40,948 bases of DNA from positions 1 to 40,948 of the forward strand of contig JALELS010000027.1 of the NCBI GenBank assembly GCA_022768065.1. The letters are read 5' to 3'. This DNA comes from Ruminococcus sp. (GTDB lineage: Bacteria; Bacillota; Clostridia; Oscillospirales; Acutalibacteraceae). A program made the position numbers and the translations under genes. This document shows positions 1 to 40,948 of this stretch, one piece after another. The notes under the pieces were generated by a model. The model did not search any database. It was not told the origin of the DNA and worked only from the letters and a program-made list of their open reading frames with translations. How positions within the stretch are numbered: the first letter of the stretch is position 1; each line of letters starts with the position of its first letter.

Positions 1-24
1 CATGTCTTGTGTTATCTTATTCAT
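1..24 (-). CDS. partial 5' end of an ORF leaving the window, possibly a transposase
   Basis: Only eight codons are visible on the minus strand (MNKITQDM), reading out of the window. An AGGAGA motif lies about 11 bases upstream of the ATG. The N-terminus resembles that of some Firmicutes DDE/IS-type transposases with a helix-turn-helix start, but eight residues cannot prove a family. The start codon sits beside an inverted repeat (24-33 with 88-97), as is common near insertion-sequence starts. It may be chance. Confidence 0.3.
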
Positions 25-97
25 AGCGAATAGGCTCTCCTGTCTTTCGGTTTGGTTTAGGCAACTCTACCTTAACACAGGTTTGCTCTATTCGCTA
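24..97. repeat. inverted repeat at the start of the edge ORF
   Basis: TAGCGAATAG at 24-33 is the exact reverse complement of CTATTCGCTA at 88-97. In a minus-strand transcript the stem would lie at the start codon of the edge ORF, with its ribosome binding site in the loop. This could be translational control or part of an insertion-sequence end. Nothing else was recognised in 1-160. Confidence 0.45.
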
Positions 98-162
98 CTT
101 TTATTTTCCCCTTTTGTCACACATCATTGTAACACATACACCGTTTTGCGGACGCTTTTTTG

Positions 163-191
163 TTATTTACTTGTTTTTATCGCCGTATAAT
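163..191 (+). promoter_or_regulatory. candidate promoter for the sua5 operon
   Basis: A perfect TATAAT lies at 186-191, with a weak -35 box TTATTT at 163-168 and a 17-base spacer. Transcription would start near 198, about 45 bases before the chosen sua5 start. Confidence 0.45.
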
Positions 192-242
192 GATAAAATA
201 TTTTATTAAATCATTTTGATTTTTCGGATAGGGCAGATAATA

Positions 243-1265
243 ATGCAGACTAAACTACTTAAAGCAGACAATAACAATATACAAAAAGTCGCCTCCCTTG
301 CAGGCGAGGTGCTTCGACGCGGCGGTATCGTGGCAATACCTACCGAAACCGTGTACGGACTTGCCGCAAACGCGCTGTCGGGCGAGGCGGTAAAAAAGAT
401 TTTTGAGGCAAAGGGCAGACCGCAGGATAATCCGCTGATAGTTCACGTTACGGATATATCCGAGGTTACGCCGCTCGTCAAAAGCATACCCGATGAAGCG
501 CGCCGTCTTGCCGAAAAGTTCTGGCCGGGTCCTCTTACCATGATAATGCCGAAGAGTGACCTCATTCCGGACGAGACATCGGGAGGGCTTTCGACCGTGG
601 CTGTGCGTTGCCCGTCACATCCCGTGGCAAGGGCGATAATAAAAGCGGCGGGAGTTCCGCTTGCCGCGCCGAGCGCAAATATTTCGGGCAGACCGAGTCC
701 CACAAACGCAAAATACGTTTTTGAAGATATGAACGGCAAAATAGATATGATAGTTGACGGCGGTCAGAGCGAGGTCGGCGTTGAATCAACCGTGGTAACA
801 TTGGCTCAAAAACCGGCAAGACTTTTAAGACCGGGCGGAATTACCGCGGAACAGCTTAAAAGCGTGCTCGGCGAAGTGGTTATAGACGACGCCGTGCTCC
901 ATATGCTGAAGTCCGGCGAAAAGGCTGCGTCACCGGGTATGAAGTATAAGCATTACGCACCCAAGGCAGACGTTACGATTGTAAAAGGCAGTCTCGACGC
1001 TTTTCGCCGTTTTGTGGCGGAAAAGGGCGACTGTTTCGTGCTCTGCTTTGAGGGCGAGGAAAAATACTTTGAAAATTATGTCACATACGGCAGAGCCGAC
1101 GACCCCTCTTCACAGGCGAACAGATTGTTTGACGCGCTCCGCGAACTCGACGAAAAGGGCGCAAAAACCGTTTATGCGCGTGACCCCGGGACGAGCGGCG
1201 TAGACCTTGCCGTATACAACCGTCTTATCCGCGCGGCGGCATTTAAGACGGCGAACGCAAAATAA
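243..1265 (+). CDS. sua5: L-threonylcarbamoyladenylate synthase, Sua5 type
   Basis: The enzyme makes threonylcarbamoyl-AMP from threonine, bicarbonate and ATP, the first step of t6A37 formation in ANN-decoding tRNAs. The YrdC-like domain fills about residues 10-205, with an IPTETVYGL motif near 32-40, KGRPQDNPL near 57-65 and APSANISGRPSPT near 142-154. SPGMKYKHYAP at 230-240 is the linker typical of the long Sua5 form, followed by the C-terminal Sua5 domain to residue 340. The ATG at 243 is preferred to one at 216 because an AGGG site lies about ten bases before it and the protein then begins where the family does. It heads the operon. tcdA, acting later in the same tRNA modification, lies at 38089-38853. 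Confidence 0.95.
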   Translation: MQTKLLKADNNNIQKVASLAGEVLRRGGIVAIPTETVYGLAANALSGEAVKKIFEAKGRPQDNPLIVHVTDISEVTPLVKSIPDEARRLAEKFWPGPLTMIMPKSDLIPDETSGGLSTVAVRCPSHPVARAIIKAAGVPLAAPSANISGRPSPTNAKYVFEDMNGKIDMIVDGGQSEVGVESTVVTLAQKPARLLRPGGITAEQLKSVLGEVVIDDAVLHMLKSGEKAASPGMKYKHYAPKADVTIVKGSLDAFRRFVAEKGDCFVLCFEGEEKYFENYVTYGRADDPSSQANRLFDALRELDEKGAKTVYARDPGTSGVDLAVYNRLIRAAAFKTANAK

Positions 1266-1279
1266 GTGAGGTGCCTTGA

Positions 1280-1870
1280 ATGCTTGTGATAGGAGTTACC
1301 GGGCAAACGGGTGCCGGCAAGGGTACGGTTTGCAAAATGCTTGAAAAATACGGGCTGTACCACATAGACGCAGACAAAGTGGCGCATTCGGTTTACGAAA
1401 AAGGCTCCGATGTGCTTTCGGCTCTTTCCGAGGCTTTCGGCAAAGATATTTTAAATCCCGACGGCACGGCAAACAGGGCTAAAATAGCCGAAAAGGCGTT
1501 TTCGTCCGCCGAGAATACGGAAAAGCTGAACAGTACCGTTCATCCGGCTGTCACTCAAAAAATTAAGACGATAATAGAAGAACAAAGGTCCGTCGGCACA
1601 AAGGGTGTCCTCTTGGACGCAATAGCGCTTTTTGAAAGCGGTGAAAACCGACTTTGTGATTTTACCTTTGCGGTTATCGCACCCGAGGGAATACGCCTTG
1701 AGCGTATTATGTCGCGCGACGGCATCGATAAAAATGCCGCACTTCGGCGCATAAGGGCACAAAAAGATGAGGATTTTTATAAAAATCATGCGGATATAAT
1801 AATAAAAAACTATCCGCCGTATAATTTAGATGACGAGGTAAAAAAAGTATTGCTATGGGCAAAGTTATGA
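1280..1870 (+). CDS. coaE: dephospho-CoA kinase
   Basis: It phosphorylates the 3'-hydroxyl of dephospho-CoA, the last step of coenzyme A synthesis. The P-loop is at the N-terminus (GQTGAGKG, residues 8-15), followed by a DADK motif near residue 30 that fits CoaE, and an ALFE motif near 113-116 in the CoA-binding part. At 196 residues it has normal length. It starts 14 bases after sua5 with a GAGGTG site, and its TGA overlaps the next ATG as ATGA, suggesting translational coupling. Cytoplasmic. Confidence 0.92.
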   Translation: MLVIGVTGQTGAGKGTVCKMLEKYGLYHIDADKVAHSVYEKGSDVLSALSEAFGKDILNPDGTANRAKIAEKAFSSAENTEKLNSTVHPAVTQKIKTIIEEQRSVGTKGVLLDAIALFESGENRLCDFTFAVIAPEGIRLERIMSRDGIDKNAALRRIRAQKDEDFYKNHADIIIKNYPPYNLDDEVKKVLLWAKL

Positions 1871-2466
1871 AGACCGAAAAGGGCAGGCGGGCAGTAGGAA
1901 CCGTAAAAATCGCGGTGGTGGCGGTATGCCTTGCGGCGGTAATAATTTCGGCGACGTTTTTTGCCGTAAAAAGTGTTTTAAAAGCCGAATTTCCGATGAA
2001 GTATCAGGATAAAATATCGCTGTATGCCGAAACCTACGGCGTTCCCGAGGATTTACTCTACGGCGTTATTCACACGGAGAGCGGCTATGATGAAAAGGCA
2101 AAATCGCACGCGGGCGCTCTGGGGCTCACGCAGATAACGCCCGAAACATTCTTATGGCTTCAGACCAAAACAGGCGAGGACTTGCCGGAGGAGGCTTTAT
2201 ACGATGCGGATACGTCGGTAAAATACTGCGCCGTATTTTACGGGCTTCTTTTAAAGGAGTTCGGCGGCGACGAAAAAACCGCAATTGCGGCATATCACGC
2301 AGGGCGCGGTCAGGTAAACGTGTGGCTTCGCGACCCCGCGATTTCACCCGACGGCAAAACTCTCGTGAACATACCCGAGAGCGAAACAAAAAAATATGTA
2401 GAAAAGGTCCAAAGGGCTGTTTCGATATATGATAAATTATACAAAAAGGAGTTAAATAAAATATGA
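1867..2466 (+). CDS. membrane-anchored lytic transglycosylase (SLT domain)
   Basis: The protein has a short basic N-terminus, one membrane segment near residues 12-36 and an extracellular SLT (lysozyme-like) domain from about residue 45. The catalytic glutamate is E71 in HTESGYDEKAKS, followed by GALGLTQITPETF and, near the end, AAYHAGRGQV, the three classic family motifs. It should cut glycan strands of peptidoglycan with formation of anhydro-MurNAc. The ATG at 1867, which overlaps the coaE stop as ATGA, is preferred to the ATG at 1855. It overlaps the next gene in the same way. The length (199 residues) suits a minimal catalytic domain with anchor. Confidence 0.9.
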   Translation: MKTEKGRRAVGTVKIAVVAVCLAAVIISATFFAVKSVLKAEFPMKYQDKISLYAETYGVPEDLLYGVIHTESGYDEKAKSHAGALGLTQITPETFLWLQTKTGEDLPEEALYDADTSVKYCAVFYGLLLKEFGGDEKTAIAAYHAGRGQVNVWLRDPAISPDGKTLVNIPESETKKYVEKVQRAVSIYDKLYKKELNKI

Positions 2467-3869
2467 GCGAAGAAAACAAAAAATTGGATTCTCTCAAAGA
2501 GAAGCTCTTTTACACACAGAAACACGCGTCGGAGAAAATAAGCGACGACGAGACAAAAAAGGCAGATGAATTTTGCGACGGATATATCGGCTTTTTGCGT
2601 AAGGCAAAGACCGAGCGCGAGGCAACCGAATATTTTGTCGAAAAGGCGGAAAAGCTCGGCTTCAAACCGTTTGTCCGCGGCGAAAAATACAAGTGCGGCG
2701 ATAAAGTATATTTAAACAACCGCGGCAAGGCGGTTATACTTTGCGTAATGGGAAAAGAGCCTATTGAAAACGGCATCCGTCTTTCGGCGGCGCACATCGA
2801 TTCTCCGCGCCTTGATTTAAAACCCAATCCGCTTTATGAGGATAATGAGCTGGCATATTTCAAAACCCATTACTACGGCGGTATAAAAAAATATCAGTGG
2901 ACCGCTATGCCTCTCTCGCTTCACGGAGTTATCGTTAAAAAGGACGGCTCTAAGGTAAAGGTAAACATCGGCGAGGACGACGGTGACCCCATGTTTGTTG
3001 TTACCGATCTTCTGCCGCATCTTGCCGCAGAGCAGATGAAACGCACGCTTTCCGACGGTATCCGCGGCGAAGAGCTTAATATTCTCATAGGTAGCCGCCC
3101 GTTCTCAAAAGACGAGGGCAGCGAAAAAGTAAAGCTCAATATCATCAGTATTCTCAATGAAAAATACGGCGTTACCGAGAGCGACTTTTTAAGTGCAGAG
3201 CTTGAGGCAGTGCCTGCGTTAAAAGCGGTAGATATAGGCTTTGACCGCAGTATGATAGGCGCCTACGGACACGACGACAGGGTTTGTGCATATCCGGCTG
3301 CCGAGGCTGTTTTCAGCGTGACCGAGCCGCGCTATACCGCAGTGGCAATACTCACCGATAAGGAGGAGACAGGCTCCGACGGAAACACCGGGCTTAACTC
3401 TTCTTACTTTAAATATTTCGTATCGGATTTGGCGGATTGCTTCGGTGCAAATTACCACACCGTTCTTTCAAATACAAAGTGTCTCTCCGCCGATGTAAAC
3501 GCCGCATTTGACCCGTCGTTCCCCGACGTATCGGAAAAAATGAACGCGTCATATTTAAACCACGGCGTTGTAATCACAAAATACACCGGCGCAAGGGGCA
3601 AGGGCGGCACAAGCGACGCCTCAGCGGAATATATGGGCAAAATCAGAGCACTGCTCGATGAAAACGATATAGTATGGCAGACGGGCGAGCTCGGCAAGGT
3701 TGACGCGGGCGGTGGCGGAACGGTCGCCATGTATCTTGCAAATCTTGATATAGACGTAGTCGATTTGGGCGTGCCGGTGCTCTCCATGCACGCGCCCTTT
3801 GAAGTGGTATCAAAGCTTGACGTCTATATGGCGTACAGAGCGTTTAAAGTTTTTGCCGAAGGAAAATAA
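2463..3869 (+). CDS. apeB: M18 family aminopeptidase
   Basis: A cytosolic dinuclear zinc aminopeptidase of family M18 (aspartyl aminopeptidase-like), 468 residues. Visible are the metal and active-site motifs SAAHIDSPRLDLKP (H111, D113), DDRVCAYPA, the DKEETGSDG segment with its glutamate pair, and a C-terminal SMHAPFEV histidine motif. Substrate preference is probably for N-terminal acidic residues, as in the family, but this cannot be read from sequence. ATGA overlap with the transglycosylase gene. A hairpin follows the stop before dtd. Confidence 0.92.
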   Translation: MSEENKKLDSLKEKLFYTQKHASEKISDDETKKADEFCDGYIGFLRKAKTEREATEYFVEKAEKLGFKPFVRGEKYKCGDKVYLNNRGKAVILCVMGKEPIENGIRLSAAHIDSPRLDLKPNPLYEDNELAYFKTHYYGGIKKYQWTAMPLSLHGVIVKKDGSKVKVNIGEDDGDPMFVVTDLLPHLAAEQMKRTLSDGIRGEELNILIGSRPFSKDEGSEKVKLNIISILNEKYGVTESDFLSAELEAVPALKAVDIGFDRSMIGAYGHDDRVCAYPAAEAVFSVTEPRYTAVAILTDKEETGSDGNTGLNSSYFKYFVSDLADCFGANYHTVLSNTKCLSADVNAAFDPSFPDVSEKMNASYLNHGVVITKYTGARGKGGTSDASAEYMGKIRALLDENDIVWQTGELGKVDAGGGGTVAMYLANLDIDVVDLGVPVLSMHAPFEVVSKLDVYMAYRAFKVFAEGK

Positions 3870-3879
3870 AAAACACAAA

Positions 3880-3912
3880 GGGGCTGTAATTTTTCAGGGA
3901 TTTTACAGCCCC
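3880..3912 (+). promoter_or_regulatory. intercistronic hairpin between apeB and dtd
   Basis: GGGGCTGTAA (3880-3889) pairs exactly with TTACAGCCCC (3903-3912). No uridine run follows, so it is not a normal intrinsic terminator. It could stabilise or set a processing point in the operon mRNA. Its core resembles true terminators elsewhere in the window. Confidence 0.6.
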
Positions 3913-3929
3913 CGAAAAGGATTATACTT

Positions 3930-4385
3930 ATGAAAGCTGTTTTACAGCGTGTCAAAAACGCTGAAGTTACCGTAGACGGTGAGTCCGTCGGAAAAATAGG
4001 CGAGGGGTATATGCTGCTTTTGGGCGTAATGAACGGCGACACAAAAGAGGACGCCGAGCTGCTTGCCAAAAAGACCGCAATGCTGCGCGTATTTACCGAC
4101 GAAAACGATAAAATGAATAAATCCGTACTCGATATCGGCGGCGAGGTGCTTGTTGTGTCGCAATTTACACTCTGCGCCGACGTCAAAAAGGGCAACAGAC
4201 CGTCTTTTGACAATTCCGCAAAGCCCGATGAAGCAAAGTCTCTCTATGAGTATTTTTGCTCTGAGCTTCTAAAGAACGGGGTAAAAAATGTAGAAACCGG
4301 CGTTTTCGGAGCACATATGCAGGTGTCGCTTGTAAACAACGGCCCCGTCACAATAATTTACGATACTTCCGTATGGAAAAAATAA
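3930..4385 (+). CDS. dtd: D-aminoacyl-tRNA deacylase
   Basis: It hydrolyses D-amino acids (and glycine on tRNA-Ala) from mischarged tRNAs, a proofreading step for translation. The two diagnostic motifs are present: SQFTL at 77-81, with the catalytic threonine, and NNGPVT at 136-141, with the cross-subunit Gly-cisPro element. It begins with the usual MKAVLQRV and has the usual length (151 residues). The start at 3930 is preceded by AAAAGGA. It is followed after 11 bases by the hydrolase gene. Confidence 0.95.
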
Positions 4386-4396
4386 CGGAGAAAACA

Positions 4397-5029
4397 ATGT
4401 CACTTAATATAAAGGTTATGCCGCTCGGTCCGATAAGCGCCAACTGCTATATTCTGACCGACGAAAAAAGCCGCGAGAGCGCGGTAATAGACCCGGGCGA
4501 TTTTAACGAAGCGCTTAAAAACGCCGTAAAGGATTTAAACGTCAAATACATACTTTTAACACACGGTCATTTCGACCATATTCTCGGAGTTTACGGGCTG
4601 AAAAGCTTTACCGGTGCAAAGGTGCTCATACATAAGCTGGACGGCGATTGCCTGTCGGATGAAAACAAGAGCCTTTGCTCATGGGAGTACCCGGGAAAGC
4701 AGAAAAAGATGTCTGCCGATATTTTGCTGTCCGATAACGATAAAATATCAATCGGCGACACCGATCTTCGCGTAATGCACACCCCCGGTCACACAAAGGG
4801 CGGCGTGTGCTATATTGACGAAAAAGACAAACTTATTTTTTCGGGCGATACGCTGTTTTGCCTCAGCGCAGGCAGAACGGATTTCCCCGACGGCAGCACA
4901 AAGGAGCTTTTCGAGTCTCTTAAAAGGCTGCGCGATTTGCCGGGCGATTATACGGTCTGTCCGGGGCATAACAAGGCAACAACCTTGGACTTTGAACGCA
5001 AAAATAACAGATATATGAGGGCGCTTTGA
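4397..5029 (+). CDS. metallo-beta-lactamase fold hydrolase (glyoxalase II-like)
   Basis: A 210-residue MBL-fold protein with the binuclear zinc motif THGHFDH (H56, H58, D60, H61), a later histidine in MHTPGHTKGG, the aspartate in FSGDTLF and the C-terminal histidine in VCPGHNKAT. It matches the short YcbL/glyoxalase II-like hydrolases, thought to act on S-D-lactoylglutathione or other thioesters. The true substrate is unknown, especially as many Clostridia lack glutathione. The ATG at 4397 is chosen over 4373 because ACGGAG lies eight bases upstream and the longer start would overlap dtd. Its TGA overlaps the hemZ ATG by one base. Confidence 0.88.
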   Translation: MSLNIKVMPLGPISANCYILTDEKSRESAVIDPGDFNEALKNAVKDLNVKYILLTHGHFDHILGVYGLKSFTGAKVLIHKLDGDCLSDENKSLCSWEYPGKQKKMSADILLSDNDKISIGDTDLRVMHTPGHTKGGVCYIDEKDKLIFSGDTLFCLSAGRTDFPDGSTKELFESLKRLRDLPGDYTVCPGHNKATTLDFERKNNRYMRAL

Positions 5030-6489
5030 TGAAGCTTCTGATAATAGGACACAAATATCAGTATGAGATGTTAAAGCTCACTCAGATATTTTATCCGAAT
5101 ACAAAAATCGAACTGCTGTTTTTTTCCGCAGATACGGGTGATGACGAAACGGTAATCACCACCGAACTCACAAAAGATAATATTGCCGTATCGTTTGCCG
5201 CGCACAAAAAGCAAAAGACTCTCACAAAACCGCGTCCCGAAAAAGAGGACGAAGAGCGCTGTATGGCGTCTATGCTGTTTTCGTTGCTCTGCGAAAACAC
5301 GGGATATATCCCTAAGTGGGGAATGCTCACGGGCATAAGACCGTCTAAGCTCTTCAGGGGATTTGCCGAAAAGTACGGCGAAGAAAAGGCGGAAAAAATA
5401 TTTACGGACGACTATTTCGTTTCGGAGCAAAAGACCCGTCTTACGGCAAGCGTTGCCTCGGCTGAGGAAAAAACAATCGCTCTGTCGCGCCCCGATTCTT
5501 TCAGCCTTTACGTCGCAATACCGTTCTGCCCGTCGCGGTGCAGTTATTGCTCGTTCGTCTCACATTCCACCGAGACGCCAAGCGCAAAAAAGACGATTCC
5601 CGAGTACGTAAAGCTCCTTTGCGACGAGCTTCGCATAACGGGCGAAATCGCAAGAAATGCGAATCTCAGACTTGAAAGCGTCTATTTCGGCGGCGGAACG
5701 CCCACATCGCTGTCGGCTTCACAGCTTACAATGCTGTTTGACGCCGTCAAAGAGAATTTCGATTTGTCCGCGTGCAGGGAGTACACCGTTGAAGCGGGCA
5801 GACCCGATACAATAACAAGGGAAAAACTGCTTGCGATTAAAAACGGCGGTGCCGGCAGAATAAGCATAAATCCCCAGACCTTCAGCGACGAGGTTCTCAG
5901 AAACATCGGCAGGCGCCATTCTGCGGAGCTTACAAGAGAGAAATTTCTTGAGGCGCGCTCAATAGGCTTTGACAATATAAATACCGACCTTATAGCGGGG
6001 CTGCCCGGCGACACATATGAGGGCTTTTGCGATTCGCTTACCAAAACTCTTGAGCTCTCACCCGAAAATATAACGGTACATACGCTCGCATTAAAGCGCG
6101 CGTCAAATCTCGGCACGGAAATAGGCAAAGTCAACACCGAAAACGGAGCCGCGGCAGATAAAATGCTCGATTTCGCCTACGGCTTGCTTACCGATAACGG
6201 CTATTTCCCGTATTATATGTACCGCCAATCAAAAACGCTCAACAATCTCGAAAATACGGGATATGCGAAAAAGGGCAGAGAGTGCCTCTATAATATCTTT
6301 ATGATGGAGGAGTGCCACAGCATATTTGCAGTTGGCGCAGGAGCCGTCACAAAGATATGTATTCCCGATAAAAACGAGATAAAGCGAATATTCAATTTTA
6401 AATATCCGTATGAATATATTTCAAGGTTCAATATTATTAAGGAGCGGAAAAACGAGATAACCGCTCTGCTGACTAAAGCGAAAGAGTAG
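5029..6489 (+). CDS. hemZ: coproporphyrinogen III dehydrogenase-like radical SAM protein HemZ
   Basis: A radical SAM enzyme of the HemN/HemZ group, 486 residues. The [4Fe-4S] motif CPSRCSYC gives cysteines 167, 171 and 174, and GGGTP near 222 is the SAM-binding glycine motif. The N-terminal ~155 residues match the HemZ-specific extension. It is expected to act in anaerobic haem or related tetrapyrrole metabolism, but HemN-like proteins include haem chaperones and methyltransferases, so the reaction is not certain. No other haem gene is nearby. The start is the ATG at 5029, overlapping the previous stop as TGATG. Confidence 0.88.
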   Translation: MKLLIIGHKYQYEMLKLTQIFYPNTKIELLFFSADTGDDETVITTELTKDNIAVSFAAHKKQKTLTKPRPEKEDEERCMASMLFSLLCENTGYIPKWGMLTGIRPSKLFRGFAEKYGEEKAEKIFTDDYFVSEQKTRLTASVASAEEKTIALSRPDSFSLYVAIPFCPSRCSYCSFVSHSTETPSAKKTIPEYVKLLCDELRITGEIARNANLRLESVYFGGGTPTSLSASQLTMLFDAVKENFDLSACREYTVEAGRPDTITREKLLAIKNGGAGRISINPQTFSDEVLRNIGRRHSAELTREKFLEARSIGFDNINTDLIAGLPGDTYEGFCDSLTKTLELSPENITVHTLALKRASNLGTEIGKVNTENGAAADKMLDFAYGLLTDNGYFPYYMYRQSKTLNNLENTGYAKKGRECLYNIFMMEECHSIFAVGAGAVTKICIPDKNEIKRIFNFKYPYEYISRFNIIKERKNEITALLTKAKE

Positions 6490-6497
6490 GCTTTGAT

Positions 6498-7421
6498 ATG
6501 TCAAATCTTCACAACACAATAGAATATATAAATTCGTTGTCTCAAAGCGACCCGCGTGAGCTTATAGACAGAAGCGAGCAGAGATTTAAAAATATTATCC
6601 GTGATGTGTCGGATAAGGTCGAAAACGATGCGGGACTTCAAATAGTTATGCTCGCAGGGCCCTCCGCGTCGGGAAAAACCACAACGGCGCAAAAGCTTGC
6701 CGAGGAGTTCACAAGGCGCGGTATGAAAACATATCGTGTTTCGCTTGATGATTTTTATCTTGACAGAACCGATATTCCGGGTTACAGCGAGGGAAATCCG
6801 GACTATGAAACCGTGTTTGCGCTTGATTTGCCGCTTATCGAAAAGTGCCTCAACAGCCTTTTGCGCGGCGAGACTACCGTTATGCCGACATTTGATTTTG
6901 TGTCGGGCAAGCGCAAAGACGAGAGTTACGAGATAACCCTCGGCAAAAGTGACGCCATTGTTGTAGAGGGGCTTCACGCGCTGAATCCGATAATTACCGA
7001 TAAGCTCCCACACGAGAGAATACTTAAAATATACATCAGCGTGTCGTCGCGTATATATGACGAAAACAATAAGATAATTCTCAATAAGCGCAATATGCGT
7101 TTTATAAGGCGAATGGTGCGCGATTACAATTTCAGGGGCAGTTCCGTTGAAAATACGTATGAGCTTTGGGACAACGTCCGCAGCGGCGAAGACAAATATC
7201 TGTTCCCGTATTCGGGGCTTGCCGATATGCGTATAAATTCGGTACACCTGAGTGAACCGTGCCTGTTTAAAGAGACGGCTTTAAGTCTTCTTCGTGACGC
7301 CGATCTTGACGGCGAACGCGCAAAGGACGCCGCAAGGCTTATAAGAGCGCTTGAAAAATTCAATTCCATATCTCCCGAAATGGTGCCCGAAACATCGTTG
7401 CTCCGTGAATTTTTGGGATAA
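6498..7421 (+). CDS. uridine kinase-like nucleoside kinase (short form)
   Basis: A P-loop kinase of the phosphoribulokinase/uridine kinase family: Walker A GPSASGKTT at residues 54-62, SLDDFY shortly after, and an EGLHALNP motif in mid-protein. It probably phosphorylates a nucleoside. Many clostridial relatives are about 550 residues with an N-terminal TGS/threonyl-tRNA synthetase-like half. This one has 307 residues and only about 45 precede the kinase domain, so that half is absent. It is the last gene of the first operon. The substrate is not readable from sequence. Confidence 0.85.
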   Translation: MSNLHNTIEYINSLSQSDPRELIDRSEQRFKNIIRDVSDKVENDAGLQIVMLAGPSASGKTTTAQKLAEEFTRRGMKTYRVSLDDFYLDRTDIPGYSEGNPDYETVFALDLPLIEKCLNSLLRGETTVMPTFDFVSGKRKDESYEITLGKSDAIVVEGLHALNPIITDKLPHERILKIYISVSSRIYDENNKIILNKRNMRFIRRMVRDYNFRGSSVENTYELWDNVRSGEDKYLFPYSGLADMRINSVHLSEPCLFKETALSLLRDADLDGERAKDAARLIRALEKFNSISPEMVPETSLLREFLG

Positions 7422-7425
7422 TTTA

Positions 7426-7454
7426 TTGACTAAACCGAGATAAAATGATATTCT
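7426..7454 (+). promoter_or_regulatory. candidate sigma-A promoter for the flippase-mazG-hup operon
   Basis: TTGACT at 7426-7431 and TATTCT at 7449-7454 are separated by 17 bases. The site lies in the only sizeable gap between the kinase and flippase genes. Confidence 0.6.
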
Positions 7455-7487
7455 ATCTTTTACTGCAAAATATGAGGTGATTGTCAG

Positions 7488-9272
7488 TTGGCGCAAAAAA
7501 AGAGAAAAAGCCAATCGCTTTTAAACGGCGCGCTCGTTTTGAGCGTCTCGACACTGCTTGTTAAAATCATAGGCGTTATCTACAAAATACCCATTTCAAA
7601 TATGATGGGTGCGGTAGGCCGCGGCTATTTTGACTCCGCATATAACCTTTACATACCGATATATACCATTTCCATGGCGGGCCTTCCCGTAGCCGTTTCA
7701 AAGATGGTTTCGCAGCAGGCGGCTCTCGGCAGATACCGCGATGTGCGTATGATTTTTCGCGTGTCGGCAAGGCTGTTTACGTTTACGGGCATTCTCGGCA
7801 CAATACTTCTTCTCATTTTTGCATACCCCTATGCTCTTGTAGCAAAGACAAATGAAGTAATTCCGGCTATTATCGCCATAACTCCGTCCATATTCTTCTG
7901 CTGTATGATGTCAATATACCGCGGATACTATAACGGACTTCGCAATATGAACCCCACCGCCATATCGCAGGTGGTAGAGGCAATAGGCAAGATGATATTC
8001 GGTATAGCCGCGGCAAAACTCACCATAACATACGGCTATTCGCAATTTGAGTCGGGCGCCAAGGTGTTCGGAAAGGTATGCGCGTCGGAATCCGAGGCCA
8101 TGAGCGCCATATATCCTTATGCGGCGGCGGCAGCAGCCATAGGCGTTACTATGGGTACCGTTATAGGTATGATTTATATGATAATCATGCATAAGGTAAA
8201 GGGTGACGGCATAACGCGCACCGAAATAGTCAATTCGCCGCGTCCGGTAAACAGCGGAGCAATTGCAAAAACGCTTGTGGCAATTGCAATTCCCGTAGTT
8301 ACGTCGTCTATAATATTCAGCCTTACAAACCTTATAGACGCCATTACCATACAAAACAGACTTGACAGCGTTATTTCAAATAACCTTGATCTTATAAAGA
8401 GTATGTATGCTACTCAGATAGCCGAGGCGCACGTCCTTGATGCCGACCTTAAAGACTTCCTTTACGGTGCGTATACGCTCTCTCTTGACTTTAAAAACCT
8501 TATCCCGTCAATAACCACAACTCTCGGCGTCAGTGCCATACCGGCACTCTCGGCGGCATATGCCGTTAAAGATAAGCGTGCGCTGAAGTCGTCGGTAGAG
8601 TCGGTTTTAAGAGTGGGTATGATAATATCGCTCGCCTCCGGCATAGGTATGGGCGTTTTGGCAGAGCCGATACTCCGTATGTTTTACGAAAACGGCAAAT
8701 CAGCACCTGCAATATCAATAGCCGCGCCTATAATGGCGGCTTACGGCTACACCATTTTCCTGATGGCGATTTCTCAGCCGATGACAAATATGCTTCAGGC
8801 TGTCGGCAAAGCAAATGTCCCGGTTAAATCGCTGACTGTCGGAGCCGTTGTCAAGGTTATAGCAAACTATATTTTCATAGGCATACCGTCCATCAATATC
8901 AACGGAGCGGTTATAGGCACCGTGCTTTGTTACCTTATAGTTGTCGTTTACAACTATATAGTGCTTATTAAAGCCACAAAGGTCAAAGTCAATTTTATGT
9001 CGGTAGTAATAAAGCCGCTTATCAGCTCAGTGCTTTGCGGCGTGGCTGCATACTGTGCATACGGCATATTCTATAAGATATTGCCGCAGAGACTTATCCA
9101 CGGTTATTCGCTTGCCAATATAGCCGCAACATTGATTGCCGTAGTTGTGGCTGTGATAGTTTATGTCATTTCAATGCTGCTTATCGGCGGACTCGCAAAG
9201 GACGATATAATTATGATGCCCAAGGGAGAAAAAATTGCCAAAAAGCTTGCAAAATATGGATTTATAGAGTAA
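7488..9272 (+). CDS. MurJ/SpoVB-type polysaccharide or lipid II flippase
   Basis: A polytopic membrane protein of the MOP exporter superfamily (MviN/MurJ, SpoVB, YtgP), 594 residues with about 14 hydrophobic segments. The start resembles SpoVB/YtgP proteins: a basic N-terminus, then a LLVKIIGVIYKIPI helix and GAVGRGYF loop. It should move a lipid-linked cell-wall precursor or polysaccharide across the membrane. Whether it serves vegetative wall, spore cortex or a capsule cannot be told. The start is a TTG at 7488, with GAGGTG about eight bases upstream; no ATG fits. It is followed by mazG after 24 bases. Confidence 0.87.
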   Translation: MAQKKRKSQSLLNGALVLSVSTLLVKIIGVIYKIPISNMMGAVGRGYFDSAYNLYIPIYTISMAGLPVAVSKMVSQQAALGRYRDVRMIFRVSARLFTFTGILGTILLLIFAYPYALVAKTNEVIPAIIAITPSIFFCCMMSIYRGYYNGLRNMNPTAISQVVEAIGKMIFGIAAAKLTITYGYSQFESGAKVFGKVCASESEAMSAIYPYAAAAAAIGVTMGTVIGMIYMIIMHKVKGDGITRTEIVNSPRPVNSGAIAKTLVAIAIPVVTSSIIFSLTNLIDAITIQNRLDSVISNNLDLIKSMYATQIAEAHVLDADLKDFLYGAYTLSLDFKNLIPSITTTLGVSAIPALSAAYAVKDKRALKSSVESVLRVGMIISLASGIGMGVLAEPILRMFYENGKSAPAISIAAPIMAAYGYTIFLMAISQPMTNMLQAVGKANVPVKSLTVGAVVKVIANYIFIGIPSININGAVIGTVLCYLIVVVYNYIVLIKATKVKVNFMSVVIKPLISSVLCGVAAYCAYGIFYKILPQRLIHGYSLANIAATLIAVVVAVIVYVISMLLIGGLAKDDIIMMPKGEKIAKKLAKYGFIE

Positions 9273-9296
9273 AATACAAAGGAAGGCTTATTTAAA

Positions 9297-10136
9297 ATGG
9301 CGGTTGATTTTGAGTTTAAATCAAAATACAATGTCGATGACCTTTTAAACATTATGCGTATACTCCGTGAACCGGGCGGTTGCCCTTGGGACAGGGAGCA
9401 GACCCATGAGTCGATAAAAAAGAATTTTATCGAAGAGACATATGAGGTTATCGAGGCTATCGATAAAAAAGATAAAGAGCTTTTGTGCGAGGAACTCGGC
9501 GATGTTTTAATGCAGGTCGTGTTTCACGCGGAGATGGAGAGGGAAAACGATTCGTTTGATTTTTCCGATGTTGCGGACGGTGTCTGCAAAAAGCTTATAG
9601 AGCGTCATCCGCACGTTTTCGGCGATACCGAAGTCTCGTCTGCGGATGAGGTTTTAAGTAATTGGGACGCCATTAAATCCAAGTCGAAAAAGCGCAAGAC
9701 CGTTACCGATAAAATGCTGTCCGTTCCGCGAGAGCTTCCGGCGCTTATGCGTGCACAGAAGCTTCAGGAAAAGGCGAGCAAGGTGGGCTTTGATTGGCCC
9801 GATGTGAACGGTGCGATAGATAAAATAGACGAAGAGAGCGCCGAATTTAAAACCGCTTTAGAAAACGGCGACAGCGAAAATGCCTTTGAAGAGCTCGGCG
9901 ATTTGCTGTTCTCGGCTGTCAATGCGGCGCGTTTCATAAATGTTGACGCCGAAGAGGCTCTTACCCGTTCGTCCGATAAATTCCTGTCTCGTTTTGCGAC
10001 GGTTGAACGCCTTGCAAAAGAGCGGAATATTGATATGGAAAAGTCCTCAATCACGGAGCTTGATAAGCTCTGGGACGAGGCAAAATTAAATTCAGCTTCC
10101 AGTTCGCACGCCGAGGGCGAAGCGACGGATAAATAA
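9297..10136 (+). CDS. mazG: nucleoside triphosphate pyrophosphohydrolase MazG
   Basis: It hydrolyses (d)NTPs to monophosphates and pyrophosphate, cleaning the nucleotide pool. Two MazG repeats are visible. The first, near residues 25-130, contains CPWDREQTH, EETYEVIEAID and EELGDVLMQVVFHAE. The second, near 150-250, contains EESAEFKTAL and FEELGDLLFSAVN. The acidic EExxE/ExxD pairs bind magnesium. The length (279 residues) is normal. It lies between the flippase and hup, the SpoVB-like/MazG/HU order known in many Firmicutes. Confidence 0.94.
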   Translation: MAVDFEFKSKYNVDDLLNIMRILREPGGCPWDREQTHESIKKNFIEETYEVIEAIDKKDKELLCEELGDVLMQVVFHAEMERENDSFDFSDVADGVCKKLIERHPHVFGDTEVSSADEVLSNWDAIKSKSKKRKTVTDKMLSVPRELPALMRAQKLQEKASKVGFDWPDVNGAIDKIDEESAEFKTALENGDSENAFEELGDLLFSAVNAARFINVDAEEALTRSSDKFLSRFATVERLAKERNIDMEKSSITELDKLWDEAKLNSASSSHAEGEATDK

Positions 10137-10164
10137 AACATTGTAAAAAACGGAGGAAAACAAA

Positions 10165-10440
10165 ATGAATAAGACAGAACTTATCGCAGCAGTTGCTGAA
10201 AAGGCTGACCTCTCTAAGAAAGACGCTGACGCAGCAGTATCGGCAGTTCTCGGTGCTATAACCGACGCTCTTAAAGCAGGCGACAAGATTCAGCTTGTAG
10301 GTTTCGGTACTTTTGAGGTTCGCAACCGTGCAGCTAAGCAGGGCCGCAACCCGAGAACAGGCGAGACCATGACTGTTCCGGCTTCTAAGGTTCCGGCTTT
10401 CAAAGCAGGCAAAGCTCTTAAAGACGCTGTTGCTGAATAA
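10165..10440 (+). CDS. hup: HU family DNA-binding protein
   Basis: A 91-residue histone-like protein that bends and compacts DNA as a dimer. [21 protein letters not shown] is the family N-terminus, [22 protein letters not shown] holds the beta-arm with its RNP tip (text shortened here to two separate pieces of the same region), and the C-terminal helix [13 protein letters not shown] closes the domain. Codons such as GCT and CTT are favoured, as in the ribosomal protein genes of this window, suggesting high expression. The start has CGGAGG upstream. A strong terminator follows. Confidence 0.97.
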
Positions 10441-10462
10441 TTAAGGCTTAATAAGAAATTTA

Positions 10463-10491
10463 CCCACCGCATTGCGGTGGGTTTTTCTTTT
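10463..10491 (+). terminator. intrinsic terminator after hup
   Basis: CCCACCGC (10463-10470) pairs with GCGGTGGG around an ATT loop and is followed by TTTTTCTTTT. Confidence 0.93.
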
Positions 10492-10603
10492 GCCTCTATG
10501 TGCGGTTTTTTAATATTTTGCGCCGATACTGCCAAAAATCAAAACGTGAATAAGTCTTTTCGGCAAAGCCGCATTTTCCGCCCGGCTTATGCTTATAACC
10601 GGC

Positions 10604-11143
10604 TTATTCCTCCATCTGTTTGCCGAGAAAAGACGCCGCAACCGATACGAGCTTGCGCTCTGTCTCCGACGGAAGAGAACCGTCCGAATTTAAAAGCAGT
10701 ACAACACAGCCCGAAACGTCGCCGCTGCCTATTATCGGGTAAGCAACCGCCGCCTCACGGCTCATTCCGCTTATCGGGTAAACCGGCTCTTCGTCGGCAG
10801 AGGCGGTGTAATTGGTTCTGTTTTCCATGAGCGTTTCAAGCTCCGACGATACTCTTCTCTCAAGGTATTCTTTTTTTGATATCCCGGAAACGGAAATTAC
10901 GTGATCACGGTCTGTTATAATAACAGGCAAGTCGGTAGCCCTGCAAAGAACTTCGGCATATTGGTCGGCAAATTCGGACAGTTCGCCTATCGGCGAGTAC
11001 TTTTTAAAAATAACCTCACCGTCCGCCGCCGTAAATATTTCGAGCGGGTCACCCTCTCTTATACGCATGGTTCTGCGGATTTCCTTAGGTATAACAACGC
11101 GCCCGAGATCATCTATTCTACGCACTATTCCTGTCGCTTTCAT
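10604..11143 (-). CDS. spoVT: stage V sporulation transcription regulator SpoVT
   Basis: An AbrB-type swapped-hairpin DNA-binding domain fills residues 1-50 (MKATGIVRRIDDLGRVVIPK, then EIRRTMRIREGD). A GAF-like sensor domain follows to residue 179. In Bacillus, SpoVT modulates sigma-G genes in the forespore and affects spore germination; it is conserved in spore-forming Clostridia. AAGGAG lies nine bases before the ATG but is held in a long hairpin (11150-11194). It lies downstream of corA on the same strand, with its own -10 box likely. It implies that the organism is, or recently was, a spore former. Confidence 0.93.
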   Translation of the reverse strand: MKATGIVRRIDDLGRVVIPKEIRRTMRIREGDPLEIFTAADGEVIFKKYSPIGELSEFADQYAEVLCRATDLPVIITDRDHVISVSGISKKEYLERRVSSELETLMENRTNYTASADEEPVYPISGMSREAAVAYPIIGSGDVSGCVVLLLNSDGSLPSETERKLVSVAASFLGKQMEE

Positions 11144-11149
11144 AAATTT

Positions 11150-11194
11150 AGCTCCTTAAAAAACTTTGTTGCCTTAATAGTTTTTCAAGGAGCT
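11150..11194 (-). promoter_or_regulatory. 5'-leader hairpin occluding the spoVT ribosome binding site
   Basis: On the plus strand, AGCTCCTTAAAAAACT (11150-11165) faces AGTTTTTCAAGGAGCT (11179-11194): 15 pairs with one mismatch and a 13-base loop. In the spoVT mRNA the 3' arm contains the AAGGAG ribosome binding site, so the folded leader should hide it. A TATAAT on the minus strand at 11205-11200 would start transcription close to the 5' arm. Confidence 0.75.
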
Positions 11195-11199
11195 TTAAA

Positions 11200-11205
11200 A
11201 TTATA
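11200..11205 (-). promoter_or_regulatory. candidate -10 box for spoVT
   Basis: The minus strand reads TATAAT here, and the predicted start point lies near 11193, at the edge of the hairpin. No good sigma-A -35 box lies 16-18 bases upstream, so another sigma factor or an activator may be involved, or the box may be chance. Confidence 0.4.
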
Positions 11206-11229
11206 CCGTTGTTATTTTTTGCGGGCTTT

Positions 11230-12174
11230 TTATTTAAACATTTTTATTCTCAAAAACAAAATTGCGACAATTACGCTTAAAAGCACTGCAATTCCGATTA
11301 TAATAAGGAACCCTAAGGGGCTTCCGGCAAACGGCATGCCGGCGGCGTTGACGTTCATTCCGTACGCGCTGAATATCATTGTCGGAACTGAGAGAATAAT
11401 AGTTACTATTGCGAGCACTTTCATTACTATGTTCAGATTATTTGATATTACCGACGCGAAAGCGTCCATGGTTCCGCTCAAAATACCGCTGTATATATTA
11501 GCCATTTCAATAGCCTGCTTGTTTTCTACGATAGCGTCGTCAAGCAGCTCGGAATCCTCGGGATATTTTTTTATGGTTTCCGTCCTCAAAAGCTTTTCGA
11601 GTACGATTTCGTTTGAACGCAGAGCGGTGGAAAAATAAACAAGGCTTTTTTCGAGCTTCAAAAGCTCAATCAATTCCCGATTTTGCGTGGAACGGTGAAG
11701 CTGTGCCTCAACCTCTTCGCTTCGACGGTCTATATTATGCAGATATTGCAGATAAAGCGTTGCAATGTTATAAAGAAGCTGCAGTACAAAGCGCGATTTC
11801 ATTCCCGTGTTGAAGCCTCTTACTCTTTTGTCGATAAAAGAGCTTAAAACCGGAGTGCTCTCGCTGCAAACAGTTATTATGGCTCCGTTTACGATTATAA
11901 CGGACATAGGTATGGTGCTGTAAAGCTCTCTGTCGCTCTGCTCTTCGACCGTGGGTATATTCACGAGCACCATTGTATAGCCTTCGTCCGCGTCAATTCG
12001 CGAACGCTCGTCAACGTCGAGTGCGGCTTTTATAATATCCGTGTCAAGAGAATACTCGTCAGATACGGCTTTGATTTCGTCTTCGTCGGGTGCAATCATT
12101 GATATCCAACAGCCGTTTTGGGGCTTGTCGAGCCTTTTCAGAGTTTCGTTTTCGGTAAGGTAGTAGCGAACCAT
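11230..12174 (-). CDS. corA: CorA family magnesium (divalent cation) transporter
   Basis: A 314-residue CorA-type channel: a large N-terminal cytosolic domain with coiled-coil segments (about 1-250), then two C-terminal membrane helices. The selectivity signature YGMN ends the first helix and is followed by a short periplasm-facing loop before the last helix, which ends in the basic tail RIKMFK. It forms a pentameric Mg2+ channel in the family. The ribosome binding site is weak (GGACGGAT). A good sigma-A promoter lies at 12219-12248. spoVT follows 86 bases downstream. Confidence 0.92.
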   Translation of the reverse strand: MVRYYLTENETLKRLDKPQNGCWISMIAPDEDEIKAVSDEYSLDTDIIKAALDVDERSRIDADEGYTMVLVNIPTVEEQSDRELYSTIPMSVIIVNGAIITVCSESTPVLSSFIDKRVRGFNTGMKSRFVLQLLYNIATLYLQYLHNIDRRSEEVEAQLHRSTQNRELIELLKLEKSLVYFSTALRSNEIVLEKLLRTETIKKYPEDSELLDDAIVENKQAIEMANIYSGILSGTMDAFASVISNNLNIVMKVLAIVTIILSVPTMIFSAYGMNVNAAGMPFAGSPLGFLIIIGIAVLLSVIVAILFLRIKMFK

Positions 12175-12218
12175 ATTTTATCCGTCCCTAAATTAAAAGC
12201 AGATTTTTTAACTATATA

Positions 12219-12248
12219 ATTTTAATATAACCCCTATGGTTTTGTCAA
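12219..12248 (-). promoter_or_regulatory. candidate sigma-A promoter for corA
   Basis: On the minus strand TTGACA (12248-12243) is followed after 18 bases by TAAAAT (12224-12219). Confidence 0.6.
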
Positions 12249-12360
12249 ATCAAAAACGTTTGCTTAAAGTTAGTTTATACCTTTTTTAACGGTGCTTTCC
12301 GCATATATTTTGCGGCTTTAAACGCAAAATAATAAAACAAAAAGAAAGGACGATGTAATT

Positions 12361-12657
12361 ATGAAACACAAAACAGAGCAGTATTCGCCGGCTGAAAACA
12401 CTCTTGATAAAATACCCGTCACAAAACCCGATGCAAAATCGGTTACGGGTCTTGTTAAATCGGGCGGCAGAGTAACAGGTTACAGATTGTCGGATAATTC
12501 GATAGTCGACAGAGAAATGGCCGTTTCTCTCGCGCAGAAGGGCGAAATTTCAGGCGTCGGCATAGCACACAGAGGCGAGACTCGATATCTGAAATCGATA
12601 CCCGACGGCAGCGAAAGCAATAATCTAAGCAATTTGCCCACGGTTTCCGATAACTGA
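12361..12657 (+). CDS. DUF3892 family protein
   Basis: A 98-residue protein. Residues 27-90 match the DUF3892 pattern: an ITxVxK-like strand (VTGLVKSGGRVTGYRLSDN), an MAVSLAQKGEISGVGIA helix-turn, and the end YLKSIPDGSESNNLSNLP, which is the family's typical finish. Function is unknown; members are small cytosolic proteins in Firmicutes. The first 25 residues are polar and probably disordered. An AAAGGA site lies upstream. It is a single-gene unit, flanked by the divergent corA and closed by its own terminator. Confidence 0.82.
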   Translation: MKHKTEQYSPAENTLDKIPVTKPDAKSVTGLVKSGGRVTGYRLSDNSIVDREMAVSLAQKGEISGVGIAHRGETRYLKSIPDGSESNNLSNLPTVSDN

Positions 12658-12668
12658 TTTTTACCATC

Positions 12669-12706
12669 AATCCCTGCCGAGGGACTGCTTCGGCGGGGAT
12701 TTTTTG
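12669..12706 (+). terminator. intrinsic terminator after the DUF3892 gene
   Basis: AATCCCTGCCGA (12669-12680) pairs with TCGGCGGGGATT (12690-12701, one G-U pair), followed by TTTTT. Confidence 0.92.
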
Positions 12707-12800
12707 CGTTGCGGTTTACACGAAATTACGACAGCGAATAGCGCGCGGACATCCGTCATATATTTAAGTAATCCATATAGCGTAAATACGGCTTAAACGG

Positions 12801-12830
12801 TTGACAACAAAAGTGCGGCTGTGCTAACAT
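12801..12830 (+). promoter_or_regulatory. candidate feo promoter
   Basis: A perfect TTGACA at 12801-12806 is followed after 18 bases by TAACAT (12825-12830). A perfect TATAAT at 12867-12872 is an alternative -10 box, but without a clear -35 box; it would place the start point at the edge of the operator. Confidence 0.5.
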
Positions 12831-12878
12831 ATTACAGTAAAAATAAAAAAACGACAAACGAACAGGTATAATGTCAAA

Positions 12879-12894
12879 GTTAGTCAAAACTAAC
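12879..12894 (+). promoter_or_regulatory. candidate iron-regulator operator upstream of feoA
   Basis: GTTAGT-CAAA-ACTAAC is a perfect six-base inverted repeat with a four-base spacer, 18 bases before the feoA start and 7 bases after a TATAAT. Its TTAG/CTAA arms recall operators of DtxR/IdeR-type metal regulators. No regulator gene of that family is in the window. Confidence 0.6.
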
Positions 12895-12912
12895 ACGTTG
12901 CGGAGGAATATA

Positions 12913-13137
12913 ATGACTCTTGATATGCTGAAAAACGGTGAAACGGCTGTAATTAAAACGGTAGGCGGAGAGGGCGCGCTCAGACTGCGCTTTCTTGATA
13001 TGGGGCTGATTCCGCGCACGGCTGTTACTCTTCAAAAGACCGCGCCCATGGGCGACCCGATAGAAATAAGGGTCAGGGGATATGAATTGACGCTCAGAAA
13101 AGCCGACGCGAAGCTTATAGAAGTAGAAAAAGCGTAA
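12913..13137 (+). CDS. feoA: ferrous iron transport protein A
   Basis: A 74-residue SH3-like cytosolic protein that works with FeoB in Fe2+ uptake. It shows the FeoA pattern: a G-D/E-rich start, GGEGALRLRFLDMGLIPRT, then TAPMGDPIEIRVRGYELTLR, where the last arginine-rich strand is highly conserved. The ATG at 12913 with GCGGAGG upstream is chosen over an in-frame ATG at 12871, which would run through the operator. feoB follows after 34 bases. Confidence 0.95.
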   Translation: MTLDMLKNGETAVIKTVGGEGALRLRFLDMGLIPRTAVTLQKTAPMGDPIEIRVRGYELTLRKADAKLIEVEKA

Positions 13138-13171
13138 TACGGTTAAAATTCGGAAAGGTAAAGGAAAATAA

Positions 13172-15178
13172 ATGATATTTGCACTTGCGGGAAATCAAAA
13201 CTGCGGTAAAACAACACTTTTTAATGCGTTGACAGGCTCAAATCAGCACGTCGGAAATTTTCCCGGCGTTACGGTTGACCAAAAAATGGGAAGTATAAAG
13301 GGGGCAAAAAATTGCTCCGTTGTCGATCTTCCCGGTATTTATTCGATAAGACCGTATACACAAGAGGAAATAGTTTCGCGCGATTTTATACTTGACGGCA
13401 AGCCCGACGGAATAATCAACATAGTCGACGCCACAAATATTGAGCGCAATCTCTATCTGACCTTGCAGCTTTTGGAGCTTAACCTGCCCATGGTGCTGGC
13501 GCTCAATATGATGGATGAAGTCAGGGCAAACGGCGGAACGGTTGATGTCAAAAAACTCAGCGAGAGCCTCGGCATACCGGTAATTCCGATAAGCGCCGCA
13601 AAAAACGAGGGCGTTTCGGAGCTTTCGGATAAATTGGTGTACGTCGCAAAAAATCGGGTTCTGCCGAAAAGAATAGATTTTTGCTCCGACGGACCCGTGC
13701 ACCGCTGTATTCACGCAGTAGCCCACGTAATAGAGGACCATGCGCGAAACATATCTGTTCCGCCGAGGTTTTGTGCCACAAAGCTTATAGAGGGCGACGA
13801 ATATTTTGCCGACAAACTCGGGCTTGATAAAAACGAACGTGAACTTATTGAACACAGCGTTGTTGAAATGGAGCATGATACCGGTCTTGACCGTAATGCG
13901 GCGCTTGCCGATATGCGATATACGTTCATCGAAAAGGCGGTTTCCGAGTCGGTGGTTAAGTGCCACGAGAGCCGCGAACATAAAAGAAGCGTAAAAATAG
14001 ATAAGATTCTTACGGGAAAATACACGGCGCTTCCGGTGTTTTTCGGAGTAATGTTCCTTGTGTTCTGGCTCACCTTTAATGTTATAGGCTCGCGCCTTTC
14101 CGACCTGCTGTCGCTCGGTATAGACGCGCTTACGGACATATGCGACAGAGGACTTACCGCATACGGAATAAATCCGATAGTTCACAGCCTTATTATTGAC
14201 GGTATATTTGCCGGAGTGGGAAGCGTTTTGAGCTTTTTGCCGATAATAGTTACGTTGTTTTTCTTCCTGTCAATACTTGAGGATACCGGTTATATGGCGC
14301 GCGTTGCTTTCGTTATGGATAAGCTTCTCAGAAAAATAGGTCTTTCGGGCAGAAGCTTCGTTCCCATGCTCATAGGCTTCGGTTGCTCTGTGCCTGCGAT
14401 AATGGCGACGAGAACGCTCTCCTCGGATCGTGACCGCAAAATGACTATACTTTTAACTCCGTATATGAGCTGCTCCGCCAAAATACCGATATATGCCGTG
14501 TTTACGGCGGCGTTCTTTACAAAATACCGTGCGCTTGTTATGATAGGGCTTTATGCCACGGGTATACTTCTCGGCATAATTGTTGCGCTGATATTAAAAA
14601 GAACCGCTTTCCGCGGCGAACCCGTACCGTTTGTAATGGAGCTTCCGAATTACCGTATGCCCTCGCCGAAAAGCGTTTTTCTGCTGCTGTGGGAAAAAGC
14701 GCGCGATTTCCTGCAAAGGGCATTTACCGTAATTTTCCTCGCGACTATAATAATCTGGTTTTTGCAGTCGTTTGATACAAGACTCAATGTTGTGGAGAAC
14801 AGCGCGGACAGCCTGCTCGCAATGATAGGCAAATTTATAGCGCCGATATTTAAGCCCCTCGGTTTCGGTGATTGGCGCGCCGTAACGGCACTTATATCGG
14901 GCTTTACCGCAAAAGAAGCCGTTGTAAGTACGCTGTCGGTTCTTATGAATACGGGTACGGCGCAGCTCGGCACGGTTCTTCCGAGCCTGTTTACGGGGCT
15001 TTCCGCTGTCAGCTTTCTCGTATTTACGCTTTTGTATACACCGTGTGTTGCGGCTGTTGCCACCATCAAAAAGGAACTCGGTTCGCGCATTAAAACCGTG
15101 GGCGTCGTATTTATGCAGTGCGCCGTCGCCTACATAGCGTCGTTTATTGTTTACAATGTGGGAGGACTTTTCGTATGA
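13172..15178 (+). CDS. feoB: ferrous iron transporter FeoB
   Basis: A 668-residue membrane protein with an N-terminal GTPase: G1 GNQNCGKTT (residues 7-15), G3 DLPG (52-55) and G4 NMMD (112-115). A helical regulatory (GDI-like) part follows to about residue 270, then the membrane domain with the two Gate-type repeats (PMLIGFGCSVPAIMATR and the later FTAKEAVVSTLSVL). It imports Fe2+. It ends with an ATGA overlap with the next small gene. Many Firmicutes FeoB proteins have this size. Confidence 0.97.
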   Translation: MIFALAGNQNCGKTTLFNALTGSNQHVGNFPGVTVDQKMGSIKGAKNCSVVDLPGIYSIRPYTQEEIVSRDFILDGKPDGIINIVDATNIERNLYLTLQLLELNLPMVLALNMMDEVRANGGTVDVKKLSESLGIPVIPISAAKNEGVSELSDKLVYVAKNRVLPKRIDFCSDGPVHRCIHAVAHVIEDHARNISVPPRFCATKLIEGDEYFADKLGLDKNERELIEHSVVEMEHDTGLDRNAALADMRYTFIEKAVSESVVKCHESREHKRSVKIDKILTGKYTALPVFFGVMFLVFWLTFNVIGSRLSDLLSLGIDALTDICDRGLTAYGINPIVHSLIIDGIFAGVGSVLSFLPIIVTLFFFLSILEDTGYMARVAFVMDKLLRKIGLSGRSFVPMLIGFGCSVPAIMATRTLSSDRDRKMTILLTPYMSCSAKIPIYAVFTAAFFTKYRALVMIGLYATGILLGIIVALILKRTAFRGEPVPFVMELPNYRMPSPKSVFLLLWEKARDFLQRAFTVIFLATIIIWFLQSFDTRLNVVENSADSLLAMIGKFIAPIFKPLGFGDWRAVTALISGFTAKEAVVSTLSVLMNTGTAQLGTVLPSLFTGLSAVSFLVFTLLYTPCVAAVATIKKELGSRIKTVGVVFMQCAVAYIASFIVYNVGGLFV

Positions 15179-15330
15179 ATACCGCAGATATTGTGATTAT
15201 CTGCATTTTGTTGGCGGCGGTGGCGGCGGCAACGGTTTATATAGTTAAACGCCGCAAAAAGGGCAAATGTATAGGTTGCTCGGGTAATTGCGCTTCTTGT
15301 GCCGTGTCGTCAAAAAATAAAAAACGCTGA
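15175..15330 (+). CDS. FeoB-associated Cys-rich membrane protein
   Basis: A 51-residue protein starting at the ATG that overlaps the feoB stop (ATGA). Residues 4-24 form one membrane helix, followed by a basic stretch KRRKKGK and a cysteine cluster CIGCSGNCASC (four cysteines in eleven residues). This matches the small FeoB-associated family that follows feoB in many Firmicutes, thought to help the transporter, perhaps by binding iron at the inner membrane face (FeoC-like role, inference). Confidence 0.9.
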   Translation: MNTADIVIICILLAAVAAATVYIVKRRKKGKCIGCSGNCASCAVSSKNKKR

Positions 15331-15356
15331 ATTTAAATTTTTAAAATCGGTATGAT

Positions 15357-15397
15357 AAAAAGGGTCCGTAAAACGAAAGTTTTTACAGACCCTTTTT
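15357..15397. terminator. bidirectional terminator between the feo operon and the DUF1540 gene
   Basis: AAAAAGGGTCCGTAAAA pairs with TTTTTACAGACCCTTTTT around ACGAAAG. Both strands end in a T run, so it can serve the converging genes. Confidence 0.92.
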
Positions 15398-15418
15398 GCG
15401 AACTATAAAACTGTGCGC

Positions 15419-15577
15419 TTACTTTTTCTCGTAGCTCTTGCAGAAATGCGGATCCTGAATCTGCTGATTTGTGCATGAGCAATCATGAGTTACCTCAATA
15501 ACGCTCTTGTCGCAGCCGCAACCGGCGGTGTTGTGTACACACTCGCACACGTCGCATTTTACGCCTTTGTTTTCCAT
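15419..15577 (-). CDS. DUF1540 small cysteine-rich protein
   Basis: A 52-residue protein, found by reading the minus strand; the ATG at 15577 has GGGAGGTGA just upstream and the stop is TAA at 15419. It begins MENKGVKCDVCECVHN and has eight cysteines: C8, C11, C13, C20, C22, C33, C35 and C46. The C-x2-C-x-C-x6-C-x-C core and the CKSY end fit DUF1540, a predicted metal-binding family of Clostridia of unknown function. It converges on the iron operon and shares its terminator. Confidence 0.88.
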   Translation of the reverse strand: MENKGVKCDVCECVHNTAGCGCDKSVIEVTHDCSCTNQQIQDPHFCKSYEKK

Positions 15578-15716
15578 AATGTCACCTCCCGTAAGATGAT
15601 ATTATATTTTGCGCAAATATAAATTCTTTATACGGCAAAGTGGCAAGTAAAATCGGATTTTTCGGATAAAATTTCCAAACAAATTTTAAAAAAATAAAAT
15701 TTATTCGGCGGAGCGT

Positions 15717-16499
15717 TCAATTTGCGGCGGCATTTTTGATTTGTTTGCCTGCGGAATCTATTTTGTAATCGCTGTCGTATATAAGCTCGCTTACCGTAAT
15801 AAACGAATAGCCTTTTTTCTCAAGCTCCGTGAGAATTCGGTCGAGCGCGTCGGGCGTGTTTTTTATATCGTTATGAAAGAGTATAATTGAACCGCACTCG
15901 GTCTTTTCCGTTACGCGCTTTACTATTTCATCGGTGCCGAGCCCTTTCCAGTCAAGCGAATCGACCGACCATTGTATTGTTTTCATATTCAGCTTTGTTG
16001 CGGCATTTACAGTGTCGTTGGAATAATCGCCCGACGGAGCACGCAAAAGAGCGGGTGAAACGCCTATGGCCTTTTTTATTGATTCGTTGCAAAGCGTTAT
16101 GTCGTTTATCGTTTCATCTTCCGAAAGACGCGAATACATCTTGTGCGACGCAGAGTGATTTCCTATCTCGTGTCCGGCGGCATAAAATGCCTTTACGCTG
16201 TCGGGATATTTTTCCGCCCATTCCCCGACGACGAAAAACGTAGCCTTGGCGTTGTGATTTTTTAAAATTTCTATGAGCCTTTCCGTGTCGTCGGCACCCC
16301 ATGCCGCGTCAAAAGTGACGGCGACCTTTTTTTCGTTTGTCTCAACGCAGTAAATCGGTACAAGTTTTCCGTCAGCCGTTGCCGCGGCGGCTTTAAGATT
16401 GTTTTTTCTGCCGTAAACCCCGAATGCGGTGAGCAGTAAAGACAAAACGACGGCGGTTATGACGGTAAGACTTCTCTTTGTCAAAATTATATATTTCAA
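15717..16499 (-). CDS. pdaB: polysaccharide deacetylase, PdaB-like (sporulation type)
   Basis: A NodB-fold deacetylase of 260 residues with one N-terminal membrane segment (about 10-30). Catalytic motifs: TFDAAWG (62-68), as in PdaB proteins rather than the usual TFDDGP; the metal-binding NHSASH (114-119); LRAPSGDY (152-159); WSVDSLDW; and ILFHN near the end. PdaB is needed for stable spores in Bacillus. The start is taken as TTG at 16499, because AAAGGGGG lies eight bases before it; the ATG at 16517 lies upstream of that site and has none of its own. That ribosome binding site lies in a terminator hairpin. Confidence 0.85.
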   Translation of the reverse strand: MKYIILTKRSLTVITAVVLSLLLTAFGVYGRKNNLKAAAATADGKLVPIYCVETNEKKVAVTFDAAWGADDTERLIEILKNHNAKATFFVVGEWAEKYPDSVKAFYAAGHEIGNHSASHKMYSRLSEDETINDITLCNESIKKAIGVSPALLRAPSGDYSNDTVNAATKLNMKTIQWSVDSLDWKGLGTDEIVKRVTEKTECGSIILFHNDIKNTPDALDRILTELEKKGYSFITVSELIYDSDYKIDSAGKQIKNAAAN

Positions 16500-16537
16500 A
16501 AAAATACCCCCTTTCATACTAAGTGTATGAAGGGGGT
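16498..16537 (-). terminator. terminator hairpin that also contains the pdaB ribosome binding site
   Basis: Read on the minus strand, ACCCCCTTCATAC pairs with GTATGAAAGGGGGT (13 pairs, one bulge) and is followed by ATTTTTTT. It should end transcripts of the LCP-arabinofuranosidase cluster. The 3' arm is the ribosome binding site and the T run merges with the TTG start of the next gene. Confidence 0.85.
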
Positions 16538-16551
16538 AAAGTTTTAAGACT

Positions 16552-17337
16552 TTATTCGGCTATCGGCTCGCTCTCTTTTTCACGAAGCTCGCGAAGTTCT
16601 TTTTCTATGGCTTCCTCCATCGACGGCTCGGTAGCTTTTCTGTTTTTGAATTTTTTTGATACCGCAATGTTGATTATAACATTTGCGAGGAACAACGCTA
16701 TTCCCACCGCAAAGAACGGGGAGACGGAACCCGTAAGTATGTTGACGCTTGTTTCGCCCGCAGCATTTAAAAAGGCATAAACGAAGTATGCCGAAAGTCC
16801 CCAAAAAACGGTGCTGAAAGCATTTAGTACCGTGTCGGCTTTACTGCTTAGCGACATCGACGCTATCAGCACTACAAAGAAATTTATAACTCCGAGTGCA
16901 ACAGCCAAAAACGCAAATCCAACGCCGAGAAACATTTTTATAAAAACACCGCCGAGCGCTTCGCCGTGTATCAGCGAAAGCGACGCTTTTATGTCGAATT
17001 TTGTCATATAGTTAAGTATAAATGTGAGGAACGAAACGCTCTCGGTCTTTTCGTAAAACGGGAAGTCGAGAGTGATTTTGGCAAGCGGCACAACGAGAGC
17101 CACAAGCGGCAAAAGCGTAAAAACAAGGCGTATTATCATAAGAGGTGAGCCTACCGTGCCGTATTTGAAGTTGCTCATTTTATAGTGCAGCTTTGCAAAC
17201 GCCGTCTCGGCTGTGTCGGCGTCTTTTTCAAGCCTCTCCTCCCATTTGTAGTTGGGAATGTTGACACCGCAGTGTTTACATTCGGCGCGGAAGTCGTACC
17301 AATGAAGCCTTGCTCCGCATTTAGGGCATTTTGCCAT
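16552..17337 (-). CDS. zinc-ribbon membrane protein
   Basis: A 261-residue protein without a recognised family. Residues 4-23 form a zinc ribbon (CPKC and CKHC: C4, C7, C20, C23). A linker is followed by about five hydrophobic segments (roughly 62-84, 130-175 as two, 180-205, 210-235) and a charged C-terminal tail rich in E and R. The ribbon suggests a cytosolic N-terminus that binds protein or nucleic acid. The ATG at 17337, with AGAGG upstream, is used. It starts five bases after the arabinofuranosidase stop, so the two are cotranscribed. Confidence 0.75.
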   Translation of the reverse strand: MAKCPKCGARLHWYDFRAECKHCGVNIPNYKWEERLEKDADTAETAFAKLHYKMSNFKYGTVGSPLMIIRLVFTLLPLVALVVPLAKITLDFPFYEKTESVSFLTFILNYMTKFDIKASLSLIHGEALGGVFIKMFLGVGFAFLAVALGVINFFVVLIASMSLSSKADTVLNAFSTVFWGLSAYFVYAFLNAAGETSVNILTGSVSPFFAVGIALFLANVIINIAVSKKFKNRKATEPSMEEAIEKELRELREKESEPIAE

Positions 17338-17342
17338 AATTC

Positions 17343-18854
17343 TCAATCCTCTTTATTGTTTGTTTTTATAAGTCTTATTACATTCCATGAAAACGGCTTT
17401 AAAACAGCGTGTGCCGTTCTGCCGTCAACCGTTGGAATTTCTCCGTTTACGGGATAAACATTTATTTTGTCAAATCTGTTGACCGCGTTTTTGTCAAAGC
17501 CGCACATCTCAATGTGCTCCTTGCCCGAAAAGTTTTCGAGGTCCAAAAGATTTATGCACATATCGCAGCTTTCTTTCGGGTCCCTGTTTACCGCGAATAC
17601 GGTAAGTGTGTTGCCGTCGTCGCTTAAAACCGCCACGGAGTCTACATCGGGAACATCCGTAAACTCCTTTGTATCGTGCTCGCCGCAGACCGTGTTTGAG
17701 AGCAAAACTGTTCCTCTGCCGTAATTCGACGCATGCATAAACGGGTAGAAGATGGTTTGCTCAAAAACTCCGCCGCCGTTTTCGGTCATAATCGGTGCTA
17801 TGACGTTTACAAGCTGTGCAAGGCACGCAACCTTTACTCTGTCGGCGTGCTTTAACAGAGTTATCAGCATAAGTCCGACCAAAAGTGCGTCCTCAAACGT
17901 GTATACGTCCTCGAGCTGGTGCGGAGCGGTGCTCCATTTTTCAACCTCGTCGCCGTTTGAATGAAACCATACGTTCCACTCGTCAAATGAGAGATTAACG
18001 GTGTGCTTTGAATGCTTTCTGCCCTTTACGGAATCGCAAATGCAAACTACGGTCTTTATAAATTCGTCCATAGCCATGCTCTTTGCGAGAAAGCTCTGCG
18101 TGTCGCCGAGCTTGTTGTCGTAGTATTGGTGCAGCGATATGTAGTCGACGCTGTCGTAGGCTATATCAAGGCAGGTGTCCTCCCACTTGCCGAAGGTTTT
18201 CATATGGTCGTTGGAGCTGCCGCAAATTACGGTCTCGATTGAATCGTCCGTAAGCTTCATAGCCTTTGACGTCTGATCCGCCAAAAAGGCGTACTCTTTC
18301 GCTTCCTTGTGACCGAGCTGCCAGCCTCCGTCCATCTCGTTGCCGAGACACCACAGCTTTATGCCGTAGGGCTTTTCGGCACCGTTTTTGCGGCGCATAT
18401 CGCTGTAATAGGTGCCGCCCGGGTGATTGCAGTATTCAACAAGATTTCTTGCGTCCTCAACTCCGCGAAGTCCGAGATTTACAGCCATCATACAAGACGT
18501 GTCCGCCTTTTTGCACCACTTCATAAATTCGTCCGTGCCGAAAAGGTTCGGCTCCGTAACGCCCCAGGCGAGTTCGAGCCTTTTCGGCCTTTCGCTCACG
18601 GGGCCTACGCCGTCCTCCCACCTGTAACCGGAAACAAAATTTCCACCGGGGTAGCGCACTATCGGCACGCGAAGCTTTTTAACTTCGTCGATAACGTCTT
18701 TTCTGAATCCGTCTTCGTCGGCGCAGGGGTGACCCGGCTCATATATTCCGCCGTATACGGCTCTGCCGAGGTGTTCTATAAAAGAACCGAAAATTCTGTC
18801 GTCAACCTTGCCTACTTTGAATTCGCCGGCAAGTGATAATTCGGCTTTTTTCAT
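17343..18854 (-). CDS. abfA: alpha-L-arabinofuranosidase, GH51
   Basis: A 503-residue GH51 enzyme that releases terminal arabinofuranose from arabinan or arabinoxylan fragments. The acid/base glutamate is E173 in LGNEMDG and the nucleophile is E292 in SFDEWNVW; RYPGGNFVSGY (67-77) is also diagnostic. There is no signal peptide, so it acts in the cytosol on imported oligosaccharides. AGGAG lies nine bases before the ATG. It follows the LCP gene by 18 bases. No arabinose transporter or regulator is adjacent, which is unusual for such a gene. Confidence 0.95.
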   Translation of the reverse strand: MKKAELSLAGEFKVGKVDDRIFGSFIEHLGRAVYGGIYEPGHPCADEDGFRKDVIDEVKKLRVPIVRYPGGNFVSGYRWEDGVGPVSERPKRLELAWGVTEPNLFGTDEFMKWCKKADTSCMMAVNLGLRGVEDARNLVEYCNHPGGTYYSDMRRKNGAEKPYGIKLWCLGNEMDGGWQLGHKEAKEYAFLADQTSKAMKLTDDSIETVICGSSNDHMKTFGKWEDTCLDIAYDSVDYISLHQYYDNKLGDTQSFLAKSMAMDEFIKTVVCICDSVKGRKHSKHTVNLSFDEWNVWFHSNGDEVEKWSTAPHQLEDVYTFEDALLVGLMLITLLKHADRVKVACLAQLVNVIAPIMTENGGGVFEQTIFYPFMHASNYGRGTVLLSNTVCGEHDTKEFTDVPDVDSVAVLSDDGNTLTVFAVNRDPKESCDMCINLLDLENFSGKEHIEMCGFDKNAVNRFDKINVYPVNGEIPTVDGRTAHAVLKPFSWNVIRLIKTNNKED

Positions 18855-18872
18855 TTTGTGTCTCCTGAAAAG

Positions 18873-20231
18873 TTATTTATTTTTGGATTTCTCGGTCGTG
18901 GTTTCTTCTTTTGAGGTGTCCGCCTTTTCATATATGAAAGTACGCAGTACCGAGACGTTTTTATCCATATCTATCGACAGAACATTGCCGGCGGATTTTT
19001 TAACGCTCTTCCAACTTCCGTCAATCGGTATCTGCATTTGGGCAAGGTCATATTTCATATATTTTACGGAGCCTTTGGCAAGGCCTAAAAGCTCGTCCTT
19101 GGTAAGGTCCGTTTCAATCATCGGCATAACCTTTTCGGCTATCGAATAAATCGCCGTCGGATTTGATTTTGCCTTGTCTATAATAGCCGTTATTACCTTG
19201 CGCTGACGCTGTGTACGGTAGAAGTCGCTGTCGAGATAGCGCATACGGCTGTACCAAAGTGCCTGCATACCGCTGAAGTGGTTTACACCGGCGCCTATGT
19301 TCCCGGAGAAAGCGTCTTTTTCCGCCTGAGTCATATTGTAACGTGCGTTTATGTAGTTTGCCTCTTTTTCGGTGACGTCAATATCAATGCCGCCGAGCTC
19401 GTCAATTATAGTGGTAAACATATCAAAGTTGACGAGCATATAGTTATCTATATCCACTTTGAAATTGTATTCTATTGTGTCCACAAGAAGCTGGCGGCCG
19501 CCGTGGCTCTGCGCCGCGTTTATCTTGTTCCATTTCCAGCCCGGAATTTCAACATATGTGTCGCGGAGGATTGAGGTGAGCTTTAATTGCTTGTTCTTTT
19601 CGTCAACGGAAAGAATCATCATAGTGTCGGATCTTGTGCTGTCGGAGCTCTCGCCCTCGCGCGCGTCAACGCCTATCAAGAGAATGTTGCGAACGGAGTC
19701 CGAATGTGCAAGCTTTGATGAGTCTATATATTGATTTTCCTGAAGCGGAGAATAGTTGACTTCGCCGAGAAGCTTTTTTGCCTGGAAATACACAACCGAG
19801 GCAAAGCATACGCAAAGAGCCAGTATTACCGCTATTATTATGCCTACCGCCTTTCCGGCGCTGTGGCTGTGAGCTTTCTTTTCTTTTGGCTGTTTGCCGC
19901 TTGAAATATCGGTAAAGCCGTGTTCGTCGGAAACCCTTTTTGCTCTGCTGTTTGCGGCTTTATTGTAGTTGTAGCTGTAAGGCTTAACCTCGGGGCTTGT
20001 GTTTATCTCTCTGTGGCGCGGAACGGGAGCTTCGTCCGCCCGCCCCTCGCGGTTCGTCTCGTCGTTCCTTCCCGTGAAGAAATCCTCGAAATCGTCTTCG
20101 CCCTTTTTTTCGGAAGAAACCGCGCGGCCCTCTTCTTCGCTGTCGCTGTATATATCTTCGTAACCGTCCTTTTTGGAAGAACTGTAAATATCTTCAAAAT
20201 CGTTATTGCCGAACTTTTTGTCATCTGCCAT
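18873..20231 (-). CDS. LytR-CpsA-Psr (LCP) family glycopolymer ligase
   Basis: A 452-residue type II membrane protein. The cytosolic N-terminus (1-126) is acidic and contains three similar blocks: DFEDIYSSS, GYEDIYSDS and DFEDFFTGR. One membrane helix spans about 127-149. The LCP domain covers about 180-395: LLIGVDAREGESSDSTRSDTMM is its first motif (given in parts LLIGVDAR and STRSDTMM), and YSRMRYLDSDFYRTQRQR holds the conserved arginines. Family members transfer wall polymers or capsules from lipid carriers to peptidoglycan. The ATG at 20231 with AAAGGGTG upstream is preferred to the GTG at 20252. Confidence 0.92.
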   Translation of the reverse strand: MADDKKFGNNDFEDIYSSSKKDGYEDIYSDSEEEGRAVSSEKKGEDDFEDFFTGRNDETNREGRADEAPVPRHREINTSPEVKPYSYNYNKAANSRAKRVSDEHGFTDISSGKQPKEKKAHSHSAGKAVGIIIAVILALCVCFASVVYFQAKKLLGEVNYSPLQENQYIDSSKLAHSDSVRNILLIGVDAREGESSDSTRSDTMMILSVDEKNKQLKLTSILRDTYVEIPGWKWNKINAAQSHGGRQLLVDTIEYNFKVDIDNYMLVNFDMFTTIIDELGGIDIDVTEKEANYINARYNMTQAEKDAFSGNIGAGVNHFSGMQALWYSRMRYLDSDFYRTQRQRKVITAIIDKAKSNPTAIYSIAEKVMPMIETDLTKDELLGLAKGSVKYMKYDLAQMQIPIDGSWKSVKKSAGNVLSIDMDKNVSVLRTFIYEKADTSKEETTTEKSKNK

Positions 20232-20272
20232 AATTGACACCCTTTCACACAATAGCTCATTATAATGAATAC

Positions 20273-20301
20273 ATTTTATCGTAAATTGCGGCTTTTCACA
20301 A
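20273..20301 (-). promoter_or_regulatory. candidate promoter for the LCP-abfA cluster
   Basis: On the minus strand TTGTGA (20301-20296) and TAAAAT (20278-20273) have a 17-base spacer. Confidence 0.5.
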
Positions 20302-20395
20302 TCCCTTTTAATTAAAATTTTCTTACAAAAAGAGTAATTTTTAATATCATTTTAAATAATAAGGTGTGTTTTGCGGCATAAAGTGTAATTTTGTC

Positions 20396-20424
20396 TTGAA
20401 ACAAACGGAGAAACCCTGTATAAT
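20396..20424 (+). promoter_or_regulatory. sigma-A promoter for the Nudix fusion gene
   Basis: TTGAAA (20396-20401), 17 bases, then a perfect TATAAT (20419-20424), 30 bases before the start codon. Confidence 0.75.
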
Positions 20425-20453
20425 ATTTTCAGATTTTTCTAAGGAGAACCACG

Positions 20454-21185
20454 ATGCTGGGAAAGTTTGTCAAAGTGAGGGTCACAAGACCCATAGGATT
20501 CTTTGACGGCAACAGCAAGACGCAGTACCGCCTTAATTACGGTACGGTCGAAAGCGGACTTGAGCCGCACTCTCCCGTTAAGGGCGCCTTTATTATGGGC
20601 ATAAATCATCCTGTAAGGAATTTTGACGGCAGGGTGATAGCCGCCGTTAAAGTACCTAAGACAAAAGGCGTAATTATTGTTGTGTCGCCAAAGAGCAAAA
20701 GATTTATTGTGAACGATGTGCGCGACGCGCTCTCGTTTATTTACAAAAAAGGTTCCTATTCCGTAGATTGCCTTTACGAGCGCAGCTGCGGCGCGATAGT
20801 TTACCGCGAAATAGCAGGCGAAAGAAGATTCCTGCTTATCAAAAACAAGCGCAGCGCAAATTGGGGCTTCCCCAAAGGTCACGTTGAAGACGGCGAGACC
20901 AATGAGGATACCGCAAGACGCGAAGTCCTTGAGGAAACGGGGCTTCATATAGATATTCTTCCCGAATTCAAGAGCCGTTCGGAGTATACAATTCAGGGCA
21001 GAATAGAAAAAACGGTTATAATCTATATCGCCTCCACAAAGGATACAAGAACCGTTATTCAACCGGAGGAGATTGAGGATTACATCTGGTTAAGCTATGA
21101 TAACGCTTACAAAACCCTTAATTATGAAAATGATAAGGCTATACTCAAAAAAGCAAAGGCTTATTTGACGGAACACTCTATCTGA
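20454..21185 (+). CDS. inorganic pyrophosphatase-like domain fused to a Nudix hydrolase
   Basis: A 243-residue two-domain protein. Residues 1-105 resemble the small pyrophosphatase-like proteins of Clostridia (MLGKFVKVRVTRPIG, FDG, YRLNYG, VRNFDGRVIA). Residues 108-240 are a Nudix domain with a complete box: G142, E148, R156-E157, E160-E161 and G163. The Nudix half resembles asymmetric diadenosine tetraphosphate hydrolases (WGFPKGHVEDGET). It probably splits a nucleoside diphosphate derivative; whether the first domain is active is unknown. AAGGAG lies upstream. The next gene follows after 16 bases. Confidence 0.8.
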   Translation: MLGKFVKVRVTRPIGFFDGNSKTQYRLNYGTVESGLEPHSPVKGAFIMGINHPVRNFDGRVIAAVKVPKTKGVIIVVSPKSKRFIVNDVRDALSFIYKKGSYSVDCLYERSCGAIVYREIAGERRFLLIKNKRSANWGFPKGHVEDGETNEDTARREVLEETGLHIDILPEFKSRSEYTIQGRIEKTVIIYIASTKDTRTVIQPEEIEDYIWLSYDNAYKTLNYENDKAILKKAKAYLTEHSI

Positions 21186-21201
21186 TTAAAAGGAGAACTA
21201 T

Positions 21202-21747
21202 ATGCTTTCTACATTTTCGCAGTACTTTATGACGCTTTCCGCGACAGAAAATCTCGCGGAAAAAATGGTGCATTTTTTCGGAGGCACCATACCGTCATGG
21301 CTTACGGTATTCATAATTTCGCTTTTCCCGATTCTTGAGAACCGCGGCGGTATGATAGCCGCAAGACTCCTCAATATGAATATGCTTCAGGCGTTTATCA
21401 TCTCGTATCTCGGAAATCTTGTGCCGATACCGTTTATCCTTTTGTTTATCAAAAAGATATTTGAGTGGCTGAGAAAGATAAAGGGCTTTGATAAAATAAT
21501 AAAGCGCTTTGAGGCAAAAGCCGAAAAGAACCGCGACAAGATAAACCGCGGCAAGCAGTGGGGGCTTCTTCTGTTCGTTGCGATTCCGCTCCCCGGAACA
21601 GGCGGATGGACCGGCGCGCTTATGGCATCGCTTTTGGAAATACCGCCGAAAAAGGCGTTCCCGATAATTGCCCTCGGCGTGCTTATAGCCGGGCTTATAA
21701 TGACTACCGTGACATACGGCATAGGCTGGATAATCACCGGCACATAA
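21202..21747 (+). CDS. small multidrug export protein family membrane protein
   Basis: A 181-residue protein with about four hydrophobic segments that matches the Sm_multidrug_ex family: LPILENRGGMIAARLL-like segment near 33-50, a basic loop rich in K and R (EKNRDKINRGKQ), FVAIPLPGTGGWTGAL in the second half and a glycine-rich last helix. The family name suggests drug export, but function is poorly established. An AAGGAGA site precedes the ATG. It is cotranscribed with the Nudix fusion gene and closed by a terminator. Confidence 0.85.
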   Translation: MLSTFSQYFMTLSATENLAEKMVHFFGGTIPSWLTVFIISLFPILENRGGMIAARLLNMNMLQAFIISYLGNLVPIPFILLFIKKIFEWLRKIKGFDKIIKRFEAKAEKNRDKINRGKQWGLLLFVAIPLPGTGGWTGALMASLLEIPPKKAFPIIALGVLIAGLIMTTVTYGIGWIITGT

Positions 21748-21763
21748 TCGAATACGGATTTTT

Positions 21764-21802
21764 AAAGACTGCTCTTGCCATGCGGCAAGGGCGGTCTTTT
21801 TT
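21764..21802 (+). terminator. intrinsic terminator after the small export gene
   Basis: AAAGACTGCTCTTGCC pairs with GGCAAGGGCGGTCTTT around ATGC and is followed by TTT. Confidence 0.9.
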
Positions 21803-21907
21803 GCTAAAGCGAGGAAAACTTGGACCCGATGTGCCGAAAAAGCCCGTTTCGGCTCGGCTGTATTTTATATGTCAAAAAAATCACGTGTTATTTGTAGCTA
21901 TTGCCTA

Positions 21908-21936
21908 TTGATTTTCCTTCTTTTGATTGATAAAAT
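21908..21936 (+). promoter_or_regulatory. candidate promoter for fucO
   Basis: TTGATT (21908-21913) and TAAAAT (21931-21936) with a 17-base spacer. The predicted start near 21943 leaves a leader of about 67 bases that contains the palindrome at 21952-21961. Confidence 0.55.
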
Positions 21937-21951
21937 TTTAACGTAAATGGT

Positions 21952-21961
21952 TAAACGTTTA
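21952..21961. promoter_or_regulatory. palindromic candidate operator upstream of fucO
   Basis: TAAACGTTTA is a perfect ten-base palindrome with a central CG, extended to GGTTAAACGTTTACC. LacI-family repressors commonly bind sites of this form. It lies just downstream of the predicted start point, where a repressor would block transcription. Confidence 0.5.
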
Positions 21962-22009
21962 CCCACGTTGCTGTTAAATTAAATTTTTATAATTACGGAG
22001 GAATGAGTT

Positions 22010-23158
22010 ATGGCTAACAGGTTTGTTCTTAACGAAACTTCATATCACGGCAAGGGCGCAATAGAGAGCATTGCCGACGAAGCAAAGGGCAGAGGCTTTA
22101 AAAAGGCTTTTGTCTGCTCCGATCCCGATCTTCTTAAATTCGGAGTCACGAAAAAGGTTACGGACGTTCTCGATAAAGCAGGGCTTGACTACGAAATATA
22201 TTCCGACATCAAGGCTAACCCCACGATTGAAAATTGTCAGCACGGCGTTGAGAAATTTAAGGCTTCGGGCGCGGATTATCTTATCGCAATAGGCGGCGGT
22301 TCATCTATGGATACGTCAAAGGCGATAGGTATAGTCGTTGCAAATCCGGAATTTTCCGATATCAGAAGCCTTGAGGGCGTAGCTCCCACAAAGCATAAGG
22401 CAGTGCCGATATTTGCCGTTCCCACAACCGCAGGTACGGCGGCAGAGGTTACCATAAATTACGTTATAACCGATACCGAAAAAAACAGGAAAATGGTTTG
22501 CGTTGACGTTCACGATATTCCGGTAGTGGCATTTGTCGATCCCGATATGATGTCAAGTATGCCGAAAGGCCTCACCGCCGCAACGGGTATGGACGCTCTT
22601 ACGCACGCTATCGAGGGCTATATCACCAAAGGCGCATGGGAGCTTTCGGATATGTTCCATTTAAAGGCTATCGAAATAATTTCACGCGCTCTCAGAGGCG
22701 CCGTTGAAAACACCCCCGAGGGCAGAGAGGAAATGGCTCTCGGTCAGTATATAGCCGGAATGGGCTTCTCAAACGTAGGACTCGGTATAGTTCACTCTAT
22801 GGCGCATCCGCTCGGCGCGCTGTATGATACTCCCCACGGCGTTGCAAATGCAATAATTTTGCCGACCGTAATGGAATACAACGCTCCCGCTACCGGCGAA
22901 AAATACAGAGATATAGCAAAGGCAATGGGCGTAAAAGGTACCGACGATATGTCGCAGGAGGAATACAGAAAGGCAGCGGTTGACGCCGTAAGACGTCTCG
23001 CCGCCGATGTAGGCATACCGGCAAACCTTAAAGACATTGTAAAGGAAGAGGACATAAAATTCCTTTCCGAATCCGCGTTTGCCGACGCCTGCCGTCCCGG
23101 TAACCCCCGCGACACAAGTGTTGAAGAAATCGCAGAACTTTATCGCTCCCTTATTTAA
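22010..23158 (+). CDS. fucO: lactaldehyde reductase (iron-containing alcohol dehydrogenase)
   Basis: A 382-residue group III alcohol dehydrogenase closely resembling Escherichia coli FucO over its whole length. FucO reduces L-lactaldehyde to 1,2-propanediol with NADH during anaerobic fucose and rhamnose breakdown. GGGSSMDTSKA (95-105) binds NAD; the iron ligands D195, H199, H262 and H276 are all present (TGMDALTHAIEGY, HSMAH, TPHGVANA). It is a single-gene unit with ACGGAGG upstream and its own terminator. No fucose genes are adjacent. Confidence 0.93.
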   Translation: MANRFVLNETSYHGKGAIESIADEAKGRGFKKAFVCSDPDLLKFGVTKKVTDVLDKAGLDYEIYSDIKANPTIENCQHGVEKFKASGADYLIAIGGGSSMDTSKAIGIVVANPEFSDIRSLEGVAPTKHKAVPIFAVPTTAGTAAEVTINYVITDTEKNRKMVCVDVHDIPVVAFVDPDMMSSMPKGLTAATGMDALTHAIEGYITKGAWELSDMFHLKAIEIISRALRGAVENTPEGREEMALGQYIAGMGFSNVGLGIVHSMAHPLGALYDTPHGVANAIILPTVMEYNAPATGEKYRDIAKAMGVKGTDDMSQEEYRKAAVDAVRRLAADVGIPANLKDIVKEEDIKFLSESAFADACRPGNPRDTSVEEIAELYRSLI

Positions 23159-23183
23159 GCGGCTTAAAGCCGTCCCCTCACAT

Positions 23184-23217
23184 AAAGAACGGACCGCCGA
23201 GGCGGCCCGTTCTTTTC
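23184..23217 (+). terminator. intrinsic terminator after fucO
   Basis: AAAGAACGG-A-CCGC pairs with GCGG-C-CCGTTCTTT and is followed by TCT. Confidence 0.85.
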
Positions 23218-23232
23218 TCGGTAAAGACAAGC

Positions 23233-23261
23233 TTTACACGACGCATATATTTTGTTATTAT
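23233..23261 (+). promoter_or_regulatory. candidate promoter for ylmH
   Basis: TTTACA (23233-23238), 17 bases, then TATTAT (23256-23261). Confidence 0.55.
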
Positions 23262-23301
23262 GATAATAAATTGTGATACGGGGAGAGGGCGCTTTTAAAT
23301 T

Positions 23302-24048
23302 ATGGATACCAAAGAAAACAGACTGAAAAAGCGCCTTGAGGAGCTGTCGTTGCGCGCCGCCGAGCAGCGAAGAACCGTAAACTCCGACTTTTTGACGCTT
23401 GACGAGCAAAATATTTTGAATTCCGCAGAGCTTTATACAAGAGTTTATCTTTACGGCGGTTATCCGCTTGCGGAACGCCGCGCCGCGCTCTTCGGCGAAA
23501 AGAGCGACGAAGAAAAAATATCGGAATGTGAATTCTTATGGGTTAAAATATCTCCGGTGTCAAAAAAGTTTGCGGACAGCCTTACGCACCGCGATTTTCT
23601 CGGTACGCTTATGGGGCTCGGTATTAAACGCGAAACGGTCGGCGATATACTCATAGACGATAACTGTGGATATGTTTTTTGCGAGAAAAAGGTAGCTCGG
23701 TTTATAATCGAAAATCTCGACAGGGTAAAGCATACCACGGTGCGATGCGAAGACGTTTTGTCGCCGCCCGAAAGTATCGGCGCCTTGCCCGAAGAGCAAA
23801 CCGTTACGGTGTCGTCGTTTCGACTTGACGCTGTGGTTGCCGCCGTTTATAAAATGTCACGCAGCGACTCGCAGGCATTGTTTATCCAAAAGCTGATATT
23901 TGTAAACGGTAAAATGACCGTTAACTCCTCGTATATACCGAAAGACGGCGAGATAATATCGGTGCGGCACAAAGGCAGATTTGTTTTTTGCGGTAAAATC
24001 GGAGAGACGAAAAAACAGCGCCTTAAAATCTCCGTCAGAGTTTTTTAA
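23302..24048 (+). CDS. ylmH: YlmH family S4-domain RNA-binding protein
   Basis: A 248-residue protein with the YlmH layout: an N-terminal alpha/beta region, a central domain (LGIKRETVGDILI, VARFIIENLDRVKHT) and a C-terminal S4 RNA-binding domain from about residue 174 (RLDAVVAAVYKMSRSDSQ, then FVNGKMTVNSSYIPKDGEIISVR, a continuous region given here in two parts). YlmH proteins act near cell division gene clusters and have been linked to ribosome-associated quality control of stalled large subunits. Here it is alone, away from division genes. The start codon has GGGGAGAGGG upstream. Confidence 0.9.
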   Translation: MDTKENRLKKRLEELSLRAAEQRRTVNSDFLTLDEQNILNSAELYTRVYLYGGYPLAERRAALFGEKSDEEKISECEFLWVKISPVSKKFADSLTHRDFLGTLMGLGIKRETVGDILIDDNCGYVFCEKKVARFIIENLDRVKHTTVRCEDVLSPPESIGALPEEQTVTVSSFRLDAVVAAVYKMSRSDSQALFIQKLIFVNGKMTVNSSYIPKDGEIISVRHKGRFVFCGKIGETKKQRLKISVRVF

Positions 24049-24056
24049 CACGAAAA

Positions 24057-24096
24057 AACGGAACCGTAAAACCGAGCTTTTACAGTCCCGTTTATT
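24057..24096. terminator. bidirectional terminator between ylmH and the lipoprotein gene
   Basis: AACGGAACCGTAAAA pairs with TTTTACAGTCCCGTT (mismatches at two positions). The minus strand then has TTTTTT; the plus strand has TTTATTT. Confidence 0.75.
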
Positions 24097-24100
24097 TATG

Positions 24101-24688
24101 TTATGAGTTTTGGTCTATCTGCTCCTGCAAATTCGGTATAATAACTTTTTGCGTAAGCAAAAATACCGTGAGACCGTCTTTAAGCGAGCAGCCGTCATTG
24201 CCGCTGTATCCGCCCGTGCGGCTGACGACGGAGCAGTTTGCGTTTACATAGTAAACGTATTTGAGCGTGTCGGCGTTACGTATGAGTTTGCCGTTTCCGT
24301 CGCGGCTGCCGTCAAATTGCCAGACGTAGTTGTTGTCTCTGCCCTTTATCGAATAGGCGGTGATAAGCCCCTCACGGTCGATACCGTATTTTGCGACCAC
24401 GGCGTCAACAAACTTGTTGTCCGTATTAAAGTCAAGCTGCGAATTGCCGTATTCCGGTACATATTCCGTAGTTTCGGGCTCTTTTGCGGCATCGGTGGTA
24501 GGCTTTTGCGCCTTTGTGGGTTTTGCCGCCTTTTCTGTGCTCTTTTCCGTTGTCGTTTCGGCGGGAACCGTTGTTTCAAGGTTCGCGGCGGTTGACGGCG
24601 CGGTTTTGTTTTCTGAGCTTTTTTTGCCGCAGGAACAAAGACACAGTAGCATCAGCAATATGCATATCGGAGTTTTAAAATGCTTCAT
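24101..24688 (-). CDS. predicted lipoprotein of unknown function
   Basis: A 195-residue protein with a lipoprotein signal: basic start MKHFK, a hydrophobic core and LCSC at residues 17-20, so C20 is the likely lipid-bearing cysteine. Residues 24-82 are a low-complexity T/E/K/P-rich linker typical of surface-tethered proteins. The remaining ~110 residues form a compact domain (FNTDNKFVDAVVAKYGID, then WQFDGSRDGNG) without a recognised family. Signal peptidase II should process it. It lies downstream of the small peptide gene, separated by a terminator. Confidence 0.75.
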   Translation of the reverse strand: MKHFKTPICILLMLLCLCSCGKKSSENKTAPSTAANLETTVPAETTTEKSTEKAAKPTKAQKPTTDAAKEPETTEYVPEYGNSQLDFNTDNKFVDAVVAKYGIDREGLITAYSIKGRDNNYVWQFDGSRDGNGKLIRNADTLKYVYYVNANCSVVSRTGGYSGNDGCSLKDGLTVFLLTQKVIIPNLQEQIDQNS

Positions 24689-24697
24689 ATCATACCT

Positions 24698-24734
24698 TAT
24701 TAAAAATGAAGCGGTGTAACCGAAATTACACCGC
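24698..24734 (-). terminator. terminator after the 39-residue peptide gene
   Basis: On the minus strand GCGGTGTAA (24734-24726) pairs with TTACACCGC (24719-24711) around TTTCGG and is followed by TTCATTTTTAATA. The ribosome binding site and start of the lipoprotein gene follow at once. Confidence 0.75.
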
Positions 24735-24754
24735 TCGTTTAAGTTTTGTGTCTA

Positions 24755-24874
24755 TCAGCCGCCTATGATACCGCTGATGAATTCCATTATAGTGTCGATA
24801 ACGGGCTGAATGGTCGGAAGTACGTTAGCGTTGAAGAACTCTTTGATTGTCTCTAAAATAGTGTTGAAATCCAT
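24755..24874 (-). CDS. 39-residue amphipathic peptide
   Basis: An ORF too short for usual gene calls: ATG at 24874 and TGA at 24757-24755. A strong AAGGAGAGA site lies nine bases upstream, a TATAAT lies about 50 bases upstream, and a terminator follows, so it is a complete transcription unit. The peptide begins MDFNTILETIKEFFNANVLP and ends EFISGIIGG. Hydrophobic residues at 6, 7, 10, 13, 14, 18 and again at 22, 25, 26, 29, 33, 36 follow a helical 3-4 spacing; P20 and P24 break two helices. Net charge is about -4 and there are no cysteines. No function is known; a membrane-active or signalling peptide is a guess. Confidence 0.72.
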   Translation of the reverse strand: MDFNTILETIKEFFNANVLPTIQPVIDTIMEFISGIIGG

Positions 24875-24924
24875 GGAAAAATCTCTCCTTCTTAAATTAA
24901 AAATGAATAGGAATACTCCTGTGT

Positions 24925-24930
24925 ATTATA
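24925..24930 (-). promoter_or_regulatory. candidate -10 box for the 39-residue peptide gene
   Basis: The minus strand reads TATAAT (24930-24925). The -35 region is poor (TTCTTT with a 17-base spacer). Confidence 0.45.
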
Positions 24931-25063
24931 TAACACCCGGCGGCTTAAAAGAAAAGACTTTTTACACGAAAAACGACACAAAATTAAAGTCTGTTAATTG
25001 GTAAAAACTTACAAAAGAGCCTTTTGCACCTGTTTTCTGTACGCGATGAAATATATGTTTTTA

Positions 25064-25092
25064 TTGTAAGAAAAAATATTTTGTGATACAAT
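25064..25092 (+). promoter_or_regulatory. sigma-A promoter for the glmU-pth-mfd operon
   Basis: TTGTAA (25064-25069), 17 bases, TACAAT (25087-25092). The start point would lie near 25099, leaving a leader of about 85 bases. Confidence 0.7.
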
Positions 25093-25110
25093 AATAGCGT
25101 TATAAATGAT

Positions 25111-25152
25111 GTTATCGCCGAAGAAACGAAAGCTTACCTTCGGTTTGATAAC
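25111..25152 (+). promoter_or_regulatory. leader hairpin of the glmU-like operon
   Basis: GTTATC-G-CCGAAG (25111-25123) pairs with CTTCGG-TTT-GATAAC (25138-25152): two six-pair helices with a small internal loop. It lies between the promoter and the ribosome binding site (GGGAG near 25170) and lacks a T run. Confidence 0.6.
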
Positions 25153-25183
25153 AGAGCATAAATTTGTTTGGGAGAGTGTTATT

Positions 25184-26422
25184 ATGGCTCTTAAAATGGG
25201 TGCGGTAATAATTGCCGCGGACGGCGGAAACCAAAAAAAACCGATGTATATGAATGAGCTGTTATCGGTACCGCTCATTTCATACGTTTTGTCATATTCC
25301 GCGTCGGGTGATGCGGAAAAAACGGCGCTTGCCGTTAAAAGTGCCGATTTTGTTCCCGACGGTATAAAGGACGGTGTTGATGTTTTTGTATCGCCGAACG
25401 CCGAGAGCGACAGCGATTATCTTCTTTCGGCAGTCGATTATATAAGAAATTTCGACTATATATATGTACTGTACGGCAATGTGCCGCTCCTCAGCGGAAA
25501 ATCGCTCAAAAACGCTCTGTCCATTTGCACCTCGGAGGAGGCAAAGGCGGCGGCAATCTTTTCAAGACAGCCGTCGGGTGAAGAAATGATAGGCGCATAC
25601 GTTTTTTCGTCCGATATACTCGTTTCACTTTTAAAAGACGGGGCGCATTCAGCCGCAGAGCTGTTTTCCGAAGTCTGTAAAAACGGCGAAAAGACGGCAA
25701 AATATGATACGCAGTCTTTTTCCGAGACTCTGCCCGTGTATGATATGCGCTCGCTTCATAATATATCGGAGATACTTCGCATAAGCGAAATCGAGCGGCA
25801 GCTTGACCGCGGCGTAAATATACCGTGCTTTGACGGTGTTATGATATCTCCTGGTGTTAAAATAGGCGAGGGTACTTTGATTTTGCCGGGCACGGTGCTC
25901 AGCGGCAAAGTGACAATCGGTAAAAACTGTACCGTGGGGCCGAATACGATTCTTCGCGATACCGTTGTAGGCGATGACGCATATCTTAACAGCGTTCAGA
26001 GCTTTGACGCAAAGATAATGAGCGGAGTAAATATAGGTCCGTTTGTTCACATAAGACCGAATTCCGTTATAGGCGAAAGGGTGCACCTCGGAAACTTCGT
26101 CGAGGTGAAAAATTCCAATATAGATACCGGCACAAAGGTTTCGCACCTTACGTATGTAGGCGACAGCGACGTCGGCAAGAGAGTAAACTTCGGCTGCGGA
26201 ACGGTCACCGTAAATTATACGGGTAAAGCCAAGTTCAGAACCACCATAGGCGACGACGCCTTTATAGGCTGCAACACAAACCTTGTAGCTCCCGTAACGG
26301 TGGGCGACGGCGCGTATACCGCGGCGGGCTCTACCATAACCGAAGATGTTCCCGGCGATTCGCTCGGCATAGCGAGAGCGCGTCAGGTAAATAAAATAGG
26401 CTGGTGCCTCAAAGATAAATAA
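25184..26422 (+). CDS. glmU: GlmU-like protein: intact acetyltransferase, degenerate uridylyltransferase domain
   Basis: A 412-residue protein (GlmU is usually about 450-460). The C-terminal left-handed beta-helix keeps the glucosamine-1-phosphate acetyltransferase residues: R291 and K309, the catalytic H321 in HLTYVGD, and NYTGKAKFRTTIGDDAFIGC in parts N344-Y345 onward. The N-terminal half has lost the nucleotidyltransferase signature: LAAGxGTRM reads IAADGGNQK, the PKVL lysine is M21, and YGDVPL reads YGNVPL (N99). It can probably acetylate but not make UDP-GlcNAc. The ATG at 25184 with GGGAG upstream is preferred to 25106. It heads an operon with pth and mfd. Confidence 0.82.
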   Translation: MALKMGAVIIAADGGNQKKPMYMNELLSVPLISYVLSYSASGDAEKTALAVKSADFVPDGIKDGVDVFVSPNAESDSDYLLSAVDYIRNFDYIYVLYGNVPLLSGKSLKNALSICTSEEAKAAAIFSRQPSGEEMIGAYVFSSDILVSLLKDGAHSAAELFSEVCKNGEKTAKYDTQSFSETLPVYDMRSLHNISEILRISEIERQLDRGVNIPCFDGVMISPGVKIGEGTLILPGTVLSGKVTIGKNCTVGPNTILRDTVVGDDAYLNSVQSFDAKIMSGVNIGPFVHIRPNSVIGERVHLGNFVEVKNSNIDTGTKVSHLTYVGDSDVGKRVNFGCGTVTVNYTGKAKFRTTIGDDAFIGCNTNLVAPVTVGDGAYTAAGSTITEDVPGDSLGIARARQVNKIGWCLKDK

Positions 26423-26440
26423 GGACAGGTAAACACAATA

Positions 26441-27046
26441 ATGTTTGGCAGATTCAAAAAAACGGAAGCTGTCGGCGCACCCGAATTTATAGTGGCAGGT
26501 CTCGGCAATCCCGAGAGTAAATACACCCTGACACGCCATAATTCGGGGTTTTTGTGCGTTGACTTTCTCGCCGAAAAACACGGATTTAAAATTAACAAGT
26601 TAAAATTCAAGGCAGCTATAGCCGACACGGTTATAAATTCGCACCGTTGCATAGTTATGAAGCCGCAGACATATATGAATTTAAGCGGAGAGGCTGTAAA
26701 GGCGGCTGCGGATTTTTACAAGATTCCGCCCGAAAAAATAATAATAATTTTCGACGATATTTCGCTTGACGTCGGTAGGCTGAGAATTCGCAGAAAAGGC
26801 TCGGACGGCGGCCATAACGGAATAAAGAGCATAATTTCATGTATCGGCAGTCAGAATTTTCCCAGAGTAAAAATCGGCTGCGGCAAAAAGCCTCACCCCG
26901 ATTACGACCTTGCCGCATGGGTACTCTCGGAGTATAAAAAGGACGAGGCGCCCGCTCTTAAAACGGCTCTCGAAAATGCCTGCTGTGCGGTTGAGCTTAT
27001 TCTTGACGGCAAAACCGACGAGGCTATGAACAAATACAATTCCTGA
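26441..27046 (+). CDS. pth: peptidyl-tRNA hydrolase
   Basis: It recycles peptidyl-tRNA dropped from ribosomes. The core begins at IVAGLGNP (residues 17-24) after a short extra N-terminal stretch of about 14 residues. The catalytic H33 is in TRHNSGF, with KPQTYMNLSG (74-83) and FDDISLD (104-110). GGHNGIKSI in mid-protein is the other family motif. The length is 201 residues. It follows the glmU-like gene by 18 bases and precedes mfd by 17, the order found in many Firmicutes. Confidence 0.96.
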   Translation: MFGRFKKTEAVGAPEFIVAGLGNPESKYTLTRHNSGFLCVDFLAEKHGFKINKLKFKAAIADTVINSHRCIVMKPQTYMNLSGEAVKAAADFYKIPPEKIIIIFDDISLDVGRLRIRRKGSDGGHNGIKSIISCIGSQNFPRVKIGCGKKPHPDYDLAAWVLSEYKKDEAPALKTALENACCAVELILDGKTDEAMNKYNS

Positions 27047-27063
27047 AGGAGTTTTAATTTAAT

Positions 27064-30000
27064 ATGTCAGCATTTACAGAGGTTTTAAAGACCTCGCCCG
27101 AGTATATGACGCTCGAAAAGGCGGTAAAAGACCGAAGCCTGCCCGTGGGAGTGCTCGGAGTTTCGGGTATTCATAAGGCTCATCTCGTAAATTCGCTCTG
27201 CGGCAATTTAGGCCGTAGGGCTCTTGTCATTATGCCCGACGAAGCCGCGGCAACAAAATTTTGCGAGGATCTGTGCACCTTCGGAAAAAATGCGTTTTTG
27301 TATCCTGCAAGGGATTTTTCGTTTACCTCCGCCGAAAACCGCTCTCACGAATATGAGCAGCGCCGCATAAATGCGCTCACAAATATTCTCAACGGCACGG
27401 CGGACGTTGTTGTGTGTTCCGCCGAGGCGGCGGTGCAGAGAACCATTCCCCCGAAAGATTTAAAAAAGCATTCGCTCACGATAAAACGCGGTGAAGATAT
27501 AAAGCTCGGCGACATAACAAACGTGCTTCTCTCGTCCGGCTACACGAGAGCCGATATGGTTGAGGGCGTAGGTCAGTTTTCGGTGCGCGGAGGAATACTC
27601 GATTTATTTTCGCCCGATGACCGTAGCCCCGTCAGAATAGAGTTCTGGGGCGATACCGTCGATACCATGGCGCATTTTGACATAGCGTCTCAGCGAAGAA
27701 CGGACAATGTCGATAAACTTACGCTTATGCCGTCTACCGAGATAGTTTTTTCGGGCAACGACGAGTTAATCAAGAAAATTACCGAGTTTTACGATACCGT
27801 AAAAGGTAAGGGCGCAAAAAAAGCGCGCGAGATGCTGCAAAACGATATAGACAGGCTGAAAAACGGCGTGAATTTAAGCTCTGCCGACAAGTACCTGCCG
27901 CTCGCTTATGACGAAAACGCAACCGTTTTAAGCTATGCCGACTCTCTTTTGCTGTTTGTCTGCGAGAGCGCCGGCGTCAAAGAAAAGGCAAATGCCGCAA
28001 TAAAGCTCCAAAACGAAGACATCAAATATCTTTTGGAGGAGGGCGAGCTTTGCCGCGGACTTGACGAATTTACAATGAGCTTCCCCGAGCTTACAAGGGA
28101 ATACGAAAAAAAGGACACGGTTTTTCTCGATGATTTCGCGCGCGGCTCGTTTGATGTCCCGGTACGCGACCTCATAACATTTACCGCGTCCACGCTTCCC
28201 TCATGGAACGGAAAGCTTGACGTACTCTTAGACGATTTGTCGCCGCTTGTGCAAAAGGACTCTGCGGTTGTAGTGATGGGCGGAACCGAAAAGGCCGCAA
28301 AAAATCTTGCCGAGGATCTCGAAAACGAAGATATTCCCGCACTTTATTTTCCGCTTGAGCCTGCCGAATTTCCGCGAGGCAGGGTTTCGGTTTTGCCGGG
28401 TGCGCTGTCGGGCGGCTTCGGCTATCCGCATGAAAAATTCTATACCTTTACTTACGGCAGAAACGCCGTTGCCTCAAAAAAGCGAAAAGCGCGCAGCGGA
28501 TTTAAAAAGGGTCAGAGCCTCCATTCGCTTGATGAACTGAAGCGCGGTGACTACGTTGTGCATTCGCTTCACGGCATAGGCGTCTTTGACGGCATCAATA
28601 AGCTGGAAGTAGGAAAGATAACCAAGGATTACATCAAAATAAAATATGCAAAGGGCGACGTTTTGTATGTCCCCGTAACGCAGCTTGACCTTGTCTCAAA
28701 ATATATAGGTCCTCACGAGGACGACGGCAGAACCGTAAAGCTGAATAAAATCGGCGGCAAGGATTGGGAAAAGACCAGAAATAAGGTTCGCGCCGCCGTT
28801 AAGGATATGGCGGATCAGCTCATAGCCCTGTATTCAAAAAGGCAAAACAGCCCCGGATACGCGTTTTCACCCGATCTTGATATGCAGAGCGATTTTGAGA
28901 GAAGATTTGAATACGACGAGACGTCCGACCAGCTCAGAGCGATTGACGAAATAAAGGGCGATATGGAAAAACCGTACCCCATGGACAGACTTCTCTGCGG
29001 CGACGTCGGCTTCGGCAAAACAGAGGTGGCGCTTCGTGCGGCGTTTAAGTGCATAGCCGACGGCAAGCAGTGCGCCATACTCGTTCCCACCACAATTCTC
29101 GCGTATCAGCACTACCGCACCATACTCAAAAGATTTGACGGGTTCCCCGTTGAAATAGAGATGCTGTCGCGCTTCAGAACTCCGAAGGAGCAGGAGAAAA
29201 TACTTAAAAATTTAAAACGCGGCTCACTTGATATAATTGTAGGCACGCACCGTCTTGTTTCAAACGACGTTAAATTCAAGGACCTCGGGCTTCTTATAGT
29301 AGACGAGGAACAGCGTTTCGGCGTGGCGCAAAAGGAAAAACTCAAGGAGATGTTCCCAACGGTAGATGTTCTGATCTTGTCCGCAACACCTATTCCGCGA
29401 ACACTCAATATGGCTATGACGGGAATACGCGATATGTCCGTAATAGAGGAAGCTCCGCAGGACAGATACCCGGTTCAGACCTATGTTATCGAGCATGATA
29501 TGGGCGTTCTCTGCGAGGCAATGGAAAAAGAGCTTCGCAGGGGCGGTCAGGTATATTATCTTCATAACCGCGTCGAGTCGATAGAAAGTACGGCGGCAAA
29601 GATAAAAGAGATGATGCCGTCCGCGCGCGTAGCCGTGGCTCACGGTCAGATGGGTGAAGAGGAATTGTCGGAAATCTGGCGTGACTTGCTTGAGGGCGAC
29701 ATTGACATACTCGTTTGCACAACCATTATCGAGACGGGCGTCGATGTTCCGAACTGCAATACCCTGATTATTGAGGACGCCGACAGGCTCGGGCTCGCCC
29801 AGCTTCATCAGATACGCGGAAGGGTCGGCAGGAGCACGCGCAGAGCGTCGGCTTACTTCACATTTAAACGCGGCAAGGAGCTATCCGAGATAGCAAACAG
29901 GCGCCTTTCGGCAATAAGAGAGTATACGGAGTTCGGTTCGGGCTTTAAAATTGCCATGCGCGACCTTGAAATACGCGGAGCGGGAAATGTTCTCGGAGCA

Positions 30001-30531
30001 CAGCAGCACGGCCATATGGAGGCGGTAGGTTACGATATGTACTTGCAGCTTCTCGGCGAAGCCGTGGAAGAGGAAAAGGGCGAAAAGCCGACAAAGCGCA
30101 AAAAGGAATGCCTTATAGATATGCAGATAGACGCCCATATTCCCGATAATTATATCAAGAGTATTCCTCAGCGACTCGCGGTTTACCGCAGAATTGCCGA
30201 CATCAAAAATACCGAGGACGCAGATGACGTTAAGGATGAGCTTCGCGACCGTTTCGGCGAAATTCCGCAGTCGGTTCAGGGCCTTATAGATGTTTCGCTT
30301 CTTCGTAATACCGCCGCCGCAAAGGGTGTGTACGAAATAGGTCAAAAGGGCAATTCCGTTATACTTTACGTTAATGATATAGATACAAATACGGTTTTGA
30401 ATCTCTCCTCTATGATGCGCGGCAGAGTATCGATAATGGATTACGGCAAAAAGCATATTGCGGTCAAGATTGCCGACGGTCAGTCGCCGCTTGATACGTT
30501 GAAAGAGATATTCGGATATATGGTGTTCTGA
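27064..30531 (+). CDS. mfd: transcription-repair coupling factor
   Basis: A 1155-residue DNA translocase that removes stalled RNA polymerase at lesions and recruits UvrA. Domain order: an N-terminal UvrB-like part (about 1-460) with the FSVRGGILDLFS motif; a CarD-like RNA polymerase interaction domain beginning at GDYVVHSLHGIGVFDGI (about 494-560); a RecG-like helicase with Walker A GDVGFGKTE, the box VDEEQRFGV and SATPIPRT; the second helicase half with TTIIETGVDVPN; and a C-terminal TRCF domain. Full length, without visible defects. glxK follows after two bases. Confidence 0.97.
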   Translation: MSAFTEVLKTSPEYMTLEKAVKDRSLPVGVLGVSGIHKAHLVNSLCGNLGRRALVIMPDEAAATKFCEDLCTFGKNAFLYPARDFSFTSAENRSHEYEQRRINALTNILNGTADVVVCSAEAAVQRTIPPKDLKKHSLTIKRGEDIKLGDITNVLLSSGYTRADMVEGVGQFSVRGGILDLFSPDDRSPVRIEFWGDTVDTMAHFDIASQRRTDNVDKLTLMPSTEIVFSGNDELIKKITEFYDTVKGKGAKKAREMLQNDIDRLKNGVNLSSADKYLPLAYDENATVLSYADSLLLFVCESAGVKEKANAAIKLQNEDIKYLLEEGELCRGLDEFTMSFPELTREYEKKDTVFLDDFARGSFDVPVRDLITFTASTLPSWNGKLDVLLDDLSPLVQKDSAVVVMGGTEKAAKNLAEDLENEDIPALYFPLEPAEFPRGRVSVLPGALSGGFGYPHEKFYTFTYGRNAVASKKRKARSGFKKGQSLHSLDELKRGDYVVHSLHGIGVFDGINKLEVGKITKDYIKIKYAKGDVLYVPVTQLDLVSKYIGPHEDDGRTVKLNKIGGKDWEKTRNKVRAAVKDMADQLIALYSKRQNSPGYAFSPDLDMQSDFERRFEYDETSDQLRAIDEIKGDMEKPYPMDRLLCGDVGFGKTEVALRAAFKCIADGKQCAILVPTTILAYQHYRTILKRFDGFPVEIEMLSRFRTPKEQEKILKNLKRGSLDIIVGTHRLVSNDVKFKDLGLLIVDEEQRFGVAQKEKLKEMFPTVDVLILSATPIPRTLNMAMTGIRDMSVIEEAPQDRYPVQTYVIEHDMGVLCEAMEKELRRGGQVYYLHNRVESIESTAAKIKEMMPSARVAVAHGQMGEEELSEIWRDLLEGDIDILVCTTIIETGVDVPNCNTLIIEDADRLGLAQLHQIRGRVGRSTRRASAYFTFKRGKELSEIANRRLSAIREYTEFGSGFKIAMRDLEIRGAGNVLGAQQHGHMEAVGYDMYLQLLGEAVEEEKGEKPTKRKKECLIDMQIDAHIPDNYIKSIPQRLAVYRRIADIKNTEDADDVKDELRDRFGEIPQSVQGLIDVSLLRNTAAAKGVYEIGQKGNSVILYVNDIDTNTVLNLSSMMRGRVSIMDYGKKHIAVKIADGQSPLDTLKEIFGYMVF

Positions 30532-30533
30532 TT

Positions 30534-31679
30534 ATGAAAATAGCTGTTATTTGCGATTCTTTTAAGGGCAGCCTTAATTCAAGCGAGGTTTGTGCCGCCG
30601 TTAAAGAGGGACTGCTTAAAGCCGATAAGAATTTTACGGTGCTTTCTCTGCCGTTTGCCGACGGCGGGGAGGGCACTTCTCGCTGTTTTTACGACATACT
30701 CGGCGGGGAAAAACGAAAAATTACGGTACATGACCCGCTCTTTCGCAAAATCAAAGCGGAATATACCGTCTTGCCGGACGGCACTGCTGTAATCGACGCA
30801 GCCTCGGCGAGCGGACTTACGCTCGTTTGCGACAGAGAGCGCGAAACCAAAAAGACATCGTCTTTTGGGTGCGGAGAGATGATATGCGACGCGGCGGAGC
30901 ACGGAGCCGAAAATATTATTATCGGCCTCGGCGGCAGCGCCACCACGGATGCCGGTATGGGCATACTTTATGCTCTCGGTATGCGTTTTTATTCGGACGA
31001 CAAAACCGAGCTTGCACCGACGGGCGAAAATATGGTAAAGGTAAAAAGCCTTGAGCCGACGCCGAGTTTTTTACGGTTTAAAAACGTGAAGTTTACTCTC
31101 GCGTGCGACGTTACAAATCCGCTGTGCGGCAAAAACGGTGCGGCGTATGTTTTTTCGCCGCAAAAGGGCGCCGTAAAAAGCGATATTGAGCTTTTGGATA
31201 AGGGCTTACGCAATATGGGTGAGATTTTTGAAAAAATGTCGGGCAAAAACATCATAAATCTCCCGGGCGCCGGAGCGGCAGGCGGCATTGCCGGCGGTAT
31301 GGCGGCATTTTTAAACTGTACGGTCAAAAGCGGATTTGAGGTCCTATCGGATAAAACACCGCTTAATGAGACAATACGGCAGTCGGACGTAGTTATTACG
31401 GGCGAGGGCAAAACCGACAGCCAAACTTACTTCGGTAAGCTGCCGAAAAGAGTTTCCGAGGTTGCCGAAAAATTCGGCGTGCCGTGCATACTTTTAAGCG
31501 GTGATATCGAAAACGGCATTTCTGCGGAGAAACTCGGATTTTGTGAGATGTATAAAATCAGAGACGACGGATTGAGCCTTGAATATTGTATGAAAAACGC
31601 CGCTTCGCTTTTGTCCGAAAAAGCTTTCGTGATAGGCAAAAACTCAAAAATAATAAATAAGCAATTGGGCAGCATTTAA
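30534..31679 (+). CDS. glxK: glycerate kinase
   Basis: A 381-residue glycerate kinase of the GlxK/GarK family, which makes a phosphoglycerate from D-glycerate. It starts MKIAVICDSFKGSLNSSEV, with FADGGEGT near residue 42, the GLGGSATTDAGMG glycine-rich motif near 136-148, and GAGAAGGIAGG in the second half; DVVITGEGKTDSQT is also characteristic. Its start lies two bases after the mfd stop, so it is cotranscribed. No obvious terminator follows; the rplM promoter comes next. Confidence 0.93.
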   Translation: MKIAVICDSFKGSLNSSEVCAAVKEGLLKADKNFTVLSLPFADGGEGTSRCFYDILGGEKRKITVHDPLFRKIKAEYTVLPDGTAVIDAASASGLTLVCDRERETKKTSSFGCGEMICDAAEHGAENIIIGLGGSATTDAGMGILYALGMRFYSDDKTELAPTGENMVKVKSLEPTPSFLRFKNVKFTLACDVTNPLCGKNGAAYVFSPQKGAVKSDIELLDKGLRNMGEIFEKMSGKNIINLPGAGAAGGIAGGMAAFLNCTVKSGFEVLSDKTPLNETIRQSDVVITGEGKTDSQTYFGKLPKRVSEVAEKFGVPCILLSGDIENGISAEKLGFCEMYKIRDDGLSLEYCMKNAASLLSEKAFVIGKNSKIINKQLGSI

Positions 31680-31740
31680 GAGAAAACGGGAGAAAACAAG
31701 AGATAACGGATATAATCATTGAATTTTTGAAAAAACGGTG

Positions 31741-31769
31741 TTGACGAAACCGTTTCTTCGTGATAATAT
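31741..31769 (+). promoter_or_regulatory. sigma-A promoter for rplM-rpsI
   Basis: TTGACG (31741-31746), 17 bases, TAATAT (31764-31769). The -35 box lies in the loop of a small inverted repeat, AAACGGT (31733-31739) with ACCGTTT (31749-31755). Confidence 0.65.
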
Positions 31770-31813
31770 ATTCGGGCAATAAAAAAGAAATAAATATTCG
31801 GAGGTTATGTTTT

Positions 31814-32242
31814 ATGTCAACTTATATGCCTAAGGCTGCTGACATCAGTCGTAATTGGTATGTTCTTGATGCTGACGGCAGAACGCTCGGTTCCGTTGCT
31901 GCAGAAGCTGCTACGCTTCTCCGCGGTAAACACAAGCCGACATTTGCTCCTCACGCTGACTGCGGCGATCACGTAATCGTAATCAACGCCGGCAAAATAG
32001 TTCTCACAGGCAACAAGCTTGAAAAGAAAATGTACTATCATCACACCGGTTACATCGGTAATATGAAGAAGGTTAAGTATAAGACCCTTATGGCTGAAAA
32101 GCCCGAATTTGCTCTTAAAAAAGCAGTTAAGGGTATGCTTCCCGACAACACACTCGGCAGAAAGCAGCTTACAAGACTTCGCATCTTCAAAGACGGCGAA
32201 CACACACATGAGGCTCAGAAGCCCGAAGTTAAAGAATTCTGA
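31814..32242 (+). CDS. rplM: 50S ribosomal protein L13
   Basis: 142 residues, the normal length. MSTYMPKAADISRNWYVLD begins the mature protein, and the family signature runs through LRGKHKPTFAPH, GDHVIVINA and, near the end, GMLPDNTLGRKQLTRLRIF. The ATG at 31814, with CGGAGG upstream, is used; an in-frame start at 31760 would lie inside the promoter. Codon use is that of highly expressed genes. It is followed by rpsI after 18 bases, the standard pair. Confidence 0.97.
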   Translation: MSTYMPKAADISRNWYVLDADGRTLGSVAAEAATLLRGKHKPTFAPHADCGDHVIVINAGKIVLTGNKLEKKMYYHHTGYIGNMKKVKYKTLMAEKPEFALKKAVKGMLPDNTLGRKQLTRLRIFKDGEHTHEAQKPEVKEF

Positions 32243-32260
32243 GAAAGGGAGGCAAAATAA

Positions 32261-32659
32261 ATGTACGAGACTAATCCTTATTTTTACGGCACAGGCAGAA
32301 GAAAGAAGTCGGTTGCAAGAGTTCGCGTTTATGCGGGCACAGGCAAAATAACGATCAACAATCGTGATATCGACGATTATTTCGGCCTTGAAACACTTAA
32401 ACTTATAGTTCGTCAGCCTCTCGCTCTCACCGGCACAGCTGACAAATTCGACATCGTCTGCAACGTTCAGGGCGGCGGTGTTACAGGTCAGGCAGGCGCT
32501 ATCCGCCACGGCCTTTCAAGAGCTCTTCTTCAGTATGACGAGAATCTTCGTCCGGTACTCAAGAAGGCAGGCTTCTTAACTCGTGACCCGAGAATGAAAG
32601 AGAGAAAGAAGTACGGTCTCAAAGGCGCTCGTCGCGCACCGCAGTTCTCAAAGAGATAA
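32261..32659 (+). CDS. rpsI: 30S ribosomal protein S9
   Basis: 132 residues with the family's features: [19 protein letters not shown] near the start, [14 protein letters not shown] in the middle and the basic C-terminal tail ending [16 protein letters not shown], whose last residues reach the P-site tRNA. AAAGGGAGG precedes the ATG. The rplM-rpsI operon ends at the terminator that follows. Confidence 0.98.
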
Positions 32660-32689
32660 TCGGTTACGATTTTTCAATCAAAATACTTC

Positions 32690-32726
32690 AAAGCCACGGG
32701 AAATCAAGGTTCCCCGTGGCTTTTTT
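32690..32726 (+). terminator. intrinsic terminator after rpsI
   Basis: AAAGCCACGGGAA pairs with TTCCCCGTGGCTTT (one extra C) and is followed by TTT. The following 32727-32923 holds no gene that I recognise. Confidence 0.92.
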
Positions 32727-32923
32727 ATATTGTGACAGCCGATACGGTTTCTTTGTATAAACCGAATGAATGATTTTGAGAGAGTTTTAATTGCAGTCTG
32801 TATTATAGCTTAAATGCTAATTTTACAGGGCAAAATGATGTTGCTTTCGGTTCCGCCGCATGCAAAGGCAAAGGTCGTGCCGCGCAGACTTTTTCGCTGT
32901 ATTTAAAATGTTTTAAAAAAGTC

Positions 32924-32952
32924 TTGACAGGTAACCGCTCGGTTGCTATAAT
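32924..32952 (+). promoter_or_regulatory. strong sigma-A promoter for the tetR module
   Basis: A perfect TTGACA (32924-32929), a 17-base spacer and a perfect TATAAT (32947-32952). The spacer is filled by an operator. Confidence 0.9.
32931..32946. promoter_or_regulatory. TetR operator 1
   Basis: GTAACCGCTCGGTTGC, an inverted repeat with a central CT and one mismatch, filling the promoter spacer. Binding would exclude RNA polymerase. Confidence 0.8.
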
Positions 32953-32956
32953 AATA

Positions 32957-32972
32957 GTAACCGAGCGGTTAC
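32957..32972. promoter_or_regulatory. TetR operator 2
   Basis: GTAACCGAGCGGTTAC, a perfect inverted repeat around a central AG, just after the -10 box. Its centre is 26 bases from that of operator 1, of which it is nearly the reverse complement. Confidence 0.82.
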
Positions 32973-32993
32973 TACGGATTTGGAAGTGAATTT

Positions 32994-33623
32994 ATGGCAG
33001 GAGATACAAAAGAGCGCATTTTGGAAACCGCGCTTGAATTATTCGCTCAGAGCGGATACTTGGGCACATCTATGAGCGACATTGCGGGAGAGCTGGGAAT
33101 CACCAAAGGTGCTTTGTATAAGCACTATACGAGCAAGCAGGAGATACTTGACAGCATTGTGGAACGGATGAATAAAATGGACTATGAGCGCGCCGAAGAA
33201 TATGAAATGCCCGAAACCGAACCTAACGGGTTTGCAGATGCCTATATGCACACGCCGATTGAAAAAATCCGCTCATACAGTATGGCGCAGTTCGACCATT
33301 GGACGAAAGAGCGTTTTTCCTCAAATTTTCGCAAAATGCTGACTCTTGAGCAATACCGCGATCCGAAGCTCGCCGGTCTTTATCATGATTATCTTGCCAC
33401 CGGGCCTACAGAATATATGGCGGCGATTTTTCGCAGACTGACGGATTCAGATGACGCTGCCATGCAGTTGGCGCTTGAATTTTACGGGCCTATGTTTCTG
33501 CTTTACAGCGTTTATGACGGAACAGACGAAAAAGAAAGCGTTGCGCCGAAACTTCGCGCTCATATTGATAGATTTATTGCGAAAATCGAATCCGACTACC
33601 GAAAGCATGGAATGTCATTATGA
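32994..33623 (+). CDS. TetR/AcrR family transcription regulator
   Basis: A 209-residue repressor. The N-terminal helix-turn-helix covers about residues 5-50 (KERILETALELFAQSGYLGT, then ITKGALYKHYTSKQEIL). The helical C-terminal part should bind a ligand and dimerise. Two operator-like inverted repeats flank its -10 box, so it very likely represses itself and the genes after it. The inducer is unknown. It overlaps the KTR gene as ATGA, so the two are translationally coupled. GGAAGTG lies upstream of the ATG. Confidence 0.93.
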   Translation: MAGDTKERILETALELFAQSGYLGTSMSDIAGELGITKGALYKHYTSKQEILDSIVERMNKMDYERAEEYEMPETEPNGFADAYMHTPIEKIRSYSMAQFDHWTKERFSSNFRKMLTLEQYRDPKLAGLYHDYLATGPTEYMAAIFRRLTDSDDAAMQLALEFYGPMFLLYSVYDGTDEKESVAPKLRAHIDRFIAKIESDYRKHGMSL

Positions 33624-33811
33624 AAGAATCTGCAGAAAAAAAGTGGGTGTTGTGCCCGATATGCGGAGCAAAAACACGCTTACAGCTCTTGCCCGAAACG
33701 GAACTGAAAGCATTTCCGCTGTTTTGCCCGAAATGCAAGAGCGAGTGCATAATAAACGTCAAAAATTTTATTGTTGAAACAAAACAGCCGGACGCTGAGA
33801 CGCAGTGCTGA
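33620..33811 (+). CDS. cysteine-rich KTR domain protein
   Basis: A 63-residue zinc-ribbon-like protein: CPIC (12-15) and CPKC (36-39) bracket the KTR signature (K18, T19, R20 in GAKTRLQ). This matches the Cys_rich_KTR family, which I associate with conjugative elements and TetR genes of Firmicutes. Function is unknown; the two CxxC pairs suggest zinc binding. It overlaps tetR as ATGA. Its TGA lies within the 5' arm of a terminator hairpin. Confidence 0.88.
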   Translation: MKESAEKKWVLCPICGAKTRLQLLPETELKAFPLFCPKCKSECIINVKNFIVETKQPDAETQC

Positions 33812-33847
33812 TCGTAAAATCCGATCATGCGCTGTGTCTTATTTTTT
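33798..33847 (+). terminator. terminator hairpin overlapping the end of the KTR gene
   Basis: AGACGCAGTGC-TGATCG (33798-33814) pairs with CGATCATGCGCTGTGTCT (from 33822), 17 pairs with two G-U pairs and one bulge. TTATTTTTTA follows. The AAGGAGG of the flavodoxin gene begins right after, so genes downstream probably depend on readthrough or another promoter. Confidence 0.78.
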
Positions 33848-33859
33848 AAGGAGGATATT

Positions 33860-34366
33860 ATGAACGCAATTATTTACACCACAAACACCGGCAGCACCGA
33901 GCAATATGCCGGGCTGTTGGCCGAGAAAATCGGACTGCCGGCGTACTCGCTTGCCGAAGCGAGAAAAGCCGTCCCGAACGGAGCTGAGGTTATTTACCTC
34001 GGTTGGATTATGGCGGGTAACGTGAAGGGTTTTGCTGATGCCGCAAAGCACTGTAATATCCGGGCTGTCTGCGCTGTCGGTATGGGACGGACCGGGACGC
34101 AAACAGAAAATGTGCGAAAAAAGACGGCGATTCCTGCCGGCATTCCGTTGGTTACCTTACAAGGTAATTTCAATGTTAAAAAACTGCACGGCATTTATCG
34201 CCCCATGATGGAACTTATGGTCAAAACGGTAGGCAAGAGCCTCGCCGAAAAGAGTGACCGCACGCCGGAAGAAAATGATATGCTCGATATGATGCGGTGC
34301 GGCGGTGAGCGTGTTAAGGCGGAAAATTTAAGCGCCGTACTCGATTGGTACAATTCACATAAATAG
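33860..34366 (+). CDS. flavodoxin-like protein
   Basis: A 168-residue protein with a flavodoxin fold of the flavodoxin_5/HemG-like kind. MNAIIYTTNTGSTEQYAGLL carries the FMN phosphate-binding loop TNTGST (8-13). YLGWIMAGNVKGF and VGMGRTGTQ fit the second and third flavin loops. It could carry electrons or act as a small FMN oxidoreductase; the partner is unknown. The ATG at 33860 with AAGGAGG six bases upstream is chosen over an in-frame start at 33827 inside the terminator. Confidence 0.85.
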   Translation: MNAIIYTTNTGSTEQYAGLLAEKIGLPAYSLAEARKAVPNGAEVIYLGWIMAGNVKGFADAAKHCNIRAVCAVGMGRTGTQTENVRKKTAIPAGIPLVTLQGNFNVKKLHGIYRPMMELMVKTVGKSLAEKSDRTPEENDMLDMMRCGGERVKAENLSAVLDWYNSHK

Positions 34367-34384
34367 AAAACGGAGGGAGTTATA

Positions 34385-34822
34385 ATGATGTGTCCGCAAT
34401 GCGGAAAAGAAATGAAAAATGGTTATTTATTCGGCAGCAAGGACGGCGCGTTAAGCTTTGCCTCTGAAGTGCCGAGTGTTTTTGAGAATGCAAAAAACAC
34501 AGCCGGCTTTGTGAAACTTACCGTGCCGAAGGTCGGCGGTCGCGTAAGAATGGAAGCCTGCTGCTGCGATGTGTGCAAAATGATTATTATTAAATACAAA
34601 TCAACACGCAATAGACGGCAGTTGCGCACCGGGGCTGTTTTCCCTCGTCAGTATACCCACCATCGTCGGCTGTGTCGGAGCATTGTTGATTATCGTTGCC
34701 GCTGTTGCTACGCCGATTGCCAAGACGCAAAAGATGCGCGAAATATGGTTCTATGTGATGTCGGGCGGTGCGGTATTGAAAATATTGACAATGGAAATTG
34801 CACGGATCATCATCTGAAGTGA
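34385..34822 (+). CDS. zinc-ribbon protein (DUF6487-like) with an abnormal C-terminal extension
   Basis: The ORF codes for 145 residues. Residues 1-70 look like a small DUF6487-type zinc ribbon: MMCPQCGKEMKNGY, then CCCDVCKMIIIKY, the usual place for such proteins to end. Residues 71-145 are rich in R, C and H and look like an out-of-frame reading. The +1 frame over 34584-34817 gives a convincing hydrophobic protein end. A deletion or fusion at about 34590-34615 is the likely cause. A GGAGGG site precedes the ATG. Confidence 0.65.
   Translation: MMCPQCGKEMKNGYLFGSKDGALSFASEVPSVFENAKNTAGFVKLTVPKVGGRVRMEACCCDVCKMIIIKYKSTRNRRQLRTGAVFPRQYTHHRRLCRSIVDYRCRCCYADCQDAKDARNMVLCDVGRCGIENIDNGNCTDHHLK
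34584..34817 (+). pseudogene. fossil C-terminus of a membrane protein in the +1 frame
   Basis: This frame is open from a TGA at 34581-34583 to a TGA at 34815-34817. From about 34614 it reads like a membrane protein: SLVSIPTIVGCVGALLIIVA, then TPIAKTQKMREIW and ILTMEIARIII. It has no start codon or ribosome binding site of its own. It is probably the remnant of a gene whose 5' part was lost when it was joined to the zinc-ribbon gene. Confidence 0.5.
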
Positions 34823-34831
34823 GAGGGAAAA

Positions 34832-36094
34832 ATGAAAGATTTAATTATATATGTTCACGGACAGGGCGGTTCGGCAGGAGAGGCGGAGCATTATCAAACG
34901 CTCTTCCCAAATGATGATGTTATCGGATTTGATTACCGCTCCAAAACGCCTTGGGAAGCCAAAGAAGAATTTTCGGCATTTTTTGTCGAAAAGAAAAAAC
35001 AGTACAAGCATATTACTCTGATAGCAAACAGCATCGGTGCTTATTTTTCACTGGCTTCGCTGGATAAAACGTCGGTTGACAGGGCTTATTTTATATCCCC
35101 GATAGTGGATATGGAAACCTTGATTTGCAAGTTGATGCAACAGTCGAATGTAACCGAAAAAGAGCTTTCGGAAAAACGGGAAATTACCGCAAAATTCGGT
35201 GAACCGCTCTCTTGGGCATATCTTTGTTATGTGCGACGGCATCCGATTGTCTGGAATGTGCCGACATCTATTTTGTACGGCGAGTGCGATAACCTGTCAT
35301 CAATGGAAACGGTATCTGCATTTGCCAAACGGCACCATGCGGATTTAACCGTTATGCCCGGTGGGGAGCATTGGTTTCATACCGATAAGCAGATGCGGTT
35401 TTTAGATAATTGGCTCAGAGAACACGAAACGAAAGTTGTAAAACCAAAACAAAAAGGAATGAAAAATATGTCAGAAAAAAATATAACCATCCGTCTTGAA
35501 ACCAAAGACGATTACCGCAATGTCGAAAACCTGACGCGCGAGGCTTTTTGGAATGTCTATCGCCCGGGCTGTATGGAGCACTATGTGCTGCACTGCTATC
35601 GTGACGACCCGGCATTCGTGCCGGAGCTTGACTTCGTGATGGAATTGGGCGGCGAGCTGATCGGGCAAGTCATCTATGTGCGGTCTGAAATAGACTGTGA
35701 TGACGGAAGAAAGGTGCCGATTATGACTTTCGGTCCCATCGGTATCGCACCCGAGTATAAGCGGCAGGGCTACGGGAAAAAGTTGCTTGACTATTCTATG
35801 GAAAAAGCCAAGGAAACAGGTGCAGGCGCACTCGCCATTACCGGAAATATTCTGTTTTACGGAAAATCCGGCTTTGTCCCTGCAAAAACAAAGGGTGTGC
35901 GCTATGCCGACGACCCGGAGGCTGACTATTTTCTCATCAAGGAGCTGATACCCGGCTTCCTTGACGACATTTCCGGCACTTACAAAGACCCGGAGGGGTA
36001 TTTTGTCTGCGAGAAGAATCCGGAAGCTTTTGAACGTTTTGAGGCGACCTTTCCGAAAAAGGAAAAGCTGAAACTGCCGGGGCAGCTGTTCTGA
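34832..36094 (+). CDS. alpha/beta hydrolase fused to a GNAT acetyltransferase
   Basis: One 420-residue ORF with two domains that are normally separate. Residues 1-200 are a small alpha/beta hydrolase: VHGQGGS (8-14), nucleophile S67 in ANSIG, acid D153 in GECD and H180 in GGEHWFH. Residues 213-420 are a GNAT acetyltransferase with the acetyl-CoA loop RQGYGKK and GNILFYGKSGF. The junction contains AAAAAGGA followed by two in-frame ATG codons (35459, 35468), as if the second gene kept its own ribosome binding site. Substrates are unknown. GAGAGGG precedes the first ATG. Confidence 0.85.
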   Translation: MKDLIIYVHGQGGSAGEAEHYQTLFPNDDVIGFDYRSKTPWEAKEEFSAFFVEKKKQYKHITLIANSIGAYFSLASLDKTSVDRAYFISPIVDMETLICKLMQQSNVTEKELSEKREITAKFGEPLSWAYLCYVRRHPIVWNVPTSILYGECDNLSSMETVSAFAKRHHADLTVMPGGEHWFHTDKQMRFLDNWLREHETKVVKPKQKGMKNMSEKNITIRLETKDDYRNVENLTREAFWNVYRPGCMEHYVLHCYRDDPAFVPELDFVMELGGELIGQVIYVRSEIDCDDGRKVPIMTFGPIGIAPEYKRQGYGKKLLDYSMEKAKETGAGALAITGNILFYGKSGFVPAKTKGVRYADDPEADYFLIKELIPGFLDDISGTYKDPEGYFVCEKNPEAFERFEATFPKKEKLKLPGQLF

Positions 36095-36221
36095 GCAAGC
36101 GGTTTTTTATACGGGCAAGGCTTAAAATGCAGCACACGCGTAAACGGGCTGTTAAACCCATATTGGGATGTTATTCGTTTGCTTGCCCGAAGATTACACT
36201 GCCGAAAGAGGTGTAAAAATA

Positions 36222-36524
36222 ATGGCTTCGAGTAAAGAATATCTGTATTTTATTTTGGAGCAGTTATCCGATTTAGACGATATTTCTTACAGACCTATGA
36301 TGGGGGAATATATCATATATTATCGCGGTAAAATCATCGGCGGAATATATGATGACAGATTGCTCGTAAAGAAAACCAAATCCGCTTTGGAATATATGCC
36401 GTCGGCTGTTTGCGCTCGTCCGTATGACGGAGCGAAAGAAATGCTGTCGGTTGATGAAGTTAACGGTAAAGAGCTCCTTACAAAGCTTTTTAAGACAATG
36501 TACGATGAATTGCCGCCTCGGTAA
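36222..36524 (+). CDS. TfoX N-terminal domain protein
   Basis: A 100-residue protein matching the single-domain TfoX/Sxy N-terminal family: MASSKEYLYFILEQLSDLDD, RPMMGEYIIYYRGKIIGGI, DDRLLVK and GAKEMLSVDEV. In Proteobacteria, TfoX controls competence; in Clostridia these short proteins are of unknown role. The ATG at 36222 with AGAGGTG upstream is preferred to one at 36168. The 127 bases before it hold nothing I recognise. Confidence 0.87.
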   Translation: MASSKEYLYFILEQLSDLDDISYRPMMGEYIIYYRGKIIGGIYDDRLLVKKTKSALEYMPSAVCARPYDGAKEMLSVDEVNGKELLTKLFKTMYDELPPR

Positions 36525-36643
36525 AAATAGCTTGCGGCAAATCGTCGCACCGAGGACGGCGGCTGTATGAAAGTACGATTTTATCGTTTCCACCACAAAC
36601 CGGTAAAAAACGCACATAAAATTACTAAAACTTTTAAGAAGTA

Positions 36644-36672
36644 TTGCATTTTATTGGTAAATAATGTATAAT
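36644..36672 (+). promoter_or_regulatory. candidate promoter for the YhhN-family gene
   Basis: TTGCAT (36644-36649), 17 bases, then a perfect TATAAT (36667-36672). Confidence 0.6.
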
Positions 36673-36717
36673 TCCGTTATTGCTTAAGTAGGATATAAAT
36701 GGAATTGGGGGAAAATT

Positions 36718-37422
36718 ATGAATTGGACATTATATTGGGTTCTTTTAGCAGTCGGTATCGTTATGACGGGGGTATTTTTATTCCTGCGTATTAAAAAAGG
36801 CGGTATTTCCGCACTGTATGCCAAGGCGGCGGCAAGTCTCTGCTTTATTTCCACAGCTTTTGCCGCAACAAATGCAAACCGCGACAATCTTCAGTTCGGG
36901 TCGTGGGTGGCGTTCGGTCTTGTACTCGGTATGGTCGGCGATATTTGGCTTGACTTAAAATGGATTTATTTGCAAGATAAGGATTCGTATCTTTATTCCG
37001 GGTTTATCTCATTCCTTTTGGGTCACGTCTGCTTCAACATAGCAATTTACAAGAGCTACAGGTTCACTGCCAAAACCCTTGCCGTTTCCATAGGCGTATC
37101 GCTTCTTATAGCTATCGGCAATATCTTATCCGAAAAGCTTATGAAAAATCATTTCGGCAAGTTTAAATTTATTGTGTTCCTCTATACCTTCTTCCTGGCG
37201 CTGACTATGGTTTCGGCCATTATGGCGGCAATTGCCACGGGATTTGAAAAGGTATGGGTAGTTATGGCGATAGGCGGCGTTCTCTTTACTCTGTCCGATG
37301 CCGTACTTTCGGGTATGTACTTTGCCGAGAATAAGAATACAAAGTTCAACATATTCTTAAATCACATCTTATATTATGCCGCTCAGTTTACAATGGCGGC
37401 GACAATCCTTTGCATAAAATAA
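36718..37422 (+). CDS. YhhN family membrane protein (lysoplasmalogenase-like)
   Basis: A 234-residue protein with about eight membrane helices. It shows the YhhN/TMEM86 pattern: GMVGDIWLDL near 76-85, FISFLLGHVCFNIAIY near 95-110 and GGVLFTLSDAVLSG near 201-214, where the conserved aspartates are thought catalytic. Animal and some bacterial members hydrolyse the vinyl ether bond of lysoplasmalogen. Clostridia often make plasmalogens, so the activity is plausible but unproved here. GGGGG lies upstream of the ATG. Single-gene unit with a strong terminator. Confidence 0.83.
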   Translation: MNWTLYWVLLAVGIVMTGVFLFLRIKKGGISALYAKAAASLCFISTAFAATNANRDNLQFGSWVAFGLVLGMVGDIWLDLKWIYLQDKDSYLYSGFISFLLGHVCFNIAIYKSYRFTAKTLAVSIGVSLLIAIGNILSEKLMKNHFGKFKFIVFLYTFFLALTMVSAIMAAIATGFEKVWVVMAIGGVLFTLSDAVLSGMYFAENKNTKFNIFLNHILYYAAQFTMAATILCIK

Positions 37423-37428
37423 AAAAAT

Positions 37429-37466
37429 CGGTGGGAACTTAAATTTAGTTCCCACCGTATTTTTAT
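37429..37466. terminator. bidirectional terminator between the YhhN-family and HD genes
   Basis: CGGTGGGAACT (37429-37439) pairs with AGTTCCCACCG (37447-37457). The plus strand continues TATTTTTATA; the minus strand continues ATTTTTTTATTTTA. Confidence 0.92.
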
Positions 37467-37520
37467 AACTGCCTTTAGTTAAAAAATAACTAAAACATAA
37501 TTATTACATCTTTAATGCTT

Positions 37521-38066
37521 TCAGTCCTGAAATGACTTTAAGGCGTCAATTGTGTCTTGTATAAGCTCGTCAAGCGAAATACCGAGCATATCTGCACCGC
37601 GCTGTATTACTTCACGGGAGCAGCCGGCGGCAAAATTCTTCGCCTTGAATTTTTTCTTCACGGATTTAAGCTCAAGATCCTGTACGCTGTGCGACGGACG
37701 CATTTTAACAACGGCTCCTATAAGCCCCGTAAGCTCATCTACGGCATAGAGAACTTTTTCCATCTCGTGTTCCGGCTTAATGTCTACCGTTATACCGTAT
37801 CCGTGGCTTGCCGTTGCGTGAATTATCTTTTCGTCAACGCCTCTTTCGCGCATTATTTCCTGCTCTTTTATGCAGTGCTCTTCGGGATACATTTCAAAGT
37901 CAAGGTCGTGCAAAAGACCTACGATTCCCCAAAAATCCCTATCGTCGCCGTAGCCGAGCTTATCGGCAAAATACATCATTGTTTTTTCAACCGTTTCGGC
38001 GTGCTCAAGGTGAAACGGCTCTTTGTTGTATTCCGTAAGGAGCGCGTACGCCTCGTCTCTTGTCAT
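37521..38066 (-). CDS. HD domain phosphohydrolase-like protein
   Basis: A 181-residue protein with an HD fold: H22 in LEHAETVE, the H53-D54 pair in LLHDLDFEMYP, H64 in EEHCIKEQ and later histidines in ATASHGYG, with D in YAVDELTGLI. It is probably a metal-dependent phosphohydrolase; its substrate is unknown. The ATG at 38066 with AAGGGTG about nine bases upstream is preferred to a TTG at 38072. It follows tcdA by 22 bases, so they are probably cotranscribed. Confidence 0.85.
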   Translation of the reverse strand: MTRDEAYALLTEYNKEPFHLEHAETVEKTMMYFADKLGYGDDRDFWGIVGLLHDLDFEMYPEEHCIKEQEIMRERGVDEKIIHATASHGYGITVDIKPEHEMEKVLYAVDELTGLIGAVVKMRPSHSVQDLELKSVKKKFKAKNFAAGCSREVIQRGADMLGISLDELIQDTIDALKSFQD

Positions 38067-38088
38067 ATTCAAACACCCTTTCGTGTAT

Positions 38089-38853
38089 TTATTTTGCCTT
38101 GTAATTTGTCAAGTCTTTTACTACCTCACCGGCAATTATCAGCCCTACTACCGACGGTACAAACGCGTTGCTGCCGGGGATAGCGCGCCTTTGCGTGCAT
38201 TTTCTCGCCGTACCGGGAGGGCAAATGCAGTGTTCGCGGCAGCTTATCGCCATATCCTCAATAGGTACAAGCGGCTTTTCCTTTGAATAAACGACCTTGA
38301 GCTTTTTAACTCCGCGTTTTTTCAGCTCATATCGCATAACTCTCGCAAGCGGACATACCGAAGTCTTGTAAATATCAGCCACCTCAAATGCGGTGGGGTC
38401 CATCTTGTTGCCGGCGCCCATTGAGCAGATTATGGGAGTTTGGCTCTTTTTTGCCTGCATAACAAGCTCGATTTTGCCGGATACGGTGTCTATGGCGTCA
38501 ACAACGTAGTCGTACTGCGAAAAATCAAATTCCGCCGAGGTCTCGGGCGTGTAAAATTTTTGGTGTATTGTAACCTCGCAATTCGGATTGATGTCTTTTA
38601 TGCGCTCTTTGGCAACCTCAACCTTGTATTTGCCTATCGTGGAACGCGTCGCGAATATCTGACGGTTTATGTTTGTAAGGCAGACCTTGTCGTCGTCGAT
38701 AAGGTCCAATTTGCCTACGCCCGATCTTGCAAGCGCCTCAACGGTATAGCCGCCGACGCCGCCGATACCGAATACGGCAACGCGTGAATTTTGCAGTTTT
38801 TCCATTGCTTCTTTTCCGAGCAGCAGCTCTGTACGTGAAAACTGGTTTAACAT
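38089..38853 (-). CDS. tcdA: tRNA threonylcarbamoyladenosine dehydratase
   Basis: A 254-residue E1-like enzyme (ThiF/MoeB fold) that cyclises t6A37 in tRNA with ATP. The Rossmann motif GIGGVGG is at 29-35, followed by DLIDDDKVCLTNINRQ, which binds ATP through D53-D55 and R64, and DAIDTVSGK. The late PSVVGLIIAGEVVKDL is typical of TcdA. AGGCGGAG lies upstream. It lies between the Rrf2 regulator and the HD gene. Sua5 at 243-1265 starts the pathway that supplies its substrate. Confidence 0.93.
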   Translation of the reverse strand: MLNQFSRTELLLGKEAMEKLQNSRVAVFGIGGVGGYTVEALARSGVGKLDLIDDDKVCLTNINRQIFATRSTIGKYKVEVAKERIKDINPNCEVTIHQKFYTPETSAEFDFSQYDYVVDAIDTVSGKIELVMQAKKSQTPIICSMGAGNKMDPTAFEVADIYKTSVCPLARVMRYELKKRGVKKLKVVYSKEKPLVPIEDMAISCREHCICPPGTARKCTQRRAIPGSNAFVPSVVGLIIAGEVVKDLTNYKAK

Positions 38854-38951
38854 AATCTCCGCCTTTGTGTTATCAAAAAAATTGTGTTACAGACAAACTT
38901 TGCCTGCGCCGCCAAGTGCGGCTTTATTGTGAATTTGTCTTTTTGCCTTGT

Positions 38952-39383
38952 TCAGATGCAGTAAGAACCGTTTGTGCTGTCGGCTTTGTCGATTAAATCC
39001 TGAATTGTAACGCTGTCGGCGTATTTGTTGATAACATCGTAAAAGCCGCGCCAAAAATCAAGCGTTTCACAGTATGAACTGCGCTCGCAATAGTTCTTTT
39101 CGTCCTGCAAACAGGCAACGGGCGACAGCGAGCCCTCACAAACTCTGAGAATGTCTCCCGCCGTGCATTTTTCGGGGTTTACATTGAGCTTGTAGCCGCC
39201 GGCATTGCCGCGAAAACTGCGTATAAGACCGGCTTTACTCAGAATTGAAACCACTTGTTCAAGGTATTTTACAGATATATCCTGCCTTGAGGATATATCT
39301 TTAACAGAGACCGGTGAGACATTTTGGTGGCGGCCTATATCTATCATAACGCGCAAAGCATAGCGCCCTTTTGTTGAAATCAT
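38952..39383 (-). CDS. Rrf2 family regulator (IscR-like)
   Basis: A 143-residue regulator with a winged helix (about 1-65: MISTKGRYALRVMIDI, then VKYLEQVVSILSKAGLI and GGYKL). Three cysteines, C91, C99 and C105, lie close to the [2Fe-2S] ligands of IscR (92, 98, 104), so a cluster is likely. A near-match to an IscR-type operator overlaps its own promoter. No iscS or iscU is adjacent; tcdA follows 98 bases downstream, and TcdA partners use sulfur/iron genes in some genomes. CAGGAGG precedes the ATG. Confidence 0.92.
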   Translation of the reverse strand: MISTKGRYALRVMIDIGRHQNVSPVSVKDISSRQDISVKYLEQVVSILSKAGLIRSFRGNAGGYKLNVNPEKCTAGDILRVCEGSLSPVACLQDEKNYCERSSYCETLDFWRGFYDVINKYADSVTIQDLIDKADSTNGSYCI

Positions 39384-39412
39384 AACATATCCTCCTGTTT
39401 TGAAATATCCCT

Positions 39413-39442
39413 ATTATACTACCGATTTAGTAGGATAGTCAA
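39413..39442 (-). promoter_or_regulatory. promoter of the Rrf2 regulator gene
   Basis: On the minus strand TTGACT (39442-39437) and a perfect TATAAT (39418-39413) with an 18-base spacer. Confidence 0.78.
39415..39436. promoter_or_regulatory. candidate Rrf2/IscR-type operator
   Basis: The minus strand reads ATCCTACTAAATCGGTAGTA, with imperfect dyad symmetry (CTAC/GTAG). Its core ACTAAATCGGT matches the IscR-type ACTRAWWYAGT pattern at ten of eleven positions. It fills the spacer and part of the -10 box, so autorepression is likely. Confidence 0.65.
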
Positions 39443-39564
39443 GACCGAGTTTACGTGTTAAAAAATTCCGATTTAACAACAGAAATTAAAGAATAATGTG
39501 CAAAACAAAGAGGGATGATATTAAGACAGTTTTAAAAAACCGTCCTCTGACAAAAAACAAATGC

Positions 39565-39608
39565 CGAAACGGGGCAGTAAATTTTACTGCCCCGTTTCGA
39601 TTTTTCTG
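39565..39608. terminator. bidirectional terminator after the membrane protein gene
   Basis: CGAAACGGGGCAGTAA (39565-39580) pairs with TTACTGCCCCGTTTCG (39584-39599). The plus strand continues ATTTTT; the minus strand continues GCATTTGTTTTTTG. It serves the minus-strand gene ending at 39644. Confidence 0.9.
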
Positions 39609-39643
39609 TATTCGGAATATGCAATTTTCAGATGAATCAATGG

Positions 39644-40297
39644 TTACATATCGCCGTTTTTATCCTGCGGTTCCTCGGAATTTGCCGTACGCATACTTTG
39701 AGGCATATACGCATTTGACTTTTCTTCCGGAACGTTGTATTTTTCAGCCTGAAAAGCGGGCTCATTTTCGTTTTCGGCAGCCTTGTTTTTATTGCCCTTT
39801 ACAATATTTATAATAGGTCTGACTGCACCGAGTGCACACAGAAATATGCCGATTATCAGGTCGGTTACATATGATTTGGAGATTTCGGGTTCACTGAGAA
39901 ATCTGTAAGCATTTCTCAACGACTCGGCAAAAGTGAGCGTAAAATCTATCTCACCGTCGGCAAACCACGCCTGATAAGCGCTGTAAACATCTTTTGCAAG
40001 GCAGCAGTACCATGCGAGAATTATTACAAACAAAGCCATAACCACGGAAATTACGCAGCCGAATTTGCTGAGCTTTTTAGCGAAAACTTCATATCCTTTA
40101 AACGCACATATAACGCCTATCAGTCCGCTTATTGCGGCAATATAACCTACTTGGTACAGCAGAAAATACACAATTCCTCCCGCAAGTGAAAAAAGGAGCG
40201 CGCCTACCGTGCCTGCAAGACGATTTTCGGGGACGACCGCGGTATCTGAACTCTCCGTATATTGTGTGAGAGGTTCGATTTCTGTTGAATTTTTCAT
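39644..40297 (-). CDS. four-segment membrane protein of unknown function
   Basis: A 217-residue protein without a recognised family. A polar N-terminus (about 25 residues) is followed by two close membrane helices (about 27-70), a third (about 82-102), an extracellular stretch containing DVYSAYQAWFADGEIDFTL, and a fourth (about 142-162). A long polar tail rich in N, E and K makes up the last 45 residues. The ATG at 40297 is preferred because AAAGGTGAT lies ten bases upstream; the ATG at 40309 overlaps that site. Confidence 0.7.
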   Translation of the reverse strand: MKNSTEIEPLTQYTESSDTAVVPENRLAGTVGALLFSLAGGIVYFLLYQVGYIAAISGLIGVICAFKGYEVFAKKLSKFGCVISVVMALFVIILAWYCCLAKDVYSAYQAWFADGEIDFTLTFAESLRNAYRFLSEPEISKSYVTDLIIGIFLCALGAVRPIINIVKGNKNKAAENENEPAFQAEKYNVPEEKSNAYMPQSMRTANSEEPQDKNGDM

Positions 40298-40579
40298 TTT
40301 GAAATTCATCACCTTTCGGGCATCGTGTGCATACAGGCACCGTTTTGCCGCAACTTCGATTTAACTTGACCTCGGCAAGGCGAACCCTACCGAGAATGCA
40401 ACGATAAGATTATACATAAGGATGCGAGCTTTGTCTATAAAAAGATTTACAACGATAAAGTCGCTTTTTTTGAAAAGTTTTGACTTGCATTTTTTCTTTT
40501 AAATAGTCGCAAATGGCACAAAATAGCGCAAAAACGGGTGACATTTTGATAATTAAAAAACGCCGAAATCCCTTCGGTT

Positions 40580-40710
40580 TTCGTTGATAAGGCAGTAAAT
40601 CAATTTATCACCGCAGCTGAATCGACAATGGGAGAAGAACCGAGTTGCAAAGCCACGGACTGACAATGAAAAGTTAAAAGAACTTAGCTGTCAGGCGTAG
40701 CAATGGAAAG
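40580..40710 (+). other. structured intergenic region, possible RNA
   Basis: 40298-40830 holds no confident gene. Within it lie nested inverted repeats: TGATAA (40585-40590) with TTATCA (40605-40610); CTGACA (40660-40665) with TGTCAG (40689-40694), extended by ACG/CGT; and inside these AAGTT (40671-40675) with AACTT (40681-40685). A terminator follows at 40712. This could be a short structured RNA or leader. A short open stretch ending at 40663 is an alternative reading. No known RNA family was matched. Confidence 0.4.
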
Positions 40711-40711
40711 G

Positions 40712-40759
40712 AAAATCACCGAGATCAGTCTATCACAGACTTTTCTCGGTGATTTTTTT
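40712..40759 (+). terminator. intrinsic terminator upstream of the edge gene
   Basis: AAAATCACCGAGA (40712-40724) pairs with TCTCGGTGATTTT (40744-40756); an inner stem AGTCT/AGACT lies inside, and the sequence continues TTTA. No gene reads into it from within the window, which supports an upstream non-coding transcript or a decayed gene. Confidence 0.85.
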
Positions 40760-40830
40760 ATATCCGTACATTCGATTTACGCTAAGTCTCCTGCTACAAT
40801 AATTGCAGAAAATCAAAGGAGGTCTGGCTG

Positions 40831-40948
40831 ATGAAGCAGAAGTATTACCTTGCGCTTAGCATTGAGGAATGGCGACTTATGCTCGTAGCGCTAAACACTT
40901 TCCGCAATAGGCTTATTTCAGAGGGCAGATATACCGATGCCGTGGACG
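40831..40948 (+). CDS. partial small protein of a type found in integrative elements
   Basis: The first 39 codons of a gene that runs off the window. An AAAGGAGG site lies nine bases before the ATG. The protein starts MKQKYYLALSIEEWRLM and continues LNTFRNRLISEGRYTDAV, resembling short (about 60 residues) accessory proteins of Tn916-like and other clostridial conjugative elements. I recognise the type from memory, not from a search. It suggests that a mobile element begins near the right edge. Confidence 0.6.
   Translation, partial: MKQKYYLALSIEEWRLMLVALNTFRNRLISEGRYTDAVD

Follow-up and report, generated by a model that had tools for sequence, protein, structure and literature searches.

GlmU (TIGR01173), the bifunctional N-acetylglucosamine-1-phosphate uridylyltransferase and glucosamine-1-phosphate acetyltransferase, is commonly regarded as essential to bacteria and as a target for drugs. 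The glmU homologue of the window, by which we mean the whole 40,948 nucleotide stretch of Ruminococcus sp. DNA that was analysed, resembled GlmU in its domain order, its place before pth and mfd and its acetyltransferase residues; it differed in that the uridylyltransferase motifs present in GlmU were missing and in that it fell below the family cut-off. No report of an inactive GlmU N-terminal domain (N-domain) of this kind was found in the literature searched.

Three other described systems were compared. The eukaryote-type UDPGP/UAP family (PF01704, here UDPGP) was found in none of 40 genomes, including the one that carries the window (own genome); in the class it was, like the family of a second protein of own genome, L002, commoner where the GlmU N-domain had been lost. 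PDB 3pnn, a 303-aa chain presumably from Porphyromonas gingivalis, belongs to the same family as L002. Its entry, named ‘Conserved domain protein’, gives no activity in the name, and we propose here that the family are UDP-HexNAc pyrophosphorylases; no report of a function for it was found in the literature searched. As far as it is outlined in PMC8106489, the bifidobacterial LNB/GNB gene cluster has NahK and GalE clustered with a class II GalT, and likewise combines these two with a UDP-sugar-forming enzyme. In the class loci analysed here an L002-type nucleotidyltransferase lay beside NahK and GalE.

The two halves of the window protein

The reading frame of the glmU homologue was open from 25106 to 26422, and a start at 25184 agreed with the N-termini of homologues. 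The features of the locus, all on the plus strand, are:

25170..25176, plus strand: GGGAGAG, ribosome-binding-site-like, ending 7 bases before the ATG at 25184
25184..26422, plus strand: 412-aa glmU homologue read from its preferred start at 25184; the longest ORF begins at 25106
25184..25819, plus strand: N-terminal domain (residues 1-212), a decayed uridylyltransferase in which the catalytic motifs are gone and approximately 31 sugar-site residues are deleted
25820..26419, plus strand: predicted glucosamine-1-phosphate acetyltransferase domain (residues 213-412), a left-handed beta-helix that retains its active-site residues
26441..27046, plus strand: pth, which follows glmU; synteny conserved in the genus
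27064..30531, plus strand: mfd; synteny conserved in the genus

The preliminary description had placed glmU at its usual position before pth and mfd, and this was borne out in the genus relatives, where pth followed glmU in 22/22 loci and mfd was matched in 21/22, the 22nd locus ending before it. The protein failed the equivalog cut-offs for bifunctional GlmU: TIGR01173 scored it at 284.6, where 366.85 is needed, and NF010934 at 307, where 450 is needed. The best-scoring stretch in these matches lay in its C-terminal half.

Pfam revealed no NTP_transferase domain in the protein at E values up to 1. The position of LAAGxGTRM was occupied by IAADGGNQK, that of the PKVL lysine by M21 and that of the metal-binding aspartate by N99, and the QxEQLGTGHA region read VSPNAESDSDYLLS. 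The spacing from the metal motif to GAYxF was 34 residues, compared to 65 or 66 in 11 related proteins, and GYGRI, E154 and N169 fell within the stretch that was missing. In GlmU numbering (R18, K25, D105, E154, N169 and N227, which we take to be that of E. coli), R18 and K25 of triphosphate binding and catalysis, GTGHA of the uracil site, the metal-binding D105 and the sugar-binding E154 and N169 were all changed or missing, and the protein failed the uridylyltransferase motif test (GxGxR, K25, QxEQLGTGHA, D105, E154, N169 and N227). The changes for which the preliminary description had called this half dead-looking, namely IAADGGNQK, M21, N99 and an unrecognisable QxEQLGTGHA, were all present as claimed.

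Alignment of the N-terminal half with intact GlmU N-domains by hhalign gave a probability of 97.7% (E 1.4e-12), compared to 0.1-0.2% for three shuffled controls, and by this comparison the half is descended from the GlmU uridylyltransferase domain. When related N-domains were used as tblastn queries, 8/9 matched the window gene significantly, all in frame 3; the remaining query, an Enterococcus N-domain (L098), gave no significant match to it. A sequencing frameshift in glmU was ruled out because these alignments lay in one frame only, and the decay is therefore not a sequencing artefact. Together the data support the N-terminal half being a remnant of a uridylyltransferase, predicted to be catalytically dead.

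The C-terminal half was intact, as the preliminary description had stated: R291, K309, H321 and N344 were invariant, and Y345 nearly so, in an alignment of 26 rows, and the protein passed the test for the R, K, H, N and Y residues of the beta-helix. This supports a GlmU-type beta-helix acetyltransferase whose activity is predicted from these residues.

Candidate nucleotidyltransferases in the same genome

The preliminary description had argued that the organism must obtain UDP-GlcNAc pyrophosphorylase activity elsewhere, or that the domain has a new role, and had advised a search for a second GlmU or a stand-alone nucleotidyltransferase. Such a need was supported by the sequence. No second GlmU was found in own genome (32 contigs, 96.8% complete): no GlmU N-domain was matched at E 1e-8, and there were only weak matches to the hexapeptide region besides the window gene. 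A stand-alone nucleotidyltransferase was found on contig C11, and is a strong candidate with a predicted activity:

Contig C11 of own genome (G000), 139137-140018, minus strand: L002, 294-aa nucleotidyltransferase, the sole unassigned nucleotidyltransferase-fold match in own genome

Other candidates for the replacement were rejected. IspD (L001), GlgC and GlgD each scored above their own family cut-offs, L005 was a family 2 glycosyltransferase, and a nucleotidyltransferase-phosphomutase fusion (L039) had a degenerate motif of its own. UDPGP was rejected for own genome by its absence from the 40 genomes; the search for it does work in the class, where it found 30/291 genomes. The GalU-like protein of own genome scored 301.2, the TIGR01099 cut-off being 326.8. 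GlmM was encoded on contig C24 (571.3, above the equivalog cut-off of 447.55).

Two unusual proteins were seen in this inventory. L039 (1-2205; C21, ~89.4-91.6 kb) is a nucleotidyltransferase-hexapeptide-phosphomutase fusion in which the GxGTR motif is degenerate; of its homologues, L183 (G021) was degenerate as well and L172 (G006) looked intact. L122 (142-2115, C24) is a phosphoglucomutase with a C-terminal NifU-like domain (PF01106, 41.2 bits, cut-off 27).

L002 scored 37.8 bits against PF00483 (gathering score 21.2), thus passing the test for the NTP_transferase superfamily, and its closest solved structure was PDB 3pnn, matched over near full length (E 7.3e-92). It retained GGLKQ, GT, NADD and SMN, which were conserved across 33 aligned homologues, and passed the catalytic-motif test of the fold in that alignment; AAGMGSR was part of the filter by which the 33 were chosen, and three dropped homologues carry it too. 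L002 grouped with the copy from G223, a member of its own family. A gene for NahK flanked the L002 homologue in 21/29 class loci, GalE in 12/29 and both in 11/29, these loci being the best-scoring other than own rather than a random draw. The linked kinase matched the solved NahK (N-acetylhexosamine 1-kinase) with an E value of 9.8e-95. In the order, NahK lay beside the L002 homologue in 2/6 loci, one of which had GalE as well. L002 passed the test of linkage to HexNAc-1-P metabolism on the class loci; in own genome no NahK was found within the 17 kb inspected near L002. Given the NahK and GalE neighbours in relatives, the gene context points most naturally to L002 as an enzyme that forms UDP-HexNAc.

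In the explanation that we propose, GlmM would make GlcN-1-P, the beta-helix half of the window protein would acetylate it to GlcNAc-1-P, and L002 would then form UDP-GlcNAc with UTP. A salvage-type enzyme such as L002 would make the GlmU N-domain redundant, which would account for its decay here and for its many losses across the class. We consider it likely that the window protein is an acetyltransferase carrying a dead remnant, that L002 supplies the UDP-GlcNAc step and that redundancy drove the decay; here we infer which substrate L002 uses and which reaction it catalyses, as well as the acetyltransferase activity and the order of events.

Decay of the N-domain in the genus

glmU was recovered from 22/24 genus relatives and was not found in G013 and G015, which were 76% and 81% complete. 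None of the 22 had an intact GlmU N-domain. Four proteins (group A) kept R18 and had lost K25 and N169. Nine (group B) had also lost R18, with D105, E154 and N227 kept, and three (group C) had lost the entire stretch from GxGxR to K. In the remaining six the N-domain was absent altogether. Judged from these sequences, decay of the N-domain is a genus-wide property. The domain-less proteins fell at four places on a tree of the C-domain, two of them inside group B, with some of the forks behind these places poorly supported. It is a well-supported reading of these sequences that the window gene is a half-dead GlmU, apparently en route to the domain-less form of its sister species. In the domain-less GlmU of G017 (L026 1495-2265), what appears to be the start of the domain runs in frame straight into its final residues, and this looks like the pattern expected from an in-frame deletion.

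Searches of the 24 genus relatives found neither the L002 family nor the eukaryote-type UDPGP. Wherever glmU was recovered from them its N-domain was decayed or absent, so another enzyme or route can take its place in the genus. An additional, unassigned nucleotidyltransferase was encoded in each of two genomes without a GlmU N-domain (L175 936-1829 in G012 and L176 1929-2690 in G016).

One enzyme that could serve the genus is GalU. It is conceivable, and in our view unlikely, that GalU has broadened genus-wide to make both UDP-GlcNAc and UDP-glucose, leaving L002 as a side enzyme in one species. Sequences resembling GalU were seen in 14 genomes of the genus, own included. All four PF00483 matches of G008 were accounted for by GlgC-, GlgD- and GalU-type proteins and a dead GlmU N-domain, and those of G017, among the matches listed, were GlgC, GlgD, GalU and an RmlA-like protein by sequence or frame length; most of the genus nucleotidyltransferases, among the matches listed, were judged by frame length. 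An alignment of 22 sequences, from which 3/25 loci without an ORF by the motif filter were excluded, showed by eye no marked change between the GalU of the genus and that of relatives with intact GlmU, and a GalU of altered specificity was rejected for this reason. Moreover G030, which has lost the N-domain and is 98% complete, had among the matches listed two PF00483 proteins of GlgC and GlgD size and no GalU.

The preliminary description had offered a new role for the N-domain, such as sensing, as the other way to account for the changes. A sensor or regulator, for instance one in which UDP-GlcNAc binding controls the acetyltransferase, would agree with the purifying selection on the N-domain of full-length relatives (dN/dS 0.03-0.26 where computable) and with groups A and B, which kept D105, E154, Y139, G140 and N227 and lost K25 and N169, and in B R18 too. 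These groups retain the Mg-binding and several sugar-site residues and have lost those of the triphosphate site, so the N-domain may have a binding role there. In the window protein, however, the sugar-site stretch is deleted and D105 is gone, and the sister species at four places of the tree do without the domain. The N-domain has also evolved faster than the C-domain: among chosen pairs, dropped if the C-domain dN was <=0.015 or identity <=75%, the median N/C ratio of dN was 1.09 for 19 pairs of intact GlmU, with a range of 0.67-2.31 that reached into the values of the groups, and it was 1.83 for five pairs of group A, 2.54 for 35 pairs of group B and 3.63 for three pairs of group C. For the window protein such a role found no support, and we regard it as improbable.

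With 32 contigs and 96.8% completeness, own assembly leaves room for an intact GlmU, a stand-alone N-domain or a UDPGP in an unassembled part; this is very improbable given that none of the 22 relatives with glmU had an intact GlmU and that none of the 40 genomes, several of them 98-99% complete, had the UDPGP that the same search recovered elsewhere in the class. That the diverged N-domain, still recognisable by profile, is an active uridylyltransferase with relocated catalytic residues is hardly credible when the sugar-site stretch has been lost together with the P-loop arginine, the lysine, the metal aspartate and the uracil-site motif. A dead remnant whose reaction L002 would carry out remains the preferred reading for the window protein.

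Association across the class

A profile (A1) made from 18 intact GlmU N-domains was run on 291 class genomes, which were searched for the L002 family and UDPGP; own genome was the sole member of its genus among them. Profile scores were bimodal, with a gap between 9.3e-52 and 4.0e-28 among the listed values, and a genome without a match better than E 1e-40 was scored as N-lost. The GlmU N-domain was present in 182/291 genomes and absent from 109/291, the N-lost set including genomes without any GlmU and incomplete genomes.

The L002 family was found in 66/109 N-lost genomes compared to 32/182 N-intact genomes, and UDPGP in 27/109 compared to 3/182. One or the other was present in 93/109 and 35/182 respectively (Fisher p 1.1e-29, a value that ignores descent). 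Shuffles within the 19 families of mixed state, which excluded G219, G308 and G323 as having no known family, showed the same association: either enzyme was carried by 51/55 N-lost and 22/69 N-intact genomes, and 0/20,000 shuffles were as high. L002 alone (39/55 and 19/69) again gave 0/20,000, and UDPGP alone (12/55 and 3/69) was not significant, with 2149/20,000 shuffles as high. In family f24, L002 was present in 6/6 N-lost and 0/7 N-intact genomes. In own family the N-lost genomes carried L002 (own genome, G223 and G244) or UDPGP (G265), and the N-intact genomes G202 and G319 had neither. Since N-intact genomes carry L002 too, the main task of the family may be salvage, and its preferred substrate could be GalNAc-1-P.

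The open frames that held the GlmU N-domain matches in G060, G125 and G151 were just 259-263 aa long, which suggests stand-alone uridylyltransferases in some members of the class.

Neither the L002 family nor UDPGP was found in 16/109 N-lost class genomes. With the N-domain dead or gone in 22 genus relatives and neither replacement found in any of the 24, these genomes indicate that at least one further route to UDP-GlcNAc probably exists. The fuller picture, in which salvage-type nucleotidyltransferases have repeatedly replaced the GlmU uridylyltransferase across the class and the genus has in addition a further, unrecognised UDP-GlcNAc enzyme or route, is one that we put forward tentatively, as possible rather than probable. 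What would be striking in it is the repeated replacement in a class, more than the single gene, and a genus in which neither known replacement was found outside this species. The uridylyltransferase half was missing from 109/291 sampled genomes, some of them incomplete, and if other families have replaced it in most of them, inhibitors aimed at this half would miss those bacteria. Likewise, if this is true, the wrong enzyme would be named by models in which a glmU annotation is taken as the source of UDP-GlcNAc. The analysis offers a testable function for the uncharacterised 3pnn family, which has a solved structure, and leaves in one genus an enzyme still to be sought.
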